Shown here one piece after another: positions 1 to 64,000 of a DNA stretch of 64,000 nucleotides. The first letter of the stretch is position 1. Every line of letters starts with the position of its first letter. A program made the position numbers and the translations under genes. The DNA comes from Cyclobacterium sp. SYSU L10401 (GTDB lineage: Bacteria; Bacteroidota; Bacteroidia; Cytophagales; Cyclobacteriaceae), in assembly GCF_010993705.1 (NCBI RefSeq), contig NZ_WOFO01000001.1, positions 710,132 through 774,131 of the forward strand, in the 5' to 3' direction. A model generated the notes under the pieces. The model did no database searches, was not told the origin of the DNA, and saw nothing but the letters and a program-made list of their open reading frames with translations.

Positions 1-5
1 GGAAT

Positions 6-365
6 ATTTCAATTCCTGTATGGTGCGATTAAGGGATAGGAAGAGATATTTATGGTGTTAGTAGTTCCGTAATTTCAATTCCTGTATGGTGCGATTAAGG
101 GGCCTTCAATTCATTCCCTTCCAGTCCTGTTAATTGTATTTCAATTCCTGTATGGTGCGATTAAGGGTCAGCCATTGCCCTCAATATCTTTGCAAGTAGC
201 TTTATTTCAATTCCTGTATGGTGCGATTAAGGGATTAATAGGCTGATCGAAGGGCTGCCTGATAATGATATTTCAATTCCTGTATGGTGCGATTAAGGGG
301 GCGGTTAATCAGTTTGGTAAACTTGGAATAGCAGAATTTCAATTCCTGTATGGTGCGATTAAGGG
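6..365 (-). CRISPR. CRISPR array, 6 repeats and 5 spacers visible (continues left of the window)
   Basis: A 30-bp repeat (plus strand begins ATTTCAATTCCTG and ends GCGATTAAGGG) occurs without mismatch at 6-35, 72-101, 138-167, 204-233, 270-299 and 336-365. All five spacers are exactly 36 bp, giving a strict 66-bp period. Positions 1-5 look like the end of a further spacer, so the array extends left. On the minus strand the repeat ends in ATTGAAAT, the usual 3' end of type I-B-like repeats (family knowledge), so transcription should run right to left from the leader between the array and cas2. Two spacers can be read as open protein-like frames (for example AVNQFGKLGIA from 300-335), but no protospacer source can be assigned by eye. 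Confidence 0.97.
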
Positions 366-579
366 CCGTCGGCCTGCAAACAAAAATAGGCCAAATTCTT
401 GTAAAATAAAGGCTTTTCTCTTTGGTTTTTTGCACGGAGATTGTCGATGCCCAATAACAGGATTTTTCCCTGTATTCGACAACCAGCCGCTAAGGCTTGA
501 ATCCGGGATTATTGGGTCCTGGGTAGGGGTAAATTCCGTAAAATTTCCACAGTGTCCCATTGATCGACAACCAAAACCC
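366..579 (-). promoter_or_regulatory. Probable CRISPR leader
   Basis: This 214-bp non-coding stretch lies between the cas2 stop codon and the first repeat on the inferred leader side. It contains a stem-loop (TTGTCGA at 441-447 pairing with TCGACAA at 476-482, with an inner ACAGG/CCTGT stem at 457-461 and 469-473) and a direct repeat TCGACAACCA at 476-485 and 564-573. Such motifs could be integration or transcription signals; this is inference from position. The leader assignment rests on repeat orientation and cas gene order. Confidence 0.65.
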
Positions 580-843
580 CTAAATAAACGTGTCCAGGTC
601 ATTTTTGTCCTGGCCGATGATTTCCTTTTCCAACCACTTCTGCTCCCGGCTCTTAAAAATAATTAAACTGTCGTCTTCTTCCTTCATAAACAACCTGGCC
701 TGACTGATAAGTTCTTTCAACTTTACTTCTGTGATTTCTCCCTCAAACACGGAGTTCTGGATCCAATTCAAGTATTGCCGGCAGAGCTTTAACATCTTGC
801 CAACCCGCTTTTCGCCAATGTCGTAAACCAGAATGATGTACAT
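580..843 (-). CDS. cas2: CRISPR-associated endonuclease Cas2
   Basis: The 87-residue protein has normal Cas2 length and opens with a hydrophobic first beta strand followed by VYDIGEKR, the conserved Cas2 N-terminal motif with its Asp. Cas2 is the dimeric core of the Cas1-Cas2 spacer integrase. It is the last gene of the minus-strand order cas4, small ORF, cas1, cas2, and lies 84 bp downstream of cas1. Its stop codon adjoins the leader of the array, the standard position for the adaptation module. No frameshift or missing part is seen. Confidence 0.95.
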   Translation of the reverse strand: MYIILVYDIGEKRVGKMLKLCRQYLNWIQNSVFEGEITEVKLKELISQARLFMKEEDDSLIIFKSREQKWLEKEIIGQDKNDLDTFI

Positions 844-927
844 GCTAATGAGTTAATGTGTGATTTGTTCATCCAAGATGGAATGCAATCCCATCCCCCT
901 ATTTGGTTACACCCCAATAAGATTTGC

Positions 928-1932
928 TCACCACCAAACTTTAAATGGCTGATAGGTTTCCATTCCCAGCAAATGCTTGCTCAGTTTGTAGCACTCCAGC
1001 TTCACCAAATGCTTGTAACTTACTTGTTTTTTCAAGGTCCTGTGTTTGATGGTTTCATTCAGCCGTTCTTCAAACGCCCGGATAAAGGCTTTTTTGCCGC
1101 TTTCCTTCAAAATGACCTTATTGACATGAAAATCAAAGTCCTTGGATTTGACTTCCCTTTTGTTCAATACCCGGAAAATGGTGCGATCCACCAGAATGGG
1201 CTTGAATATCTCTGCCAGGTCCAGTGCCAGAGAGTACCTTCTGTATCCTGGTTCATGCAGAAAGCTGATGGTAGGATTGAGCTGGGTATGGTAAATCTGA
1301 TCCAGGCAAAGTGTATAGCACATCATGTTGCCGAAGGAAATCAGCGCGTTTACCTCATTCATGGGGGGCTGCTTGCTCCGACCTTCCGTGGCATGGTCTT
1401 TCAGGATCAGGTCAAAGGCCCGGTAATATTCCTGCCGAATATTGCCCTCTACCCCCATCAAAGCAGGAATATCCGCAGCAGCATCTATAAGCATACCGAA
1501 CTGGGAAATTTTCTTCAGGGAGTCTTCCAGGTCTTTGCCCCGGTTTTGGTAGTACTTCAGGTTTTTACTGATATTAAAGGAAGCTCCCTCTACAAATTTT
1601 TTGGCGATTTTCAATCTACTCTCCAATTGGGAATAGTGCATGGTTTGTTGGATCTTCATTTTTCCGGCCAGCAGGTATTCTTTTGGCTGAAAACTGCCCG
1701 TGTAATGCTCGTAATAATCAAAAAAATGCACGCTGATGCCCGCTTTTCCCAGAAAATTATACAAGGCCGAATTGGCGTCCAGGCTGCCAAAGCAATACAG
1801 GTCCGAGACGCCCTCCACAGGGATGTACTTGGGTGTGCTTTCTTTTCCCGCATCATCGACCGGAGTGAATTTCAATGTGAAATCCTTTCGACTGAGCCGC
1901 CCTGGGTTGAAGAGGTAGTAGGTTTTTTTCAA
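928..1932 (-). CDS. cas1: CRISPR-associated endonuclease Cas1 (type I-B-like)
   Basis: The 334-residue Cas1 is full length. The N-terminal beta-sandwich domain (about 1-80) contains the YCFGSLDANSALYNFL segment, and the helical catalytic domain carries likely metal ligands E162 (GVEGNIRQ), H226 (LHEPGYRR) and D238/E241 (LALDLAEIFKP). The E-to-H spacing of 64 residues matches known Cas1 proteins. With Cas2 it inserts prespacers at the leader end of the array. The sequence is of the kind found with Cas4 in type I-B loci (family knowledge). It starts 12 bp after the stop codon of a 52-codon ORF, so the two are probably co-transcribed. Confidence 0.96.
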   Translation of the reverse strand: MKKTYYLFNPGRLSRKDFTLKFTPVDDAGKESTPKYIPVEGVSDLYCFGSLDANSALYNFLGKAGISVHFFDYYEHYTGSFQPKEYLLAGKMKIQQTMHYSQLESRLKIAKKFVEGASFNISKNLKYYQNRGKDLEDSLKKISQFGMLIDAAADIPALMGVEGNIRQEYYRAFDLILKDHATEGRSKQPPMNEVNALISFGNMMCYTLCLDQIYHTQLNPTISFLHEPGYRRYSLALDLAEIFKPILVDRTIFRVLNKREVKSKDFDFHVNKVILKESGKKAFIRAFEERLNETIKHRTLKKQVSYKHLVKLECYKLSKHLLGMETYQPFKVWW

Positions 1933-1944
1933 TTTATCGGATAG

Positions 1945-2103
1945 CTAAAAATCAGATTTTCGATCCATGACATCAACCAATTTTTCATTGCTTTTTTGTT
2001 CAGCCGTTTCCAATTGATAGGTCGCCTGTTCACCTTTGATCAAATCCAATATTTGGTGTACGAGGTTTTGATCTGTCGTGCTGATAGTGATCTTGGTTTC
2101 CAT
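1945..2103 (-). CDS. Small ORF (52 aa) between cas4 and cas1
   Basis: This is a complete ATG-to-TAG frame on the minus strand, beginning METKITISTTDQNLVHQIL and ending VMDRKSDF. It fills the gap between cas4 (stop 21 bp upstream) and cas1 (start 12 bp downstream), so it is probably translated as part of the operon. The protein is hydrophilic and mostly helix-forming after a short beta-like N-terminus. I do not recognise a family. The size and layout would suit an antitoxin-like or accessory protein, but nothing in the sequence proves a function. Confidence 0.55.
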   Translation of the reverse strand: METKITISTTDQNLVHQILDLIKGEQATYQLETAEQKSNEKLVDVMDRKSDF

Positions 2104-2123
2104 TCTTTTTTTGGTTCAATATA

Positions 2124-2648
2124 CTAAATTAACTCATTATCGGCACTTTCGGTTGCATAACAGAAGTCAAAATAGCTGCAGGAGCGGCAGATGCTTTTTT
2201 TCTCCAAAGAGGGACAGTTTTCCTGGGAAATAAGTGCTTTCACTTCCTGTACCCAACCTTGCACCAGCGTTTGATCCCCTTCTTCCCATTCCACAATTTG
2301 AGTTTGCCTCATTTTGGGGTATTCGAGTAGCGCACTGGCCCCTTCGATTCCATTTTTTGACAAAATATACAGGTAATACTTAACCTGAGCGATATGTGCC
2401 TGTTCGACCTTATCGGTTTTCTTGACTTCGTGAATGACTTTGTTTTTGGCATCGTAAAAGTCGATTTTGATACCATCCAGTTCCAGTTCAGTATATTTTT
2501 TCGAACGGTCGGGATAGCTGGTTTCTCCAATGAGTTTGCCTTCGGCTACAATATCCGAAGTATGCTCCATCCGTATGCCATGGGCAAAGAGCCAGAGTTT
2601 GCGGTGGCAGGTGTGCAGGTAGGCGATATGGGTGCCTGTGATGTTCAA
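2124..2648 (-). CDS. cas4: CRISPR-associated exonuclease Cas4
   Basis: The 174-residue Cas4 belongs to the RecB-like nuclease family, which trims prespacers and reads PAM orientation for Cas1-Cas2. Visible are the four iron-sulfur cysteines (C14 in HTCHRKLWLF, then C154, C157 and C163 in SICRSCSYFDFC) and the nuclease motifs KIDFYD (D63/D66), HEVKK (E74, K76) and QVKYY. The start is TTG at 2648: an in-frame stop lies two codons upstream, and the first internal Met (27) would remove C14. It is the first gene of the minus-strand cas operon seen here; no cas3, cas5, cas7 or cas8 lies upstream of it. Confidence 0.93.
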   Translation of the reverse strand: MNITGTHIAYLHTCHRKLWLFAHGIRMEHTSDIVAEGKLIGETSYPDRSKKYTELELDGIKIDFYDAKNKVIHEVKKTDKVEQAHIAQVKYYLYILSKNGIEGASALLEYPKMRQTQIVEWEEGDQTLVQGWVQEVKALISQENCPSLEKKSICRSCSYFDFCYATESADNELI

Positions 2649-2737
2649 TTTTTACATTGAACTAAGGCATTGTGAATACCAGGAAGTTTGGCCTTATGCA
2701 TGTGGGTTAATGGTATTTTCGCTCTGAATCTGGCTTA

Positions 2738-3063
2738 TTAAAGTTGTTGTAGCCACCTCATTAATAGGGTGTCATGAAGGCGGTAGTGGTCTTTCTGATA
2801 AACAACAAACTCTTTTTTTACAAGTAACTGTAGGGCTGTACTTACTGAGCTGGCAGCACCAAGGCTATATTTGGCAATAAATTCCTGGGCCGTGGGGGAG
2901 GATACGATTTCTTGCGAGGCGATCGCTTTCAAGGTCCTCCACTGAAAATCAGTTAACAATTGCTAAACTGCTCCTCCAGCCAGGCCAACTCCGTTTTCCT
3001 GTTGCAGAAGTAGGCCGGACTGTGGTAACCGCTAAGGACAAATGGATTGGAAGGCTTTCTTAT
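2738..3063 (-). pseudogene. Relic of a COG1672-type AAA ATPase with its centre deleted
   Basis: Two fragments of one protein type sit side by side. From 3063 to 2953 the minus strand reads RKPSNPFVLSGYHSPAYFC then NRKTELAWLEEQF, the usual N-terminus of Bacteroidota archaeal-type ATPases just before the Walker A loop, ending at TAA. From 2959 to 2738 a second frame (TTG start) reads LTDFQWRTLKAIA and then a winged-helix tail (AQEFIAKYSLGAASSV), the usual C-terminus of the same family. The roughly 250 residues carrying Walker A and B are absent. The expected start codon is ATA. The gene is therefore dead, probably by internal deletion. Confidence 0.75.
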
Positions 3064-3188
3064 GTTTCGTGATGTGCGTTACGTAATCTACGTAAAGCAG
3101 GTTATGAAATAACCAACAGAAACCCAGTGAAATTATATGAGTTTTTTTAAATTTTGTATGGGCCAGCTTCCGGGGAAATCAATCTTTA

Positions 3189-3404
3189 CTATGGAATTAC
3201 AAAAACTGAAGTATTGTCAATCAGTACTTTGGCATTTACGATATACCCAAAATTAACATCCCGCTTCATTTCCAGACGTATCTCCGTAGGCTTCAGATAA
3301 AAAGCTTGGAAATCTTCTTTTAAATGAGGGTATTTCTTGAGAGTTTTTTCCTGGAAATCCAGTTTAAGACAGTCCCTCGTAATTTGGTGGAGTTGGTCGA
3401 ACAT
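3189..3404 (-). CDS. Hypothetical protein, 71 aa
   Basis: This is a short ATG-started minus-strand frame (MFDQLHQITRDCLKLDF...) ending in SVFVIP. The sequence is moderately charged, without signal peptide or membrane segment. No family is recognised. It lies beside an ATPase relic and may itself be part of a decayed gene. Confidence 0.35.
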   Translation of the reverse strand: MFDQLHQITRDCLKLDFQEKTLKKYPHLKEDFQAFYLKPTEIRLEMKRDVNFGYIVNAKVLIDNTSVFVIP

Positions 3405-3572
3405 TGGAATTCACCTTATTGATTTTATGGAAAAGAAATAAGAGTAGGGTAATTAATTCCAGTATAAGAATGAAATCAATATGTAATTCGGTTACATGTG
3501 ACATGCGAGAAATGATCCGTTTTACTTGTTTAATTTACCTAACCAAATTCCGCATTATACTCCTCCTTTCTT

Positions 3573-4250
3573 TCAATTAAAAAAATCCACCCAACCCTCC
3601 TCAAACGATTGCCGGGTATCACGGCTCCATTCCCTGGAGTGAAAATAGGCTTTTAATGTTTCATTTATTGGAGCTATGGCCACTTTTTCCAACTCATAAG
3701 GGGTTTTCATGTCAAGCCCCAGCCATTCCCGGTAGGAACGGTATTCCGGATGTTTTTTATTGTCAATGGCATCACAAAATTCCTGATAACCCCATGGTCC
3801 GCCTACATCTTCCGGAGGACACTTACCAAAGGTATCAAGGCAAACGGGGAATCCCTCAAAATGCATAAGCTCCTTTTTGGTAGGTTTTAAAAGGCTGATC
3901 TTATGCCACCAATCATCCCCGAAATCATACCAGTACCAAAGGTTTTTTCTTCCCAGCGTTTCCATGAAATCTCTTTTAAGCTGGATCCTGTGCGCTTCAA
4001 ACTCATTCGGAGGCAGTTCCTCAAAACCATCGATTTCTCCAAAGCTGGCAATAAGTTTAGGTCGCTGCCGGGTGTCTATAAATTGAAAAAGGTGACTAAA
4101 TGTCCAGCCCATTGCAATTTGAAGGACGCCGTGAAGTTGCATCATGTTGATGTAACCGGGAACCAATAGTTTTCTGTAAACCCCATGGGGCATGTTTTCA
4201 AGCTGAATACCCAGTTTGATGGGGTTTAGGTGAATGTTTGAGGAAGACAT
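3573..4250 (-). CDS. Plasmid pRiA4b ORF-3 family protein
   Basis: The 225-residue protein matches the pRiA4b ORF-3-like family by its features: an N-terminal strand-rich segment followed by LHGVLQIAMGW and HLFQF, the centre motif YWYDFGDDWWHKI, and the motif GKCPPEDVGGPWGY towards the C-terminus. The family is widespread and its biochemical role is unknown; some members are passengers of IS1096-type elements. No terminal inverted repeats or transposase are seen here, so it is treated as an ordinary gene. It appears monocistronic. Confidence 0.85.
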   Translation of the reverse strand: MSSSNIHLNPIKLGIQLENMPHGVYRKLLVPGYINMMQLHGVLQIAMGWTFSHLFQFIDTRQRPKLIASFGEIDGFEELPPNEFEAHRIQLKRDFMETLGRKNLWYWYDFGDDWWHKISLLKPTKKELMHFEGFPVCLDTFGKCPPEDVGGPWGYQEFCDAIDNKKHPEYRSYREWLGLDMKTPYELEKVAIAPINETLKAYFHSREWSRDTRQSFEEGWVDFFN

Positions 4251-4357
4251 AGATCTTTTAAGTTACCGCAAGGTAGCCGACAATTCGAAATTACCAACCA
4301 AATTTGAAAAGTTAGATAATACGGGCGGGCATGGCTGTTTGCCTGCCGAACAAACCA

Positions 4358-4732
4358 CTAAACATGCTGATCAATAAGGATCGCATTGCCATCCGGATCG
4401 GTCAGGACGATGCTGGCAGGTCCGCTGGACGTATCGTTTGCTTCCTGATCCAAACGGAGGCCCTTTTCCTTTAACCTGGCCTGGATTTCCCGCACATCTT
4501 CAAAATCAGCCAGTGTTTTTGCGTCCGCATCCCACCCCGGGTTGAAGGTCAGGATATTGTTTTCAAACATCCCTTCAAACAAGCCGATTAGGCTGGCTTC
4601 ATTTTTCATGATGAGGTATTTCTTTTCGAGGTCTCCAGCAAATACGGAAAACCCCAACTTTTCATAAAATTGTTTGGAAGCCCTGATGTCCTTGACACTG
4701 AGACTAACGGAAAATGCACCTAGTTTCATCAT
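4358..4732 (-). CDS. VOC family (glyoxalase/bleomycin-resistance fold) protein
   Basis: The 124-residue single VOC domain opens with LGAFSVSLSVKDIRASKQFYEKLGF, written here in parts as two beta-alpha units, and ends with SIVLTDPDGNAILIDQ. Such proteins bind a metal with paired beta-alpha-beta units and act as lyases, isomerases or dioxygenases. The first-unit His ligand position (usually LYVSDH or similar) is not obvious, so enzyme activity is uncertain. ATG codons at 4732 and 4729 are both possible starts. It stands alone downstream of the enolase-superfamily operon on the same strand with a gap of about 120 bp. Confidence 0.85.
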   Translation of the reverse strand: MMKLGAFSVSLSVKDIRASKQFYEKLGFSVFAGDLEKKYLIMKNEASLIGLFEGMFENNILTFNPGWDADAKTLADFEDVREIQARLKEKGLRLDQEANDTSSGPASIVLTDPDGNAILIDQHV

Positions 4733-4821
4733 TTCGTGTTTAGGTTTATGATTTTGTTATCCTTTCATTTTATGAGTTTTCACATGATAGGGCAAAGATT
4801 GAAGAAAAAAGATTGAAAAAG

Positions 4822-4854
4822 AGACCCAATCTCCCTTCAATCTCCCCTCAATCT
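4822..4854 (-). repeat. Three tandem 11-bp units after the dehydratase stop codon
   Basis: On the minus strand AGATTG recurs with an 11-bp period (4854, 4843 and 4832 as unit starts: AGATTGAGGGG, AGATTGAAGGG, AGATTGGGTCT). The first copy overlaps the TAG stop of the preceding gene. It is probably a slippage product. Confidence 0.6.
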
Positions 4855-6214
4855 AAGGCCGTATAATCGTTCCGTCAAACTTTCTTACCGTCCAGTTGGA
4901 GCGGGTATGCATGGGGTATTTGGCTGCCAGCTCCTCGTTGATGTCTACTCCCAGCCCCGGAGCTTCGTTTACCCACATGTAGCCGTCTTTCATGGTCGGT
5001 GAACCAGGGAAAATTTCCCGGGACAGGTCGGAAATGCGTGCGGCTTCCTGAATGCCAAAATTCCATACCGCCAGATCAATGTGCGCATTGGCGGCATGCC
5101 CTACGGGCGAAACATCCCCAGGGCCATGCCAGGCAGTTTTGATCCCGTAAAATTCCCCCAGTCGCGCTACCTTCATGGCCGGACTGATGCCTCCGATTTG
5201 GGAGATGTGGATGCGGATATAATCAAACATCCTGTTGGTGATTGGCTCCTTGAATTCATTGATATTATTGAAGAGCTCGCCCATGGCCAGTGGTACGGTG
5301 GTAGCTTCCCGCAAGGCCTGAAACCACTCCATTTGCTCCGGAGAAAAGGGGTCTTCTATAAAAAAGGGATGATAAGGTTCCGTACTTTTGACCACCCGAA
5401 TGGCATCCATGGGTTCCAGTCGCTCGTGGATATCGTGCAGCAATTCCACTTCTTCACCACATTGCCTCCGCACGGTTTCAAAAAGCTTCGGTACATCCCG
5501 GATGTATTTGCCCTGATCCATGTACTGGTCGCTTTCCCGCCCATAACTTTGTTTTTTGAAATCCGGCTCTCCGGTAAGCCCGGTTCCACCATAGCCTCCC
5601 TGCTGGATACGTACATAGCGGTAGCCTTCCTCCATGTATCCGGATACCTGATCGGCGGCAGCTTCGGGGGTATTGCCACTGGCATGGGTATAACAGGGAA
5701 CAGCGAAACGAGATTTCCCGCCCAGCAGCTGGTAAACGGGCATGTTGGCCCTTTTGCCTTTGATGTCCCAAAGGGCCTGATCCAGGCCACTGATGGCATT
5801 GTTCAGGACAGGGCCGTTGCGCCAGTAGGAACTGACAAAGGCTGATTGCCACATGTCTTCAATATTGTCTACGTCCTTGCCCACGCAGAAATCCTGCAAG
5901 TATTTTTCAATTGCTGTAATAACAGCAAAGGCCCGCTGCGTAAAGGTGGCGCATCCCAGGCCGTATAAGCCGGGTTCAGATGTTTCCACCTTTACCACAA
6001 TGAGATTGGAGCCACTGGGAGCAGTGCCTATGGCTTTGACATTGGTAATTTTCAAAGGGGGTAACCCGTTCAGGTAAGCGGGTGTCTCTTTTTCTGTTTT
6101 GGCCAGTGCCGCATTGCCATTGTACAAGCCGAAGAGGCCCGACATGGCACCCAACCCAATTCCTTTGAGTAATTTTCTTCTGGAGTTATTCGTTTCTGTA
6201 GGCATATTTTTCAT
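4853..6214 (-). CDS. Exported enolase-superfamily dehydratase, ManD/RspA type
   Basis: The 453-residue protein begins with a Tat-like signal (SRRKLLKGIGLGAMSG, cleaved near NAALA), so it should act outside the cytoplasm. The mature part is a mandelate-racemase-type enzyme. The likely metal ligands are D261, E287 and E313, with H263 (D-x-H) and H363 as acid/base residues; the spacings 26, 26 and 50 are those of characterised D-mannonate dehydratases (ManD family). The substrate is probably a hexonate such as D-mannonate or D-gluconate, though many RspA-like members are weak or inactive. It is the last of three related genes, 41 bp downstream of the next. Confidence 0.9.
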   Translation of the reverse strand: MKNMPTETNNSRRKLLKGIGLGAMSGLFGLYNGNAALAKTEKETPAYLNGLPPLKITNVKAIGTAPSGSNLIVVKVETSEPGLYGLGCATFTQRAFAVITAIEKYLQDFCVGKDVDNIEDMWQSAFVSSYWRNGPVLNNAISGLDQALWDIKGKRANMPVYQLLGGKSRFAVPCYTHASGNTPEAAADQVSGYMEEGYRYVRIQQGGYGGTGLTGEPDFKKQSYGRESDQYMDQGKYIRDVPKLFETVRRQCGEEVELLHDIHERLEPMDAIRVVKSTEPYHPFFIEDPFSPEQMEWFQALREATTVPLAMGELFNNINEFKEPITNRMFDYIRIHISQIGGISPAMKVARLGEFYGIKTAWHGPGDVSPVGHAANAHIDLAVWNFGIQEAARISDLSREIFPGSPTMKDGYMWVNEAPGLGVDINEELAAKYPMHTRSNWTVRKFDGTIIRP

Positions 6215-6255
6215 GTTTTGGTTTGAAGCTTATGGAAATATAAAGGAGAATTGGC

Positions 6256-7521
6256 TCACCAATCCACTACCGATCCATCACGTGGATCATAGGTTTCAGG
6301 ATTGGTCCAGTCATGGCCGATCTTATCCTGCAAGGCATCTTCATCCAGTTCTATCCCCAACCCCGGTCCTTCAGGAATCAAAAGGGTGCCGTCTGCCTGC
6401 AATTTGAATGGGTTTTTCAGATAGCCCTCTCCCAGAGAAACCTGCTCCTGCACCAGGAAATTGGGTATGCTGGCTGCCAGGTGCAGGCCGCAGGCCAGGG
6501 AAATCGGTCCCATGGGATTGTGAGGGGCGATGGCCGCATAGTAGGCCTCTGCCATGCCGGCAATCAGTCGTCCTTCTGTCAAACCACCTGCATGACAAAG
6601 ATCTGGCTGTAAGATGCTGGCGGCGCCCTTTTCCAACAATTCCCTGAAGCCCCATTTGGTGAAGATTCGTTCGCCGGTGGCAATAGGCAGGTGAGTGCTA
6701 CGGGCAATGTCCACCAATACATCTACATTCTGGGCCTGGCAGGGCTCTTCGATAAACATCGGCTGGTATTGCTCCAGTTCTTTGATGAGTAGTTTGGCCG
6801 TTTGTGGGGATATGGCCCCGTGAAAATCAATGCCAATATCCATTTCCGGTCCGCTCGCTTCCCTGAGGGAGGCAAAATTGTCTGCGGCATGTTGGATGAA
6901 TGCCGGGTTTTCAACGATTCTGGCAGGTTGCTTTTTGGCCACTCCTGTTTTGATGACCATATAACCCTCTGCTTTCCGTGCTTTCATGTCCTGGGCATTG
7001 CTGGCCCGCCCGTAAATCCTCACCCGATCCCGGGTAGGACCTCCAAAAAGCTCATAGACCGGAACTCCCAGCAGTTTACCCTTAATATCCCACAAGGCCT
7101 GGTCTATGCCGCTGAGGGCGGAGGTTAGGATAGGGCCGCCTCTGTAAAATGCATGCCGGTAAATGGCCTGCCAATGGTGTACCACCCGCCGGGGATCTTT
7201 ACCAATAAGGTAGGGTTCAATTTCCTTGATGGCCGTCTGTATGGTCAGGGCCCGGCCTTCCAGTAAGGGCTCTCCCAGACCGACAACTCCGGCATCGGTA
7301 TGGATTTTTAGAAATATCCACCTGGGCTTGACCAGAAAGGTCTCCAGTTTGGTAATCCTCACCTCGTTTTTTCTCAGGTTCTGTGGATCGGGCTGCTGCG
7401 CATAGGAGGATAAGGGTAGCATCAGGCCGGTTCCAGCCAGCCCCAGAACAGATTGAATGGCGGCCCTTCGGGATAGAGGTGCAGAAGATTTTTTGGTTTT
7501 TTTCTTGACTTGACTTGGCAT
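6256..7521 (-). CDS. Exported enolase-superfamily dehydratase, DgoD (D-galactonate dehydratase) type
   Basis: The 421-residue protein has a Lys-rich N-terminus with SRRAAIQ and a hydrophobic stretch ending SSYAQQ, a Tat-like export signal. The catalytic part matches DgoD: D232-x-H234 (GIDFHG), E258 (FIEEP), E284 (TGER) and H334 (APHNPMGP), again with 26, 26 and 50-residue spacings. DgoD dehydrates D-galactonate to 2-keto-3-deoxygalactonate. An extracytoplasmic form is unusual for the classical pathway. It is the middle gene of the operon: 45 bp downstream of the third family member and 41 bp upstream of the ManD-type gene. Confidence 0.9.
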   Translation of the reverse strand: MPSQVKKKTKKSSAPLSRRAAIQSVLGLAGTGLMLPLSSYAQQPDPQNLRKNEVRITKLETFLVKPRWIFLKIHTDAGVVGLGEPLLEGRALTIQTAIKEIEPYLIGKDPRRVVHHWQAIYRHAFYRGGPILTSALSGIDQALWDIKGKLLGVPVYELFGGPTRDRVRIYGRASNAQDMKARKAEGYMVIKTGVAKKQPARIVENPAFIQHAADNFASLREASGPEMDIGIDFHGAISPQTAKLLIKELEQYQPMFIEEPCQAQNVDVLVDIARSTHLPIATGERIFTKWGFRELLEKGAASILQPDLCHAGGLTEGRLIAGMAEAYYAAIAPHNPMGPISLACGLHLAASIPNFLVQEQVSLGEGYLKNPFKLQADGTLLIPEGPGLGIELDEDALQDKIGHDWTNPETYDPRDGSVVDW

Positions 7522-7566
7522 AGGGCTGGGTTTATTTGGGATTAAATGGTCTGGATGTTTTTTAAA

Positions 7567-8805
7567 TTACCAATTATGAATGGCTCCATCCGGGCTTTTG
7601 AGATAGGGATGTGTAAACTCCGTATTTTTGGTGACCTCAAATAGGAAGTCTGCCTTCTTCGGATCAAAAGTGACCCCCAATCCGGGTCTGTCGTTGAGGT
7701 GCACCTTTCCTTCTCTGAAATCAATGAAGTCTTGATTAAAATAGGCAGGTTTTTCAGGCTCTCCGCCGGCCAGTTCTATCATGCAGCGGGTGGGACTGGA
7801 GGAGCCCAGCACATGCACCAGGGCTGCCGTAGAAAGCGGGCCGGTAAAGTGGGGGATGATGCCCACGTAATGTGTTTCGCCAATGGCAATGATTTTTTTT
7901 AGCTCTGTGATGCCCCCGGTATTGGGAAGGGTCACCCGGCTGTAGTCGATCAGGTGGTTTTCCATCAGTACATTGCTGTCCCAGCGGTCGCCAAATTGCT
8001 CCCCTACAGCAATAGGTACTTTGGTCTGGTTTCGGATGGTCCGGTATACCTCTGGATTCTCTGATCGGATGATGTCTTCTACAAAATAGGGTTCCAATTC
8101 TTCCAGGGCATCACAGATCTTGATGGCTTCCGGCGTGTCGAAGCGCGTGTGCAAGTCTACTGCCCAGTTGCCGTTGCCTCCCACTGCCTTGTCCAGCTGC
8201 TGACAAAGGGCGATGGTTTTTTTGCTGTGCTCGTAAAAATCAAAGGGCATATCTCCGTTTCCTCCGGTAGGGCCGATGCGGTAGCACCTGAGCCCCGCTT
8301 CCAGGCAGTCCTGCGCCCTTCCTTCCATGGTGCTGGCATTTGAATTTCGGAATCCTGTGGCATAACATTCCACATAGTTTCGGGTTTTGCCCCCCAATAA
8401 GTCATAGACAGGTACATCAAGTGCCTTGCCTTTCAGGTCCCAAAGCGCCATTTCAATGGCGCCCAAGCCGTGAAGTTTTTCTTTTCCGGGCGGGTAAAAC
8501 ATGCCCCGGTACAGGTACTGCCACAGGTGTTCGATACGGAAGGGGTCTTCCCCAATCAACATTTCCGCACACTGCCTTACCATATCAGGAGTACCCCCTT
8601 CTCCTATACCGATCAGCCCCGAATCGGTCTCTACTTCTACGATGCCCCTTGCCTGGTTAAACAGGGGTTTGTTGTAGCCTGGCGCAGCATGGTAGCGGAT
8701 TTTATTGATTTTAAAATCGGAACGGGCATGGGATGCAAAGGGGTATCCCGCAAATGCCGCCATGGTGCCCAGGGATCCCAGTTTCAAAAATTGTCTTCGT
8801 TGCAT
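7567..8805 (-). CDS. Exported enolase-superfamily enzyme, mandelate racemase/muconate lactonizing family
   Basis: The 412-residue protein starts MQRRQFLKLGSLG, a good Tat motif, with cleavage near ASHA. It has an N-terminal capping domain (about 30-150) and a barrel with D217-x-H219 (AVDLHTRF), E243 (FVEDI), E269 (VGEQF) and H319 (IPHFTGP). Thus all three tandem genes share the same D-x-H, E, E, H pattern while differing in the rest. The substrate is unknown; sugar-acid dehydration is the likely reaction. It is the first gene of the operon, preceded by about 290 bp of non-coding DNA. Confidence 0.88.
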   Translation of the reverse strand: MQRRQFLKLGSLGTMAAFAGYPFASHARSDFKINKIRYHAAPGYNKPLFNQARGIVEVETDSGLIGIGEGGTPDMVRQCAEMLIGEDPFRIEHLWQYLYRGMFYPPGKEKLHGLGAIEMALWDLKGKALDVPVYDLLGGKTRNYVECYATGFRNSNASTMEGRAQDCLEAGLRCYRIGPTGGNGDMPFDFYEHSKKTIALCQQLDKAVGGNGNWAVDLHTRFDTPEAIKICDALEELEPYFVEDIIRSENPEVYRTIRNQTKVPIAVGEQFGDRWDSNVLMENHLIDYSRVTLPNTGGITELKKIIAIGETHYVGIIPHFTGPLSTAALVHVLGSSSPTRCMIELAGGEPEKPAYFNQDFIDFREGKVHLNDRPGLGVTFDPKKADFLFEVTKNTEFTHPYLKSPDGAIHNW

Positions 8806-9098
8806 GAGTTATTTTGGTAGGTACTGGAGATTTTTTTTATAATCTTCTAATAAATCCTGAAAAATGCAAATTCAATGTGGTAAATGGAAAGTTTTCGGCG
8901 CAAACGGATCGTCTGGTACCAATCAGTACTTGCCAACTAAATCTGGTTGACCCATCGGGATAAGGAATTAATCGTTTCATCCCGATTATTTAATCTGGTA
9001 TAATATTCGAACTAGATGACTAACTGTTAAATTTATAATAAAATCAAAACAAAATATAATTATTTTGAATTAATAATGTTAAAATTTGTATTCTATAA

Positions 9099-9311
9099 AT
9101 GTCAAAAAAACATGACAAACTTATCATGAAAAAATTCTGGAAGAAAGCGGCTAATTCTGATAAAGGAGTGTTAGCCAGGTTAAATGACAAATCTGAGGAA
9201 AAGAAAAAGGTAGTGCCCACAAGCAAGAAAAAGGGAATCCTTTCCAAGATGAATGATAATCCGGATCAAGATAAGGAAGTATCAGGCAAAAAGAGATGGT
9301 GGTCCCGGTAA
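9099..9311 (+). CDS. Small basic hypothetical protein
   Basis: This 70-residue frame is Lys-rich (KKFWKKAANSDK near the start, GKKRWWSR at the end) with two similar segments, GVLARLNDK and GILSKMNDN, suggesting an internal duplication. A start at the internal Met at 9126 (MKKFWKK) is equally plausible. No family is recognised. It lies upstream of the DUF4142 lipoprotein on the same strand. Confidence 0.45.
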   Translation: MSKKHDKLIMKKFWKKAANSDKGVLARLNDKSEEKKKVVPTSKKKGILSKMNDNPDQDKEVSGKKRWWSR

Positions 9312-9447
9312 AACTGCCCCGGAAAATAGGAGCAGGAGCATTTGTCAGTATTGATGGGGAAACAGAACCAAAATCCCCTTTGATACCAGATTAAAAAACG
9401 GCAAACATTTGAAAATTGAATTAATAACTAAACCAATTAAAAGTGTA

Positions 9448-10065
9448 ATGAAAAATCCCATAGATTTTAAATCAGTCTTTGTTCAATCCTTATGGATGGC
9501 GGGACTAATAGTGGCAGTATCTGCTTGTTCTGATAATAAAACGGTAGATTCAAACGAGGTGACAAACCAGGAAGAAGTCAATACAGTGCCTACTAGTGAT
9601 CATACCATCGTGGTAATCGAAAATGACAATGACTCGACATTTTTAAGGAAAGCGGCAGAAATGCAAATGGAAATGATCAACTTCGGAAAATTGGCTCAGG
9701 AAAAGGGCGATTCGCCTGAGGTAAAAGAATTCGGTAGGGTAATGGAAGCAGAAAACACCAAATCCCAGACTGAAATCAATGCGCTGGCCCAATCAAAATC
9801 GATGTCCTTGCCAGGCTCAGCCACAGACGATTCCATGGAGGCTTACAATGATCTTAATGAAGAAACAGGAAATGATTTTGGCAGGAGCTATAGCGATAGA
9901 ATGGTTGATCAGCATGAAGACGCAATCAAGTTATTTGAAAACGCAGCGAATGATTCCGAAGATCCTGAAATCAAAGCCTGGGCTACTGAAAAGCTCCCAA
10001 TCCTAAGAGTCCAACTGAAACAAGCGGAGGACTGTAAAGAGCAGAGTGATAACAAAACCTCTTAA
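9448..10065 (+). CDS. DUF4142 domain lipoprotein
   Basis: The protein begins at the ATG at 9448 (an upstream TTG at 9409 is less likely). A hydrophobic signal ends in the lipobox VSAC, so it should be a lipoprotein. The rest is a helical DUF4142 domain: DSTFLRKAAEMQMEMINFG, a central QTEINALA helix and a C-terminal DQHEDAIKLFENAAND helix. DUF4142 belongs to the ferritin-like/DUF305-like helical bundles; its function is not established. It appears monocistronic and ends at a strong terminator. Confidence 0.88.
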   Translation: MKNPIDFKSVFVQSLWMAGLIVAVSACSDNKTVDSNEVTNQEEVNTVPTSDHTIVVIENDNDSTFLRKAAEMQMEMINFGKLAQEKGDSPEVKEFGRVMEAENTKSQTEINALAQSKSMSLPGSATDDSMEAYNDLNEETGNDFGRSYSDRMVDQHEDAIKLFENAANDSEDPEIKAWATEKLPILRVQLKQAEDCKEQSDNKTS

Positions 10066-10100
10066 TTGCATTGGAAAAAGCATAGAACTGTATCAATTCA

Positions 10101-10133
10101 TGTGCAACAGACCCCGTTTGTTGCACATTTTTT
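10101..10133 (+). terminator. Rho-independent terminator
   Basis: A perfect 9-bp stem TGTGCAACA/TGTTGCACA (10101-10109 and 10119-10127) is followed by six T. It lies 35 bp after the DUF4142 stop codon. Confidence 0.85.
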
Positions 10134-10178
10134 ATGGGCTTAGGCCACAAAAAAAGGTTTGTATCTCCAGATTTTCAC

Positions 10179-10865
10179 TTAAAACAAATATTTAACTCCC
10201 AGCGATGGTTGAATCATGTTAAACGCTGACCTTTTTGGCGCCAGCAGTAATTCTCCCTGCTCGCTGTAGGTAGCACTTTCCCTGCTCAGGTAATTAATTT
10301 TCCCCGAATGCACATAATTTGCCTTTAACTCAATAAAAGTATCCCTGCTGGAATTTACCGCAACCATTACTCCTGCACCTGCCTGCAGCATCAAGGCCCA
10401 ATCGTAGTGCTCCGTCCCGGAGGCTATGGGATCGGCCAACCTGTTTTCCCGGATGCGTGACCTGGTGAAAGTATGGATTGCCCCAATCTGCCCTTCCAAA
10501 AAGGGACGGAATTTCCAATTCAAATCGGGCATTAACCTGACTACTCCCATGAGGTTGACAAAATTGTTGTTCCTTCTGATCCGGAAGCGTTGGTTGACTC
10601 CGGGGAAAATATCCTTTCTTCTGGTCACCGCCGTTCCATAGCGCCCATACCCGAGTTCTGCACCAATGAAAAGTGGGGTGCCTTTTATGCTATGCAAGCC
10701 GCTGGCACTCCATTCCGGAATAACACTTATCCCTGACTCCCTTTCAAATGCCCCGGTGGGAATACCTGATTTCAGATGGATGCCACCCAATAATTGCTGC
10801 GCATTCCCGTTCAGAATGGTAAAGGAGGTGGAGAGGAGGACGAGGAAGAGCAGCCGAACTTTCAT
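10179..10865 (-). CDS. Outer-membrane beta-barrel protein (hypothetical)
   Basis: The protein has a signal peptide (MKVRLLFLVLLSTSF..., cleavage near NAQ) and alternating strand-like segments such as FIGAELGYGRYG, FRPFLEGQIGAIH and WALMLQAGAGVMVAV, ending in an aromatic residue (GVKYLF), as expected of an outer-membrane barrel of the porin-like/OmpW-like size class (about 200 mature residues). No specific function is recognised. The ATG at 10865 is preferred over the TTG at 10874. It is convergent with the DUF4142 gene. Confidence 0.75.
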   Translation of the reverse strand: MKVRLLFLVLLSTSFTILNGNAQQLLGGIHLKSGIPTGAFERESGISVIPEWSASGLHSIKGTPLFIGAELGYGRYGTAVTRRKDIFPGVNQRFRIRRNNNFVNLMGVVRLMPDLNWKFRPFLEGQIGAIHTFTRSRIRENRLADPIASGTEHYDWALMLQAGAGVMVAVNSSRDTFIELKANYVHSGKINYLSRESATYSEQGELLLAPKRSAFNMIQPSLGVKYLF

Positions 10866-11078
10866 GGTTGACAATGGTTTAGAGAAGAGGTTTTATTTCA
10901 TAAACTATACGAATAGATTAGATGATTGGTTTTTTTAAAAATAAGCGCTGATCAAATTCCTGATTGACAGTTAATACCCGATAGGCACTACAGCTGTATG
11001 TAAATCATAAAAACTATAGTCGGACTTGTCGCATTTTCGTGCTTTTCTACGTATGGCCAGAGAAACCAAACCCGGCAG

Positions 11079-12338
11079 ATGATGAACAGACAACCCAACC
11101 TGACTTGTGCCCTTTTTTATTTATTCTTGTTAGGCTCCTGTGACTGGATCGGTGGCGAAGGGGAACCCGCGACACCCAACCTCCGGGTGCTGCAGGCAGA
11201 AGAGCAGGAAATGGTCGTGTCCAGTTCCCGCTTTGCCATGGACCTGTTCCATCAGCTCCAGAAATCCGAAGATGTCAATCAGTTTTTCAGCCCTTACAGC
11301 ATCCATCAGGCCCTTTCCATGGCCATAAACGGCAACGAAGGAGAAGTGTTGGAGGAGTTCATCCAGGTATTAAGGTATGGGGGTATGGGAGTGGAAGAAG
11401 CCAACGAAGCAGCCCAGTCCCTGACCAAATTTTTACTGGAGCTGGACCCTAAAGTCAGGCTGTCTATAGCCAATGCCATTTGGTACAAGCAGGAATGGGA
11501 AGTCCATCCGGAGTTTGAAGAAACGGTACGCAACAGTTTCGGTGCAGAAGTGGTTGGATTGGACATGGGCAATCCCCAATCGGTCAATGTGATCAACAAT
11601 TGGATTGAACAAAACACTGAAGGCCTGATCAAAGACATGTTGGATGCTATTCCAGCCAATGCCGCAATGTACCTGGTCAATCCCATCTACTTCAAGGCAG
11701 ATTGGAAGTACCGCTTCAATGCATCCAATACCCGAGAAGCACCTTTTCATGTCAGCCCAGGGGATGAAGTGGCAGTGGACATGATGCGAATGGAAGAAGC
11801 AGCATCGATGAGGTATTTCAGTGATGGCGGACTGGAATATCTCGAAATACCTTACAGCACCGGACAGTATAATATGGGCGTGATCATTTCGGACGAATTT
11901 GACCTGGATGATAAGCTGCAGGACTTTTCCTTTGAAGACCTGGAATACTGGAGGGAAAATGCGACCGAAGCCAATTTTATTCTGCAGATGCCCAAATTTA
12001 AGCTACGGTACAAGATGGAGAAAATGAATGAAGACCTGATGGCATTGGGCCTGGAAAAACCCTTTTATCCGAGTCCCATGAACTTTACCAAACTCTTTGC
12101 CCATCCCACAGACCCCATGTACATCAGCAGGGTCATCCATGATGCGCTGATTGAAGTGGATGAAAGGGGAAGCGAGGCCCCAGCAGCCACCATCGTGGAA
12201 GTGAGTTACACTTCTGTAGGACCCCATCAACCCAGGGTATTCGCCTTGGACAAACCCTTTGTTTTCTTAATCCAGGACAAGCACAGCGGGGCCATTCTTT
12301 TTATGGGAAAACTGGGTGATCCTTCTCTGTTGAATTAA
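11079..12338 (+). CDS. Serpin-family protease inhibitor, lipoprotein
   Basis: The 419-residue serpin is preceded by a signal with lipobox LLGSC (FYLFLLGSCDW), so it is probably a membrane-anchored or surface lipoprotein. Typical serpin motifs are NQFFSPYSIHQALSMA, ANAIWYKQEW, YLVNPIYFKADW and the C-terminal PFVFLIQDKHSGAILFMGK. The reactive-centre hinge (about 362-371, ERGSEAPAAT) has the small-residue pattern of inhibitory serpins; counting 17 residues from the hinge Glu places the scissile bond at about T378-S379. It is a close paralogue of the gene at 13036. Confidence 0.95.
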   Translation: MMNRQPNLTCALFYLFLLGSCDWIGGEGEPATPNLRVLQAEEQEMVVSSSRFAMDLFHQLQKSEDVNQFFSPYSIHQALSMAINGNEGEVLEEFIQVLRYGGMGVEEANEAAQSLTKFLLELDPKVRLSIANAIWYKQEWEVHPEFEETVRNSFGAEVVGLDMGNPQSVNVINNWIEQNTEGLIKDMLDAIPANAAMYLVNPIYFKADWKYRFNASNTREAPFHVSPGDEVAVDMMRMEEAASMRYFSDGGLEYLEIPYSTGQYNMGVIISDEFDLDDKLQDFSFEDLEYWRENATEANFILQMPKFKLRYKMEKMNEDLMALGLEKPFYPSPMNFTKLFAHPTDPMYISRVIHDALIEVDERGSEAPAATIVEVSYTSVGPHQPRVFALDKPFVFLIQDKHSGAILFMGKLGDPSLLN

Positions 12339-12496
12339 ATCAGGGATTAACTTAAATGCTGAGATCATAAAGTTGGCCTGATATTTTTTTAAAGCGGGGC
12401 CAAATCATTCAGGGTTGGTGGTAAAAGGTTATCTACCAAACTTAACATAGGTCAATGCAGGGATCAATGGGCATCCTTTATTTTGTATCCAACTAA

Positions 12497-12793
12497 ATGG
12501 AAAATAAAATGATGCATATTAAATTCAATACCGGAAGTTTATCTTATTGGCCAGCTATAAGTGCTGTCCTTTGGCTTTTGATCTCCTTTTCTTTGGGTAC
12601 GGGGATGTACGATTGGTTCCTCCATCAGCGGCACCTGGATTGGCATGAGCAGCTTGACTTTATCATGCTCAACGGGTTGACTGATGCAGTAGGATTTTTC
12701 TTGGTCTGGTTATTTTTAAGGTGGATGGCTGAAAAACTGATGAATAAATCCATCGAATTAACAGTGAAGCCTTCGGAGTCTGGGGAAAAGTAG
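12497..12793 (+). CDS. Hypothetical two-helix membrane protein
   Basis: This 98-residue protein has two hydrophobic segments (about 18-36, PAISAVLWLLISFSLGTG, and about 55-78, GLTDAVGFFLVWLFLRW) joined by a short polar loop rich in His and Trp (HQRHLDWHEQ). No family is recognised. It lies between the two serpin genes on the same strand, with non-coding gaps of about 160 and 240 bp, so co-transcription is uncertain. Confidence 0.6.
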   Translation: MENKMMHIKFNTGSLSYWPAISAVLWLLISFSLGTGMYDWFLHQRHLDWHEQLDFIMLNGLTDAVGFFLVWLFLRWMAEKLMNKSIELTVKPSESGEK

Positions 12794-12944
12794 GCCTTTC
12801 AAATAAATATTGCCTTCGTGATTCCTGCAGCCCATTTATACCTTCCAGGAAAAAAAATGACCATGAACGTTTCTTTTCCCGATAAGCATTGTAGCACATG
12901 AGGTTTGTTATGCGTCTGGGTAATAACCAAAATCGGAAGTTATC

Positions 12945-13041
12945 ATGAAATCGAGCATGACGAGAACGTCACACAGTGGGATGATAATAAAGCATGTGAG
13001 ATTCCATCTGACCAATCAAAGAAAATTATAAACACATGAAA
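12945..13041 (+). repeat. Dispersed repeat, copy A (upstream of the second serpin)
   Basis: This copy starts ATGAAATCGAGCATGA and carries a small hairpin (TGACG/CGTCA, 12958-12971), then GGGATGAT, TGTGAGATTCC and AAAATTATAAACACATGAAA, whose ATG is the start codon of the serpin. Without gaps it aligns to the copy at 50793 over about 70 bp (exact 16-mer, 8-mer and 11-mer at equal spacing). Its last 43 bp match the sequence before the gene at 18129 at about 35 of 43 positions. Confidence 0.75.
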
Positions 13042-14277
13042 AATTATTGCTGTCTTTTCGCTTCGCTTTGCTGGTTGTTTTGGTCCTGTAATGGGTTGAC
13101 CGGGGAGGATCAACCACTGGAACCCAGGATCCGGACCCTTCAAACGGCAGAGAATTCTCTGGTAAACAGCAGTTCTGCCTTTGCGATGGACCTCTTTCAG
13201 CAGCTACAAACCCAGGAAGGTCCCAACCAATTTTTCAGTCCTTACAGCATTCACCTGGCACTTGCCATGGCGATGAACGGAAATGAGGGGGAGACCTTGG
13301 AGCAATTCAGGAAAGTACTCCATTTTGAGGGTTTGTACATGGAGGAGGCAAACGAGGCGGCCGGTACCCTTACCCGATTTTTGATGGAATTGGACCCAAA
13401 GGTCCGGTTAGCTATAGCCAATGCCATTTGGTACAAGCAAGGCTATACCCTTGATGAAGGCTTTGCCAGCAGGCTACGTGAAGCCTATGATGCCGAACTG
13501 GCTTCCCTGGACATGTCCAATCCTCAGGCAGCCAACATCATCAATCAGTGGATTGAAACGAACACGGAAGGACTGATCAGGGATATGTTGGATCAGGTTC
13601 CGTCCAGTGCGGTCATGTACCTGGTCAATGCCATATATTTTAAAGCAGACTGGAAATACCGGTTTGATGAGGAACTGACAAAAAAGGCTCCCTTCACTAC
13701 ATCCGAGGGAGCTGAGATAGAGGTCGACATGATGCAGTTGGCTGAGGCCACTACCCTGAAATTCCATACGGACAATGGTTTGGACTACCTGGAAATCCCA
13801 TACAGCACCGGGCAGTACAGCCTGGGGATTTTGACCTCAGGTGAAGGATTGCAGGAAAAGCTGGAAGGGCTGGACCTGGAGAAGTTGGAGCAGTTCCGGG
13901 AAGAGGCGAGGGAAAGCGATTTTCTGCTGCACATGCCGAAATTTAAAATGCGCTATAAAGTAGATAATCTGAAAAATGACCTGATAAGCCTGGGGCTTAC
14001 ACTTCCATTTCAAAGTCATCCAGGAAATTTTACCCGTTTGTTTGCCAATACTACCGCACCTTTAAAAATAAGTCGCGTAATCCATGAGGCCTTGATTGAA
14101 GTAGATGAAAAAGGAAGCGAAGCAGCAGCTGCTACCATAGTAGAAATCAGAGAAACAAGTCTCCCATCTTTTTCAGAATATAAGCTGGATAAGCCGTTTG
14201 TGTTTTTTATTCAGGAAAAGCACAGCGGTGCCATCCTGTTTATGGGGAAATTGGGTGACCCTTCCCTATTGGATTGA
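13036..14277 (+). CDS. Serpin-family protease inhibitor, lipoprotein (paralogue)
   Basis: The 413-residue serpin has a signal ending in a Cys (LCWLFWSCNG), motifs NQFFSPYSIHLALAMAMNG, ANAIWYKQGY and YLVNAIYFKADW, and the C-terminal block FVFFIQEKHSGAILFMGK. The hinge EKGSEAAAAT (about 358-367) is inhibitory in type; the predicted scissile bond is T374-S375, the same Thr-Ser pair as in the upstream paralogue, with different residues at P2-P4 (IRE versus VSY). The gene is tightly convergent with the sulfatase (13 bp between stop codons). Confidence 0.95.
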   Translation: MKNYCCLFASLCWLFWSCNGLTGEDQPLEPRIRTLQTAENSLVNSSSAFAMDLFQQLQTQEGPNQFFSPYSIHLALAMAMNGNEGETLEQFRKVLHFEGLYMEEANEAAGTLTRFLMELDPKVRLAIANAIWYKQGYTLDEGFASRLREAYDAELASLDMSNPQAANIINQWIETNTEGLIRDMLDQVPSSAVMYLVNAIYFKADWKYRFDEELTKKAPFTTSEGAEIEVDMMQLAEATTLKFHTDNGLDYLEIPYSTGQYSLGILTSGEGLQEKLEGLDLEKLEQFREEARESDFLLHMPKFKMRYKVDNLKNDLISLGLTLPFQSHPGNFTRLFANTTAPLKISRVIHEALIEVDEKGSEAAAATIVEIRETSLPSFSEYKLDKPFVFFIQEKHSGAILFMGKLGDPSLLD

Positions 14278-14289
14278 ATCCCGACCCGT

Positions 14290-15795
14290 TTATAGCGTGG
14301 AAAAAAAATCCGTTTTTTCCTGGTCGATGTCCGCAAGTTTTTTCTTCAGGTCCGGCACAAGTTGTGGATGGTCTTCCCGGATATTTTGATGGGGCAGCGG
14401 TTGCTCCCGGTTATCAAACAGGTTGATTTCCAGGGTGTCTCCGCTCGCTTTGTCGATCCATACCATCAATCGGTAATCCCGGCTTCGTACCGTCCTTCCG
14501 AGCACCCCCCAGGCATCTCGCTCTCCCAGTACGTACTCCTTGAGCGGGGCTTCCGGGTTATCCAAAGCGGAGGTGAAGCTTGTTCCATCCAGATGGCCAG
14601 GGGCAGTAATCCCGCACAAATCGGCAAGTGTGGGGAAAATATCCACGGTCTCCACCAGGCCATGTGCCGGCACACCGGGTTGCTTCATCTTGGGTTGCCG
14701 GACAATGAGCGGGCTATTGAGGGCGATATCGAAATTGGTATGTTTGCCCCAGATGCCGTAATCACCCAGGTGCCAGCCATGATCTCCCCACAAGACCACG
14801 ACGGTTCGGTCATCCAAATCCAGGCGTTTCAGCTCGTCCAGTACCTTGCCTATCTGTGCATCGACGTAGCTAACCGCTGCCAGGTACCCGTGTTTAAGGG
14901 TTTTTTCCCGTTCTGGCGTAATCCTCCAGCCAAGAGTATCGCCGGGCCAGGTATACGTTCCCCGTGGTTCGTAGCTGTTGCGACCGTGGTGCAAGCTCAG
15001 GTCGGAGGTGACATTTTCCGGCATTTCCTGGTAGTCAGAAGCGGGGATATTTTCGGGATCGTACATGTCCCAATACTGTTTGGGAGCATTGAAGGGGAGG
15101 TGGGGCTTGTAGAATCCCACAGCCAGAAAAAACGTGGAATCCTTTAGTTGCTGCAGTTGCCGGATGGCTGCTGCTGCATTGTGCCCATCCGCATAGCCCT
15201 CGTCGTCCACCGCTGCAGCCTCGAAGGGGGGCAGGCTGCGGTTGGTTGGCCTGTTGTAATAGCTTGTCCGCGCCTTGCCTCCGGCATAGGAGAAAAACGC
15301 ACTCCAGGGTTCCCTCCACTCACCTACGGGGGCATAGGATTCATCCCAGCTGTAAGGTACCTCGTGCAGGGTTTGCAGTGAATCCATCACCCCACCCGGT
15401 TGGTGGGAAATCTTACCGATACCGACGGTACGGTACCCGTTTTCTTTAAAGAGTTGGGGCAGGGAAAAAATTCCGGCCGGTTTCGATCCGGATTCACGGA
15501 TGGTTTTGAAAATGTCCCAGTCTGTGGTTCGAATGCCTGAAAGCAAGGTGGACCTGGAAGGTCCGCATGCTGCCGCATGGACAAAGTGATTGAAAAATAC
15601 CCGCCCTTCAGCCGCCAATTGGTCGATGTTCGGTGTATGTACATAGTCAAGACCATAACAACCCAATTCAGGACGTAAATCGTCTAAGGCAATAAACAGC
15701 ACATTGAGTTTTTCCTTTTTTGCTTCCCGGTTTTCACAAGCGAAAAAAGCGAGGGTGCCTAAGGTCAGGCTGCTTAGGAGTAATCGTGTGTTCAT
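14290..15795 (-). CDS. Sulfatase lipoprotein (iduronate-2-sulfatase/arylsulfatase-like)
   Basis: The 501-residue type I sulfatase has a lipobox LAFFAC (C20). FIALDDLRPELG provides metal-binding Asp residues, and the sulfatase signature CGPSRSTLLSG has C77 as the residue converted to formylglycine. Later motifs HGWHLGDYG and WGKHTNFD complete the active site. The DDLRPELGCYG opening is typical of the iduronate-2-sulfatase-like subfamily. It probably desulfates a glycan outside the cytoplasm. The maturation enzyme (anSME or FGE) is not in this window. It is monocistronic and ends against the second serpin. Confidence 0.93.
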   Translation of the reverse strand: MNTRLLLSSLTLGTLAFFACENREAKKEKLNVLFIALDDLRPELGCYGLDYVHTPNIDQLAAEGRVFFNHFVHAAACGPSRSTLLSGIRTTDWDIFKTIRESGSKPAGIFSLPQLFKENGYRTVGIGKISHQPGGVMDSLQTLHEVPYSWDESYAPVGEWREPWSAFFSYAGGKARTSYYNRPTNRSLPPFEAAAVDDEGYADGHNAAAAIRQLQQLKDSTFFLAVGFYKPHLPFNAPKQYWDMYDPENIPASDYQEMPENVTSDLSLHHGRNSYEPRGTYTWPGDTLGWRITPEREKTLKHGYLAAVSYVDAQIGKVLDELKRLDLDDRTVVVLWGDHGWHLGDYGIWGKHTNFDIALNSPLIVRQPKMKQPGVPAHGLVETVDIFPTLADLCGITAPGHLDGTSFTSALDNPEAPLKEYVLGERDAWGVLGRTVRSRDYRLMVWIDKASGDTLEINLFDNREQPLPHQNIREDHPQLVPDLKKKLADIDQEKTDFFSTL

Positions 15796-15985
15796 AACTT
15801 CCTGTCAGTCGGTTTCATTGGCAATATTAATCAACTTGGCAACAATTTTTGTAGGTAGTGCAGCGCAGAGGCAGGCCTTATTTAAAAAACCCGGGCTGGA
15901 AATAATTGCCAGACCCGGTGTTTTACTGTTTTCCTGAAGTTTAAAAAAAGCTACCAGGTCATATGCCGCCCGGTAGGCTATTTGA

Positions 15986-17176
15986 TCAATTTGGGATTAA
16001 TCCATGGGGGTCGATTACAAATTTCTTGGCGGCACCGCCATCAAAATCTTTGTATCCCTGCACGGATTCCTTCAGCGAGATGATTTGTACATTCACTGCT
16101 TTGGCAATCTGCACCTTGTCGTACAATATGGCCTGCATCAGTTGCCGGTGGTATTTCATCACGGGGCACTGTCCGGTATGAAAGCTATGGGACTTTGCCC
16201 AGCCCAATCCCAAGCGGATGCTCAGGCTTCCTTTTTTGGCCGCCTCATCGACCGCTCCGGGATCCCCTGTAACATATAAGCCTGGAATGCCAATACCACC
16301 TCCGGCCCGGGTCACATCCATCACCGAATTAAGCACCGTGGCAGGTGCTTCCTTATCGGCATCGGCTCCATGGCCTTTTGCTTCAAACCCCACGCAATCC
16401 ACGGCACAATCCACTTCGGGCACACCCACGATATCAGCAATGGCATCGGCCAGTGGGGTTTTATTCCTCAGGTCTACGGTTTCGCAGCCAAAGCTTTTGG
16501 CCTGAGCCAGGCGTTCGGGAATCATGTCGCCCACAATCACCACGGCTGCCCCAAGTAAATGACAAGAAGCCGCACAGGCCAGTCCTACCGGGCCGGCACC
16601 TGCCACGTAGACTATGGACCCGGGACCAACACCAGCGGTCACGGCGCCGTGAAAGCCGGTTGGGAATATATCGGAGAGCAAGGTCAGGTCCCTGATTTTT
16701 TCCATGGCCTGATCCTTATCAGGAAATTTCAACAGGTTAAAATCTGCATAAGGTACCATTACGTACTCGGATTGGCCACCTACCCAGCCCCCCATGTCCA
16801 CGTACCCGTAGGCAGCGCCTGGTCGGGCAGGATTTACGTTCAGGCAAATGCCGGTTTTCCCTTCCTTGCAGTTGCGGCAGCGCCCGCAGGCAATATTGAA
16901 AGGAACGGATACCAGATCACCTTCTTTGATAAACTCCACATCCCGGCCGGCTTCAATCACGAGTCCGGTAATTTCGTGTCCAAGGATCAAGCCTTCAGGG
17001 GCGGTGGTACGGCCCCTGACCATGTGCTGATCACTGCCGCAAATATTGGTGGAAACGATCTTAAGGATGACCCCGTGATGGCATTTTCGATTTCCTAAGG
17101 CCAGTTTGGGATAGTCAATCTCTCTTACTTCTACTTCTCCGGGTTTGACGTATGCTACGCCGTGGTTTTTACACAT
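15986..17176 (-). CDS. Glutathione-independent formaldehyde dehydrogenase (zinc alcohol dehydrogenase family)
   Basis: The 396-residue medium-chain dehydrogenase is of the FdhA/formaldehyde dismutase type. The catalytic zinc motif is STNICGSDQHM with GHEITG, and the structural-zinc loop is CGRCRNCKEGKTGIC. The long insertion VDMGGWVGGQSEYV and the ending KFVIDPHGLIPN are characteristic of FdhA. The NAD-binding motif is VAGAGPVGLA. It oxidises formaldehyde to formate with tightly bound NAD. It is monocistronic; the upstream 310 bp are non-coding. Confidence 0.92.
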   Translation of the reverse strand: MCKNHGVAYVKPGEVEVREIDYPKLALGNRKCHHGVILKIVSTNICGSDQHMVRGRTTAPEGLILGHEITGLVIEAGRDVEFIKEGDLVSVPFNIACGRCRNCKEGKTGICLNVNPARPGAAYGYVDMGGWVGGQSEYVMVPYADFNLLKFPDKDQAMEKIRDLTLLSDIFPTGFHGAVTAGVGPGSIVYVAGAGPVGLACAASCHLLGAAVVIVGDMIPERLAQAKSFGCETVDLRNKTPLADAIADIVGVPEVDCAVDCVGFEAKGHGADADKEAPATVLNSVMDVTRAGGGIGIPGLYVTGDPGAVDEAAKKGSLSIRLGLGWAKSHSFHTGQCPVMKYHRQLMQAILYDKVQIAKAVNVQIISLKESVQGYKDFDGGAAKKFVIDPHGLIPN

Positions 17177-17486
17177 GGTTATTGGGTTTTAATTGAAAAC
17201 TGAATCTATTGAATCGATAACTAAAATCGAAAATTAGGTTTAGGATTAATACAGGAGATTAAAGTAATGATTTTCACTAAAAATACCAATGATTTATATA
17301 GAATAGCGCATGAAAAATTAAAATGTGGACAATGACCTAATAAAACAGACCGGAAAACGCTTCCTGCGGAATATGCCGAAGGTTTGAGCATCCAGTCTGT
17401 TCAACTGATCATTTACCCATTTGATTTTCATAAAAACGGGCCAATGATTGCAGTGTAAGTTTTTACTTGTTGCACACCGTCAATAG
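17177..17486 (+). other. Non-coding stretch
   Basis: These 310 bases are AT-rich and hold no convincing gene. The only structure noted is a 7-bp inverted repeat AACAGAC/GTCTGTT at 17344-17350 and 17395-17401 separated by 44 bp, which is too loose to call a terminator. Confidence 0.5.
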
Positions 17487-17885
17487 CTATCCGGCTGCGG
17501 AGGGTTTTTTATTGCCATCTACACTCCATATTCCGGAACCGGAAGCAGCGATGAACAAGAAAAGGAAACAATAAATCAAGGCTTTTTCTCCTCCATTCAA
17601 TAATGGGTTCCAGCCTTGTGGGACATGAGCCATAAAAAAAGCTACTGCCATCTGACCACTTGAAATAAAGGCTGCAATGCTTCCCAAAAGACCAATCATG
17701 ATAAGGATGCCGCCGACAAGTTCTACGACTCCTGCAAAGCCCATCATTGAAAATAATTCTTTAGGTTCATCGCCTCCGGGCCAACCCAGCAATTTTTGGG
17801 AGCCGTGCATGGCAAAACAAAAACCTGCCACAATTCTTAAAATGGCATACAGTTGGGGAGCAAATTTTCCAAGGTACTTTTCCAT
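17487..17885 (-). CDS. DoxX family membrane protein
   Basis: This 132-residue protein has four predicted membrane helices. It opens with LYAILRIVAGFCFAMHGSQKL, written here as the DoxX start, then GFAGVVELVGGILIMIGL, AAFISSGQMAVAFFMAHVP and a last helix near LIYCFLFLFIAASGSG. DoxX proteins form membrane oxidoreductase complexes in some bacteria, but the role of stand-alone members is unclear. It is monocistronic. Confidence 0.9.
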   Translation of the reverse strand: MEKYLGKFAPQLYAILRIVAGFCFAMHGSQKLLGWPGGDEPKELFSMMGFAGVVELVGGILIMIGLLGSIAAFISSGQMAVAFFMAHVPQGWNPLLNGGEKALIYCFLFLFIAASGSGIWSVDGNKKPSAAG

Positions 17886-18026
17886 AGTTTTTATTGTTAT
17901 TTGATTAGATGAATGAATGAATTTAATAAATATCCTTCAAAAACCAATCAATCAACGGGTAAAACCTTATAAAATAGAAAGGTCATCCTATATATAAGAA
18001 ATAGGAACAGTATTCAAAATTATCTT

Positions 18027-18058
18027 TTTGTGATATTTTTTTCATTTACTTACCTTTA
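18027..18058 (+). promoter_or_regulatory. Predicted Bacteroidota promoter of the DUF5060 gene
   Basis: TTTG at 18027-18030 and TACCTTTA at 18051-18058 are 20 nt apart, one base from the TAnnTTTG consensus. The start codon lies 71 bp downstream. Confidence 0.5.
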
Positions 18059-18078
18059 ATAAAATATCTAAATCAAAC

Positions 18079-18134
18079 ATGAAATCGACAAAGATTTCAT
18101 CTGACCGCTTAAAACAAACTATAAACATATGAAA
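18079..18134 (+). repeat. Dispersed repeat, short copy B (upstream of the DUF5060 gene)
   Basis: ATGAAATCGAC is followed by AGATTTCATCTGACC and ACTATAAACATATGAAA, the last ATG being the start codon. The 43 bp ending at ATGAAA match those before the serpin at 13036 at about 35 of 43 positions; the middle of the element (hairpin and GGGATGAT) is missing. Confidence 0.65.
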
Positions 18135-19877
18135 ATACTGGCCACCTTCCTGCTTATATCCCTGTCTACGGCATCATCCTTCGGGCAACAAGCCAATATA
18201 ACAGGCAATTTGAGGGCTTACCAGAAATTGACCCTTTCCTGGGAGGGCCCCCATGCTTTGGAAGAAGAAGATACTTTCCTGGATCACCGGCTTCAAGTTG
18301 TTTTTACAGGTCCGGAGGAGCAGAAGATAAGCGTACCCGGGTATTTTGCCGGAGATGGTGTAGCCGGAGAAAGTGGCGCCAAGGAAGGGAATGTTTGGCG
18401 TGCCCATTTTTTACCCCTGGTTCCGGGGGTATGGAGCTATGAGGCCAGGTTTATCCGGGGAGATCGGGTTGCCATTAGCCAGGAACCCGATTGGTCACAA
18501 GGTTCGTATTTTCATGGTGATACCGGTACCATTAGCATATTGCCTCCCGATGCCTCCGCACCAGCCTTTTTGGCAAAAGGCAAGTTGCAATACATCGGGG
18601 AGCATTTTTTACAGTTTACAGACGAAAGCTATTTTTTAAAAATGGGAGCCAATTCCCCCGAAGTATTTTTGGAATATGGTGAATTTGATGGAACAAGCTC
18701 TGAGAGGTCTTATCCCTCACATGTGAAGGATTGGAAAAGTGGCGATCCGCTCTGGCAGGAAAATAAGGGGAAGGGGATCATCGGGGTAATCAATTACCTG
18801 AAAAACCAGGGGATCAATGCCCATTATTTCATGCTGATGAATGCCTATGGAGATGGCAAGCAGGCTTTTCCCTGGACAGGTCCGGATGATTATTACCAAT
18901 ATGATTTGTCCAAACTGGATCAATGGCAGCTGGTTTTTGATCACATGATGCAGGTTGGTCTGATGCCCCAATTGGTCCTTTCCGAGCAGGAAAATCAATC
19001 CTATTTCGAACACAAAGAAGGCGGAACGTTTGCCGACTCCAGAAAGGTTTTTTACCGGGAGATGGCAGCGAGATTTGGATACCTGAATGCCGTCACCTGG
19101 AATATTGGGGAGGAAAGTGGCTGGGACAATGAGCCCACTTATGGGAAAGGAAATACCACAGCCCAACGCAGGCAGTATGCAGATTATTTGAAACAATTAT
19201 TGCCCAATTCCGAATTGATCGTCGTCCACAATGGACCATCCGATACAGATGCGATTTTTGAAGGACTTGTAGGGTACAAATCTTTTTCAGGCATAAGTTA
19301 TCAGGGTAACTTTGAAAACCCTTACTATGGCTATGAGCGCATTTTGCATTGGAAAGAACTGTCTGCCTCAAAAGGCTATCCCTGGGTAGTAAGCTATGAT
19401 GAGCCTTACACCAACCCTGAGTTTCCGGATCTGGAAACCTGGAGCAACAATTCACTCTGGGCAGCACTGATGGCTGGGGGAGCAGGTGTGGAATTCTATA
19501 TTGGAAAAGGGATGGACCTCAGGATAGAAGATTACCGCCAATATGAAGATTACTGGCAGGCAATGGCGCTGGCCAAATCCTTTTTTCAGGACAATGAAAT
19601 CCCGTTTCAGCACCTGAAGCCGTTTCAGGGCAGGGATACTGAAATATGGGGGCTTACCGATGAGGATCAACACCATGTTTTGTATTTAAGGGAAGGGGGA
19701 GAGGCCAGTTTGTGGCTTTCCGAAGGCCAATACAAACTCAGTTGGTTTGATCCTGTACTGGGGGAGAGCTATACCACCGGCGCACCGGTAGCCGTACTGG
19801 AAGCTGGTCTGGTGCACTTGGGTCATCCTCCCACTGCAAATGATAAATCCTGGGTACTTTGGCTCCAAAGGCAGTAG
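18129..19877 (+). CDS. DUF5060 domain protein, probable secreted glycoside hydrolase
   Basis: The 582-residue protein has a signal peptide (MKILATFLLISLSTASSFGQ). The N-terminal beta-sandwich (about 25-130, with the phrases AYQKLTLSWEGP and HFLPLVPGVWSYEARF) is a DUF5060 domain. The centre is a TIM-barrel-like domain with QGINAHYFMLMNAYGDG, GLMPQLVLSEQENQ, WNIGEESGWDN and PWVVSYDEPY; the Glu residues of NIGEESG and SYDEP are candidate catalytic residues. A small C-terminal beta domain follows. Family members are putative glycosidases with few characterised substrates. Confidence 0.82.
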   Translation: MKILATFLLISLSTASSFGQQANITGNLRAYQKLTLSWEGPHALEEEDTFLDHRLQVVFTGPEEQKISVPGYFAGDGVAGESGAKEGNVWRAHFLPLVPGVWSYEARFIRGDRVAISQEPDWSQGSYFHGDTGTISILPPDASAPAFLAKGKLQYIGEHFLQFTDESYFLKMGANSPEVFLEYGEFDGTSSERSYPSHVKDWKSGDPLWQENKGKGIIGVINYLKNQGINAHYFMLMNAYGDGKQAFPWTGPDDYYQYDLSKLDQWQLVFDHMMQVGLMPQLVLSEQENQSYFEHKEGGTFADSRKVFYREMAARFGYLNAVTWNIGEESGWDNEPTYGKGNTTAQRRQYADYLKQLLPNSELIVVHNGPSDTDAIFEGLVGYKSFSGISYQGNFENPYYGYERILHWKELSASKGYPWVVSYDEPYTNPEFPDLETWSNNSLWAALMAGGAGVEFYIGKGMDLRIEDYRQYEDYWQAMALAKSFFQDNEIPFQHLKPFQGRDTEIWGLTDEDQHHVLYLREGGEASLWLSEGQYKLSWFDPVLGESYTTGAPVAVLEAGLVHLGHPPTANDKSWVLWLQRQ

Positions 19878-19943
19878 TTTCATTTTTTGGGCATCAACAA
19901 AATCCGGAAGGCATTTCTCCCCTTAATCCACCATATAATCTAA

Positions 19944-20044
19944 TATTCAACTAATTGGGAAAAGGTAAAACCTGTCCGGTTTCATCTACTCAAATTTTGT
20001 TGTTAGTTGAATATCGACAAAAACCTGACAGGTTTGCGGATTTT
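19944..20044 (+). repeat. 101-bp palindromic intergenic element, copy 1
   Basis: The element runs from TATTCAACTAATT to GCGGATTTT. It contains two palindromic arms, AAACCTGTCCGGTTT (19968-19982) and AAACCTGACAGGTTT (20021-20035), around TCATCTACTCA and a GTTGAATAT block. The same sequence, inverted, occurs at 29963-30063. No ORF is inside. It may act as a terminator or be a REP/MITE-like element. Confidence 0.8.
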
Positions 20045-20168
20045 GGGTTTTAAGAAAATTGTGATTTCTCCTAATTGATGATGGCGAAATTTGATGCAAA
20101 CCCTTAAGGATTTTATGGTCTTTTTTGAATAAAATTTGTAAATTTAAATACATCAATATCCTATTGTC

Positions 20169-20861
20169 ATGAGATCTGCCCTGCTTTCCGGATTATTAAT
20201 TGCCCTTGTTTATCCCTTTTTGCTGTGCGCTCAGCAGCAGGAAACCAGAGAACTTGCTCCCTTTACCCAGGTCAGGACATCGGGCAGTTGGAATTTGATC
20301 ATGAAACAGGGTGAGCAGCCATCCGTTACCCTGACAGCCTCCAATATGGACTTGGAAAAGGTTATAACGGAGGTTAAGGATCAGGTGTTGGAAATCAAAC
20401 TGGACAAGGGGAAGTTTAAAAAACCTGATTTGCAATTGACAGTGGTATATGCAGACCTGCAGGCAATAAATTCGGGTGGTTCCGGAGATATACTCTTTCT
20501 GGATCCGGTTGAGGTGGACGATGAAATGAATATTGATTTTTCCGGCTCCGGAAATTTGGACATTCCCGGAGTGATTTCCCAAATATTAACTATCCGGCAG
20601 ACGGGTTCAGGGAACCTGAGCATTCATGAAGGAGAAGTGCAGCAGGCCAGAATCAACCAATCTGGCTCCGGCGACTTTCTGGCCGGTAAACTGCAAGCAG
20701 CAGCCGTAGTGGTAAAAAAGTCGGGATCAGGCAATACGGCATTGGGAAGTGTAATAGAGCTGACGGTAGATGCTTCCGGTTCTGGATATATTGTATATCA
20801 GGGCAATCCCAGGGTGGAGCAAATAAAGATGTCCGGCTCCGGTAGCCTTATCCAGGAGTAA
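20169..20861 (+). CDS. GIN-domain (DUF2807) secreted protein
   Basis: The 230-residue protein has a signal peptide ending near LLCAQQ and then a right-handed beta-helix-like GIN domain with repeated SGSG turns (NSGGSGDI, DFSGSGNL, QTGSGNL, NQSGSGDF, KKSGSGN, DASGSGY, KMSGSGSL). It begins with FTQVRTSGSWNLIMKQGEQ, the usual DUF2807 opening. The family is common in Bacteroidota envelopes; the role is unknown. It is probably monocistronic. Confidence 0.9.
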   Translation: MRSALLSGLLIALVYPFLLCAQQQETRELAPFTQVRTSGSWNLIMKQGEQPSVTLTASNMDLEKVITEVKDQVLEIKLDKGKFKKPDLQLTVVYADLQAINSGGSGDILFLDPVEVDDEMNIDFSGSGNLDIPGVISQILTIRQTGSGNLSIHEGEVQQARINQSGSGDFLAGKLQAAAVVVKKSGSGNTALGSVIELTVDASGSGYIVYQGNPRVEQIKMSGSGSLIQE

Positions 20862-20946
20862 TAACACCGTAGATCAGGGGATATACTTTTTGTATTTGGG
20901 AAATGCCATATTTTTTTCTCTTTTTTGGCCTGTCAAAACAAGATAA

Positions 20947-23139
20947 ATGCCAGGGAAGCGGAAAAAAGGTAAATCAAGTCACAAATTGGGTACTTTTGGA
21001 GGGGTATTTACCCCCTCCCTCCTGACCATTTTGGGTGTTATCATGTACCTGAGGTTTGGTTGGGTAGTGGGGAATGTAGGGTTAATCGGTACTTTGCTAA
21101 TCGTCACCCTATCCACCGCCATCACCTTTCTGACCTCCCTTTCCATATCAGCCATTGCTACCAATACTCCTGTGAAGGGAGGGGGTGCCTATTTTCTGAT
21201 CAGCCGTTCGCTGGGAGCAGAAATTGGTGGAGCAGTGGGGATCCCGCTTTATCTGGCCCAGGCCTTATCTGTTTCCTTGTATATCATTGGTTTTTCCGAA
21301 AGTTTATCCGCCGTGTTTCCCTATCTGGAGATTCGCTGGATCAGCATCTGCACCACTTTAGGACTGGGTGCTCTGGCCTTGTTTTCGACCGAAGCCACCA
21401 TAAAGGCGCAATATTTCATCATGGTTTTGATTGGACTATCCCTGGTTTCCCTGGTACTGGGAAGTCCTCTGGAGGAGTCGCAAATTGAATTGTGGGGCGT
21501 GCCTGCTGCTCAATCGGTAGGCTTCTGGCAGGTATTTGCGATTTTTTTTCCTGCCGTTACCGGGATCATGACGGGTGTCAACATGTCCGGAGATTTGAAG
21601 GATCCGGCCAGATCCATACCGAAAGGTACTTTTATGGCGGTAGGGGTGGGTTATGTGATCTACATGCTGTTACCGATCATTTTAGCAGGTAGGGCAGATG
21701 CGGCAACGCTGGTGGAGGACCCCCTGATCATGCAAAGGATTGCCATTTGGGGCGGAGCCATATTGCTGGGAATCTGGGGAGCTACGCTTTCCAGTGCTAC
21801 CGGTAGCCTGCTGGGAGCTCCCAGGGTGCTTCAGGCCCTGGCAAATGACAAAATATTACCGCAATGGGCTGGGTTTTTCAGCAAGGTGGTTGGGAAGGAA
21901 AAGATTCCAAGAGCTGCCACACTATTTACCATTGCCCTGACATTGGTGACGGTTTATTTTGGTAACCTTAACCTGATTGCTCCGGTACTGACCATGTTTT
22001 TTCTCACCACCTATGCGGTTTTAAATATTACCGCCGGTGTAGAACGACTGTTGAAAAGCCCTTCTTTCAGGCCCAAATTTAAAGTTCATTGGGTTTTTTC
22101 ACTTTTAGGAGCACTGGGATGTGCGGGGGTCATGTTTTTGATCAATCCTTTGGCCACTATAGCTGCATTTTCCGTCATTGCCCTGATCTTTATTTGGCTG
22201 AAAAGAAGGAGAATCACCGCCACCTGGGGAGGGTTAGGCAAAGGGGTTTTGTCTTCCATCATACGTTATGCCCTACTAAGGCTGGAAAAGGAGGGAGATG
22301 CCAAAAGCTGGCGGCCCAATATCCTGGTATTGTCAGGGTCACCCGTAAAGCGCTGGCGCCTGATAGAACTGGCGAATGACATTACCAATGGGAATGCGCT
22401 TTTTACGGTCAGCACCGTAGTGTCAGAAAACAATGTGCCTCAGGAGAAGGTGAAAAATTACGAATCTCAAATCATGGATTTCCTGGGTAATAAAAATATC
22501 CAGGCACTGGTCCGGGTAATCCGCGCTTCCGATCCTTTTACCGGCGGCACCCAGCTGGTAAATGCCTACGGTTTGGGCCAATTGGTACCCAATACCATTT
22601 TACTGGGAGATACCAGGGAAGAGGAGCGTTTGCGTCCTTACTCAGAAATGATCCGGCATTTTTTCAGGTCAAAGAAAAATGTGATCATTGTTCAGGACGA
22701 TGAGAACAAGGGTTTTAAGAAAAAACAACACATAGACATTTGGTGGGGCGGACTCAAGAAGAACGGCAGCCTGATGATCATATTGGCCTACCTGCTGAAA
22801 AATAGCAGGGAATGGCAGCAGGCAAGGGTAAATGTAAAAATGGTGGTACCTACCCAGGAAGCATACCATGGAGCCAGAGAGAATCTGGAAAATATTTTTG
22901 CCGGGATGCGAACAGGTTTTGGCTATCAGATCCTGGTAGCGGAGGGGAGAAATTTCTGGGATATTATGGCCGTTGAATCCAAAAACACCGATCTGGTAAT
23001 GATGGGTTTGGCATTCCTGGAGGGGGAGGAAAGTTTTGAGGAGTATTACCTTTCTTTAAAGGAAAAAACAAATGCCCTTTCCACCAAGGTGTTTGTTTTG
23101 GCGGCACAGGAAGTGCAGTTTGATCAGGTGTTGCGGTAA
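20947..23139 (+). CDS. SLC12-type cation-chloride cotransporter (amino acid permease superfamily)
   Basis: The 730-residue membrane protein opens with LGTFGGVFTPSLLTILGVIMYLRFGW, the hallmark of the SLC12/Na-K-Cl cotransporter family, followed by NTPVKGGGAYFLISRSLG. About 12 helices occupy residues 20-430, and a cytoplasmic SLC12-type domain fills the rest (NILVLSGSPVKRWRLIELA, IHIWWGG-like IDIWWGGLKKNGSLM). It should carry cations with chloride or related solutes across the inner membrane; ion selectivity cannot be read. Promoter motifs were not seen in the 85-bp gap. Confidence 0.9.
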   Translation: MPGKRKKGKSSHKLGTFGGVFTPSLLTILGVIMYLRFGWVVGNVGLIGTLLIVTLSTAITFLTSLSISAIATNTPVKGGGAYFLISRSLGAEIGGAVGIPLYLAQALSVSLYIIGFSESLSAVFPYLEIRWISICTTLGLGALALFSTEATIKAQYFIMVLIGLSLVSLVLGSPLEESQIELWGVPAAQSVGFWQVFAIFFPAVTGIMTGVNMSGDLKDPARSIPKGTFMAVGVGYVIYMLLPIILAGRADAATLVEDPLIMQRIAIWGGAILLGIWGATLSSATGSLLGAPRVLQALANDKILPQWAGFFSKVVGKEKIPRAATLFTIALTLVTVYFGNLNLIAPVLTMFFLTTYAVLNITAGVERLLKSPSFRPKFKVHWVFSLLGALGCAGVMFLINPLATIAAFSVIALIFIWLKRRRITATWGGLGKGVLSSIIRYALLRLEKEGDAKSWRPNILVLSGSPVKRWRLIELANDITNGNALFTVSTVVSENNVPQEKVKNYESQIMDFLGNKNIQALVRVIRASDPFTGGTQLVNAYGLGQLVPNTILLGDTREEERLRPYSEMIRHFFRSKKNVIIVQDDENKGFKKKQHIDIWWGGLKKNGSLMIILAYLLKNSREWQQARVNVKMVVPTQEAYHGARENLENIFAGMRTGFGYQILVAEGRNFWDIMAVESKNTDLVMMGLAFLEGEESFEEYYLSLKEKTNALSTKVFVLAAQEVQFDQVLR

Positions 23140-23540
23140 TGTGTAGGGGAATATATTTCGCCCTTCCAGGGCTTGGGTTCCGGTAGAGGATGCTGGTCAC
23201 AGGGCTTCACCCTGTGTTTTGATATGGCGCACTTTCAGTGCTAGTGTTTCGAGCAATTTTTCATGCTGCTATGTCCTAAAAAAAATCTATGGATTTAAAA
23301 TTTCTTTACTATTAGTCCTACCCCAAATTTACATTCAACTTAGCCTGTGATGTACCTAATGTCCTGGTATTAAATTTATCCCATCTCAGAAAGCTTACCC
23401 AATATTCCAACCCTGAAAGGGAGAGATCTCCCAGCGATGGGTGCAGCCCATCGTAATTAGAGATCATTAAATATTTTAAGTTCTGTAGGGGCGGGATATT
23501 TTTTCCTGGAACAGGTCTGCGGATAAAACTACCGGGTTTC
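23140..23540 (+). repeat. Hairpin-rich intergenic repeat region
   Basis: This 401-bp non-coding gap contains several exact hairpins: GCCCTTCCAGGGC (23160-23172), CACAGGGCTTCACCCTGTG (23198-23216), GCACTTTCAGTGC (23229-23241), CCCTGAAAGGG (23411-23421) and CGATGGGTGCAGCCCATCG (23435-23453). The two clusters flank an AT-rich middle. The pattern fits degenerate dispersed palindromic repeats in a convergent intergenic space; some hairpins may terminate transcription. Confidence 0.6.
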
Positions 23541-24803
23541 TTACCCCCACCAGGAATAATACATCATTACCAAAGAAAACAACACTAAAAATCCAATTCC
23601 TGCCAGAGAAAGCAGCTGCATGGCGGTTCCGGGTTGGTCTGCTTTGGACAGGTGGTCGCTGAATACCAGCCGGTAATTTAGCAGGGCAATGACCGGTGCG
23701 ATCAGAAAGGAGATGGTGGTGGCCAGGCTTACCAGCTGGTTAAAAGCATCCATAAACAACGTGATGACCAGAAATCCCCCCACGGTGATCAGACCCAACC
23801 ACCAAAGGTAAGCCGACGGCTTTTCTTCCTTTCCCTGCATGACGGAGATCACCCTGGCTGTAGACCTGGCGTAGCCGTCCATCACACCTATACAGGTGCC
23901 CAGCATGATGGTAAATCCTGCTGCAGCAATGATGGGAAAAGTCCAGGACCCCAATTGAGCAGCGTAGAGCCTGACTACTCCGGAGGCAAAGCCCACATTG
24001 TTGTCTGGCAGGCTGTTTTCCGTACCGTACAAAAGGTAGGCCCCCAAAACTACAAAGCAAAGGGAAAGAATGGCAGAAGTCCAAAAACCGATATTGAATT
24101 CAAAAACAGTTTCTTTTACAGAAGGAAGGTAGCCGCTTTGCTTGCTTCTCTCCATGGTCCAGAGGCTGTTCCAGGTGGAGGAGTCAATGGCAGAAGGCAT
24201 CCAGCCCATCAAGGCAATGATAAATGGCAATGATTCCAGACCTATTCTGGCAGAAGGCGATTCAAAAACGACAGGGTTTTGCGGTCCTTTAAACAACGCA
24301 ATGAAGAAGGCCAGCAAGGTGCTGATCAACATGAATGAACCGATGATTTTTATACCGGTATCCAGCAAGGAATATCTTCCCAGTGCAAGGAAACCAAAGG
24401 AAAAGCACAACAGTACCAGAGATGGCACATAATAGAAAGCAGGAGGAGGAGAAATGGCAAACAGGTTTTGCAGGAAACCTGCGGCGACAAAAGTCACTGC
24501 CGCATTGACAAAAAACATGGAAAGCAGGTTGATCAACAGGTACAACCTGGAATACCAGGGACTGATCATTTGATACCCATCGATCAGAGACCGCCCGGTG
24601 GCGGTGGCATACCGGGAACCAAATTCAAAAAAGGGCCATTTGAAAAGGTTGGCCGCCAGGATAAACCCGACCAGTGCAAAGCCGTATTCTGCTCCGGCAC
24701 GGGTGCTTTGGACCAGGTGAGATACCCCAATGGCCGTGCTGGCAAAGAGGATGCCCGGGCCCAATGTTTTCAGGAATGTCCGGAACTTAACACTTCGGAT
24801 CAT
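23541..24803 (-). CDS. Nramp-family transporter lacking the canonical metal motifs
   Basis: The 420-residue protein has about 11 membrane helices and the Nramp opening TLGPGILFASTAIG. In canonical Nramp proteins helix 1 carries DPGN and helix 6 carries MPH; here the aligned positions read GVSH (26-29) and MPSA (in GWMPSAIDSS, near residue 200). Substrate is therefore uncertain and may not be Mn or Fe. Its ATG overlaps the stop codon of the upstream Ldh-family dehydrogenase (ATGA at 24800-24803), so the two are translationally coupled. Confidence 0.85.
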   Translation of the reverse strand: MIRSVKFRTFLKTLGPGILFASTAIGVSHLVQSTRAGAEYGFALVGFILAANLFKWPFFEFGSRYATATGRSLIDGYQMISPWYSRLYLLINLLSMFFVNAAVTFVAAGFLQNLFAISPPPAFYYVPSLVLLCFSFGFLALGRYSLLDTGIKIIGSFMLISTLLAFFIALFKGPQNPVVFESPSARIGLESLPFIIALMGWMPSAIDSSTWNSLWTMERSKQSGYLPSVKETVFEFNIGFWTSAILSLCFVVLGAYLLYGTENSLPDNNVGFASGVVRLYAAQLGSWTFPIIAAAGFTIMLGTCIGVMDGYARSTARVISVMQGKEEKPSAYLWWLGLITVGGFLVITLFMDAFNQLVSLATTISFLIAPVIALLNYRLVFSDHLSKADQPGTAMQLLSLAGIGFLVLFSLVMMYYSWWG

Positions 24804-25879
24804 TTTTGTACCCAGTCAACGCCCAACCTATCGCCCAGATTTTTCAGGTCTGCTACCACAGGGTCCAGCAAAGGAATACCATGTTGCCTTCTTTCTGCTT
24901 CCAGCTCGCGCTCAGGATCACCTGGAATCAATACTTTTTCCTGACCGGCCACCGGTTCGGCAGCCCTGAACCTTTTGATCCAGTTGTCCATGTGGCTTTT
25001 GAATTCATCCGCCGGTCTGAAGGCATCCACCCGCATGGCCCCAAAAAAATGCCCCAGACCTTCACCCACGGGGTTGGGATGAGGCTCCAGGAAAGCTACA
25101 AAGGGAGGCACCCATGGGCCGTAATTGGCCCCTGACAATACTGCTGAAAATATATCCACCACGGCTCCCAGGCCATAGCCTTTTTGGGAGCCGTGCTCCC
25201 GGTCTCCTCCCAGGGGTAACAGGGCACCGCCTTCCTTGACAGCAAATGGGCTGCGGCTAGGTTGTCCTTCCTTGTTCTGGATCCACCCATAGGGTGCTTC
25301 TTTTTGTTTTCTCTGTAGGATTTCCAGTTTTCCATTGGCAGCAGTGGTGGTGGCCATGTCCAAAACAAATGGGGGTTGGTCACCGGCTGGGATGGCAATG
25401 GAAATGGGGTTGGTGCCCAGCAGTCTTTCTTTGGAAAATGTGGGGCTGACCAGGGGGCTGGCATTGGTCAGTGATATGCCGATCATATCCTGCTTTATGG
25501 CTTCCATGGCATGGATTCCCGCAATACCATAGTGATTGGAATTCCTGACAGATACCCAGCCTGTACCTGCAATTTTTGCTTTTTCCATAGCGACCTTCAT
25601 GGCAAAAGGAGCGACTACCAGGCCCAGCCCTCCATCCCCATCTACTACCGCTGTACTCGGGGTTTCGTGCGTGACCCTGATATCAGGCCGGACATTGATT
25701 CTATTGGCTTCCCATAACCGTACATACCCCGAAAGGCGGGCGACTCCATGGGAATCCACTCCTCTCAGGTCGGCCGCCAAAAGCACCTTTGCGGCTGTAG
25801 TCGCATCCTTTTCGGAGCAGCCCATTTTTATCAGAATATTTTTGGTGAAGTTTTCTAACTGGCGGAAGTCAAAATTCAT
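24800..25879 (-). CDS. Ldh-family oxidoreductase (malate/L-lactate dehydrogenase type)
   Basis: The protein (about 359 residues from the ATG at 25879; a longer frame from 25921 adds only an unlikely leader) belongs to the type-2 malate/lactate dehydrogenase family of NAD(P)H-dependent 2-oxoacid reductases. Visible are the N-terminal helical part with DLRGVDSHGVARL (catalytic His), NSNHYGIAGIHAM, GTNPISIAIP and KGYGLGAVVDIFSAVLSG. The substrate could be malate, sulfolactate, ureidoglycolate or similar. It is translationally coupled to the Nramp-like transporter, which suggests that the transporter moves something related to its substrate or cofactor metal. Confidence 0.9.
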   Translation of the reverse strand: MNFDFRQLENFTKNILIKMGCSEKDATTAAKVLLAADLRGVDSHGVARLSGYVRLWEANRINVRPDIRVTHETPSTAVVDGDGGLGLVVAPFAMKVAMEKAKIAGTGWVSVRNSNHYGIAGIHAMEAIKQDMIGISLTNASPLVSPTFSKERLLGTNPISIAIPAGDQPPFVLDMATTTAANGKLEILQRKQKEAPYGWIQNKEGQPSRSPFAVKEGGALLPLGGDREHGSQKGYGLGAVVDIFSAVLSGANYGPWVPPFVAFLEPHPNPVGEGLGHFFGAMRVDAFRPADEFKSHMDNWIKRFRAAEPVAGQEKVLIPGDPERELEAERRQHGIPLLDPVVADLKNLGDRLGVDWVQK

Positions 25880-25954
25880 GTTGACAGGAGAAAAGGGTGA
25901 TACAATGGTGCAAAAGTGCAAAAAGTTGAAGAATATGGGAAATGTTGTTCCGGA

Positions 25955-26920
25955 TTATTGCCAGGAGTTTACCGTCAGGTCCTGACCGGTAGCTACTTTT
26001 TCCAACATTTCGGATAATACGCCTTCTTTTAGGGAATAGGTAGAGCAGAGCAAATCTTTAGGTGCCAAATGGTTGAGGATGAACCTGATCAGACAGGATG
26101 CAACCACGATCATGTCCACCCGCATGGGGATCATCCCCGGAATGGCCAATCTTTTATCCTTGGTAAGGTGAATGAGCCTGGCAGCAATCTCCTGAAAAGA
26201 ATCGATGGGAAGCAGGTGCTTGTGCAGGCTTTGGGAGTTGGCCTGCTGATTTCCCTCCAGGTGTATGGCTGTCAGCGTATCAAAGGTTCCTGAGGCGCCT
26301 ACCAGTTGCCGGGGGTTGTATAGTGCAATGGCCTTGATCAGGGGCTGCAGGTTCTGGAATAAATATTGGTTCAATTTATCAATTTCTTCAGGTAAAATAG
26401 GGTCATGGTAGTGAAATAAGTCAAGCATGCGCTGCCCCCCAATCTCAAAACTACCTTTCCAAAGGATCCGCTCCTCGTTTCCAATAATGAACTCCACCGA
26501 ACCTCCCCCAATATCCATCATCAGGGCATTGGCATGGTCCAGGCATCCACTCAACCTGATGCCTTTATAGATCAGTTCCGCTTCCCTGTTCCCGTCTATT
26601 ACCTGAATGGCTATTCCCGTTTGTTGCTTCACCTCTTTTACAAAGGAGTGCCCATTGTCTGCATTTCGGACCGCACTGGTAGCAAAGGCGAATATTTGTT
26701 CAATTTCCTCCCCCTTGAGCAATTCATTAAAGTGGTGAAGGGTATGCAAGGCCCTCTTTTGGGCATCGGGTAATATAAGGTTTTGGCTGATGCCACCCTG
26801 GCCGATTTTTACCGGTATCTTTTCCTTGTAGATGGTTTCAAAATGCTTTTCACCCAATGCCACCATGAGTAAATGGAAGGTATTGGTACCCATGTCGATA
26901 ACGGCGGCCTTATTTTTCAT
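25955..26920 (-). CDS. Ppx/GppA family phosphatase (exopolyphosphatase-like)
   Basis: The ATG at 26920 (MKNKAAVIDMGTNTFHLLM) is chosen because it places the phosphate-1 motif at the N-terminus. The phosphate-2 motif is ALMMDIGGGSVEFI, and the adenosine-side motif LVGASGTFDTL is also present. About 321 residues are found, so it is the short Ppx/GppA type without the C-terminal HD domain. It hydrolyses polyphosphate or pppGpp. It ends 34 bp before the long-frame start of the dehydrogenase gene on the same strand, so they may be co-transcribed. Confidence 0.92.
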   Translation of the reverse strand: MKNKAAVIDMGTNTFHLLMVALGEKHFETIYKEKIPVKIGQGGISQNLILPDAQKRALHTLHHFNELLKGEEIEQIFAFATSAVRNADNGHSFVKEVKQQTGIAIQVIDGNREAELIYKGIRLSGCLDHANALMMDIGGGSVEFIIGNEERILWKGSFEIGGQRMLDLFHYHDPILPEEIDKLNQYLFQNLQPLIKAIALYNPRQLVGASGTFDTLTAIHLEGNQQANSQSLHKHLLPIDSFQEIAARLIHLTKDKRLAIPGMIPMRVDMIVVASCLIRFILNHLAPKDLLCSTYSLKEGVLSEMLEKVATGQDLTVNSWQ

Positions 26921-27123
26921 GAACCTTGTCTTCAAAAGTTTCTGCGAATATAGAAAGTTTATTGAATAAGTATTAAAGCCAATGTTTTTATATTCAGAAA
27001 GAGCAGGTTAAAAGGCATGGCCCATATTTTCCCACCAGGCAAGACCCGGTTCATTGATTTATCGGGTAAATATCGCAGCCCCATATTTTTCCTATTGGCC
27101 TTACCTGACTATATTTGATTGAC

Positions 27124-28683
27124 ATGAAAAATAAAGGACATCAACCCGGGAAGTTTGAAACACTTCATTCAAAAAACGAAGAGGCACTGAAAGGAGGAGG
27201 GGAGCAAAGGATGCAAGCCCAGCATGCCAAAGGCAAACTCAGCGCAAGAGAAAGGCTGCTTTTACTGCTCGATGAGGACTCTTTTGAAGAGCTGGATCGT
27301 TTTGTGGTGCATAGAAGCAGGGATTTCGGACTGGACAAACAACAGTATTTAGGAGATGGGGTAGTAACCGGATATGGTCAAATCGAAGGGCGATTGGTGT
27401 ACGTTTTTTCCCAGGACTTTACCGTATTTGGTGGTTCCCTGTCGGAAACGCATGCGGAGAAAATTTGTAAAATCATGGATTTAGCTATGAAAAACGGAGC
27501 GCCGGTGATTGGTTTAAATGATTCCGGGGGAGCCCGTATACAGGAAGGGGTCAATTCATTGGGGGGCTATGCAGACGTGTTTTACAGGAATACCAAAGCC
27601 TCCGGGGTAATTCCGCAAATTTCGGTGATTTTGGGCCCCTGCGCCGGTGGGGCAGTGTATTCTCCTGCCATTACAGATTTTATTTTCATGGTCAATCAAT
27701 CCGCCTACATGTTTGTGACCGGCCCCAATGTGGTCAAAACAGTAACCCAGGAGAATGTAAGTGCAGACGAGTTGGGGGGTGCTACTGCGCATGCTACCAA
27801 AAGTGGGGTATCACATTTTTCCTGCCAGAATGAATGGGAATGCCTGCAGGAAGTCCGCAAATTGCTGGCCTATTTACCACAGAATTGTGAGGACGATGTT
27901 CCCTTCAATAATTACAAGGCAGGAGAAGAATCGCGTCCGGTCCTTGACGATATCATTCCGGAAAGGCCGAATCAGCCCTATGACATGCATGAGGTGCTGC
28001 AAGCACTGCTGGATGAAGGTGGTTTAATGGAGGTGCACCAGGAATTTGCCCAAAACATCCTGGTAGGTTTTGGCAGGCTGGGAGGAAGATCCATTGGATT
28101 AGTGGCCAATCAGCCGGCGGCACTTGCCGGTGTCCTGGACATTCATGCCTCGGTTAAAGCTGCGCGTTTTGTCCGGTTCTGTGACAGTTTCAATATACCC
28201 TTGCTTGTGTTGGTAGATGTGCCGGGTTTCCTGCCAGGTACCGATCAGGAATGGAATGGGATTATCAGTCACGGTGCCAAGCTACTTTATGCCTTTGCAG
28301 AGGCTACAGTTCCCAGGATAACCGTAATCACCCGAAAGGCCTATGGAGGAGCCTATGATGTAATGAATTCCAAGCACATTGGTGCAGATTTGAATTTTGC
28401 CTGGCCCTCTGCAGAAATCGCCGTCATGGGACCCCAGGGGGCAGCCGCCATTATTTTTAAAAATGAAATTGCCCGATCTGACCATCCTGAAAAAAAGCTG
28501 GCAGAAAAGGTACAGGAATATTCGGAGAAGTTTGCCAACCCCTATTTGGCCGCCGAAAGGGGATTTATTGATGAGGTAATACAACCTTCCCTGACCCGGA
28601 TCAAGTTGATGAGAGGTTTTAAAATGCTCGAAAACAAGGTGGATCATTTGCCCAGAAAAAAACATGGAAACATCCCCCTTTAA
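27124..28683 (+). CDS. Acyl-CoA carboxylase, carboxyltransferase beta subunit (propionyl-CoA carboxylase type)
   Basis: The 519-residue protein (start at ATG 27124; a TTG at 27115 is possible) opens with the family phrase [19 protein letters not shown]. It has the two crotonase-fold halves of carboxyltransferases, [14 protein letters not shown] in the first and [14 protein letters not shown] and [13 protein letters not shown] in the second, with [14 protein letters not shown] near the end. It transfers the carboxyl group from biotin to propionyl-CoA or a similar acyl-CoA. The biotin carboxylase/alpha subunit is not adjacent. Confidence 0.95.
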
Positions 28684-28822
28684 GAGAATCGTCCATTTTA
28701 GGGTAAATCTTTGGATTACGTTTTTTAAACCCCATCTAATCTGTATTTTTGTATTTTGATTCAGTAAATCAGAAAAACGGTACTGCGCTTAAACAAATGC
28801 CAGGCATTCAAAAAGACCACCC

Positions 28823-29890
28823 ATGCATACAAACGAAAAATTCCTCTATCAATACTTAAACAATGCATCACCCACAGGATTTGAAGCCTCTGGCCAGCAA
28901 ATCTGGCTGGATTATGTCCGGCCTTTTGTGGATGATTATTTTACAGACGCTTATGGTACCGCCGTTGGTGTGATCAATCCCAAAGCAGATTTCAAGGTGG
29001 TCATAGAAGCCCATGCTGATGAAATCAGTTGGTTTGTCAACTACATCACAGCAGAGGGGTACATCTATGTGATCAGAAATGGAGGGTCGGACCATATGAT
29101 CGCCCCCTCCATGCGGGTTAATATCCATACAGATAAGGGGATAGTCCCCGGAGTATTTGGCTGGCCTGCCATACATGTCAGGGATAAGGCCAAGGAAGAG
29201 ACGCCCAAAATGGAGAATATTTTCCTTGATGTAGGGGCCCGCTCCAAAGATGAAGTCCTGGAAATGGGCATACATGTGGGTTGTGTGGTCACATTCAAAG
29301 ATGAGTTGACCGAGTTAAACAACAAGTATTACTCAGGCAGAGCCCTGGACAACAGGATCGGCGGATACATGATTGCAGAAGTTGCCCGGAAGATCAAACA
29401 AGACAAGGTATCCTTGCCTTTTGGTCTTTACATTGTCAATGCTGTTCAGGAAGAAATTGGCTTGCGTGGAGCTGAAATGATCGCTGCCAATATCAAACCC
29501 AATGTGGCCATCATCACGGATGTCTGCCATGATACTACAGCCCCCATGTACAATAAAATCACCAGTGGGGATTATACCGCAGGTAATGGACCGGTACTTA
29601 CTTGTGGGGCAGCCGTGCACAAAAAGCTGTTGGACCAGATCATTGCCAGTGCAAAAAGCAGGGACATTGCCTTTCAACGGTCCGCCTCGTCCAGAAGTAC
29701 CGGGACAGATACCGATGCTTTTGCCTATTCAAATGGAGGAGTGCCTTCAGCATTAATCTCCCTGCCTATAAAATACATGCATACAACGGTAGAAACGGCC
29801 AGCAAGAAAGATATTGAAAATGTCATTCAGTTGATTGTTGGCTTTCTGGAAGATTTCGACCAGAAGTTTGATTTCAGATACGTGAAGTAA
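28823..29890 (+). CDS. M42 family metallopeptidase (glutamyl aminopeptidase/endoglucanase M type)
   Basis: The 355-residue peptidase contains the M42 signatures VVIEAHADEIS (metal His and catalytic Asp), GRALDNRIGGYM (bridging Asp), NAVQEEIGLRGA (catalytic Glu and metal Glu), IITDVCHDT and YMHTTVETAS (last metal His). These cytosolic enzymes form dodecamers and trim peptides. A possible promoter -7 element, TATTTTTG, lies at 28744-28751. It is monocistronic and followed by the palindromic element at 29963. Confidence 0.94.
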   Translation: MHTNEKFLYQYLNNASPTGFEASGQQIWLDYVRPFVDDYFTDAYGTAVGVINPKADFKVVIEAHADEISWFVNYITAEGYIYVIRNGGSDHMIAPSMRVNIHTDKGIVPGVFGWPAIHVRDKAKEETPKMENIFLDVGARSKDEVLEMGIHVGCVVTFKDELTELNNKYYSGRALDNRIGGYMIAEVARKIKQDKVSLPFGLYIVNAVQEEIGLRGAEMIAANIKPNVAIITDVCHDTTAPMYNKITSGDYTAGNGPVLTCGAAVHKKLLDQIIASAKSRDIAFQRSASSRSTGTDTDAFAYSNGGVPSALISLPIKYMHTTVETASKKDIENVIQLIVGFLEDFDQKFDFRYVK

Positions 29891-29962
29891 AATTCATTCC
29901 GGCACATGCTTGGGTTTTAAAAAATCATGAAGTTTAGTTCTTGTCGGTATTTAAAAATAACT

Positions 29963-30063
29963 AAAATCCGCAAACCTGTCAGGTTTTTGTTGATATTCAA
30001 ACACCAACAGTCATTGAGTAGATGAAACCTGACAGGTTTTAGCCCTTCTTAATCAGTTGAATA
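29963..30063 (-). repeat. 101-bp palindromic intergenic element, copy 2 (inverted)
   Basis: This is the reverse complement of the element at 19944-20044. Arms AAACCTGTCAGGTTT (29972-29986) and AAACCTGACAGGTTT (30025-30039) are both perfect in this copy, with GAGTAGATGA and GATATTCAA between them and AAAATCCGC and GTTGAATA at the ends. It lies between two same-strand genes. Confidence 0.8.
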
Positions 30064-30107
30064 TAGGATTGGGTTGAGGATTTACGGAAGTGTCTTAATT
30101 TTAATCA

Positions 30108-31085
30108 ATGAAAGTATTTATTAATAAAATCATCCCGGAACTAGGCTACCGCATGTTGAAAGAAGCAGGGATCAGCTATACGGTCTGGAAAGAAAAGCCG
30201 ATATTGGACCGGGGGCAGGCCATTCAGTTTTGTAAGGGCCATGATGCTTTTCTAAGTGCAGGTCAGGCCGGTCTGGATGCTGATTTTTTTGAGCAATGCA
30301 AACACCTGAAGGTAGTGGCCCTGCATTCCGTAGGTTTTGATAGCGTGGACATAGCAGCGGCTACCGAGAGGGGTATACCTGTAGGCAATACACCAAATGT
30401 GCTGAACAAAGCTACCTCTGAGACGGCATTGCTACTGATGTTGACCGTGGCAAGAAGGGCGTTATACCATCACAAGAGAATTAAAAAAGGGCAATGGGGT
30501 ATTGCCCAGCCAACGGAAGGCTTAGGGTTTGACCTGGCGGGTAAGACCCTTGGCATTGTAGGTCTGGGAAGGATCGGTGCTGAACTGGCAGCGATCTGTC
30601 ACCGCTCCTGGGGCATGAACATTCTCTATCACAACCGCAGCAGCAACCCTGAGGCAGAAAAGGCATTTGGCGCCCGGAAGGTAAGCCTGGATGCGTTGCT
30701 GCAGCAAAGTGATGTGGTGTCGGTTCACACCGCCCTGACGGAACAAACCCGGGGGATGTTTGGTATGGAGCAATTTAAAAAAATGAAGCCCTCAGCTATT
30801 TTTATCAACACAGCCAGGGGGGGTGTGCATCGTGAGGATGAATTGATAGCCGCTTTGGAGCAAAAGGTTATTTGGGGGGCAGGCATCGATGTGACCAATC
30901 CCGAACCCATGAAGCCAGACAACCCATTGTTGGATATGGATAATGCTGTTGTTTTTCCTCACATTGGATCAGCTACCAAAGAGACAAGAGATGAGATGAC
31001 CCGTTGTGCGGTGGAGAACATTATTGCCGGATTAAAGGGAGAAAGAATCCCTTATCCTGTCAATCCGGAAGTGTATCAGAAATAA
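30108..31085 (+). CDS. D-2-hydroxyacid dehydrogenase (glyoxylate/hydroxypyruvate reductase type)
   Basis: The 325-residue protein has the family layout: substrate domain halves at both ends and a central NAD domain with GKTLGIVGLGRIGAELA. Catalytic residues are the Arg of NTARGGVHRE, a Glu near NPEPMKPDNPLL and the His of VFPHIGSAT. It probably reduces glyoxylate or hydroxypyruvate in the cytoplasm. It is monocistronic and converges with the ZIP transporter, with 21 bp between stop codons. Confidence 0.92.
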   Translation: MKVFINKIIPELGYRMLKEAGISYTVWKEKPILDRGQAIQFCKGHDAFLSAGQAGLDADFFEQCKHLKVVALHSVGFDSVDIAAATERGIPVGNTPNVLNKATSETALLLMLTVARRALYHHKRIKKGQWGIAQPTEGLGFDLAGKTLGIVGLGRIGAELAAICHRSWGMNILYHNRSSNPEAEKAFGARKVSLDALLQQSDVVSVHTALTEQTRGMFGMEQFKKMKPSAIFINTARGGVHREDELIAALEQKVIWGAGIDVTNPEPMKPDNPLLDMDNAVVFPHIGSATKETRDEMTRCAVENIIAGLKGERIPYPVNPEVYQK

Positions 31086-31106
31086 TGAAAGCCTGAACAC
31101 CTTTTC

Positions 31107-31925
31107 CTATCCCAGGGCAACATCCAGGATCATCATGATCGTAAAGCCCCCAATGAATCCCAGGGTAGCCAAATCGGTGTTTCCAGCTTGCTGCGTTTCA
31201 GGGATCACTTCTTCAATGACCACAAAAATCATGGCACCGGCAGCAAAGGCCAGGGCATAGGGTAATATGGGGGTAAATACTGTGATGGCGGCTGCACCAA
31301 GCACGCCTGCTATTGGCTCTACCAAAGCCGATGACTGGCCGAAAAAGAAACTCTTCCTCCGGCTCATGCCCATGCGGCGAAGGGGAACGGCCACGGCAAT
31401 GCCCTCCGGCAGGTTTTGTAAGCCTATACCCAGAGCCAATACAACAGCACCTGAGATAGTGGCTTCTGATACTGCAGAGGCTGCTCCACCAAACAATACC
31501 CCAACTGCCAGGCCTTCCGGTATGTTGTGCATGGTAATGGCCAATACCAGAAGGGTAGTCTTCTGCCAGGGCGTCTTGATTCCCTCTGCCGTTTTAAAAT
31601 TAACATGGAGGTGGGGCAAAAATTTGTCCAGGAAAAAGATAAACAAGGAGCCTCCCAGAAAGCCTAAAGCGGCAGGCAGGACTTTGATGAATCCCTCCCC
31701 CTCACTCATGCTAATGGCCGGTGCAAGTAAACTCCAAAAGCTGGCAGCAATCATCACTCCGCCCGTAAAACCCAACATGGCGTCTAACAGTGGGCGATTC
31801 ATTTGTTTGAAAAAAAAGACAAATGCTGCCCCTAGAGCCGTCAAAAGCCAGGTGAATAATGTCGCCAGCAAGGCAGCATTGACGGGAGAAATACTTCCTA
31901 AATATTCTATGATATGGTCCAACAT
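31107..31925 (-). CDS. ZIP family metal transporter
   Basis: The 272-residue protein has about eight membrane helices. The ZIP metal-pathway motifs are HNIPEGLAVGV in helix 4 and LQNLPEGIAVAVPLRRMG in helix 5, with VIEEVIPETQ near the C-terminus, as in the GufA/ZupT branch. It should import Zn, Mn or Fe across the inner membrane. The gene is divergent from a DtxR/MntR-type regulator; the shared 200-bp spacer contains a palindromic operator candidate, which suggests metal-dependent repression. Confidence 0.92.
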   Translation of the reverse strand: MLDHIIEYLGSISPVNAALLATLFTWLLTALGAAFVFFFKQMNRPLLDAMLGFTGGVMIAASFWSLLAPAISMSEGEGFIKVLPAALGFLGGSLFIFFLDKFLPHLHVNFKTAEGIKTPWQKTTLLVLAITMHNIPEGLAVGVLFGGAASAVSEATISGAVVLALGIGLQNLPEGIAVAVPLRRMGMSRRKSFFFGQSSALVEPIAGVLGAAAITVFTPILPYALAFAAGAMIFVVIEEVIPETQQAGNTDLATLGFIGGFTIMMILDVALG

Positions 31926-32063
31926 ACGCTTTTGTTATTTGATAGCCTGATCAAATGATTCCCTACTTTACAGACAGGTGTCAATATTTAATGTGTAAAT
32001 ATGCGGCTAATTTATGGTCAAACAATCTGTTTTGGCCGTAATTAGTTATAACAAATTTAAATA

Positions 32064-32079
32064 GTTAGCATAGACTAAC
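32064..32079. promoter_or_regulatory. Candidate DtxR/MntR operator
   Basis: GTTAGCATAGACTAAC has GTTAG/CTAAC arms and resembles known DtxR/MntR boxes (TTAG-rich palindromes). It lies in the divergent spacer of the ZIP and regulator genes, 47 bp before the regulator start and just upstream of its predicted -7 element. Confidence 0.6.
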
Positions 32080-32100
32080 AAATTTATTTCAATAATTTTT

Positions 32101-32108
32101 TATATTTG
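32101..32108 (+). promoter_or_regulatory. Promoter -7 element of the DtxR-family gene
   Basis: TATATTTG matches TAnnTTTG and lies 17 bp before the ATG. The palindrome at 32064-32079 occupies the -33 side, so bound repressor would block this promoter. Confidence 0.5.
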
Positions 32109-32125
32109 TTTGAAAAGTTGATGTC

Positions 32126-32773
32126 ATGAACAGCCAATCCATAGAAAATTATTTAAAAGTAATCTTTAATCAGGCCATTGCCACTGATGAAGTGAACACC
32201 ACAGGTATCGCTCAGGCCCTGGAAGTAAGTTTACCCTCCGTGAATAGCATGGTTAAAAAGCTTGCAGGTATGGGGCTGTTGGAATACCAAAAATACAAAC
32301 CGTTAAAGATTACGGAAAAAGGGCGGCAGATGGCGGCAAGGATTATCCGCAAGCACAGGTTGACGGAAATGTATCTGGTAGAAAAAATGGGTTTTGGCTG
32401 GGAGGAAGTTCATGACATTGCCGAGCAGCTGGAGCATGTACAGTCTGCTGCCTTCTTTGACCGGATGGATGAATTGCTGGGATATCCTCAACGAGATCCA
32501 CATGGTTCACCCATACCCAATAAAAACGGGCAAATTGCTACGCAGGAGTACCAGAGCCTGGCAGATTGCCGGCCTGGGGAGCAGGTAGAGTTGAAAGCAT
32601 TGAGTCATACCTCTGATGAGTTTCTGAAATACCTGAACAGTAAGGATTTGAAATTAGGGATCAAAGTGGAAATTCTGGAGGTGGAGGCTTTTGATAGAAA
32701 CATGAAAGTAGCTTATGGGGGGCATCAGGAGGTGCTATCTGCATTGGTTTGTTCCAAGTTATTGGTAAGTTGA
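32126..32773 (+). CDS. DtxR/MntR family metal-dependent transcriptional regulator
   Basis: The 215-residue protein has an N-terminal winged helix (TTGIAQALEVSLPSVNSMVKKL), a dimerisation and metal-binding domain (VHDIAEQLEHVQS, LGYPQRDPHGSPIP) and a C-terminal FeoA/SH3-like domain (LADCRPGEQVELKALSH). Such proteins repress metal uptake genes when loaded with Mn or Fe. It faces the ZIP transporter across a spacer with a palindromic operator and probably also represses itself. ispD starts 8 bp after its stop codon, so the two may be co-transcribed. Confidence 0.94.
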   Translation: MNSQSIENYLKVIFNQAIATDEVNTTGIAQALEVSLPSVNSMVKKLAGMGLLEYQKYKPLKITEKGRQMAARIIRKHRLTEMYLVEKMGFGWEEVHDIAEQLEHVQSAAFFDRMDELLGYPQRDPHGSPIPNKNGQIATQEYQSLADCRPGEQVELKALSHTSDEFLKYLNSKDLKLGIKVEILEVEAFDRNMKVAYGGHQEVLSALVCSKLLVS

Positions 32774-32781
32774 GCCTATCC

Positions 32782-33480
32782 ATGGAAAATAAGCTTTCAA
32801 AATATACCATAATTGTAGCAGGAGGTTCAGGAAAACGCATGGGGGGGGCTGTGCCTAAACAATACCAGATCATTGGGAATTGGCCTGTTCTGATGCATAC
32901 CCTAAATAAATTTCATGCCTATGATAAAGGGATGGAAATCCTGTTGGTGTTGCCTGAAAATGATTTTACCTACTGGAAGGAGCTGTGTTTAAAGCATGAT
33001 TTTGATATTCCCCACCGATTGGTGAAGGGAGGGCAAAGCAGGTATGGAAGTGTCAGCAATGGACTCAGCAGTATTGAAGGCTCAAGGGGACTGGTGGCAA
33101 TTCATGATGGAGTGAGGCCTTTTGTAAGCACAGAGGTGATTCATCAAAGTTTTGTCGAAGCCGCGAAAAGAGGGAGTGCAGTGGCTGCTGTGGCATTAAA
33201 GGATTCTATCAGGGAGGTAGTGAGCGAGGATCAATCGGTATTCAGGGACCGGCAGCGGTACCGACTGGTACAGACTCCTCAAACTTTTCAGCTGGAAAAA
33301 ATCAGGGAAGCGTTTTCTGTGGGAGAGAGGGATTATTTTACGGATGATGCCACCGTCTATGAAAACATGGGCTGGAAGGTCCACCTGATCCCCGGAAACC
33401 TGGAGAATATCAAACTGACCACGCCGGAAGACCTGAATTTTGCAGCCTTTCTGCTTGAAAAGACCAAGGGACAGCTTTAA
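32782..33480 (+). CDS. ispD: 2-C-methyl-D-erythritol 4-phosphate cytidylyltransferase
   Basis: The start is ATG 32782 (MENKLSKYTIIVAGGSGKRM). The nucleotide-binding P-loop-like motif IVAGGSGKRMGGAVPKQY, the VAIHDGVRPFV metal and substrate segment, and VQTPQTFQ and TDDATVYE are all IspD hallmarks. Its 232 residues are normal length. It makes CDP-methylerythritol in the MEP isoprenoid pathway in the cytoplasm. It follows the DtxR-family gene by 8 bp. Confidence 0.96.
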   Translation: MENKLSKYTIIVAGGSGKRMGGAVPKQYQIIGNWPVLMHTLNKFHAYDKGMEILLVLPENDFTYWKELCLKHDFDIPHRLVKGGQSRYGSVSNGLSSIEGSRGLVAIHDGVRPFVSTEVIHQSFVEAAKRGSAVAAVALKDSIREVVSEDQSVFRDRQRYRLVQTPQTFQLEKIREAFSVGERDYFTDDATVYENMGWKVHLIPGNLENIKLTTPEDLNFAAFLLEKTKGQL

Positions 33481-33587
33481 CGGGAAAATCCTGCAGTTTA
33501 TCGATGATTGGCTTGGTTTTACGGGATTTGACTTTAGGATTCAATGTACATCCGGTAATTTCAAGGCAACATTTAACTTAATCAATC

Positions 33588-34337
33588 ATGAAAAACGAAA
33601 GAAATGGAAATCATGCCCTGGGGTTATTGATTTTAGTCATCGGGGCATTGCTGCTGTTAAAGCAATCAGGCCTTTTTATACCGGGATGGGTATTTTCCTG
33701 GCCCATGATATTGATTGCTATAGGCCTTTATTCTGGCTACAAAAACGGCTTTCAAAATACAGGATCGGTGGTTTTGCTATTGATAGGTGGGTTCTTTCTT
33801 TTAAGAGATAAGATATTCCTTCCCTACGAATTGGGTCCTTATTTATTGCCGGTAGGTTTGATTTTACTAGGCTTATTCATCATTTTCAAAAAAACCAATA
33901 ATCCGGCGATTAACTGGAAAGATTGGGAGGGAAATTATGACAAGTGGGAAAAGAAGCTAAGGACCGGTGGGGCCGCAGAAGGGGAGATGAAGGATAATTC
34001 CGATTATTTGAATGTGGAAGCCCTTTTTTGCGGGATTAAAAGGAAGGTGATATCAAAAAACTTCAAAGGCGGGGAAATCACCACCGTATTTGGTGGTACA
34101 GATATAGATTTGATGCATGCTGATATTCAAGGTCAGGCAGTATTGAAGGTTTCCGTGGTTTTTGGCGGTGTCAAACTAATTGTGCCTCCCCACTGGGATG
34201 TACAGCTGGGCGTAAGCAATCTGGCTGCCGGTGTGGAAGACAAGCGTTACCTGCACCAGGCTACCCAGGATCCGGAAAAGAAGTTGGTCATTACAGGATC
34301 GGTTATTTTTGGAGGCATTGAAATTTCCTCTTATTGA
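33588..34337 (+). CDS. LiaF-like membrane protein (cell-wall-active antibiotic response family)
   Basis: The 249-residue protein has four hydrophobic helices in the first 105 residues (GLLILVIGALLLLKQSG, FSWPMILIAIGLYSG, GSVVLLLIGGFFLL, LLPVGLILLGLFIIF) and a C-terminal beta-helix-like domain with FGGTDIDL, VVFGGVKLIVPP and VIFGGIEI repeats, as in LiaF/YvqF. LiaF restrains a histidine kinase in Firmicutes; here it directly precedes a LytS-type kinase. The kinase frame begins at a TTG overlapping this stop codon or at ATG 34352, so coupling is likely. Confidence 0.85.
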   Translation: MKNERNGNHALGLLILVIGALLLLKQSGLFIPGWVFSWPMILIAIGLYSGYKNGFQNTGSVVLLLIGGFFLLRDKIFLPYELGPYLLPVGLILLGLFIIFKKTNNPAINWKDWEGNYDKWEKKLRTGGAAEGEMKDNSDYLNVEALFCGIKRKVISKNFKGGEITTVFGGTDIDLMHADIQGQAVLKVSVVFGGVKLIVPPHWDVQLGVSNLAAGVEDKRYLHQATQDPEKKLVITGSVIFGGIEISSY

Positions 34338-34351
34338 AAATCAAGTTAAGA

Positions 34352-35395
34352 ATGGAAACTCCTGGAAAATCATATCGTATTTCCGGCGAATGGCTGGATC
34401 AGGTATTCTTTCTACTGTTGGTTTTTGCAGGAGTGTTGGTTTGTTCGTTTTGCTGGCACCAGCAGTGGGCATGGGGTCTGCAGGATGCCCTGATGAGCAT
34501 GCTTGCTTTTGCGTTGGGGGTCTTGGGCATGAACCTGATTTTGTATTATTATCCCATTGGAAAGTTCAGGACCTGGCCAGCACTCATGTTTTCCTTATTG
34601 ATCAGTATGGCCTTGGTTTTCCTTTGCAGAATGGTTTGGAAGGGTGATTTATGGGGAGATCAATTGTTTTTATCATTTTTTGACGCCTCTGTTCCATTCA
34701 GGCTGACCCTGGGTTTGTTGCTTTTTCACCTGGTGGCATTGCAAATCATGTCAGGGAAAACAACGGTAAAGGATTTTCAGCTGATGCAACAAGGAGAACA
34801 GCGCCAGAAATTAACGAAGGATGCGGAGTTGCATTATTTGCGACAGCAGATGCAACCCCATTTCTTGTTCAATAGCCTGAATTCTATCAATGCCCTTTTG
34901 GGAAATCAACCCGAAAAAGCCAGGGAAATGGTACAGGGCCTGGCTGACTTTTACCGGGAGAACCTGAATAAAGACCCGAATAAATGGGAAAATCTGGAAA
35001 AGGAGATGGCAGTTATCTCACAGTATCTCGCCCTGGAGAAAATTCGCTTCGGACATCGCCTGGGCTATGAAATTGAAATCCCCGAAGAGTTAAAAGAAGT
35101 GAAATTGCCTTCTTTGTTGATTCAGACTTTGGTAGAAAATGCGGTGAAGCATGGGCTGTATGGTACCACGGGAGAGATTACCATCCGGATTGAGGCGAAA
35201 AGGGATAAAAACATGTTGGTGATCATTGTTCAAAATCCAACGGAAAAAAAATCAGGGAAAGCCTCCGGGACAGGATTTGGGCTAAAATATCTGGAAAGAA
35301 GGTTATTTCTTATTTTTGGAAGGCAAGACCTGCTTAGCTATAGCCAAAAGGCAGGGTTTTTCTCAGCCATCCTTAAAATCCCCTATCTTGTATGA
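34352..35395 (+). CDS. LytS-type membrane sensor histidine kinase
   Basis: The kinase (347 residues from ATG 34352) has four membrane helices within about residues 10-140 and a His_kinase (PF06580) domain with LRQQMQPHFLFNSLNSINA carrying the phosphorylated His near residue 170, then the ATPase part with LVENAVKHGLYG (N box) and GTGFGLKYLERRL (G box). It probably signals from the membrane through the response regulator that overlaps it by four bases (ATGA at 35392-35395). The LiaF-like protein upstream is the likely modulator. Confidence 0.93.
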   Translation: METPGKSYRISGEWLDQVFFLLLVFAGVLVCSFCWHQQWAWGLQDALMSMLAFALGVLGMNLILYYYPIGKFRTWPALMFSLLISMALVFLCRMVWKGDLWGDQLFLSFFDASVPFRLTLGLLLFHLVALQIMSGKTTVKDFQLMQQGEQRQKLTKDAELHYLRQQMQPHFLFNSLNSINALLGNQPEKAREMVQGLADFYRENLNKDPNKWENLEKEMAVISQYLALEKIRFGHRLGYEIEIPEELKEVKLPSLLIQTLVENAVKHGLYGTTGEITIRIEAKRDKNMLVIIVQNPTEKKSGKASGTGFGLKYLERRLFLIFGRQDLLSYSQKAGFFSAILKIPYLV

Positions 35396-36132
35396 TACGC
35401 TGTTTGATTGTAGATGATGAGCCATTGGCGCAGGAGCTCCTAATGGAATACCTGGAGGATTTTCCGGAAATTCAGGTGATAGGAGCCTGCAATGATGGAT
35501 TTGAAGGGTTTAAAGCCATCTCAGAGTGGCAGCCAGATTTGTTGTTTTTGGATATTCAAATGCCAAAAATCAACGGCTTCGAATTACTGGAGTTACTGGA
35601 AAATCCCCCGAAAGTAATCTTCACCACTGCCTATGATGCTTATGCCTTGCGTGCTTTTGATCAGCATGCCCTGGATTACTTGCTGAAACCATTTTCCAAA
35701 GAAAGGTTGAAACAAGCCTTAGATAAAGTTTCAAAGGACCCTCAGGTATCCTCCACCGTCACCAACCCCTCCACCATCAACAGGGATCTTCAACCAAAAG
35801 AAAACCTCAGGCGGTTGGTGGTCAAAACCGGAAACAAAATCCATGTCCTACCCATAGAGAACATTGCTTATATGTCGGCAGATGGTGACTATGTCAAAAT
35901 TGTATCAGAAGGCAAAAGTTACCTGAAGCTGAACACCATGAGTGATCTGGAACAAACCCTAGATCCGATGGAATTCATTAGAATCCACCGTTCCTATTTG
36001 GTCAATATTCTGGAAATAAGCAAAATAGAGCCCTACCAAAAAGAAAATTACCTGGTGATTCTTAAGGATGGAACCCAATTGCCTGTCAGCAAAACGGGTA
36101 TGGGAAAGCTCAGAAAGGCATTAAGGATTTAG
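35392..36132 (+). CDS. LytTR-family response regulator
   Basis: The 246-residue protein has a receiver domain (phosphoacceptor D54 in LFLDIQMPKING, T/K side at FTTAYDAY and LLKPF) and a C-terminal LytTR DNA-binding domain (KIHVLPIENIAYMSADGDYV, EFIRIHRSYLVNI). It is the cognate regulator of the LytS-type kinase with which it overlaps. Target genes cannot be read from the window. Confidence 0.95.
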   Translation: MIRCLIVDDEPLAQELLMEYLEDFPEIQVIGACNDGFEGFKAISEWQPDLLFLDIQMPKINGFELLELLENPPKVIFTTAYDAYALRAFDQHALDYLLKPFSKERLKQALDKVSKDPQVSSTVTNPSTINRDLQPKENLRRLVVKTGNKIHVLPIENIAYMSADGDYVKIVSEGKSYLKLNTMSDLEQTLDPMEFIRIHRSYLVNILEISKIEPYQKENYLVILKDGTQLPVSKTGMGKLRKALRI

Positions 36133-36183
36133 GAAGTCATGACAGGCTTTTTTTAAAAAAAATCCCGGTGGGGAATAAACAAA

Positions 36184-36214
36184 AACGTCTTCCTAAAGAG
36201 GAAGACGTTGATTC
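36184..36214 (-). terminator. Rho-independent terminator (usable on both strands)
   Basis: A perfect 11-bp stem AACGTCTTCCT/AGGAAGACGTT (36184-36194 and 36199-36209) with an AAAG loop lies 5 bp after the DUF2795 stop codon. On the minus strand it is followed by a T-rich run (TTTTTGTTT with one mismatch). It also separates the LytTR gene from the converging gene. Confidence 0.85.
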
Positions 36215-36436
36215 TTAATATTCATCTTCATTAAAGAAGAAATCATCTTTGGTAGGATAATCCGGCCAGATTTCCTCAATGTTCTCATAAGGTTCACCAT
36301 CATCTTCCAGCTCCTGAAGGTTTTCTACCACCTCTAAAGGTGCTCCTGAACGGATAGCAAAGTCAATCAACTCATCTTTAGTGGCAGGCCACGGAGCGTC
36401 TTCCAAATAGGAGGCAAGTTCTAAAGTCCAATACAT
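36215..36436 (-). CDS. DUF2795-family small acidic protein
   Basis: This 73-residue acidic protein begins MYWTLELASYLEDAPWPATKDELIDFA and contains SGAPLEVVENLQEL and a C-terminus rich in Asp, Glu and Phe. The pattern matches DUF2795 proteins, which are almost universal in Bacteroidota and of unknown function. It ends in a strong terminator and looks monocistronic and well expressed. Confidence 0.85.
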   Translation of the reverse strand: MYWTLELASYLEDAPWPATKDELIDFAIRSGAPLEVVENLQELEDDGEPYENIEEIWPDYPTKDDFFFNEDEY

Positions 36437-36514
36437 AGTCTACACAAGTTTTAAACGTCCCCTTGAACGGGGTGCAAAAATATAAATTCTTTTTAAATCT
36501 CAAACAATTATGGG

Positions 36515-37765
36515 TCAATTGTTTGTAAGTTCTTTTAATATGTGGTTTTTCACGTCCACCTTTCTTTTATAAGCCCCGATTTTTCTTCGCATCATTTGGT
36601 CAAACCCATCTTCCTGGGTCCTGAAGTTGTCCGCATTTTCTTTTACGGTATTCAGCTCTCGTTGATCTCTGGCAATCAAGTCTTTCAGTAAACCGGATTT
36701 GATGGTGATTTGCTCCTCGATAGGTTTATTTTCAAATCCCGGGTACTTGGAATTACAAAGTTTGTCCAGAAAGGATTTTTCAAAAACGATTTCTGAAAAG
36801 AATACGAATGAGCCAATACTTTGTTGTGCATTTCTGGGTTTTTTTGGAGGTAATTTTTTCCATTCTGCCTGCAACCTTTTGGCCTGTGCCAATTTGTCCT
36901 CATCTACCTTTCCCCTGGAAAGCACTTTCATTTCATCGGCCAATTTTTCTATTTTTTTGATCATCAGGCCAGGGCTCAGTTTGGGTGCGTTTTGAGCCAT
37001 TCGTTTGTACCTGCTAAAAATGCGGTTGTTCAACTTTGAAAACTCATCCCAGATAGGTTGTCTCTTGGCAGCGGGTACCCTGCCGGAGGTTTTCCACTGT
37101 TTTTGGATCTTCTTGCTGATCTCAAAAGCTGTTTTTACGTCGGCCATGTCATGGGCTTCCCGGGCCTGCTCCAGCAAGCTTTCGTATACCTTGATGTTCT
37201 GCTCTGCCTGTAGGGCCAGTCCGTCAAAATAGTTTTTCCTGTTGCCATAAAAAACATCCAGAATAGACTGAAATTCCTGTTCTATGTCGGCTTCCAGCTC
37301 TTTTTCCACCGGTCCGGTTTTGAGCCATTTCAGCTTTAATTCCTTGAAAGCTTCGGATGCTTCCTTCCAATCGGTACTGTCTTTAATGGCTTCAGCTTCC
37401 GCTATCAAGGCCCTTTTGATTTCCAGGTTTTTCTTTCTGTTGGATTGGATGATTTCTTCCAGGTAAGCTTCCTGTTCTTCAAGTTCCCTGATCAGGGCTG
37501 GAAAATCTCCCAGGCCGTCATAATTCATCAAAGAATTTTTCAGGTGGATCAGTTTCATCAGAAAAGAACCTTTGTTCTGATTTTCCTGAATATCTGATTT
37601 GAGCTTTTCCACTTTGCCTTTCACTACCTCATACCGATCCTCGAAATAGCGAATCGTGGAGGCTTCGTCCTCTTTCACTTCTCCTATTATCCGGTCTTCC
37701 TGGCCCAAAAAACCCTTTAAATAAATTTTGTCTTCTTTTATATATCCATAAGGATGCTCCGTCAT
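36515..37765 (-). CDS. DUF349 domain protein
   Basis: The protein (416 residues from ATG 37765; a TTG three codons earlier is less likely) is highly charged and helical. It carries repeated DUF349 units of about 70 residues, recognisable by WKEASEAFKELKLKWLKTG, KTAFEISKKIQKQWKTSGRVP and LAQAKRLQAEWKKLPPK. DUF349 proteins are coiled, ribosome-hibernation-like or stress-related in some reports, but the function here is unknown. It is monocistronic. Confidence 0.9.
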   Translation of the reverse strand: MTEHPYGYIKEDKIYLKGFLGQEDRIIGEVKEDEASTIRYFEDRYEVVKGKVEKLKSDIQENQNKGSFLMKLIHLKNSLMNYDGLGDFPALIRELEEQEAYLEEIIQSNRKKNLEIKRALIAEAEAIKDSTDWKEASEAFKELKLKWLKTGPVEKELEADIEQEFQSILDVFYGNRKNYFDGLALQAEQNIKVYESLLEQAREAHDMADVKTAFEISKKIQKQWKTSGRVPAAKRQPIWDEFSKLNNRIFSRYKRMAQNAPKLSPGLMIKKIEKLADEMKVLSRGKVDEDKLAQAKRLQAEWKKLPPKKPRNAQQSIGSFVFFSEIVFEKSFLDKLCNSKYPGFENKPIEEQITIKSGLLKDLIARDQRELNTVKENADNFRTQEDGFDQMMRRKIGAYKRKVDVKNHILKELTNN

Positions 37766-37895
37766 GATCAGCAAGGTTGGTTGTAATTCTGAAGTGGTTT
37801 TTCCAATTTCTGCAAATTAATTAATAATGCTTCATTTATCCTAAGAAAGCGGATTTTTTACCATCTTTGTTGATTAAATTAAACGTAAAAGAACC

Positions 37896-39575
37896 ATGAG
37901 TAATGAAAAAATAATTTTTTCTATGGCCGGGGTCTCAAAAATCTACCCTCCACAGAAGAAAGTACTTAAGGATATTTATCTGTCATTTTTTTATGGTGCC
38001 AAAATTGGTGTATTGGGTCTCAATGGCTCTGGTAAAAGCTCTCTGCTTCGAATCATAGCGGGCAGGGATTCGGAATACCAGGGAGAAGTGGTTTGGTCAC
38101 CAGGTTATTCTGTGGGAATGCTGGAGCAGGAACCTGTACTAGATCCTGCCAAAACTGTCAAAGAAGTGGTGGAAGAAGCCGTTGAGACTACCATCAACCT
38201 GCTCAAGGAATTTGAGGCCATCAACGAAAAATTTATGGATCCTGCCGTGATGGAGGATCCCGATGCCATGGATAAATTGATCAATCAGCAAGGAGAAGTT
38301 CAGGAAAAACTGGATGCGGCCAATGCCTGGGAATTGGAAACCTTGTTGGAAAAGGCCATGGATGCCCTCAGGTTGCCTCCTGCGGAAGCCATTGTAGAAA
38401 ACCTATCCGGTGGAGAGAAGCGAAGGGTGGCCCTCTGCAGGTTGCTTTTGCAGGAGCCGGATGTATTGCTGCTGGATGAACCTACCAACCACCTGGATGC
38501 GGAATCCGTGCTTTGGCTGGAACAACACCTCAAATTGTACAAAGGGACAGTCATCGCAGTCACCCACGATCGTTACTTTCTGGACAATGTGGCAGGTTGG
38601 ATATTGGAACTCGATAGGGGAGAAGGCATACCCTGGAAGGGCAACTATTCCAGCTGGTTGGAGCAAAAGCAGGATCGTCTGAAAAAGGAAGAAAAGACCG
38701 AATCCAAAAGACAAAAAACCCTGGAAAGAGAATTGGAATGGATTCGCATGTCTCCCAAGGCCAAGCAGTCCAAAGGTAAGGCGAGGTTAAATGCCTATGA
38801 TAAATTGGTAGGTGAAGAAGCCAAAGAGAAAGAATCCAAACTGGAGCTTTACATTCCCCCGGGTCCCCGCCTGGGCAGCAAGGTCATAGAAGTAAAGGGG
38901 GTGTCCAAAGCATTTGGCGAAAAACTCTTGTTTGATGACCTGACCTTTTCTCTCCCTCAGGGTGGAATAGTGGGGGTGATAGGCCCCAATGGAGCAGGAA
39001 AGTCCACCTTGTTCAATATGATTACGGGCAAAGAAAAACCCGATGCCGGTCATTTTGAGATTGGAGAGACGGTTGAAATTGCCTATGTAGACCAGGAGCA
39101 TGATGATTTGGATCCCAAAAAATCCGTGTACGAGATCATCTCTGAAGGCAATGAATTTATTCAATTGGGAAATAAGGAAATCAATGCCCGGGCCTATGTC
39201 AGCCGCTTCAATTTTGGCGGGGCAGACCAGGAAAAAAAGGTAGGCGTTCTTTCAGGGGGTGAGCGAAATCGCGTCCACCTGGCCATGACCTTGAAAAAAG
39301 GAGGGAATTTATTGTTATTGGATGAACCTACCAATGACCTGGACGTCAATACCCTCAGATCCCTGGAGGAAGCCTTGGAGAATTTTGGAGGTTGTGCCGT
39401 GATCATTTCCCACGACAGGTGGTTTTTGGATAGGATATGTACTCATATTCTTGCCTTTGAGGGAGATAGTTCAGTGTACTGGTTTGAAGGTAATTTCAGT
39501 GACTATGAAGAAAACAAAAGAAAACGGCTGGGTGATTTGAGTCCGAGAAGGATTAAATACAAAAAATTGATATAG
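37896..39575 (+). CDS. ettA: Energy-dependent translational throttle protein EttA (ABC-F ATPase)
   Basis: The 559-residue soluble ABC-F protein has two ATPase cassettes. The Walker A motifs are GLNGSGKSS and GPNGAGKST, signatures are [13 protein letters not shown] and [13 protein letters not shown], and Walker B/H-loop segments are [11 protein letters not shown]...THDR and [11 protein letters not shown]...SHDR. The linker [21 protein letters not shown] and the total length identify EttA, which binds the ribosomal E site and gates the first elongation steps by ATP/ADP ratio. There are no membrane helices. A terminator follows. Confidence 0.96.
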
Positions 39576-39619
39576 TACCCGGGGATTTTTCTAAAAAGAT
39601 GCATTGAATTTAAAGGAAG

Positions 39620-39642
39620 GCACCCGAAAGACGGGTGCTTTT
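39620..39642 (+). terminator. Rho-independent terminator after ettA
   Basis: The stem GCACCCG/CGGGTGC (39620-39626 and 39632-39638) has an AAAGA loop and is followed by TTTT, 45 bp after the ettA stop codon. Confidence 0.85.
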
Positions 39643-39765
39643 CCGCTTTATTCAGTGCCCCATTCCCTCCCTTTCGGAAACCAGGTTGCTATTATTCAAC
39701 CCAGGTTATGTATTAGGTTTCGTTATGAAGGCTTTGGTGTAAAAGAATCGGTCGAACCCACGTTT

Positions 39766-40065
39766 TTAGGAAGTTTTTTTTAAACTAAAGGCATCTAATA
39801 ATTCTCCTGTTTCCATATCCACAAAGGAAGCCCGTGACTCGGATAAGGTGGGATTATTTTCCTTGAGATAGGTCCAGGCACATTTCCTCCAATAGTGGCC
39901 GGAACTGGGGTAATAGGTATATAACTTTTTGTAGATGTAAAACTGGTTTCCTTCCACCATGATGGATCTGTTTTGAATCAGGTGTCTGAACCCCTTCATC
40001 ATTTCCTGATTCATTTGCTCAGGTTCATCCAAAAAGTTTTTCCAACTGGTTTTTAAATCCTCCAT
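39766..40065 (-). CDS. Hypothetical protein, 99 aa
   Basis: This complete frame begins MEDLKTSWKNFLDEPEQMNQ and contains an aromatic-rich centre (FYIYKKLYTYYPSSGHYWRK) and a PepSY-like or surface-like ending (SFVDMETGELLDAFSL). It has no signal peptide and no recognised family. It converges with ettA and starts at a divergent gap of about 550 bp. Confidence 0.55.
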   Translation of the reverse strand: MEDLKTSWKNFLDEPEQMNQEMMKGFRHLIQNRSIMVEGNQFYIYKKLYTYYPSSGHYWRKCAWTYLKENNPTLSESRASFVDMETGELLDAFSLKKTS

Positions 40066-40618
40066 CGCATCCCTATAAAATTCTAAATGAAATCAAAAAA
40101 ATTGAATTTCTCCCAAGACATATTTTGGCCAGTCACTACCATGAATGAAGTAACAATCGTTTAAATTTGGTTAGGTATATGAAGAATCCCGGTGATTGGA
40201 AGCTTCAATCTGGAATATATGGATTTTTTGTGTAAAAAATCAAGAAATGTCCAAAATTTTTCCAATATAATTAAATCCCTGTTTCTAATCAACTGATTAT
40301 AAATCAGGAAGGATTTAATTGACTGATGCCTGTTTTGCTGTTGTCATAAAATTTCTCAATTTTTCTGCCGCATTTAAAGTCCATCCTTGATTTACTTTGA
40401 CTGGATCGGATAGGATCTGAAAACCTGGTTTTTTTTGGAAATTAATTTTCCCTCCGAATGAATTTATATGTTCAACGGAAACAGCCTGACCTGCTGCAAA
40501 CCGATTTTCCTGAGCAACCTGTTTTGACCTCTGTTAAGTTTTCTTTTTTAAATAAAATTGAATGGGTTAATCCTCTTTTTTGTTTCTTTGTATTTTACAG
40601 GGTATACCACGGGAATTT
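40066..40618 (+). other. Non-coding stretch
   Basis: These 553 AT-rich bases separate the divergent hypothetical gene and the aminotransferase. No credible ORF, tRNA or hairpin was found. It presumably contains two promoters, but no good TAnnTTTG match close to either gene was seen. Confidence 0.5.
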
Positions 40619-41953
40619 ATGATGAGACAATTGTTATTGCGTCCGGGCGCTGAAGAATTGAATTATGAAATCAGGGGCATAGTTAAAAAAGCCCGGATGA
40701 TAGAAGAGTTGGGTTATGCCATCACCTGGGAAAATATTGGTGACCCCATCCAGAAAAATAATGTCATTCCTGAATGGATGAAGGAAATCGTTGCGGGATT
40801 GGTTCAGGATGACCACAGCTATGGATATGCGGATAGCAAAGGTATGATGGCTACACGGAAATTTCTGGCCACCTGCAATAACAAGAAAGGAGGCGTGCAA
40901 ATTGGTCCTGAAGACATCCTTTTCTTCAATGGATTAGGTGATGGGATAGCCAAACTCTATCAATTTCTTATACCCACGGCCAGAATCATTGGTCCTTCTC
41001 CCGCCTATTCCACCCACAGTTCAGCAGAGGCTGCTCATGCCAATACCCGACCCATTACCTATAATCTTGACCCGGGTAATAGTTGGTATCCTGATATGGA
41101 CGACCTGTACAATAAGGTGAAATACAATTCATCGATTGTGGGAATATTGATCATCAACCCTGATAATCCCACAGGTATGGTTTATCCCAGGGAGGTATTG
41201 GATCGGTTTGTAGAGATTGCCAGGGAGTTTAACCTGCTTTTGATCGCAGATGAAATATACCAAAACATCACCTATAATGGATACGAGGCCATTGGACTTT
41301 CCGAAATTTTGGGAGATGATCTTCCCGGGATTTCCCTGAAGGGCATTTCCAAGGAGTTTCCCTGGCCCGGGTCCCGCTGTGGCTGGATGGAGTTTTATAA
41401 CAAGCATACTTCGGAGGAGTTTTCCAAACTTTGCACCACCTTGGAGAATGCCAAAATGATAGAAGTTTGCTCTACTACCCTGCCCCAGCTGGCCATACCA
41501 AAAATCATGAGTCATCCGGATTACAAAGCTTACAGGAAAAAAGCCAATGCGGCCATAGGCACCAGAAGTAGGATCATGGAGGAGGTTTTGGGCAATGTAA
41601 AAGGGATCAAGTTCAATAAAACCAAGGGTGCTTTTTACAATACAGTAATTTTTGAAGAAGGAGTCTTGGATGAAAACCAATCTTTACCCATCAGCGATGA
41701 GCGAATAAGGGTGTACCTGGATAAGTGGTTGCAGGAAAAAGAAATGCCTCATGATAAGCGGTTTGTTTACAATTTACTGGCATCAGAGAAGATTTGTGTG
41801 GTACCTGTCAGCTCCTTCTGTTCAGACCTGAGGGGATTCAGGGTTACCCTCTTGGAAGAAAACGAGGACGTCTTTCGCGATACTTTTGAAAGATTGGCCA
41901 AAAGCATTGGGGCTTACCTGAACTCTTCCAAAAAGGTGCTGACCAACCATTGA
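40619..41953 (+). CDS. Class I/II pyridoxal-phosphate-dependent aminotransferase
   Basis: The start is ATG 40619 (or 40622), giving about 444 residues. Conserved segments are YGYADSKGMMATRKFLA, IINPDNPTGMVY (NPDNPTG), LIADEIYQNITYNG (cofactor Asp and Tyr) and the PLP lysine segment LKGISKEFPWPGSRCGWMEF, followed by the substrate-carboxylate Arg region (RGFRVTLL). It transfers amino groups between an amino acid and a 2-oxoacid in the cytoplasm; the donor cannot be specified. Its last 110 bp overlap the convergent gene at 41844. Confidence 0.92.
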   Translation: MMRQLLLRPGAEELNYEIRGIVKKARMIEELGYAITWENIGDPIQKNNVIPEWMKEIVAGLVQDDHSYGYADSKGMMATRKFLATCNNKKGGVQIGPEDILFFNGLGDGIAKLYQFLIPTARIIGPSPAYSTHSSAEAAHANTRPITYNLDPGNSWYPDMDDLYNKVKYNSSIVGILIINPDNPTGMVYPREVLDRFVEIAREFNLLLIADEIYQNITYNGYEAIGLSEILGDDLPGISLKGISKEFPWPGSRCGWMEFYNKHTSEEFSKLCTTLENAKMIEVCSTTLPQLAIPKIMSHPDYKAYRKKANAAIGTRSRIMEEVLGNVKGIKFNKTKGAFYNTVIFEEGVLDENQSLPISDERIRVYLDKWLQEKEMPHDKRFVYNLLASEKICVVPVSSFCSDLRGFRVTLLEENEDVFRDTFERLAKSIGAYLNSSKKVLTNH

Positions 41954-42902
41954 GACTGGTTTCATGTTCCCGCAGTTTTTTCAATGAATCATCAGGCATA
42001 AACAGGCTATCGCTTTCATCTATTGGTTCTGCCGCTGGATCCAACTCAGGCTGGCCGGCGAGAATCCAGGCGGTATACCAGAAGTCAGCGATCATTTTGA
42101 TGGTATGGCGCAATTGCCTTTCCACCTGACCGGCAAGCATCTGGTGGTAGGCCCTGCTATATGCTTTGGAATATACCCGGGTGTTGATGCCGCCTCGTTC
42201 CTCATAGCTGTATTTTTTATCTTTCGGAAAACGTGCATCTAGCCGTGCTTCAAATCCCAATACCGAGTCCAGCGCAGCATGCGATTGCCTGAGAGCTTCC
42301 CAAATAGCTATTTGTGGATCAGGAATATATGCTGCCTTTCCTACAAAAAAATTGTAATCTGAGGCAAAAAGCTCCGGGAGGCGGCTTTCCCAAAATCCGT
42401 GGATGCCATATTGTCCGGTAAATTGTCCATTGTAGTTTTTGGTGGTATGCAAAGGAACGTTAATATCTCCCAAGTAATGCCCCAGGTCAGCAGCTAGACG
42501 GAGAATGACCGGAATGTCCTTTCGGCCAAACGCATGGGTTAGTTGCAGGAATGTCTGGTAAGTACTCCAGGGTGCGATGCCATTATTCCTGAGGCTATCC
42601 TCCCCGATCTGCTTTACGGCATCTGACCAATATCGGGGCAATACCAGTAGGGCACTATCCCCGTATACATCCAGGTCAATAAAGTGTTTTTCAGCTTCCC
42701 CTTTTACGGCATACCTCCTCCGGTCCGGGTTTACTGCCCTTTCACTGATGTACCGGATATGTGGTTTGAAGCATGCCATCAGTTCTGTCGGGAGTGAAAA
42801 TACAGCCTGTCTGTTGATCAATTTGTGTGCATAGAACCCCCAGGCCGAAGTCTGCGTCAGGCCGGCTTGCAGAAGTATAATTATCAAAAGTATTATTCTC
42901 AT
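41844..42902 (-). CDS. Secreted zinc-dependent phospholipase C/S1-P1 nuclease-like protein
   Basis: The 352-residue protein has a signal peptide (MRIILLIIILLQAGLTQTSA) directly followed by WGFYAHKLINRQAVFSLP; the mature N-terminal Trp and first His fit the zinc-site pattern of this superfamily. Further ligands are in ADLGHYLGDINVPLHTT and YGIHGFWESR. It probably acts in the periplasm or outside on phosphate esters. The last about 37 codons overlap the 3' end of the aminotransferase gene on the other strand, which is unusual and may reflect loss of an earlier stop codon. Confidence 0.85.
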   Translation of the reverse strand: MRIILLIIILLQAGLTQTSAWGFYAHKLINRQAVFSLPTELMACFKPHIRYISERAVNPDRRRYAVKGEAEKHFIDLDVYGDSALLVLPRYWSDAVKQIGEDSLRNNGIAPWSTYQTFLQLTHAFGRKDIPVILRLAADLGHYLGDINVPLHTTKNYNGQFTGQYGIHGFWESRLPELFASDYNFFVGKAAYIPDPQIAIWEALRQSHAALDSVLGFEARLDARFPKDKKYSYEERGGINTRVYSKAYSRAYHQMLAGQVERQLRHTIKMIADFWYTAWILAGQPELDPAAEPIDESDSLFMPDDSLKKLREHETSLNGWSAPFWKSSGKPQCFWPIFQKYRERRPRFLPRG

Positions 42903-42987
42903 GCAGGAAGGGGATTCAAAATGATAGTTAATTTAGTTAAATAGAGGGGAATATAAAACCTTTATTCAAGGTATATTTGGGCAAATG

Positions 42988-43019
42988 TTTTGCAATTATA
43001 AATTAAACCGTTAAATTTG
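42988..43019 (+). promoter_or_regulatory. Predicted promoter of rpsT
   Basis: TTTTG ending at 42992 and TAAATTTG at 43012-43019 are separated by 19 nt, an exact Bacteroidota housekeeping promoter. The rpsT start codon lies 41 bp downstream. Confidence 0.75.
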
Positions 43020-43060
43020 CGGTCCATAAAAGAACAAGAAAAAGTTAATCATAAAAACAT

Positions 43061-43315
43061 ATGGCAAATCACAAATCGGCTTTAAAGAGAATTCGTGCAA
43101 ATGAAGCCAAAAGATTGAGGAACAGGTACCAGGCCAAAACTACCAGGACCTTTATCAAAAGATTAAAAAACACGGAGGACAAGTCTGAGGCGCAGGAACT
43201 GTTGAAGCAGGTGACTTCCATGCTGGACAGATTGGCCAAGAAAAATGTGATACACAAAAACAATGCTGCCAACAAAAAGTCTAAATTGACCAGATTCGTG
43301 AATACCCTTTCCTAA
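43061..43315 (+). CDS. rpsT: 30S ribosomal protein S20
   Basis: The 84-residue basic protein MANHKSALKRIRANEAKRLRN, given here as its start, is typical S20, with LDRLAKKNVIHKNNAANKKSKL near the C-terminus. It binds 16S rRNA during 30S assembly. The gene has its own promoter and a terminator, as is usual for rpsT. Confidence 0.97.
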   Translation: MANHKSALKRIRANEAKRLRNRYQAKTTRTFIKRLKNTEDKSEAQELLKQVTSMLDRLAKKNVIHKNNAANKKSKLTRFVNTLS

Positions 43316-43337
43316 AGAAGGTACTTCTGGACAGTAA

Positions 43338-43370
43338 AAAAAACCCGTTTTGAGAAACAGGGTTTTTTTT
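43338..43370 (+). terminator. Rho-independent terminator after rpsT
   Basis: AACCC/GGGTT with an inner GTTT/AAAC stem and one bulged A (43342-43362) is followed by eight T. It lies about 25 bp after the rpsT stop codon. Confidence 0.8.
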
Positions 43371-43488
43371 ATGTGTATTTTTTTATATTTTTAATGGTAA
43401 TCCCTTGAAAGCAAGAACTTTGTTGTAGGGTTTGGTAGCGGAGGGTTTTTCCAGGGTGCTTGTATCCAGTCACCATTGATTTTTTACC

Positions 43489-44187
43489 ATGGAAGATTAT
43501 CGATCTATACGCATTTCTGCATTGGCAGAAGAAGACCGGCCAAGGGAGAAATTATTGCTAAGGGGAAAATCTCATTTGACCGACGCAGAACTGATCGCTG
43601 TTTTGATAGGATCGGGCACCCGCTACCTCAGTGCTGTGGACCTTTCCAGGCATATCCTGAAGAGTGTAGGCAATGATCTGGCCCAATTGGCCAAACTTTC
43701 TGTAAACGATTTAAAAAAGTTCAAAGGTATTGGTGAGGCCAAGGCCATCAGCATTGTCAGTGCCCTGGAATTGGGCAGGAGGAGGAAGGCGGCAGAACCC
43801 CGGAAACGATTTAAAATCACCTCTTCTGCAGATGTTTATCAATTGATGCGTCAGGAATTGCTGGATGAATCGGTTGAATTTTTTTACGCCTTGTTTTTAA
43901 ACCGAAGTAATTTTGTAATCAAAAAGCAACTGATCAGCCAGGGGGGTACTTCTGCTACGATTGCTGATCCCAAGTTAATTTTTAAATTTGGGATGGAGTA
44001 CCTTGCCAATGCGATGATACTGGTGCACAATCACCCTTCCGGAAGCCTCAAGCCATCAGCTGCCGATATCAACCTGACCAAGAAATTATGCCTGGTAGGT
44101 AAAAATTTGGAGCTTCCTGTATTAGATCATGTTATTTTCACAGATGTTGGCTATTTTAGCTTTGCAGATGAAGGCATGATCGAATAA
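43489..44187 (+). CDS. radC: RadC-family JAB/MPN domain protein
   Basis: The 232-residue protein opens with the RadC phrase EEDRPREKLLLRGKSHLTDAELIAVLIGSG, here cited in parts, and has a helix-hairpin-helix (LKKFKGIGEAKAISIV) and the JAMM metalloprotease motif VHNHPSGSLKPSAADI. The once-assumed role in DNA repair is doubtful; its biochemical function is unknown. It is complete, chromosomal in context, and followed by DUF1684 after 3 bp, so the two form an operon. Confidence 0.95.
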   Translation: MEDYRSIRISALAEEDRPREKLLLRGKSHLTDAELIAVLIGSGTRYLSAVDLSRHILKSVGNDLAQLAKLSVNDLKKFKGIGEAKAISIVSALELGRRRKAAEPRKRFKITSSADVYQLMRQELLDESVEFFYALFLNRSNFVIKKQLISQGGTSATIADPKLIFKFGMEYLANAMILVHNHPSGSLKPSAADINLTKKLCLVGKNLELPVLDHVIFTDVGYFSFADEGMIE

Positions 44188-44190
44188 GAA

Positions 44191-44808
44191 ATGAGTAAAA
44201 AAAATATTTTCTGGACTATAGTGGCCCTGGTGGTAGGAATATCCTTGTTTTATACCTTTACAGGAACCGAAGATCCCCAATTGTATCAGGATACCGTAGA
44301 AGCGGAAAGAGAACGGCAATTTAAGTTTTTGAAATATAACCTGGAGTCCCCGCTGAAGGAGGAGCAAAAACAGGCACTGGATTCACTGGACTTTTATCCG
44401 ATAGACCCGGCTTTTAAGGTTCGGGCGAGAATGGTGCCAGCAGAAAACAAGCGGATTCTGGAAATACCCATGACAGATGGTTCCATAGAACGCTATATCC
44501 GGCACTCTTTTGCGGAATTTGATTGGCAGGGACAACCTCTAAAGTTACTTTTACTGCAGGCCGAAGATGAAACGGACCGCAGGAATTTTTTTCTTGCCTT
44601 TGCCGATGAAACCAGTGGGGAGGAGACCTATGGAGGAGGACGCTATCTAAACCTCAGACAGGATGGTCAATCCTCCATTACCATTGACTTCAACCTGGCT
44701 TTTAATCCTTATTGTGCTTACAATCCGGATTTTGCCTGCCCGATTCCACCCCGGGAAAACATACTTGAAATCCCCATCAGGGCAGGCGAGAAAAATTACG
44801 ATAAATAA
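44191..44808 (+). CDS. DUF1684 domain protein
   Basis: The 205-residue protein has an N-terminal membrane anchor (IFWTIVALVVGISLFYTF) and then the DUF1684 domain: FYPIDPAFKVRARMVP and the characteristic C-terminal block YGGGRYLNLR...FNLAFNPYCAYNPDFACPIPP. The function is unknown. It follows radC by 3 bp. Confidence 0.88.
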   Translation: MSKKNIFWTIVALVVGISLFYTFTGTEDPQLYQDTVEAERERQFKFLKYNLESPLKEEQKQALDSLDFYPIDPAFKVRARMVPAENKRILEIPMTDGSIERYIRHSFAEFDWQGQPLKLLLLQAEDETDRRNFFLAFADETSGEETYGGGRYLNLRQDGQSSITIDFNLAFNPYCAYNPDFACPIPPRENILEIPIRAGEKNYDK

Positions 44809-44810
44809 CC

Positions 44811-44840
44811 TTTCAGTAGAGGCCAATTATCGTAAATTTG
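44811..44840 (+). promoter_or_regulatory. Predicted promoter of pheT
   Basis: TTTC at 44811-44814 and TAAATTTG at 44833-44840 are 18 nt apart. The pheT start lies 22 bp downstream of the -7 element. Confidence 0.5.
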
Positions 44841-44862
44841 TGTTTTAGTCAAAACTTTAGTA

Positions 44863-47274
44863 ATGAAAATTTCGATCAACCGTCTTAAAGATTTTATTCC
44901 TTTTGATCATTCCTCTGAGGAAATAGCCCATTTATTGACAGCTTCCGGACTGGAAGTGGAAGGCATGACAACCTATGAATCCATAAAAGGAGGCTTGAAA
45001 GGGGTGGTTGTAGGAGAAATTACCCACTGCGAACCCCATCCCAATGCGGACAAACTCAGCCTGACCAAGGTGGATATTGGCGGTGAGATTGTGCCAATAG
45101 TATGTGGGGCACCCAATGTGGGCAAAGGACAAAAAGTGCCCGTAGCTACCGTAGGCACCACCCTTTACCCCAATGATGGGAAAGCATTCGAAATAAAAAA
45201 AGCTAAAATCAGGGGAGAGGTCTCCCTGGGAATGATTTGCGCCGAGGATGAATTGGGCCTGGGTAGCAGCCATGAGGGAATCCTGGTGTTGGAAACAGAC
45301 TTGCCAAACGGCAGTCCAGTGGCCGGTTTATTCGATTTGCATACCAGTGACGTTTTGGAAATCGGACTTACTCCCAACCGGGCAGATGCTGCCTCTCATC
45401 TTGGGGTAGCCAGAGATTTGAAAGCCCTTTTGGGCAAAGCATTGGTCATACCGGATGTAAGTGGTTTTGCATCAGATCAGGAAGGGCGGAGCATACAGGT
45501 ATCGGTAGCAGATAGCAAAGACTGTCCCCGCTATGCCGGGTTGACCATCAGCGGGCTAAAAGTATGCCCTTCACCCAAATGGCTGCAGGACTACCTGAAA
45601 GCATTGGATCTGGATCCAATCAACAATGTAGTGGATGTGACCAACTTCATTTTGCATGATCTGGGGCAGCCTTTACATGCTTTTGATGCAGATAAAATCA
45701 AGGGTCAGGAGATACAGGTAAAAAAATTACCTGCCGGGACGGTGTTTGTCACCCTGGAGGGAAAAGAACGCAAGCTTACCGGAGATGAATTGATGATTTG
45801 CGATAGGGAAGAGGGTTTGTGTATGGCAGGAGTATTGGGTGGGCTGGATTCCGGTGTGACGGCTTCCACCACTTCTATTTTCCTGGAGAGTGCTTGTTTT
45901 GGTGCTGATGTGATCAGAAAAGGGGCGCAGCACCACGGGATTAAAACAGATGCCTCCTTCCGTTTCGAGCGGGGCACAGATCCCAATATGCCGGTCTATG
46001 CCTTGAAAAGGGCAGCCATGCTGATCAAAGAGCTGGCCGGGGGAACCATCAGTTCCAGTGTGGTGGATATTTACCCGGAGGCTATTGCGGATTTTCAGGT
46101 TCCTGTAAAGTTCCGGCATATTGACCGGTTGATTGGTAAAAAGCTGGAGAGGAGTAAAATCAAACAAATCCTGGAATCATTGGACATACAAATCAGCAGG
46201 GAATCAGAGGAAGGGTTTGTGGCCTTGGTTAAACCCTACCGGGTAGATGTGACCCGGGAGGCAGATATCATCGAGGAAATACTCAGGATTTACGGATTTG
46301 ATGCCATCCCTTTGGAGGAGAACTACCAGTCGGACTTTTTGGCGGAACACCCGGAGAAAGACCTGAATAAGTTACAATACAGGGTTTCGGAAATGCTGGC
46401 AGGAATGGGTTACAGTGAAATACTTACCAATTCCCTCAGCAAGTCATCGTACTCCGAAAAGTCTTCCTTTTTGGATGCACAGGATGATGTGGTAATATTG
46501 AACAAGTTGAGTGAAGACCTGGGGGTGTTGAGGCAAACCTTGTTGTATACCGGGCTGGAAGTACTGGCACATAATATAAACAGAAGACAAAAAGATTTAA
46601 AATTATTTGAGTTTGGCTCCGTTTATTCAAGACAGCAGGAGGGTTACAGGGAGGTAAAAATGTTGTCCCTTTTTCTGACGGGAAATTCCAGGCATGAAAA
46701 CTGGATGGATGCAAGCAGGCCGGTAGGTTTTCCTGATTTGTATGCCATCGTAGAAGCCCTGTTGACCAAGTTGAATATCCAGCAGCCAGAAATAGATGTG
46801 GTAGAGGAAGCACCTTATGTCTTTGGCCTTGTTTTGAAGGTCAGACAGCAGGAAATAGGAAAAATAGGATTGCTGGAAGAGCGGATCAGCAAAATGGCTG
46901 AAGTGAAGCAAGAGGTTTACTTTGCCGGCTTAAACTGGGAAGTTTTGTGTGAACTTGCCAGGAGCAAGGAAAAATTTCAGGAAATTTCAAAATTTCCCGA
47001 AGTCAGAAGAGACTTGTCGCTGGTCATTGATCAAGCCGTAAGTTTTGACCAATTGCGTCAGTTGTCCCTGAAGGCAGGCGGAAAGTTATTAAAGCGGATC
47101 AATGTGTTTGACGTTTACACGGGGGATAAAGTAGAAAAAGGTAAGAAGGCTTATGCCTTGAGCTTTTACCTTCAGGATGACCAACAGACCCTGACCGATA
47201 AGGTAATAGATAAGACCATGAATAAATTAATGGTCATGTTTGAAAAAAATGCCGGTGCTTTGATCAGAAAGTAA
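44863..47274 (+). CDS. pheT: Phenylalanine--tRNA ligase beta subunit
   Basis: The 803-residue protein has the full bacterial PheT layout: N-terminal domain, tRNA-binding OB fold (about 40-150, with VGEITHCEPHPNADKLSLTKVDIGG in parts), the B3/B4 editing region (NNVVDVTNFILHDLGQPLHAFDADKI), B5, the catalytic-like core (FELGSVY-like KLFEFGSVYSR) and the C-terminal ferredoxin-fold anticodon-binding domain (FPEVRRDLSLVID). It pairs with PheS, whose gene is not in this window. It is the first gene of pheT, coiled-coil, zapA. Confidence 0.97.
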   Translation: MKISINRLKDFIPFDHSSEEIAHLLTASGLEVEGMTTYESIKGGLKGVVVGEITHCEPHPNADKLSLTKVDIGGEIVPIVCGAPNVGKGQKVPVATVGTTLYPNDGKAFEIKKAKIRGEVSLGMICAEDELGLGSSHEGILVLETDLPNGSPVAGLFDLHTSDVLEIGLTPNRADAASHLGVARDLKALLGKALVIPDVSGFASDQEGRSIQVSVADSKDCPRYAGLTISGLKVCPSPKWLQDYLKALDLDPINNVVDVTNFILHDLGQPLHAFDADKIKGQEIQVKKLPAGTVFVTLEGKERKLTGDELMICDREEGLCMAGVLGGLDSGVTASTTSIFLESACFGADVIRKGAQHHGIKTDASFRFERGTDPNMPVYALKRAAMLIKELAGGTISSSVVDIYPEAIADFQVPVKFRHIDRLIGKKLERSKIKQILESLDIQISRESEEGFVALVKPYRVDVTREADIIEEILRIYGFDAIPLEENYQSDFLAEHPEKDLNKLQYRVSEMLAGMGYSEILTNSLSKSSYSEKSSFLDAQDDVVILNKLSEDLGVLRQTLLYTGLEVLAHNINRRQKDLKLFEFGSVYSRQQEGYREVKMLSLFLTGNSRHENWMDASRPVGFPDLYAIVEALLTKLNIQQPEIDVVEEAPYVFGLVLKVRQQEIGKIGLLEERISKMAEVKQEVYFAGLNWEVLCELARSKEKFQEISKFPEVRRDLSLVIDQAVSFDQLRQLSLKAGGKLLKRINVFDVYTGDKVEKGKKAYALSFYLQDDQQTLTDKVIDKTMNKLMVMFEKNAGALIRK

Positions 47275-47275
47275 A

Positions 47276-47563
47276 ATGAAGGTTTTCGATGAACTTCAAA
47301 GGTTAGAAAGGTTGTCTGAGCAGGTTGAACAAAAGGTCAGCAGGCTTGAACAGGAAAATTCTGCCCTTAAAAATCAACTTTTGGATTACCAAAAAAAACT
47401 ATCTGATCAGGAAGAAGCCTTGGAGGATTTTAAAAATCAAATTAAAATTAGTAAAATTGTAAGAAACATACCGGTAGAAAATAAAGCATCTGCTGAATTG
47501 AAGGGAAGAATTGATGACTATATAAAGGAAATCGATAAAATTATTACTTACCTGTCTGAATAA
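47276..47563 (+). CDS. Coiled-coil protein upstream of zapA
   Basis: The 95-residue protein has one long heptad-rich coiled coil (about 5-65: LERLSEQVEQKVSRLEQENS and onward) and a short C-terminal segment. It starts 1 bp after the pheT stop codon and ends 1 bp before zapA, so it is part of the operon. The size, coiled coil and partner suggest a ZapB-like division protein, but this is inference from context; the sequence itself names no family. Confidence 0.8.
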   Translation: MKVFDELQRLERLSEQVEQKVSRLEQENSALKNQLLDYQKKLSDQEEALEDFKNQIKISKIVRNIPVENKASAELKGRIDDYIKEIDKIITYLSE

Positions 47564-47564
47564 T

Positions 47565-47849
47565 ATGGATACACTTTCGATCAGAATAAAAATAGGAGAT
47601 AGGGAATATCCTATGAAAGTGAAGGCCGATGAGGAAGCCAGAATCAGACGGGTTGGAAAATTAATTAACGATAAAATTAAAAAGTACAGGGAAGAATTTG
47701 GACTAGAGGACCGGCAGGACCTGTTGGCCATGGTGGCGTTTGATTGCATGGTAGAGTCTATGGAGTTAAATGAAGATCATACCGAGGGCAGTGAGCAGGT
47801 TAAAAATGTGATCCTGCAGGTAAACCAACGCCTTGAAACCATACTTTAA
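47565..47849 (+). CDS. zapA: Cell division protein ZapA
   Basis: The 94-residue protein has the ZapA pattern: an N-terminal strand region (TLSIRIKIGDREYPMKVKADEE), a helix with VGKLINDKIKKYREEFG, and DLLAMVAFDCMVESMEL before a C-terminal coiled coil. ZapA bundles FtsZ filaments at mid-cell. It is one base downstream of the coiled-coil gene, and rny follows 68 bp later. Confidence 0.92.
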   Translation: MDTLSIRIKIGDREYPMKVKADEEARIRRVGKLINDKIKKYREEFGLEDRQDLLAMVAFDCMVESMELNEDHTEGSEQVKNVILQVNQRLETIL

Positions 47850-47917
47850 ATTATAGCAGCTTTTCACCCATCTCAGCGGACAGCGATTTTTTCCGGTAGA
47901 TAAACTCAAATATATCT

Positions 47918-49483
47918 ATGGGAATTCCAATATACATCATTTTATCAGGAGCGGTCGGCATTTTGCTGGGTGCCCTGCTGGCAGGACTGTTTATCAAAAA
48001 CAACAGCAAAAAATTAGAAGCTGAAGCCCGGGAAAAGGCCAAGAGTATCGTTAGAGAAGCCGAGATTACGGCAGAAGGACTTAAGAAGGATAAAATCCTG
48101 GAAGCCAAGGAAAAATACCTTCGATTGAAATCTGAGTTTGAAGACGAGGTTGGCAAAAAGAAAAACATCCTGATTACCAACGAAAACAAGCTCAAGCAAA
48201 GAGAACAGGTTTTATCCAAGGAGATGGAGCAGCTCAAGCGAAAAGAAGCTGAGCTGGACAGTAAAAAGGAAAATTTAAGTGCCCAATTGCATGCGGTACA
48301 GGTTCGGAAGGATGAGTTGGATAAGGTGACCCAGCAAAGGATCACCGATCTGGAAAAAGTAGCTTTGCTGACCCGGGAGGAAGCCAGGGATCAGCTCATA
48401 GAAATGCTGAAAGATGAAGCAGCTACCAAGGCATCTTCCCACATCAAGGACATTCTGGACCAGGCCAAGCTAAGTGCCACCAAGCAGGCCAAGAAGATTG
48501 TACTCGACACCATTCAGCGGACTGCTACAGAACATGCGATTGAGAACTGTGTTTCTGTATTCAACATTGAAAGTGATGATGTCAAGGGAAAGATCATCGG
48601 TAGGGAAGGTAGAAATATCCGTGCGTTGGAAGCTGCTACAGGAATCGAAATAGTGGTGGACGATACGCCTGAGGCCATAATCATTTCTGGTTTTGATCCG
48701 GTACGAAGAGAGGTGGCCCGTTTGTCCTTGCACAGGTTGGTACAGGATGGTAGGATACATCCTGCCCGAATAGAGGAAGTGGTGGCCAAAACAGAAAAGA
48801 ATATTGATGAAGAGATCATAGAGATCGGAGAAAGAACCTGTATTGACCTGGGCATCCATGGCTTACATCCGGAATTGATCAAGATGGTAGGCAGGATGCG
48901 TTTTCGCTCCTCCTATGGACAGAACCTGCTGCAACACTCCAGGGAAGTGGCCAAGCTCTGTGCTACCATGGCTGCAGAAATGGGGATCAATGCCAAACTG
49001 GCCAAAAGGGCCGGACTGCTGCATGACATCGGAAAGGTTTATCCTGAAGAAGCAGAATTGCCACATGCCATTTTAGGGATGGAGTTGGCCAAGAAATACA
49101 AAGAACATCCGGAAGTCATCAATGCCATAGGCGCTCACCATGATGAGATAGAAATGACCTCCATGCTATCACCCATTGTGCAAGCTTGTGATGCCATTTC
49201 CGGTTCCAGGCCCGGAGCCCGAAGAGAGATCATGGACAGCTATATCAAAAGGCTCAAGGACCTGGAAGACCTGGCATTGAGCTTTGATGGAGTCAACAAA
49301 TGCTTTGCCATGCAGGCAGGCAGGGAGTTGCGGGTTTTGGTAGATGCGGATAATGTGGATGATACGACTGCAGGTCGCCTCTCTTTCGAGATATCTCAAA
49401 AAATAGAAAAAGAAATGCAGTATCCCGGACAAATTAAGATCACGGTGATCCGTGAGATGCGGTCTGTAAATTATGCGAAGTAG
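47918..49483 (+). CDS. rny: Ribonuclease Y
   Basis: The 521-residue protein has an N-terminal membrane anchor ([19 protein letters not shown]), a long charged coiled coil (about 30-195), a KH domain with [15 protein letters not shown] and an HD domain with [12 protein letters not shown] and LLHDIGKV. It is a membrane-attached endoribonuclease that starts mRNA decay. It closes the pheT-zapA cluster and ends at a strong terminator. Confidence 0.97.
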
Positions 49484-49514
49484 TTTGTAGTTGCTAGCCG
49501 TTCACACAGGCATT

Positions 49515-49552
49515 AAGGGTAGCCATCCGTAAGGAATGGCTGCCCTTTTTTT
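49515..49552 (+). terminator. Rho-independent terminator after rny
   Basis: AAGGGTAGCCAT pairs with ATGGCTGCCCTT (49515-49526 and 49536-49547, one G-T pair), followed by seven T. Confidence 0.88.
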
Positions 49553-49654
49553 ATTTAGGCTTAAAAAAAGCAAAATAATTTTTATTTTAAAAATTATTTA
49601 TTTAGTTTTAATGAGTATCTGATTTAAGATTAAATTCGTATTTGCACCTTGAAT

Positions 49655-50824
49655 ATGCTCTCCAAAACCCTTTCCCAATTGGCCCTGATTGTTGCGATCA
49701 TAGGTATCAACCTTTCCTGCAACGGAGACAACCAGGGCAATAAAACAGGTGATGTTGTTGAGCCCCGATTTGTGATCACTGATAGTTTGGTGGTTGATTA
49801 CCTGGGAGAACTCAAAATCATGGACATAAAGCCTGACCGGTCGGAATTTCTGATGTTTGATTTTCAAAGGAAAGAGATGGTCAGGGTAGACAGTAAGGGA
49901 CAAATACTGCTTGCCAGGAACCTTACCGGAGACATTAAAGATGGATACGGATCGTCTTTTATTTCTGCCCATTACCATGGGTATAATGAGGTACTGATTC
50001 TTACGCATCAAGGATTTTACAGCTATGATTTGTCTTTGAATTTGATCGATTCCAAAGACAGCCCATTTGCGGTTTTTACCAATACAGCTATAGGAGGTCA
50101 TGCCAATCTAATTACTGATGGGGCCCTGTTCACTAATATTTATCCGGATAACTTTTCCCGGGAAATGTTCGAGCAGGAAGACTTTTTATCCCAATTTCCC
50201 TTTCTAACGGTATATGACCTGGAACAGGAAAAGATCCTTGCCCGTCAATACATTCCTGCTTCCTGCCAAATGATAAAAAATAAGGGGGAATACAGGGAAA
50301 CCGCACCTTTTTCTATAAGAGACGGTGATACCATTTACCTCTTGTTCTCCTATTCACCGGAGATTTACCAATATTCGTTTCCGGAGCTGGAATTGCAAGA
50401 TACCATACATTTAGAACCCGGAGATGTGTATGTGCAGATTGATCCCGCTTCTCCCAAAGCGGAAGCTTTCGATCGGTTTTTCAATGAACTGGCGGCATCT
50501 AGTTATGTGGGTTTGTATCAATCCAATGGTTTTTTGATGACGGCTTATCATGGCGCAGCGCCACGGGAAAAGGTGGATGCCTTGCCAAAAAATGTGGTCG
50601 GGGGTCCGGAGTTTTCCGCCCTTCGTAAGCAATATAAAATCCCCTACTACCAGCTTATAAAAGATGGTAAGAAGTTATGGGAAGGGCATTTAGACGTTGA
50701 TTTTAGGTACAAGGGCGGTAGATTGTTTGCTTATCGGAATATGCACCTGCCCAAAGTGGAAGAAGAATCGGACCATGTCGTTTTTTATTTCTATGAAATC
50801 GAGCATGAGGGTAGGGACACGTAG
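49655..50824 (+). CDS. Beta-propeller lipoprotein, DUF4221-like
   Basis: The ATG at 49655 is chosen over a TTG at 49649. A signal with lipobox NLSC (GINLSCNGD) is followed by about 370 residues of repeated strand pairs (LGELKIMDIKPDRSEFLMFD, FYSYDLSLNLID, YQYSFPELELQDT), as in six-bladed propeller lipoproteins of Bacteroidota; DUF4221 is the closest family I recognise. The last codons (EIEHEGRDT) lie inside a dispersed repeat that provides the stop codon. It lies just upstream of an RND permease; a paralogue-like gene is on the other side. Confidence 0.75.
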   Translation: MLSKTLSQLALIVAIIGINLSCNGDNQGNKTGDVVEPRFVITDSLVVDYLGELKIMDIKPDRSEFLMFDFQRKEMVRVDSKGQILLARNLTGDIKDGYGSSFISAHYHGYNEVLILTHQGFYSYDLSLNLIDSKDSPFAVFTNTAIGGHANLITDGALFTNIYPDNFSREMFEQEDFLSQFPFLTVYDLEQEKILARQYIPASCQMIKNKGEYRETAPFSIRDGDTIYLLFSYSPEIYQYSFPELELQDTIHLEPGDVYVQIDPASPKAEAFDRFFNELAASSYVGLYQSNGFLMTAYHGAAPREKVDALPKNVVGGPEFSALRKQYKIPYYQLIKDGKKLWEGHLDVDFRYKGGRLFAYRNMHLPKVEEESDHVVFYFYEIEHEGRDT

Positions 50825-50902
50825 CGGGATGATTATCAACCCTGTGAGATTCCGGCTGCTTGATGGCAGAAGGAAAATTATATCCCGTGGTTTACCATGA
50901 AA
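50793..50902 (+). repeat. Dispersed repeat, copy C (overlaps the end of the propeller lipoprotein gene)
   Basis: It opens ATGAAATCGAGCATGA, then GGGATGAT and TGTGAGATTCC at the same spacing as copy A (12945), and ends AAAATTATA...ATGAAA. About 73% of 70 aligned bases agree without gaps. In this copy the hairpin of copy A is mutated, the first 30 bp are translated as the C-terminus of the preceding gene, and the terminal ATG runs into TGA after two codons. Confidence 0.75.
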
Positions 50903-50950
50903 GGCTGAAAGCATGTATAAGGCCAATATTTTATATTTAACCCCTAAAGA

Positions 50951-53900
50951 ATGACACCATTTCGCCTGGTCATTGCCTTTTTTGTAGTCTCCATCATCGG
51001 ATTTGCACTACTTCCCGAGCTTTCTGTGGACCTCAATCCCAGAGAAAAGGAGCCGGTATTGAATATCAGTTTTTCGGTAAGGAGTGCTTCTCCGGAGCTG
51101 GTAGAAAAATTGGCTACCTCACCCCTTGAAGGTGCACTCTCCCAACTATCAGAACTTAAAAAGACGACCTCTGTTTCCAATTACGATCAGGGATCTATTC
51201 AGCTTCGGTTTGATAAGCAAACCGATATGGAATACAAGAAATTTGAGGTGGCAGCCCTGATCCGGCAGGTTTACCCCTCTATGGACAGCAAAGTGAGTTA
51301 CCCCATCGTTACCCAGTCCTCACAAAGGAATATACAGGAAAAAAGCCCCATCCTCACCTACAGTATAAATGGCCCATTTGCTTCCTTTGAAATAAAAAAA
51401 ATAACGGAGGATGTTTTGGTGTCCACGCTGAACAGGATAGAGGAGATCGAGGAAATGGAGGTAAGAGGCGCCAATGAATTGTACCTGTATGTAACCTATG
51501 ATATCAAGAAACTGCAGGCATTTCAATTATCCAGGACTTTTTTGGAAAATAAGCTGAGAAATTCTTTTGGGAAAAACTACCCGGGGCTGGCAATGAATGT
51601 ATCCGGCGAGTCACTCTTTCTGGAAATAGATCGCTCCCTTCATAGTCTGGAGGCATTGGAAAACCTGCTTATTAGGAGGATCAATGGGAAAGACATTTTC
51701 CTAAAGGACCTCGCTACCCTGACCATGGAAGAGGCAGCACCTCAGCGCTACTATAGGATCAATGGCAATAATTCCGTGAACCTGACCATTAACAGCCGTG
51801 AGGGAGTAAACAAGGTGTTGCTGGCACAAAATATCAAGGAAAAGGTAGACGCATCCAAGGCACTACTTCCGGAAGGAATCGATGTGAGGTTGGAATTTGA
51901 CAATACCTCATTTCTGGAAAAAGAGCTGCAAAAAATTTACAAGAGATCAGGGCTTTCCATCCTGATTTTGATCGTATTTATATTTTTGATCAATAGGAAC
52001 CTCCGCTACCTGCTCAGCTTGTTTCTGGGTATTTTGGTAAATGTAAGCCTTACCGCCATTATTTTATATCTCCTCGGTGTAGACATCCACCTGTACTCTC
52101 TGGCAGGGCTTACCATTTCGTTTGGGTTGATAGTAGACAATGCCATTATCATGATAGACCATTTGCACAAGCATAAAAACAGGAAGGTGTTTTTGGCATT
52201 GCTGGCGGCTTCACTCACTACCATTGCGGCCTTGTTGATGGTGTTTTTGTTGCCTGAGGAGGATCGTAAAAACCTGGGCGAATTTTCTATTGTTGTGGCG
52301 GTGATGTTGGCCAATTCCCTCTTGGTGGCTTTGTTGTTTACCCCCGCCATTTATGATTTGCTTTTTGGTAATGCCCAGGTTAGGGGAAGGAAACTGTCTG
52401 TCAAGAAGCTGAGAAAAAGGGTCAGGGCATTCAACATGTTTTCAGGTACCATCTCATTTTTTGCCCGGTACCGGAAAGCCTTTGTGATGGTGCTGCTGCT
52501 ACTTTTTGGTTTACCCATCTTTTACCTTCCGGCAAAATGGGAAGATAAGGAATGGTATAACAATACGGTGGGCAGCACGGTATATCAGGAGGAGATCCGA
52601 CCTTATGTGGACAAGGCGCTTGGCGGTACCCTGAGAATGTTTGTTCGGGGAGTTTTCGAAAAATCAGCTTACAGGGAAGCCGAAAGGACGCGCTTGTACG
52701 TCAATGCCAGTTTACCCTTTGGCAATACCCTGGATCAGATGGATTTTATCATCAGGGAATTTGAAGCCTACCTCAAAGGAGTGGAAGGGATAGATAAGTT
52801 TGTAACCACAGTCAATTCCGGACAAAGTGCCAGGATCGAGATTACCTTTAAAGAAGCACACGAGACCTCAGCCCTCCCTTACAGGCTTAAGGGGAAACTG
52901 GCCATGAAATCTACCGACTGGAGTGGTGTACGCTGGAACATCTACGGGGTGGGGCAGGGCTTTTATACCGGGCCGGGAGGGGAAGGCATTCCCTCTTTTC
53001 GGGCAGAACTGAGGGGGTACAACTTTACGGAATTGGAAAAACAAGCAGAGATTTTGGCAGAAAAGCTTTTGTCGCATCGTCGGATACAGGAAGTGAACAC
53101 CAATGAAAGGCTGAGTTATGGAGAGCAGAAAACCGAAGAATACGTCTTGCGCCTTGACCAGCAGCGTTTGGCCATGGCAGGAGCCAACCAGTATGAGTTG
53201 GTCAATGCGCTCAATGACATGTCCCGGCATGAACAGCCCTCTTTGTATCTGGATGTAGCAGCAGTGCAATACGGGACAGTAGTAAGAGAGAAGCTTTCAG
53301 ACCGTTTTTCCAGATTCGATTTGGAGAACAGCAGCCTCATCACCGGAGAAGACAGGATCTTTAAGGTGTCCGGCTTCGGATCACTTCATAAGGAAACCAC
53401 CACCAATGCCTTGCACAAGGAAGACCGCCAATACATACGGCTGGTTTCCTTTGATTATATGGGTTCGGCAAAATTTGGGGGAGAATACCTGGATGAGGTG
53501 TTGGAAGAAATGAAGGCCAGCATGCCTATAGGATATAGTGCAAGTCGGCAAACCTATTCCTGGAACTACGAACAAGCCAAAAGGCAATACGGCCTGTTAC
53601 TGGTATTGGTATTGGGGATTTTCTTTATTTGTTCCATATTGTTTGAAAATTTCAAGCAACCGCTCTTTATTATTTTCATCATACCCATTTCTTTCATAGG
53701 TTTGTTCCTTATTTTTTCGGTATTTGATTTTTACTTTGATCAGGGTGGCTATGCGGCCTTTGTGATGTTGGGAGGACTGGCGGTCAATGCAGCTATTTTT
53801 ATTGTCAATGATTTGAACAATAGGGTAGTAGGAACATATAATAGAAATGTATTAAAGGCGGTGGCTGGTAAGGCTACCCCTATCTTATTGACCGTATTGT

Positions 53901-54061
53901 CTACCTGTTTTGGGTTGATTCCTTTTGTGATGGAGGGGCAGAATGAGATTTTTTGGTTTTCTTTGGCTATCGGAACCATTGGAGGCCTGCTATTTAGTAT
54001 GGTAGGGGTTTTCCTGGCTTTACCGGTCTTTTTGTGGAGAAAGGACCGGCCGATGAAATGA
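50951..54061 (+). CDS. RND-family efflux permease
   Basis: The 1036-residue protein has the RND plan: helix 1, a large porter domain, helices 2-6, a second porter domain and helices 8-12. Helix 4 reads GLIVDNAIIMIDH, so the AcrB Asp407/Asp408 pair is D396/N397; helix 10 reads GGLAVNAAIFIVND with N946 at the place of AcrB Lys940. The proton relay is thus altered from the AcrB type. No membrane-fusion protein or TolC gene is adjacent, which is unusual. It lies between two propeller lipoproteins on the same strand; the next one starts 19 bp after its stop codon. Confidence 0.9.
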   Translation: MTPFRLVIAFFVVSIIGFALLPELSVDLNPREKEPVLNISFSVRSASPELVEKLATSPLEGALSQLSELKKTTSVSNYDQGSIQLRFDKQTDMEYKKFEVAALIRQVYPSMDSKVSYPIVTQSSQRNIQEKSPILTYSINGPFASFEIKKITEDVLVSTLNRIEEIEEMEVRGANELYLYVTYDIKKLQAFQLSRTFLENKLRNSFGKNYPGLAMNVSGESLFLEIDRSLHSLEALENLLIRRINGKDIFLKDLATLTMEEAAPQRYYRINGNNSVNLTINSREGVNKVLLAQNIKEKVDASKALLPEGIDVRLEFDNTSFLEKELQKIYKRSGLSILILIVFIFLINRNLRYLLSLFLGILVNVSLTAIILYLLGVDIHLYSLAGLTISFGLIVDNAIIMIDHLHKHKNRKVFLALLAASLTTIAALLMVFLLPEEDRKNLGEFSIVVAVMLANSLLVALLFTPAIYDLLFGNAQVRGRKLSVKKLRKRVRAFNMFSGTISFFARYRKAFVMVLLLLFGLPIFYLPAKWEDKEWYNNTVGSTVYQEEIRPYVDKALGGTLRMFVRGVFEKSAYREAERTRLYVNASLPFGNTLDQMDFIIREFEAYLKGVEGIDKFVTTVNSGQSARIEITFKEAHETSALPYRLKGKLAMKSTDWSGVRWNIYGVGQGFYTGPGGEGIPSFRAELRGYNFTELEKQAEILAEKLLSHRRIQEVNTNERLSYGEQKTEEYVLRLDQQRLAMAGANQYELVNALNDMSRHEQPSLYLDVAAVQYGTVVREKLSDRFSRFDLENSSLITGEDRIFKVSGFGSLHKETTTNALHKEDRQYIRLVSFDYMGSAKFGGEYLDEVLEEMKASMPIGYSASRQTYSWNYEQAKRQYGLLLVLVLGIFFICSILFENFKQPLFIIFIIPISFIGLFLIFSVFDFYFDQGGYAAFVMLGGLAVNAAIFIVNDLNNRVVGTYNRNVLKAVAGKATPILLTVLSTCFGLIPFVMEGQNEIFWFSLAIGTIGGLLFSMVGVFLALPVFLWRKDRPMK

Positions 54062-54080
54062 TTCGATCTGACTTACAAAT

Positions 54081-55277
54081 ATGCCTGTGAAATCTTTATG
54101 TAGTTTTTTCCTATTGCTTGCAGGAATTGTGGGCTGTTCCTACGACAAGCAATCCGTGCAGACCGGACCTTTGCATAAACTGAACCTTGAGCTGGTCGAT
54201 AGTATCCTGGTAGACGAACTGGAGGTATTGGTCATAGATGATTTCCATGAGGAGAAAAAGCAATATCTCATGAGAGGAACAAAAAGCAGGAAACCCTATC
54301 TGATCGCTGAGGATGGCAAGGTTTTACATGTTTATGACGTTTTGCATGAAGGTCCTGATGGTCTGGGCTCAAATGGTGCCTTTGGCTATGGCTTTCTGGA
54401 CAATGACCATTGGGTAGCTCAGGGCCTATTTAATGGATACCATGTATACAATATGAAAGGAGAAAAAACACGCTTACTACCTCCGATCCATATCGATATT
54501 TTTGCCATGTCCATGTATTCCCACCGGACCTTCTTCAAGGGCTTCACTAAGGGAGATAGTCGAATATTGATCGGGCAGGAGCAGAATCTGTTTAATCCTG
54601 AAGATATTGAAAGGGATGAAAGACAAACAGCTTCCTATTATGAAAAGGTAAAAACGGTATTTTCATATGAACTGGAGGGGGAAAATCTCCAACTCCTGGA
54701 GACCTATCCTGAAAACTGGGTACCAAGGAAGGAAGGTAGATTTGTGGGACAGAGTCAGCCTATAGTGGCTTACCACAGAGCTAAGGATGAAATGGCAGTA
54801 CTGCCAGCTAAAGGAAATCAATTGTTTGTTTATGATTATTCCGGTGAAAATCCTGAACTGAAGCATGAGGTAGCGCTGCAGCATCGGTACCGGCCGGAGG
54901 ATGTACCTGAAGAAATTCCCGGAGAGAGTAATTACCAAAGTTATCCCGGATTTACCGATCTGAGATACGTGGGGGAGCGGCTACTTGTGGAATTTAAAAC
55001 CAGGATTCCCATAGATATCATGACGCAGCTTCGGTCAGGATCGGAACAATATTATGATACGCCCGAATTTAAAGCAGCAATGGATGCCTATGTCAAACCC
55101 TATTATATGATCGTGGAAGAAGGGAAGCAAATAGGGGTTTTAGACGGGCTTCCGGTACCGGGTGCCCTGGATTTTGGGGATGAAAAGGGCTTTATTTATG
55201 TGAATGATAATCTCGAACCTCAGGTGGAAAGGGAGTATAATATTTTTTATAAATTGAAATTCAAGGGTTTAGAGTAA
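54081..55277 (+). CDS. Beta-propeller lipoprotein, DUF4221-like (second)
   Basis: The 398-residue protein has a signal with lipobox IVGC (LLLAGIVGCSYD). The rest is strand-rich with LVDSILVDELEVLVIDDF, GKVLHVYDVLHEGPDGLGSNG and closing RYVGERLLVEFKTR, resembling the gene at 49655 in layout and length. It is 19 bp downstream of the RND permease and so probably in the same transcript. The role is unknown; a periplasmic or outer-membrane partner of the permease is a contextual inference. Confidence 0.75.
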   Translation: MPVKSLCSFFLLLAGIVGCSYDKQSVQTGPLHKLNLELVDSILVDELEVLVIDDFHEEKKQYLMRGTKSRKPYLIAEDGKVLHVYDVLHEGPDGLGSNGAFGYGFLDNDHWVAQGLFNGYHVYNMKGEKTRLLPPIHIDIFAMSMYSHRTFFKGFTKGDSRILIGQEQNLFNPEDIERDERQTASYYEKVKTVFSYELEGENLQLLETYPENWVPRKEGRFVGQSQPIVAYHRAKDEMAVLPAKGNQLFVYDYSGENPELKHEVALQHRYRPEDVPEEIPGESNYQSYPGFTDLRYVGERLLVEFKTRIPIDIMTQLRSGSEQYYDTPEFKAAMDAYVKPYYMIVEEGKQIGVLDGLPVPGALDFGDEKGFIYVNDNLEPQVEREYNIFYKLKFKGLE

Positions 55278-55654
55278 AAATAAGGTAATTCTCTTTCTGG
55301 TTTTAATATTATTTCATTTTTTTGAATAATTCAAACCCTAAAAAAAATATAATTTTGTTTAATTGCGATATTAGGGTTTAAAAATAACCCCTATTCATTG
55401 TTTTTTGTCAGTTAGCAGTCCTTGTTTGCAATTTCGAAATAAATAATATTTTATACTTAATATTATCTAATAGTTAATTTTAATATATTTTTATTGAGAT
55501 ATTTGCAATAGAGAATCTACTCCATTACATTTGTGTCATACTTACGTAAGTGATTCAATTACCCGCCCAAAATAATTAGCCTCAAACAAAAATTTTTCGG
55601 GAAGTACCCGGGAAGAGGTTTTAAAAGTTTCTAAACCTTTAAAAATTTATTACC
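55278..55654 (+). promoter_or_regulatory. Promoter, 12-bp palindrome and structured leader of the gene at 55655
   Basis: This AT-rich non-coding stretch contains TTTG (55502-55505) and TACATTTG (55526-55533), 20 nt apart, a good Bacteroidota promoter. The expected transcription start is close to 55540, where the perfect palindrome ACTTACGTAAGT (55540-55551) lies. The about 115-nt leader contains CGGG/CCCG and AGGTTT/AAACCT inverted pairs. The part before 55500 shows nothing recognisable. Confidence 0.6.
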
Positions 55655-56233
55655 ATGAGATTAATTATTGTAACATTACTCGTTTTATCTTTAAGTGCAT
55701 CAGCCTTCGCGACAGCACCAGTGGAGAATCCCATCGTCACCCTGGAAAAAGTGGGTGAAAACAAATTTCAATTGAAATACATGGGTATTCCGGAAGGAAA
55801 AATTACTGTAGCGATAAAAAATGACAACAACAGGGTGATTTTCCGGGATGTGATCGAATCTGAGAAAGTGTTTTTCAAAAACTATGATTTAAACAAATTG
55901 GATTTGGGAAATTATCAGGTGGAAGTCTTTACTGCTGAGTCAGGTAAGTTGGAAGATTTTGATGTTTTCCTAGGTCCTAAAAGTGTTGAAAAGACCTATT
56001 TTGCTAAAGTACAGGTACTGGATAATCAAACCCTGGCCTTTGTTTTGAAAAATTTGGATGGAACTGAAAAGAAGCTGGAGATTTTTGACAATGGGAAATT
56101 GGTCTTTGAAGAACCAATCGTCGGAGATACATTTGGTAAAAAATTTAAGTTTGAAAAAATAGGATCCTTGCAAAACATTTCCTTCAAAGTTTCTGATAAA
56201 AGTGGGTTTGGAAATTACATTTCTGCCCTTTAA
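55655..56233 (+). CDS. Secreted hypothetical protein
   Basis: The 192-residue protein has a signal peptide (MRLIIVTLLVLSLSASAFA) and a strand-rich mature part of about 170 residues that may form two similar beta domains (VTLEKVGENKFQLKYMGIPE and VQVLDNQTLAFVLKNLDGTE with GKLVFEEPIVGD). No family is recognised. The clear promoter, long leader and strong terminator suggest an abundantly expressed single gene. Confidence 0.7.
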   Translation: MRLIIVTLLVLSLSASAFATAPVENPIVTLEKVGENKFQLKYMGIPEGKITVAIKNDNNRVIFRDVIESEKVFFKNYDLNKLDLGNYQVEVFTAESGKLEDFDVFLGPKSVEKTYFAKVQVLDNQTLAFVLKNLDGTEKKLEIFDNGKLVFEEPIVGDTFGKKFKFEKIGSLQNISFKVSDKSGFGNYISAL

Positions 56234-56259
56234 CATTAATTTAGCCACTAAAAATTAGA

Positions 56260-56288
56260 AAAAGCTGCCTTCGGGCAGCTTTTTTTGC
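56260..56288 (+). terminator. Rho-independent terminator
   Basis: AAAGCTGCC/GGCAGCTTT (56261-56269 and 56274-56282) with a TTCG tetraloop is followed by a T run, 27 bp after the stop codon. Confidence 0.92.
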
Positions 56289-56349
56289 TTGTGGGCAGGC
56301 CATTTATTAACATTTGAAATTTATTTTCCCCGATCTTTGTTTTGGAAGC

Positions 56350-56928
56350 ATGCATAAAGTAGGGATAAAAAACATGGTTTGCCCCAGGTGTGTCATGGCT
56401 GTAGAGGGCTTACTAAAAAGCATGAAAGTGGATTTTGACCGGGTGGAGCTTGGTCAGGTGCTGTTTTCTCATACCCCTGAGGAATTATTTTTAAAGGCAT
56501 TTGAGGAGAAATTGGCGGTTTTGGGCTTTGCTCTTGCCAGATCAAGAGAATCGGTTTGGGTGGAAACGACTAAACTCGCTTTAATTGATTTGCTGGAAGG
56601 AGAAGGTGACCTAAAGCGAGAAGCACCTCTTTCAGAGTTACTATCCCAAAAGACAGGACTACCCTATAGCAGATTAAGTCAGCTTTTCAGTAGTTTTGAG
56701 GGTATGTCCATTGAACAATATTTTATCGGACTAAAGATAGAAAAGGCAAAGGAGTGGCTGAGTTATGAAACCCTGAATATCAGTGAAATCGCATGGAGTT
56801 TGGATTATAGTAGCGTGCAGCATTTCTCTGGCCAATTTAAAAAAGTCACGGGTATGACTCCCAGCCAATACAAAAAATCAAACGAAAAGTCCAGGATGTT
56901 TTTGGACCAGATAGGAGAAGCCCGCTAA
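56350..56928 (+). CDS. AraC-family regulator with N-terminal HMA-like metal-binding domain
   Basis: From ATG 56350 the protein has 192 residues. The N-terminal 75 residues look like a heavy-metal-associated domain with the CxxC motif MVCPRCVMAVEGLL. The C-terminal half is an AraC-type double helix-turn-helix (LNISEIAWSLDYSSVQHFSGQFKKVTGMTPSQYKK in parts). This suggests a regulator that senses a soft metal such as Cu, by inference. No copper ATPase or chaperone gene is adjacent, so its targets are elsewhere or it controls itself. Confidence 0.85.
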   Translation: MHKVGIKNMVCPRCVMAVEGLLKSMKVDFDRVELGQVLFSHTPEELFLKAFEEKLAVLGFALARSRESVWVETTKLALIDLLEGEGDLKREAPLSELLSQKTGLPYSRLSQLFSSFEGMSIEQYFIGLKIEKAKEWLSYETLNISEIAWSLDYSSVQHFSGQFKKVTGMTPSQYKKSNEKSRMFLDQIGEAR

Positions 56929-56941
56929 AGATTTTTTACTA

Positions 56942-57544
56942 TTAAAACAGGCGAATGCCAAGGGAAAGCATCAATTGGTTTTGCCTTTGGTCTGTAGAAA
57001 GCGCTGCGATGGCATCTGCGTGTTTACCCAATGCCCCTTCATACTTAAAGTCTAAAATCATATTGGCAATATCGAAACCTATTCCTGCCTGATACCCTAA
57101 AGTTGTACTGTTATAATCCGGATCGGGACCGTTTGAATTACCTGAGTCGGTAAATTGACTATCAATAATGAAGGTAGTGACAGGGCCGGCCTGAACCCGG
57201 AAAAACCTGGCTATTTTAAATCCGGCCATCAGTGGCACATCAATTCTATCGAAACTAGCCGTGTAGGTAATGGTGTTGTTTCCCTGAGTGTTTTCAAATT
57301 CTCCCCCTGTGTTGGTATACAAAACCTCAGGTTGAATATAAATACGGTTGCCACCCAATCGGGCAAATAGGCCGGCATGGTAACCTAATTTTTCATTTCC
57401 TTTATTAAAGTCAGTCCCGGTAACGGAAATATTACCCTGAGATATTCCAATTTTGGGACCAATGGAAAATTCCTGTGCCTGCGTTTGGGTGAAAACAAGC
57501 TGGAAAATTAGTAGAACAAGGTTAATTTTAATCACCTTTTTCAT
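56942..57544 (-). CDS. Porin-like outer-membrane beta-barrel protein (PorT/OMP_b-brl type)
   Basis: The ATG at 57544 begins a clean signal peptide (MKKVIKINLVLLIFQLVFTQ, cleavage after TQAQ). The remaining about 176 residues have strands such as FSIGPKIGISQGN, LGYHAGLFARLGG, IYIQPEVLYTN, LMAGFKIARFFRVQAG and a final SLGIRLF ending in Phe. This is the small eight-strand barrel family common in Bacteroidota. No specific ligand is known. It converges with the AraC gene. Confidence 0.85.
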   Translation of the reverse strand: MKKVIKINLVLLIFQLVFTQTQAQEFSIGPKIGISQGNISVTGTDFNKGNEKLGYHAGLFARLGGNRIYIQPEVLYTNTGGEFENTQGNNTITYTASFDRIDVPLMAGFKIARFFRVQAGPVTTFIIDSQFTDSGNSNGPDPDYNSTTLGYQAGIGFDIANMILDFKYEGALGKHADAIAALSTDQRQNQLMLSLGIRLF

Positions 57545-57916
57545 GGGAGATCCTTTTAAGTTTAGAAACAGCATTAAATGAATCAGGGTTGAATTGCTGA
57601 GAACACCAAATTGGCATTGAATTTTCATGTTGACAGGGTACAAAATTGCTTGAAATAATATGAAATACAAAATTACGGGCATAAACTTGCAGGAGTAGCT
57701 TGTTATTTCGCAAAGGTTCCTTTAATTTGTCTTTAAAGAGAAGGTTAGTCACCTGCTTCCTTAATATATTGATGAAAAATAATTAAGTTTGTAGATACCT
57801 GTATCCTTGAAGAGGTGGTTTGTTTAACTTTCTAAGGTCTTGACAATTTTTAATATTATATTGGAAAAAGAACTTGGTAAATTGTTTTATAAAAGATAAA
57901 AGCAAATAAAAATTCC
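57545..57916 (+). other. AT-rich divergent spacer upstream of the actin-like/bactofilin operon
   Basis: The 372 bp hold no convincing ORF. A possible -7 element TAAGTTTG lies at 57784-57791 without a good -33 partner at the normal distance. In the frame of the actin-like gene a stop codon (TAA) occurs at 57890-57892, so that gene cannot extend upstream. Confidence 0.5.
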
Positions 57917-58945
57917 ATGATAGAAGTAATAAAGTACCCCAGTGTATTGGAAAGTAGTAATCTTGAACTCAGGAACGTGGCAAAGGATTTGGTCTCAGGG
58001 CTAAAAATTTATCACGATAATATTGGTTACCTGGTTGGGGATTTGGCATTGTCCGAAGGTACATCACCTCACAGAAATATCAACAGTTCACCGGAAGAAA
58101 TCGATTACAGGATATTTTTGAAAGCCGGGCTGCTTTTGGCTTCCCAGAAGTTGGGCAGTCCCATTACTGTGACCACGGGTTTTCCTTTTTCTACATTTCA
58201 GGTATTTAAAGAGAATGCCTATCGCTTATTGGAAAATGAACATATTATAGAATACGACACCCAGACATTTGGTGGGGGAGGCCGCAAAAAAATGGCAGTA
58301 GAAGTGGATAGGGTAGCTGTAATTCCGGAAGTGGTAGGGTGTAGCATGGCCGTCCGGCAAATGTACAGCGATGCCCCTAAAAATTTCTTCATGATCAGTC
58401 TGGGCTATGGTACCATGGAGGCCATACTAAGTACAGAAGGGGGGCTGGTACAGCGGTCCAGTGTGTCTACATTTGGACTCCGATATGCCATTAACCTGAT
58501 TACCAGGGAACTTCAAAAAGACAATTACCTGGATCTGAAAACCGAACATCAGATCGATCAATACTTTAGTGAAGGTACAATTATATTAAACAGGAAGCGT
58601 TTAGATTTAAGGGAATTGCGCAAGCAGGTGATCATACAATATTACAATGACGTTATTTCACCTTCCATTAGGAAAGCTTTTTCAGATAGTGATTTTTCTA
58701 AATCCGCTGATCTTTATTTGGCCGGAGGAGGCGCCAATTATGTTGAATTGGTAAATCTTTTCAGGGATGAATTTGATGGCTTGTTGAATGTGCATGTTCC
58801 CGATGCTCCGGAACAAATGGCATCAATTGGTTATTGCTACAACAGTTTGGCCATTGGTGGAGGAGCTAAAGATAAGGCTGTGGGATTAGATCTGGGCAAT
58901 AGCTCAACTATCCTTACAACATTCAAGCAAGAAAAAGAAGAATAA
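57917..58945 (+). CDS. ParM/StbA-like actin homologue with circularly permuted motif order
   Basis: The 342-residue protein follows ParM-type actins except at its ends. It starts at what is normally the third strand (IKYPSV), then NIGYLVGDLAL (34-45), VTTGFPFSTF, VAVIPEVVGCSMA (E138, matching ParM E148), phosphate-2 MISLGYGTMEAIL (159-171, with S161 where Asp is expected) and adenosine motif LYLAGGGANYVEL (267-279). After the normal final helix comes GGAKDKAVGLDLGNSSTIL (315-333), a textbook phosphate-1 motif usually found at residue 5-15. The ATG is fixed by an upstream in-frame stop. It should be a cytoplasmic filament-forming ATPase; a bactofilin gene follows after 4 bp. Confidence 0.85.
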   Translation: MIEVIKYPSVLESSNLELRNVAKDLVSGLKIYHDNIGYLVGDLALSEGTSPHRNINSSPEEIDYRIFLKAGLLLASQKLGSPITVTTGFPFSTFQVFKENAYRLLENEHIIEYDTQTFGGGGRKKMAVEVDRVAVIPEVVGCSMAVRQMYSDAPKNFFMISLGYGTMEAILSTEGGLVQRSSVSTFGLRYAINLITRELQKDNYLDLKTEHQIDQYFSEGTIILNRKRLDLRELRKQVIIQYYNDVISPSIRKAFSDSDFSKSADLYLAGGGANYVELVNLFRDEFDGLLNVHVPDAPEQMASIGYCYNSLAIGGGAKDKAVGLDLGNSSTILTTFKQEKEE

Positions 58946-58949
58946 TCAT

Positions 58950-59516
58950 ATGAAATTTGGATCCAATAAGCAACAGAACGAAGAACCAAATGTAGGAAAA
59001 GTGACGGTTTTGTCACTGGGCTTTGAGCTAACAGGTGACATTATATCCAAAAGCGATATCCGCGCAGATGGTATATTAGTAGGGAGTATCCGTACCGATA
59101 AAAGAGTGGTAGTAGGAGAAAAAGCCTCCATTACCGGTGATATTATTGCAGAGGAAATCAGTATTAGTGGAGAAGTAGTCGGTGATTTGTACATCAAGGG
59201 AGAAACCACCATTTATGCGAATGCTAAGGTTTCCGGCAATATCAAAACAAGTTCCATTTTTATCCATAAGGGTGCCCAAATCAATAGCGGAATTCAGGTT
59301 TTGCAGACTCAGGAAGTAGAAGAAGCTTCCAAATCCAGCAAAATTAATTCGGTGAGCAGGGAGGAACTTTACTCCATGTTGGACGACAGGTCCGCCCCAA
59401 AGAGAAATAAAGAGGTGCCGGTGAAACCCATATCACAGCCCAAAACCAGGACTTACAATGATTCGTCCTCAGATAGTGAAGAAGACAATTCCATGGATTA
59501 TCCCCGGTCCTGGTAA
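58950..59516 (+). CDS. Bactofilin (polymer-forming cytoskeletal protein)
   Basis: The 188-residue protein has a central right-handed beta-helix of bactofilin type (about 22-110) with short hydrophobic turns: LTGDIISKSDIRADGILVG, RVVVGEKASITGDIIAEE, ISGEVVGDLYIKGETT and AKVSGNIKTSSIFIHKGA. A long polar C-terminal tail (about 115-188) contains SREELYSMLDDR and many Ser, Asp and Lys residues. Bactofilins polymerise without nucleotide, often at membranes. The gene is 4 bp downstream of the permuted actin homologue and ends at a strong terminator, so the two form a closed operon. Confidence 0.92.
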   Translation: MKFGSNKQQNEEPNVGKVTVLSLGFELTGDIISKSDIRADGILVGSIRTDKRVVVGEKASITGDIIAEEISISGEVVGDLYIKGETTIYANAKVSGNIKTSSIFIHKGAQINSGIQVLQTQEVEEASKSSKINSVSREELYSMLDDRSAPKRNKEVPVKPISQPKTRTYNDSSSDSEEDNSMDYPRSW

Positions 59517-59550
59517 TTGGCCACTGACTGTTGTTTTATCCTGATTGAAA

Positions 59551-59587
59551 AAAAATGGCAACCCACTGATGGGTTGCCATTTTTTTT
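59551..59587. terminator. Bidirectional Rho-independent terminator
   Basis: ATGGCAACCCA/TGGGTTGCCAT (59555-59565 and 59570-59580) with a CTGA loop is flanked by A8 and T8 runs, serving both the bactofilin and the converging symporter gene. Confidence 0.93.
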
Positions 59588-59600
59588 ATGCCATATGGTC

Positions 59601-60992
59601 TTATCCTCCTTCGCCTGGCTCTCCAAAAACACCCACCATATTTAACAATACAAGAATAATCACAATGGGACAAATCCATTTGATGAAAAAGATCCACGCT
59701 TTTTTGGGAAAGCCTTCAAATGAAACAGCACCCATAGAAAGTTCTGAGGCATATTCTTTAATGTTTTTCACCCAACCGGTGTAAAGGCTAAGCATCAGAC
59801 AAATCACTACAATCGCTAAAGTACCAAAAAAGAAATCCATTAAATCGAAAAATCCCGTGATCTGCTTTCCAAAGAAATTAAATCCCATTTTATTGAAAAA
59901 ATTGCCATTTACTGCCGCCAGGGAAGAGGGGATACTAAGTACCATGGCTGCAAGACCTATGGTCCACGCAGCTTTTTTCCTGGACCATTTTCTTTCATCG
60001 ATGAAATAAGCTACTGGTACTTCCAACATGGAAATGCTCGATGTAAGGGCTGCTACCAGCAATAGGAGAAAAAACATGCCTCCAATGATGTTACCGAAGG
60101 GTTCGATCTGATCAAACACCCTTGGTAGTACATTGAAAACCAAAGCGGGGCCTTCATCCGGACTGACTCCCGGCAATAGCGCAAACAGCGCCGGGAAGAT
60201 CATTAAGCCTCCCATTAATGCCACCATGCTATCCATTCCGGCTATCCAACCCGATGAACGGATAACATTGTTGTTTTTAGGTAAGTAAGACCCAAAGGTG
60301 ATCATCAATCCCCAACCAACAGACAGACTAAAGAATGCCTGCCCCAGGGCAGAAAGGATTACTTTTCCATTGATTTTAGTGAAATCAGGCGAAAGGTAAT
60401 ACTCTATCCCTGCCCCTGCTCCGGGAAGGGTAACCGCCCTGGCCGCAATCAGGATGATGATTATAAACAATACCGGCATCAAAAACTTAGCTGCCTTTTC
60501 AATTCCACCAGAGATCCCTCCCAATACTACACTGATGGTCATGAGTATGAACACCATGCACAGGGGGATCACATATAGGGGAGTTTGGACAAAATCTTCA
60601 AAATCTACCGGTATGTTGATCAATTCAGTAAAAATATAACCAATGGTCCATCCTGCTATGACAGAATAATAACTCAATACCGCAAAACAAACCATGACAC
60701 ATAACACACCTGCAGATTGCCAAAATTTGCTACCTCCTGTTTCCTTAATTGCTCCAACTGGATTTCTACCTGATTTTCTACCCAAGGCAATTTCATTGAG
60801 GAGCAGGGGAAGTCCTATCAATAAGACACAAAGCACATAAACAAAAACAAATGCCCCTCCTCCATTTTGTCCGGTGATATAGGGAAATCGCCAAATATTA
60901 CCTAAACCTACAGCGGAACCTCCCGCAGCCATTATAAAACCAAATGAGGATCCCCATTGCCCTCTGGAGGGTGTTTTATTAGATTTTTGCAT
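59601..60992 (-). CDS. Neurotransmitter:sodium symporter family transporter
   Basis: The 463-residue protein has about 11-12 membrane helices and the NSS opening GFIMAAGGSAVGLGNIWRFP, YITGQNGGGAFVFVYV, and unwound helix-6 region LGQAFFSLSVGWGLMITFGSY. Bacterial members of this length often carry amino acids with Na ions at the inner membrane (LeuT family). The substrate cannot be read. It is monocistronic with respect to the downstream terminator; upstream lies the RmlD-like gene on the same strand, 42 bp away. Confidence 0.93.
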   Translation of the reverse strand: MQKSNKTPSRGQWGSSFGFIMAAGGSAVGLGNIWRFPYITGQNGGGAFVFVYVLCVLLIGLPLLLNEIALGRKSGRNPVGAIKETGGSKFWQSAGVLCVMVCFAVLSYYSVIAGWTIGYIFTELINIPVDFEDFVQTPLYVIPLCMVFILMTISVVLGGISGGIEKAAKFLMPVLFIIIILIAARAVTLPGAGAGIEYYLSPDFTKINGKVILSALGQAFFSLSVGWGLMITFGSYLPKNNNVIRSSGWIAGMDSMVALMGGLMIFPALFALLPGVSPDEGPALVFNVLPRVFDQIEPFGNIIGGMFFLLLLVAALTSSISMLEVPVAYFIDERKWSRKKAAWTIGLAAMVLSIPSSLAAVNGNFFNKMGFNFFGKQITGFFDLMDFFFGTLAIVVICLMLSLYTGWVKNIKEYASELSMGAVSFEGFPKKAWIFFIKWICPIVIILVLLNMVGVFGEPGEGG

Positions 60993-61034
60993 ATTGTTAA
61001 ATGAGTTGTGTGATGTACAAAAGAAAAAAGAATG

Positions 61035-61982
61035 TCAGGTTTTATAATCGGCTAATTTAATTTGTTTTGCCATAATACCAATTCCTTCTGCAAAACTTTT
61101 TGGGCTAAAACCCAGAATTTCTTTGGCTTTTGAAATGATTAGCCCGGTTCTTAAAGGCCTGATTGCTACCTGACCAAAATGACTGGAATCTGTTTTTTTG
61201 ATTTTTTTTGTGTCCAGATGGAAAAAATTGGCTGTCATTTTTGCCATATCATAAGGGGTGAGTAACTCCTCCCCGGATATATTAAAAATTCCTCTGGCTT
61301 TTTTGGCCACGATAAGTAAGCAGCCTTCTGCCAGATCCTCTGCCAGTGTTGGGGTTCGGAACTGATCGTCTACCAGTTCAAGTGTCTTGCCTTGTTCCAG
61401 CCCTTTTTTGACCCAAAGAATGATATTCGAACGGCTCATGTCATGGGAGATGCCATATACCAGGTTTGTTCTTACGATGGACCAATCAAAGGGGTATTGC
61501 CTGACCGCAGATTCCGTTTCCAATTTTGTCTGGCCATAGTAATTTAATGGGTTGGGTTTATCATCTTCATCATACGGGCCGTTTTTGCCATCAAAAATAA
61601 AATCTGTGGAAATAAAAATAAGGTGTGATTGGCTTTGGCTGCAAGCCTTAATGATATTCATCGTAGCTTTCACATTTTGTTCATAACAATTGTGCCTGCT
61701 GACCTCACACCTGTCCACATCTGTCATCGAAGCTGCATGGATTACGTACTGAGGGGAATAGATATTAAAAACCTGCATTACCTCCCTGCTATCGGTAATG
61801 TCCATCTCTTCGTAGTCATAACCATCCCATTCACCCGGTAACCTGCAAGATCCTATTCCAGTTGCTATGGCTTCATATTTTCCATCAATAAGAATCTTCT
61901 TGACAATCTTTTGTCCCAGCAGGCCATTGGCCCCTGTAATTAATATTTTTGGTTTCTTACTCTTCAGGATATTGATATCCAT
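61035..61982 (-). CDS. RmlD-like NAD(P)-dependent sugar reductase (extended SDR)
   Basis: From ATG 61982 the protein has 315 residues. The Rossmann motif is ILITGANGLLGQKI, followed by HAASMTDVDRCEV, the catalytic STDFIFDG and YYGQTKLETE (YxxxK), all as in dTDP-4-dehydrorhamnose reductases. Stand-alone members occur outside rhamnose clusters and their substrate is often unknown. The start lies inside the 3' end of the cyclophilin gene (26-bp overlap), so they are co-transcribed. Confidence 0.9.
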   Translation of the reverse strand: MDINILKSKKPKILITGANGLLGQKIVKKILIDGKYEAIATGIGSCRLPGEWDGYDYEEMDITDSREVMQVFNIYSPQYVIHAASMTDVDRCEVSRHNCYEQNVKATMNIIKACSQSQSHLIFISTDFIFDGKNGPYDEDDKPNPLNYYGQTKLETESAVRQYPFDWSIVRTNLVYGISHDMSRSNIILWVKKGLEQGKTLELVDDQFRTPTLAEDLAEGCLLIVAKKARGIFNISGEELLTPYDMAKMTANFFHLDTKKIKKTDSSHFGQVAIRPLRTGLIISKAKEILGFSPKSFAEGIGIMAKQIKLADYKT

Positions 61983-62808
61983 AATCTTCCGATATTTTCT
62001 TCTTAGCAACTAATTCAACATTTACTTTGATGTAAACAGGAGTAACAGGTTTGTCATTTGATCCTTTTTCCAGTTGCGTTATCGCTTCCATTACATCCAG
62101 CCCCTTGATCACCTTTCCAAAAACCGTATAGGTATCGTCCAAATGGGGAGTTCCTCCTACACTGGTGTAGGCCCTGACTTGGTTTTCTCTCATGTCTTTT
62201 CCCAAATTTAAGTTAAAAAATTGTTCCATCACTACTTTTTTGGAAAGCATTAGCGCATTTAAACTGTCAAATTGTTGATTACTATATAGTTGACCATAAG
62301 CTTCTCTTAATTCGGTATTGCTATCCAGCTGAACGTATTTGGTAAATGCTTGCTGGAGTTTCCGCATGTCTGTAGTAAGCTCAGGTTCTTCATATACCCT
62401 GCCTTCCACAATGTAAAATTGGCAGCCACTGGATTCCTGTTTTGGATTGAGGTTATCCCCTTGTCTGGCTGCGGCTATGCTCCCTTTCTCATGGATCAGG
62501 GAAGGATTAAACTCCGCCGGCAGGGTGTACCAATCCTCTTTCGGAATGCCCTCTTTGGTAAAGACATCTCCTCCCTGAATCATAAAATCATCAATGATCC
62601 TGTGAAACTCGGTGGAATCGTACCGGCCTGAACTGGCCAGGTCAATAAAATTTTCTTTATGCCCTGGGGTTTCATCGTATAAAACGGCGTACATTTTTCC
62701 AAATCTGGTATCGATGGTTACCAGGTAATCCTTTTCTGAGGCGCAGGAGACCATAAGTGAAAGACAGGCCAGAAAGCCTGCTGCCCGGATTATTCTTAAC
62801 CTATTCAT
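61957..62808 (-). CDS. Cyclophilin-type peptidyl-prolyl isomerase, lipoprotein
   Basis: The 283-residue protein has a lipobox LMVSC (C22). The cyclophilin domain includes GKMYAVLYDETPGHKENFIDL, TEFHRIIDDFMIQGGD (catalytic FHR...QGGD), and later TYTVFGKVIKGLDVMEAI. A long helical insertion between about 130 and 210 (PELTTDMRKLQQAFTKYVQ) is seen in Bacteroidota lipoprotein members. It should aid folding in the periplasm. It overlaps hemC by 8 bp upstream and the RmlD-like gene downstream. Confidence 0.93.
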   Translation of the reverse strand: MNRLRIIRAAGFLACLSLMVSCASEKDYLVTIDTRFGKMYAVLYDETPGHKENFIDLASSGRYDSTEFHRIIDDFMIQGGDVFTKEGIPKEDWYTLPAEFNPSLIHEKGSIAAARQGDNLNPKQESSGCQFYIVEGRVYEEPELTTDMRKLQQAFTKYVQLDSNTELREAYGQLYSNQQFDSLNALMLSKKVVMEQFFNLNLGKDMRENQVRAYTSVGGTPHLDDTYTVFGKVIKGLDVMEAITQLEKGSNDKPVTPVYIKVNVELVAKKKISEDYGYQYPEE

Positions 62809-63739
62809 TCAGTGTTTTCTTGATTTCTTGTAACATTCGATCTCCCCCCCTGGCCAGGATACTATCGGCAAGTTGCTGACCCAGGCTTTCAGCCTGCTGT
62901 TCGGAGCCAGTGAAGCAGTCAAATAGCCTGTTTTTCCCGTCCAGTGACATCAGCCCTCCCTTCAATTCCAATTGGCCTTCTTTCCATTGGGCCAGGGCAA
63001 AGGCAGGAATACTGCATCCTCCTTCCAAAACTTTCAAAAAACTTCGTTCTGCCCTCAGGCAGGCTGATGTGGAAGAATGGTTGACGGCATTGGTAATGGC
63101 CTTTTTAATCTCAAATGGAAGGAGTCGGTGGGCTTCTATGCCAATACTGCCCTGACCCACTGCCGGAATAAACTGCTGTAAATTCAACTCTTTCCGGATC
63201 AGCTGATCATACCCCATGCGGTGCACGCCTGCATAGGCCAACAAGAGCCCGTCACAGATGCCATTTTCCATTTTGGCAATTCTGGTCTGTAAGTTACCCC
63301 TGATATCTGTGGTCTTTACGTGTGGATAATAATGTTTTAATGTAGCGATCCTTCTGGTCGAAGAAGTGCCCAGAAGGATTGGTTTTTCATTGTTGTTGAG
63401 ATCAGGAAAATTTTTCCGGTGGCTAATGATGACATCATTCACCTTTTCCCGTTCCGTAAAAGCAATAACTTCGAAGCCTTCAGGAAGCCGGGAAGGCAAA
63501 TCTTTGGCACTATGTACCGCAATGTCTACATTGCCTTCAGCCAACTGGTTTTCTAATTCTTCCGTAAATACCCCCTTGCTCCCAATTTTTGAAATGGCCA
63601 CGTCCAGGACTTTGTCTCCCTTGGTTTCTATGATTACAATTTCCGATGAGATCCCCTGCCTTGTCAATAAGTCTGCGACATGATGGGCCTGGAATAGCGC
63701 CAGCTTGCTGCCCCGTGTTCCTATGCGAATTGGATTCAT
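62801..63739 (-). CDS. hemC: Hydroxymethylbilane synthase (porphobilinogen deaminase)
   Basis: The 312-residue enzyme opens with IRIGTRGSKLALFQA and has VDIAVHSAKDLPSRLP (catalytic Asp), LLGTSSTRRIA and the dipyrromethane-cofactor Cys in FLKVLEGGCSIPAFA. It joins four porphobilinogens in haem synthesis. Its start codon overlaps by one base the stop codon of the RimK-like gene (TAATG), and its end overlaps the cyclophilin gene. No other hem gene is in view. Confidence 0.96.
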   Translation of the reverse strand: MNPIRIGTRGSKLALFQAHHVADLLTRQGISSEIVIIETKGDKVLDVAISKIGSKGVFTEELENQLAEGNVDIAVHSAKDLPSRLPEGFEVIAFTEREKVNDVIISHRKNFPDLNNNEKPILLGTSSTRRIATLKHYYPHVKTTDIRGNLQTRIAKMENGICDGLLLAYAGVHRMGYDQLIRKELNLQQFIPAVGQGSIGIEAHRLLPFEIKKAITNAVNHSSTSACLRAERSFLKVLEGGCSIPAFALAQWKEGQLELKGGLMSLDGKNRLFDCFTGSEQQAESLGQQLADSILARGGDRMLQEIKKTLNE

Positions 63740-64000
63740 TACTGTCCGTTTTTTCTCTTTGTCGTTTTTTTCTCTACCGCATTTTCTATGTAGGAAATGA
63801 TCTTACCGGCAATATTGATGCCTGTAGCTTTTTCTATGCCTTCCAGACCGGGGGAGCTGTTTACTTCCAATATCAATGGACCCCGATCAGATTGCAGCAT
63901 ATCTACTCCCGCTACTGAGAGTCCCAGTGCCTTGGCAGCATTTAAAGCGGCTGATTTTTCAAGCCTGCTAAGTTGAATGACCTCTGCTTTACCACCTCGA
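63739..64000 (-). CDS. RimK-type ATP-grasp ligase, C-terminal part (cut by the window end)
   Basis: The last 86 codons of a minus-strand gene are present. The translation contains [20 protein letters not shown] and [15 protein letters not shown], the metal-binding Asp/Glu/Asn end of the ATP-grasp domain in RimK/alpha-L-glutamate ligases, and a basic tail ([10 protein letters not shown]). RimK adds Glu residues to ribosomal protein S6 or similar substrates; the exact substrate is open. The gene overlaps hemC by one base. Confidence 0.9.

Follow-up and report, generated by a model that had tools for sequence, protein, structure and literature searches.

Ordinary actins start with a phosphate-binding hairpin, and the first acidic position of their phosphate-2 segment is usually an aspartate. 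ParM mutants altered in phosphate-2 hydrolyse poorly, a point given here as background and not used as evidence. In an excerpt of a kinase survey (PMC1079889), two motifs of the superfamily are described: PHOSPHATE 1 contacts Mg2+ via water, and PHOSPHATE 2 contacts the beta and gamma phosphates. The described proteins with which the present one is best compared are the ParM-type proteins, the archaeal actin homologue Ta0583, MreB, and the bacterial actins BeeR and CorM, the last of which is known here by its PDB title alone (9rmi). No description of a permuted actin was found in the titles and abstract openings of the open-licence literature that was searched, and an earlier account may exist elsewhere; the string 'permut' does not occur in PMC12645912 or PMC12270681. 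Among the listed papers that came up for both actin and permutation, those dealing with actins contain no permutation word, and one long review (PMC7203096) has a single instance of each.

We analysed a stretch of 64,000 nucleotides, referred to below as the window, from Cyclobacterium sp. SYSU L10401 (assembly GCF_010993705.1, contig NZ_WOFO01000001.1, positions 710,132-774,131 of the forward strand). An initial annotation of this DNA had proposed that one of its genes encodes an actin-like protein whose phosphate-1 motif (GLDLGNSS, residues 323-330) lies at the C-terminus and is absent from the N-terminus, while the VGDLA, IPE, phosphate-2 and adenosine segments occur in their usual order. 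Both parts of this description are borne out by our analysis (Table 1). The in-frame stop codon that had been said to close off the N-terminus is likewise present, and the open frame 5' of the actin ATG extends only eight codons. Four bases separate the stop codon of this gene from the ATG of a bactofilin gene. Elsewhere in the window, positions 56314-56928 encode a 204-aa protein that by eye has the look of an AraC-type helix-turn-helix protein with a CxxC metal-binding-like N-terminus.

Table 1. Positions in the window of the permuted actin-like gene, its conserved segments and the adjacent bactofilin gene
Feature	Position	Strand	Description and evidence
Permuted actin-like gene	57917..58945	+	342 aa plus stop; open reading frame, Pfam ALP_N 1.2e-10, Foldseek
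TAA stop codon, in frame, 5' of the ATG	57890..57892	+	Excludes an N-terminal extension; sequence
VGDLA segment, residues 40-44	58034..58048	+	G41, L43 and A44 in 68/68 members
Glu138 codon in the IPE segment (residues 136-138)	58328..58330	+	E in 68/68 members
Phosphate-2 segment, residues 157-168 (FFMISLGYGTME)	58385..58420	+	S161 instead of the usual first Asp
Adenosine-type GGG segment, residues 268-275	58718..58741	+	G270-G272 in 68/68 members
Relocated phosphate-1 hairpin codons, residues 321-336	58877..58924	+	Invariant residues, model strands, hairpin-only search
Bactofilin gene, 188 aa	58950..59516	+	Pfam PF04519 1.4e-21

Evidence for a circular permutation

The window protein is almost certainly a genuine circularly permuted actin-like protein, with the first hairpin moved to the C-terminus as the initial annotation had proposed. 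Four lines of evidence point in this direction: conservation across the family, a rotation test, a search with the hairpin alone (with modest E-values), and the fold. The sequence G-x-D-x-G-N-x-x-T is found near the C-terminus of all 68 distinct full-length members, that of the window included, and residues G323, D325, G327, N328 and T331 are invariant among them. A phosphate-1-like motif at or 5' of the aligned N-terminus occurs in 0/68 members with the strict and the relaxed pattern alike, and an upstream frame carrying such a hairpin, the alternative that had been raised for the window gene, is found in none of the 68. In an alignment of 35 rows, members share as little as 42% identity with the window protein.

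The hairpin codons are themselves under purifying selection. Compared pairwise with three relatives, the 20 codons 318-337 show 14-16 synonymous and 0-2 non-synonymous differences; the corresponding numbers for codons 1-317 are 147-160 and 20-34. A frameshift, a wrongly assigned start or an assembly error could in principle place the hairpin at the wrong end of a single gene. Such an artefact is effectively ruled out by the identical order in 68/68 distinct full-length members, by the invariant residues and by the selection acting on these codons, and the upstream in-frame stop also argues against it; we regard it as extraordinarily improbable.

The only Pfam model that matches the window protein above its cut-off is ALP_N (PF17989; 42.3 bits, cut-off 26.3). 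In this alignment protein residues 5-141 correspond to profile positions 19-148 of 148, and because the first 18 profile positions are left without a partner, the phosphate-1 stretch is missing from the N-terminus. When the last 22 residues are moved to the front, the score rises from 42.3 to 50.6 bits and coverage extends over positions 1-148. Rotation with three shuffled hairpins gives 42.6-43.4 bits, a gain of +0.3 to +1.1 compared with +8.3 for the real hairpin. Two other members behave in the same way: rotation lifts one from 34.1 to 42.2 bits and the other from 47.5 to 53.4.

We also searched 177,635 PDB sequences with a profile of the C-terminal hairpin alone (23 positions, made from 20 of 55 distinct hairpins). 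Up to E 10 there are two matches, the glycerol and diol dehydratase reactivases, and both fall at the N-terminus, on residues 6-17, with modest E-values of 0.032 and 0.13. We take these reactivases to be actin-fold ATPases and residues 6-17 to be their phosphate-1 site.

Comparison of whole profiles is informative in its alignment ends. Seven canonical actin-like proteins, six from phages and one from a plasmid, were combined in a profile of 338 positions. HHalign pairs native residues 4-315 with its positions 22-331, and the canonical N-terminus and the C-terminus of the query stay unmatched. After rotation the alignment runs from end to end (3-336 with 6-331), and one of five shuffled controls spanned the hairpin as well. 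As a test of permutation the HHalign score was rejected: the rotated profile, at 117.4, scores no higher than the native one (118.2), the one without the hairpin (119.2) or the five shuffled controls (114.9-120.4). Since this score does not separate the rotated profile from the controls, we use only the ends of the native alignment.

Sequence searches of the PDB with the whole profile, native or rotated, each give a single match below 0.001, to Dh-cParM1, and this match stops short of phosphate-1. The C-terminal hairpin matches the N-terminus of BiP, in the wrong order, in the native search and that of a DnaK, in the right order, in the rotated search, each with a score too weak to count alone. 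The whole-profile matches are still weak once the profile is rotated.

Predicted fold and active-site residues

An AlphaFold model computed from 35 sequences has a mean pLDDT of 89.4 and a pTM of 0.90; an earlier model from 18 close sequences had a pLDDT of 79.5. Residues 321-326 and 330-336 form strands in the 35-sequence model, and mean pLDDT is 94 for residues 321-330 and 88 for residues 331-340. The top ranks in Foldseek are held by pCBH ParM, Dh-cParM1, Ta0583 and CorM, with a probability of 1.00 and a query TM of 0.63-0.68 for the nine best chains, and structures of DnaK and Hsp70 are also among the matches. The C-terminal half of the protein resembles Pfam MreB-like_C below the cut-off of that model (25.3 against 27.8 bits). 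With an E limit of 1, the window protein has no match in NCBIfam and none to Pfam MreB_Mbl.

On this basis the window protein is placed as an actin-fold (ASKHA) protein with possible ATPase activity. The placement among the ASKHA ATPases is by fold only, because the phosphate-2 motif is degenerate, and the protein is not filed as a ParM because it departs from the canonical order with an N-terminal phosphate-1.

The N-terminal strand lies at the edge of the actin sheet, where it normally runs beside strand two of the first hairpin. In the model residues 2-8 are assigned as a strand, as expected with residues 330-336 alongside. Judging by the order of the strands, the register of the profile match and the confidence of the model, the C-terminal hairpin would most likely return to where it sits in other actins, with the N-terminal strand on one side and the remainder of subdomain IA on the other, and rebuild the nucleotide pocket. 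The chain would then end after the second strand of the hairpin and begin before the third strand, at a point where ordinary actins have a loop. If the permutation is correct, its presence in distant Bacteroidota families would mean that the actin fold tolerates a cut after the first hairpin. With both free ends then in subdomain IA, a tail attached there could sense the nucleotide. Effects of the permutation on filament contacts or nucleotide gating, which had also been suggested, are speculation.

The phosphate-2 segment occupies its normal place, as the initial annotation stated, but its first aspartate is replaced, which had passed unremarked. The segment reads S-L-G-Y-G-T-x-E, and position 161 is Ser in 63 members, Gly in four and Asn in one. 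In a locally gapless alignment with a canonical actin-like protein from a phage, S161 stands opposite the Asp, and the later acidic residue E168 is present in 68/68. Two other residues are kept throughout, the phosphate-1 aspartate D325 (68/68) and Glu138, which corresponds to the catalytic glutamate of ParM-type actins. Given the replaced phosphate-2 Asp and the invariance of D325 and Glu138, we expect that the protein probably binds ATP and hydrolyses it slowly or differently. With this Asp lost, the family offers a natural test of the residues that set filament turnover.

Distribution and bactofilin neighbours

Among named records, a protein search gave 16 loci (nine in Cyclobacterium, three in Lunatimonas, one each in Pleomorphovibrio and Lunatibacter, and two less precisely named), and these carry the label Cyclobacteriaceae, Bacteroidota. 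In the same search 19 of 148 genomes of the window's own family have a permuted actin. Profile searches gave 16/390 genomes in a sample of the order, all of them from the own family, 24/395 in a sample of the phylum, and 12/114 and 19/128 in two other orders; these samples overlap, and those of the own family, order and phylum contain the window's genome. Phylum-sample matches beyond the own family carry the label 'same phylum' and not 'same class'. The distribution is patchy.

Across the phylum sample and the two other orders, ten family labels include a match (f1, f36, f38, f41, f43, f54, f55, f64, f75 and f77). Full-length members come from nine of these, and f75 is represented by fragments only. 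With a minimum frame of 100 codons there are 71 distinct matching sequences, 68 full-length and three fragmentary. The fragments lie in two genomes of many contigs (L116 and L119 in G903, about 490 contigs; L130 in G977, about 520 contigs), and a shorter fragment in G825 is left uncounted. Three genomes have two permuted actins at distant places (L064 and L074 in G643, L063 and L075 in G687, L113 and L118 in G931).

Searches of other replicons gave little. No plasmid record matches the permuted actin, and of 21 pattern matches in viral contigs none was confirmed as a relative. Among phages, two records of one phage hold a partition protein that matches weakly, with 25% identity across residues 38-220. 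A search of 39 related genomes with PF17989 returned no match and also missed the window's own gene, and is therefore no evidence of absence.

To describe the gene neighbourhood we examined 26 loci: the window, five chosen among the 16 named ones, and 20 stretches in 19 other genomes. Gene calling recovered the actin in 24 of these, with a same-strand bactofilin at +1 or +2 in 18. Two more bactofilins were added by tblastn (L087, E 1.6e-10; L093, E 7.7e-12), so that a downstream bactofilin is present at 20/26 loci; as the loci are related, these 20 cannot be taken as independent cases. At L086 the bactofilin match is weak only (E 0.004), and at L079, L080, L085, L089 and L098 tblastn of the stretches taken finds none up to E 0.01. 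Seven families are represented among these loci, and six of them have the pairing (f1, f36, f41, f43, f54 and f55), the exception being f38.

Other neighbours recur at a few loci. L085 (at +1) and L089 (at -1), both with no bactofilin found in the stretch, have a neighbour from a common family that is beta-barrel-like by eye. At three f36 loci (L082, L090 and L092) a protein of 375-377 aa is encoded between actin and bactofilin, and the one at L082 is repetitive and TPR-like by eye.

The genome of the window encodes four bactofilins, including that at 58950-59516, and a separate MreB (421 bits). In a bactofilin tree the actin partners are not set off as a clade from the remaining bactofilins of this genome, and long branches make the tree uninformative.

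Possible functions and relation to described systems

The reading that we favour, and hold to be fairly probable, is that of a chromosomal permuted actin-like protein, possibly with slow turnover, that works with bactofilin. Slow or altered ATP hydrolysis would give a stable polymer or switch instead of one that turns over rapidly, and the protein would most likely position or organise a bactofilin scaffold at the cell envelope, separately from MreB. Filament formation, ATP binding, slow turnover and action on bactofilin are steps that we infer. The recurrent neighbour makes for a testable question, namely whether an actin organises bactofilins.

The protein might instead be a permuted actin-fold ATPase that forms no filaments and, as a monomer or dimer, serves as a nucleotide-dependent switch or loader for bactofilin, in the manner of actin-fold reactivases or chaperones. 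The only PDB matches of the hairpin are dehydratase reactivases, BiP and DnaK appear among the weak profile matches, DnaK and Hsp70 structures are among those found by Foldseek, and the phosphate-2 Asp is lost, all of which would suit such a switch. However, ParM-type proteins and Ta0583 rank highest in fold similarity, ALP_N stands alone above its Pfam cut-off, and Pfam reveals no extra substrate-binding domain within the 342 aa; we consider this alternative unlikely. Similarity to ALP_N and to the ParM fold would also be expected of a chromosomal partition protein related to the segregation systems of plasmids and phages, with a bactofilin next to it by chance. The weak match to a phage partition protein is in keeping with this idea, as are the chromosome-encoded ParMs reported in Desulfitobacterium hafniense in an excerpt of PMC12270681. 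Against it, the recurrent neighbour is a bactofilin, and the plasmid records and viral contigs produced no match and no confirmed relative, respectively. A role in partition therefore appears very unlikely to us.

The favoured reading, an actin-like protein working with bactofilin, has a bolder form, which we put forward as a doubtful but possible extension. Widespread natural permuted actins without the phosphate-2 Asp would form slow-turnover filaments with their chain ends beside the nucleotide pocket, and by templating a bactofilin scaffold would constitute the first actin-bactofilin composite cytoskeleton. Relative to the initial annotation, the bactofilin partner gene and the lost phosphate-2 aspartate are new.

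Several known systems share features with the window locus. Bactofilin genes cluster with M23 peptidases (eLife 2024, PMC10945521, in excerpt), and the window locus similarly combines a bactofilin with a recurrent partner gene. In contrast to those clusters, the partner in the window is a permuted actin, and the excerpt mentions no actin neighbour. BeeR (PMC11929497) and CorM (9rmi) resemble the window protein as recently described bacterial actins with moderate fold similarity, whereas BeeR is described as MamK-related with an N-terminal extension, and no permutation is described in the excerpted text. MreB shares the actin fold, the chromosomal location and, by inference, a role in cell shape. 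However, the window protein lacks an MreB_Mbl match, and the same genome encodes an MreB of its own.

Ta0583 (2fsj, 2fsk) is similar in fold (TM 0.64-0.72), and the C-terminal part of the window protein is MreB-like_C-like below the cut-off. The topology of the window protein is permuted relative to that of Ta0583, and identity in structural alignments is 15-18%. To the ParM-type proteins (ALP_N PF17989; pCBH ParM 6izr, Dh-cParM1 8x1i) it is related by fold (TM 0.63-0.68), by the ALP_N match above cut-off and by the order of the segments past the first hairpin. It differs from them in its C-terminal phosphate-1 hairpin, its replaced phosphate-2 Asp, its location on chromosomal contigs and its frequent bactofilin neighbour.
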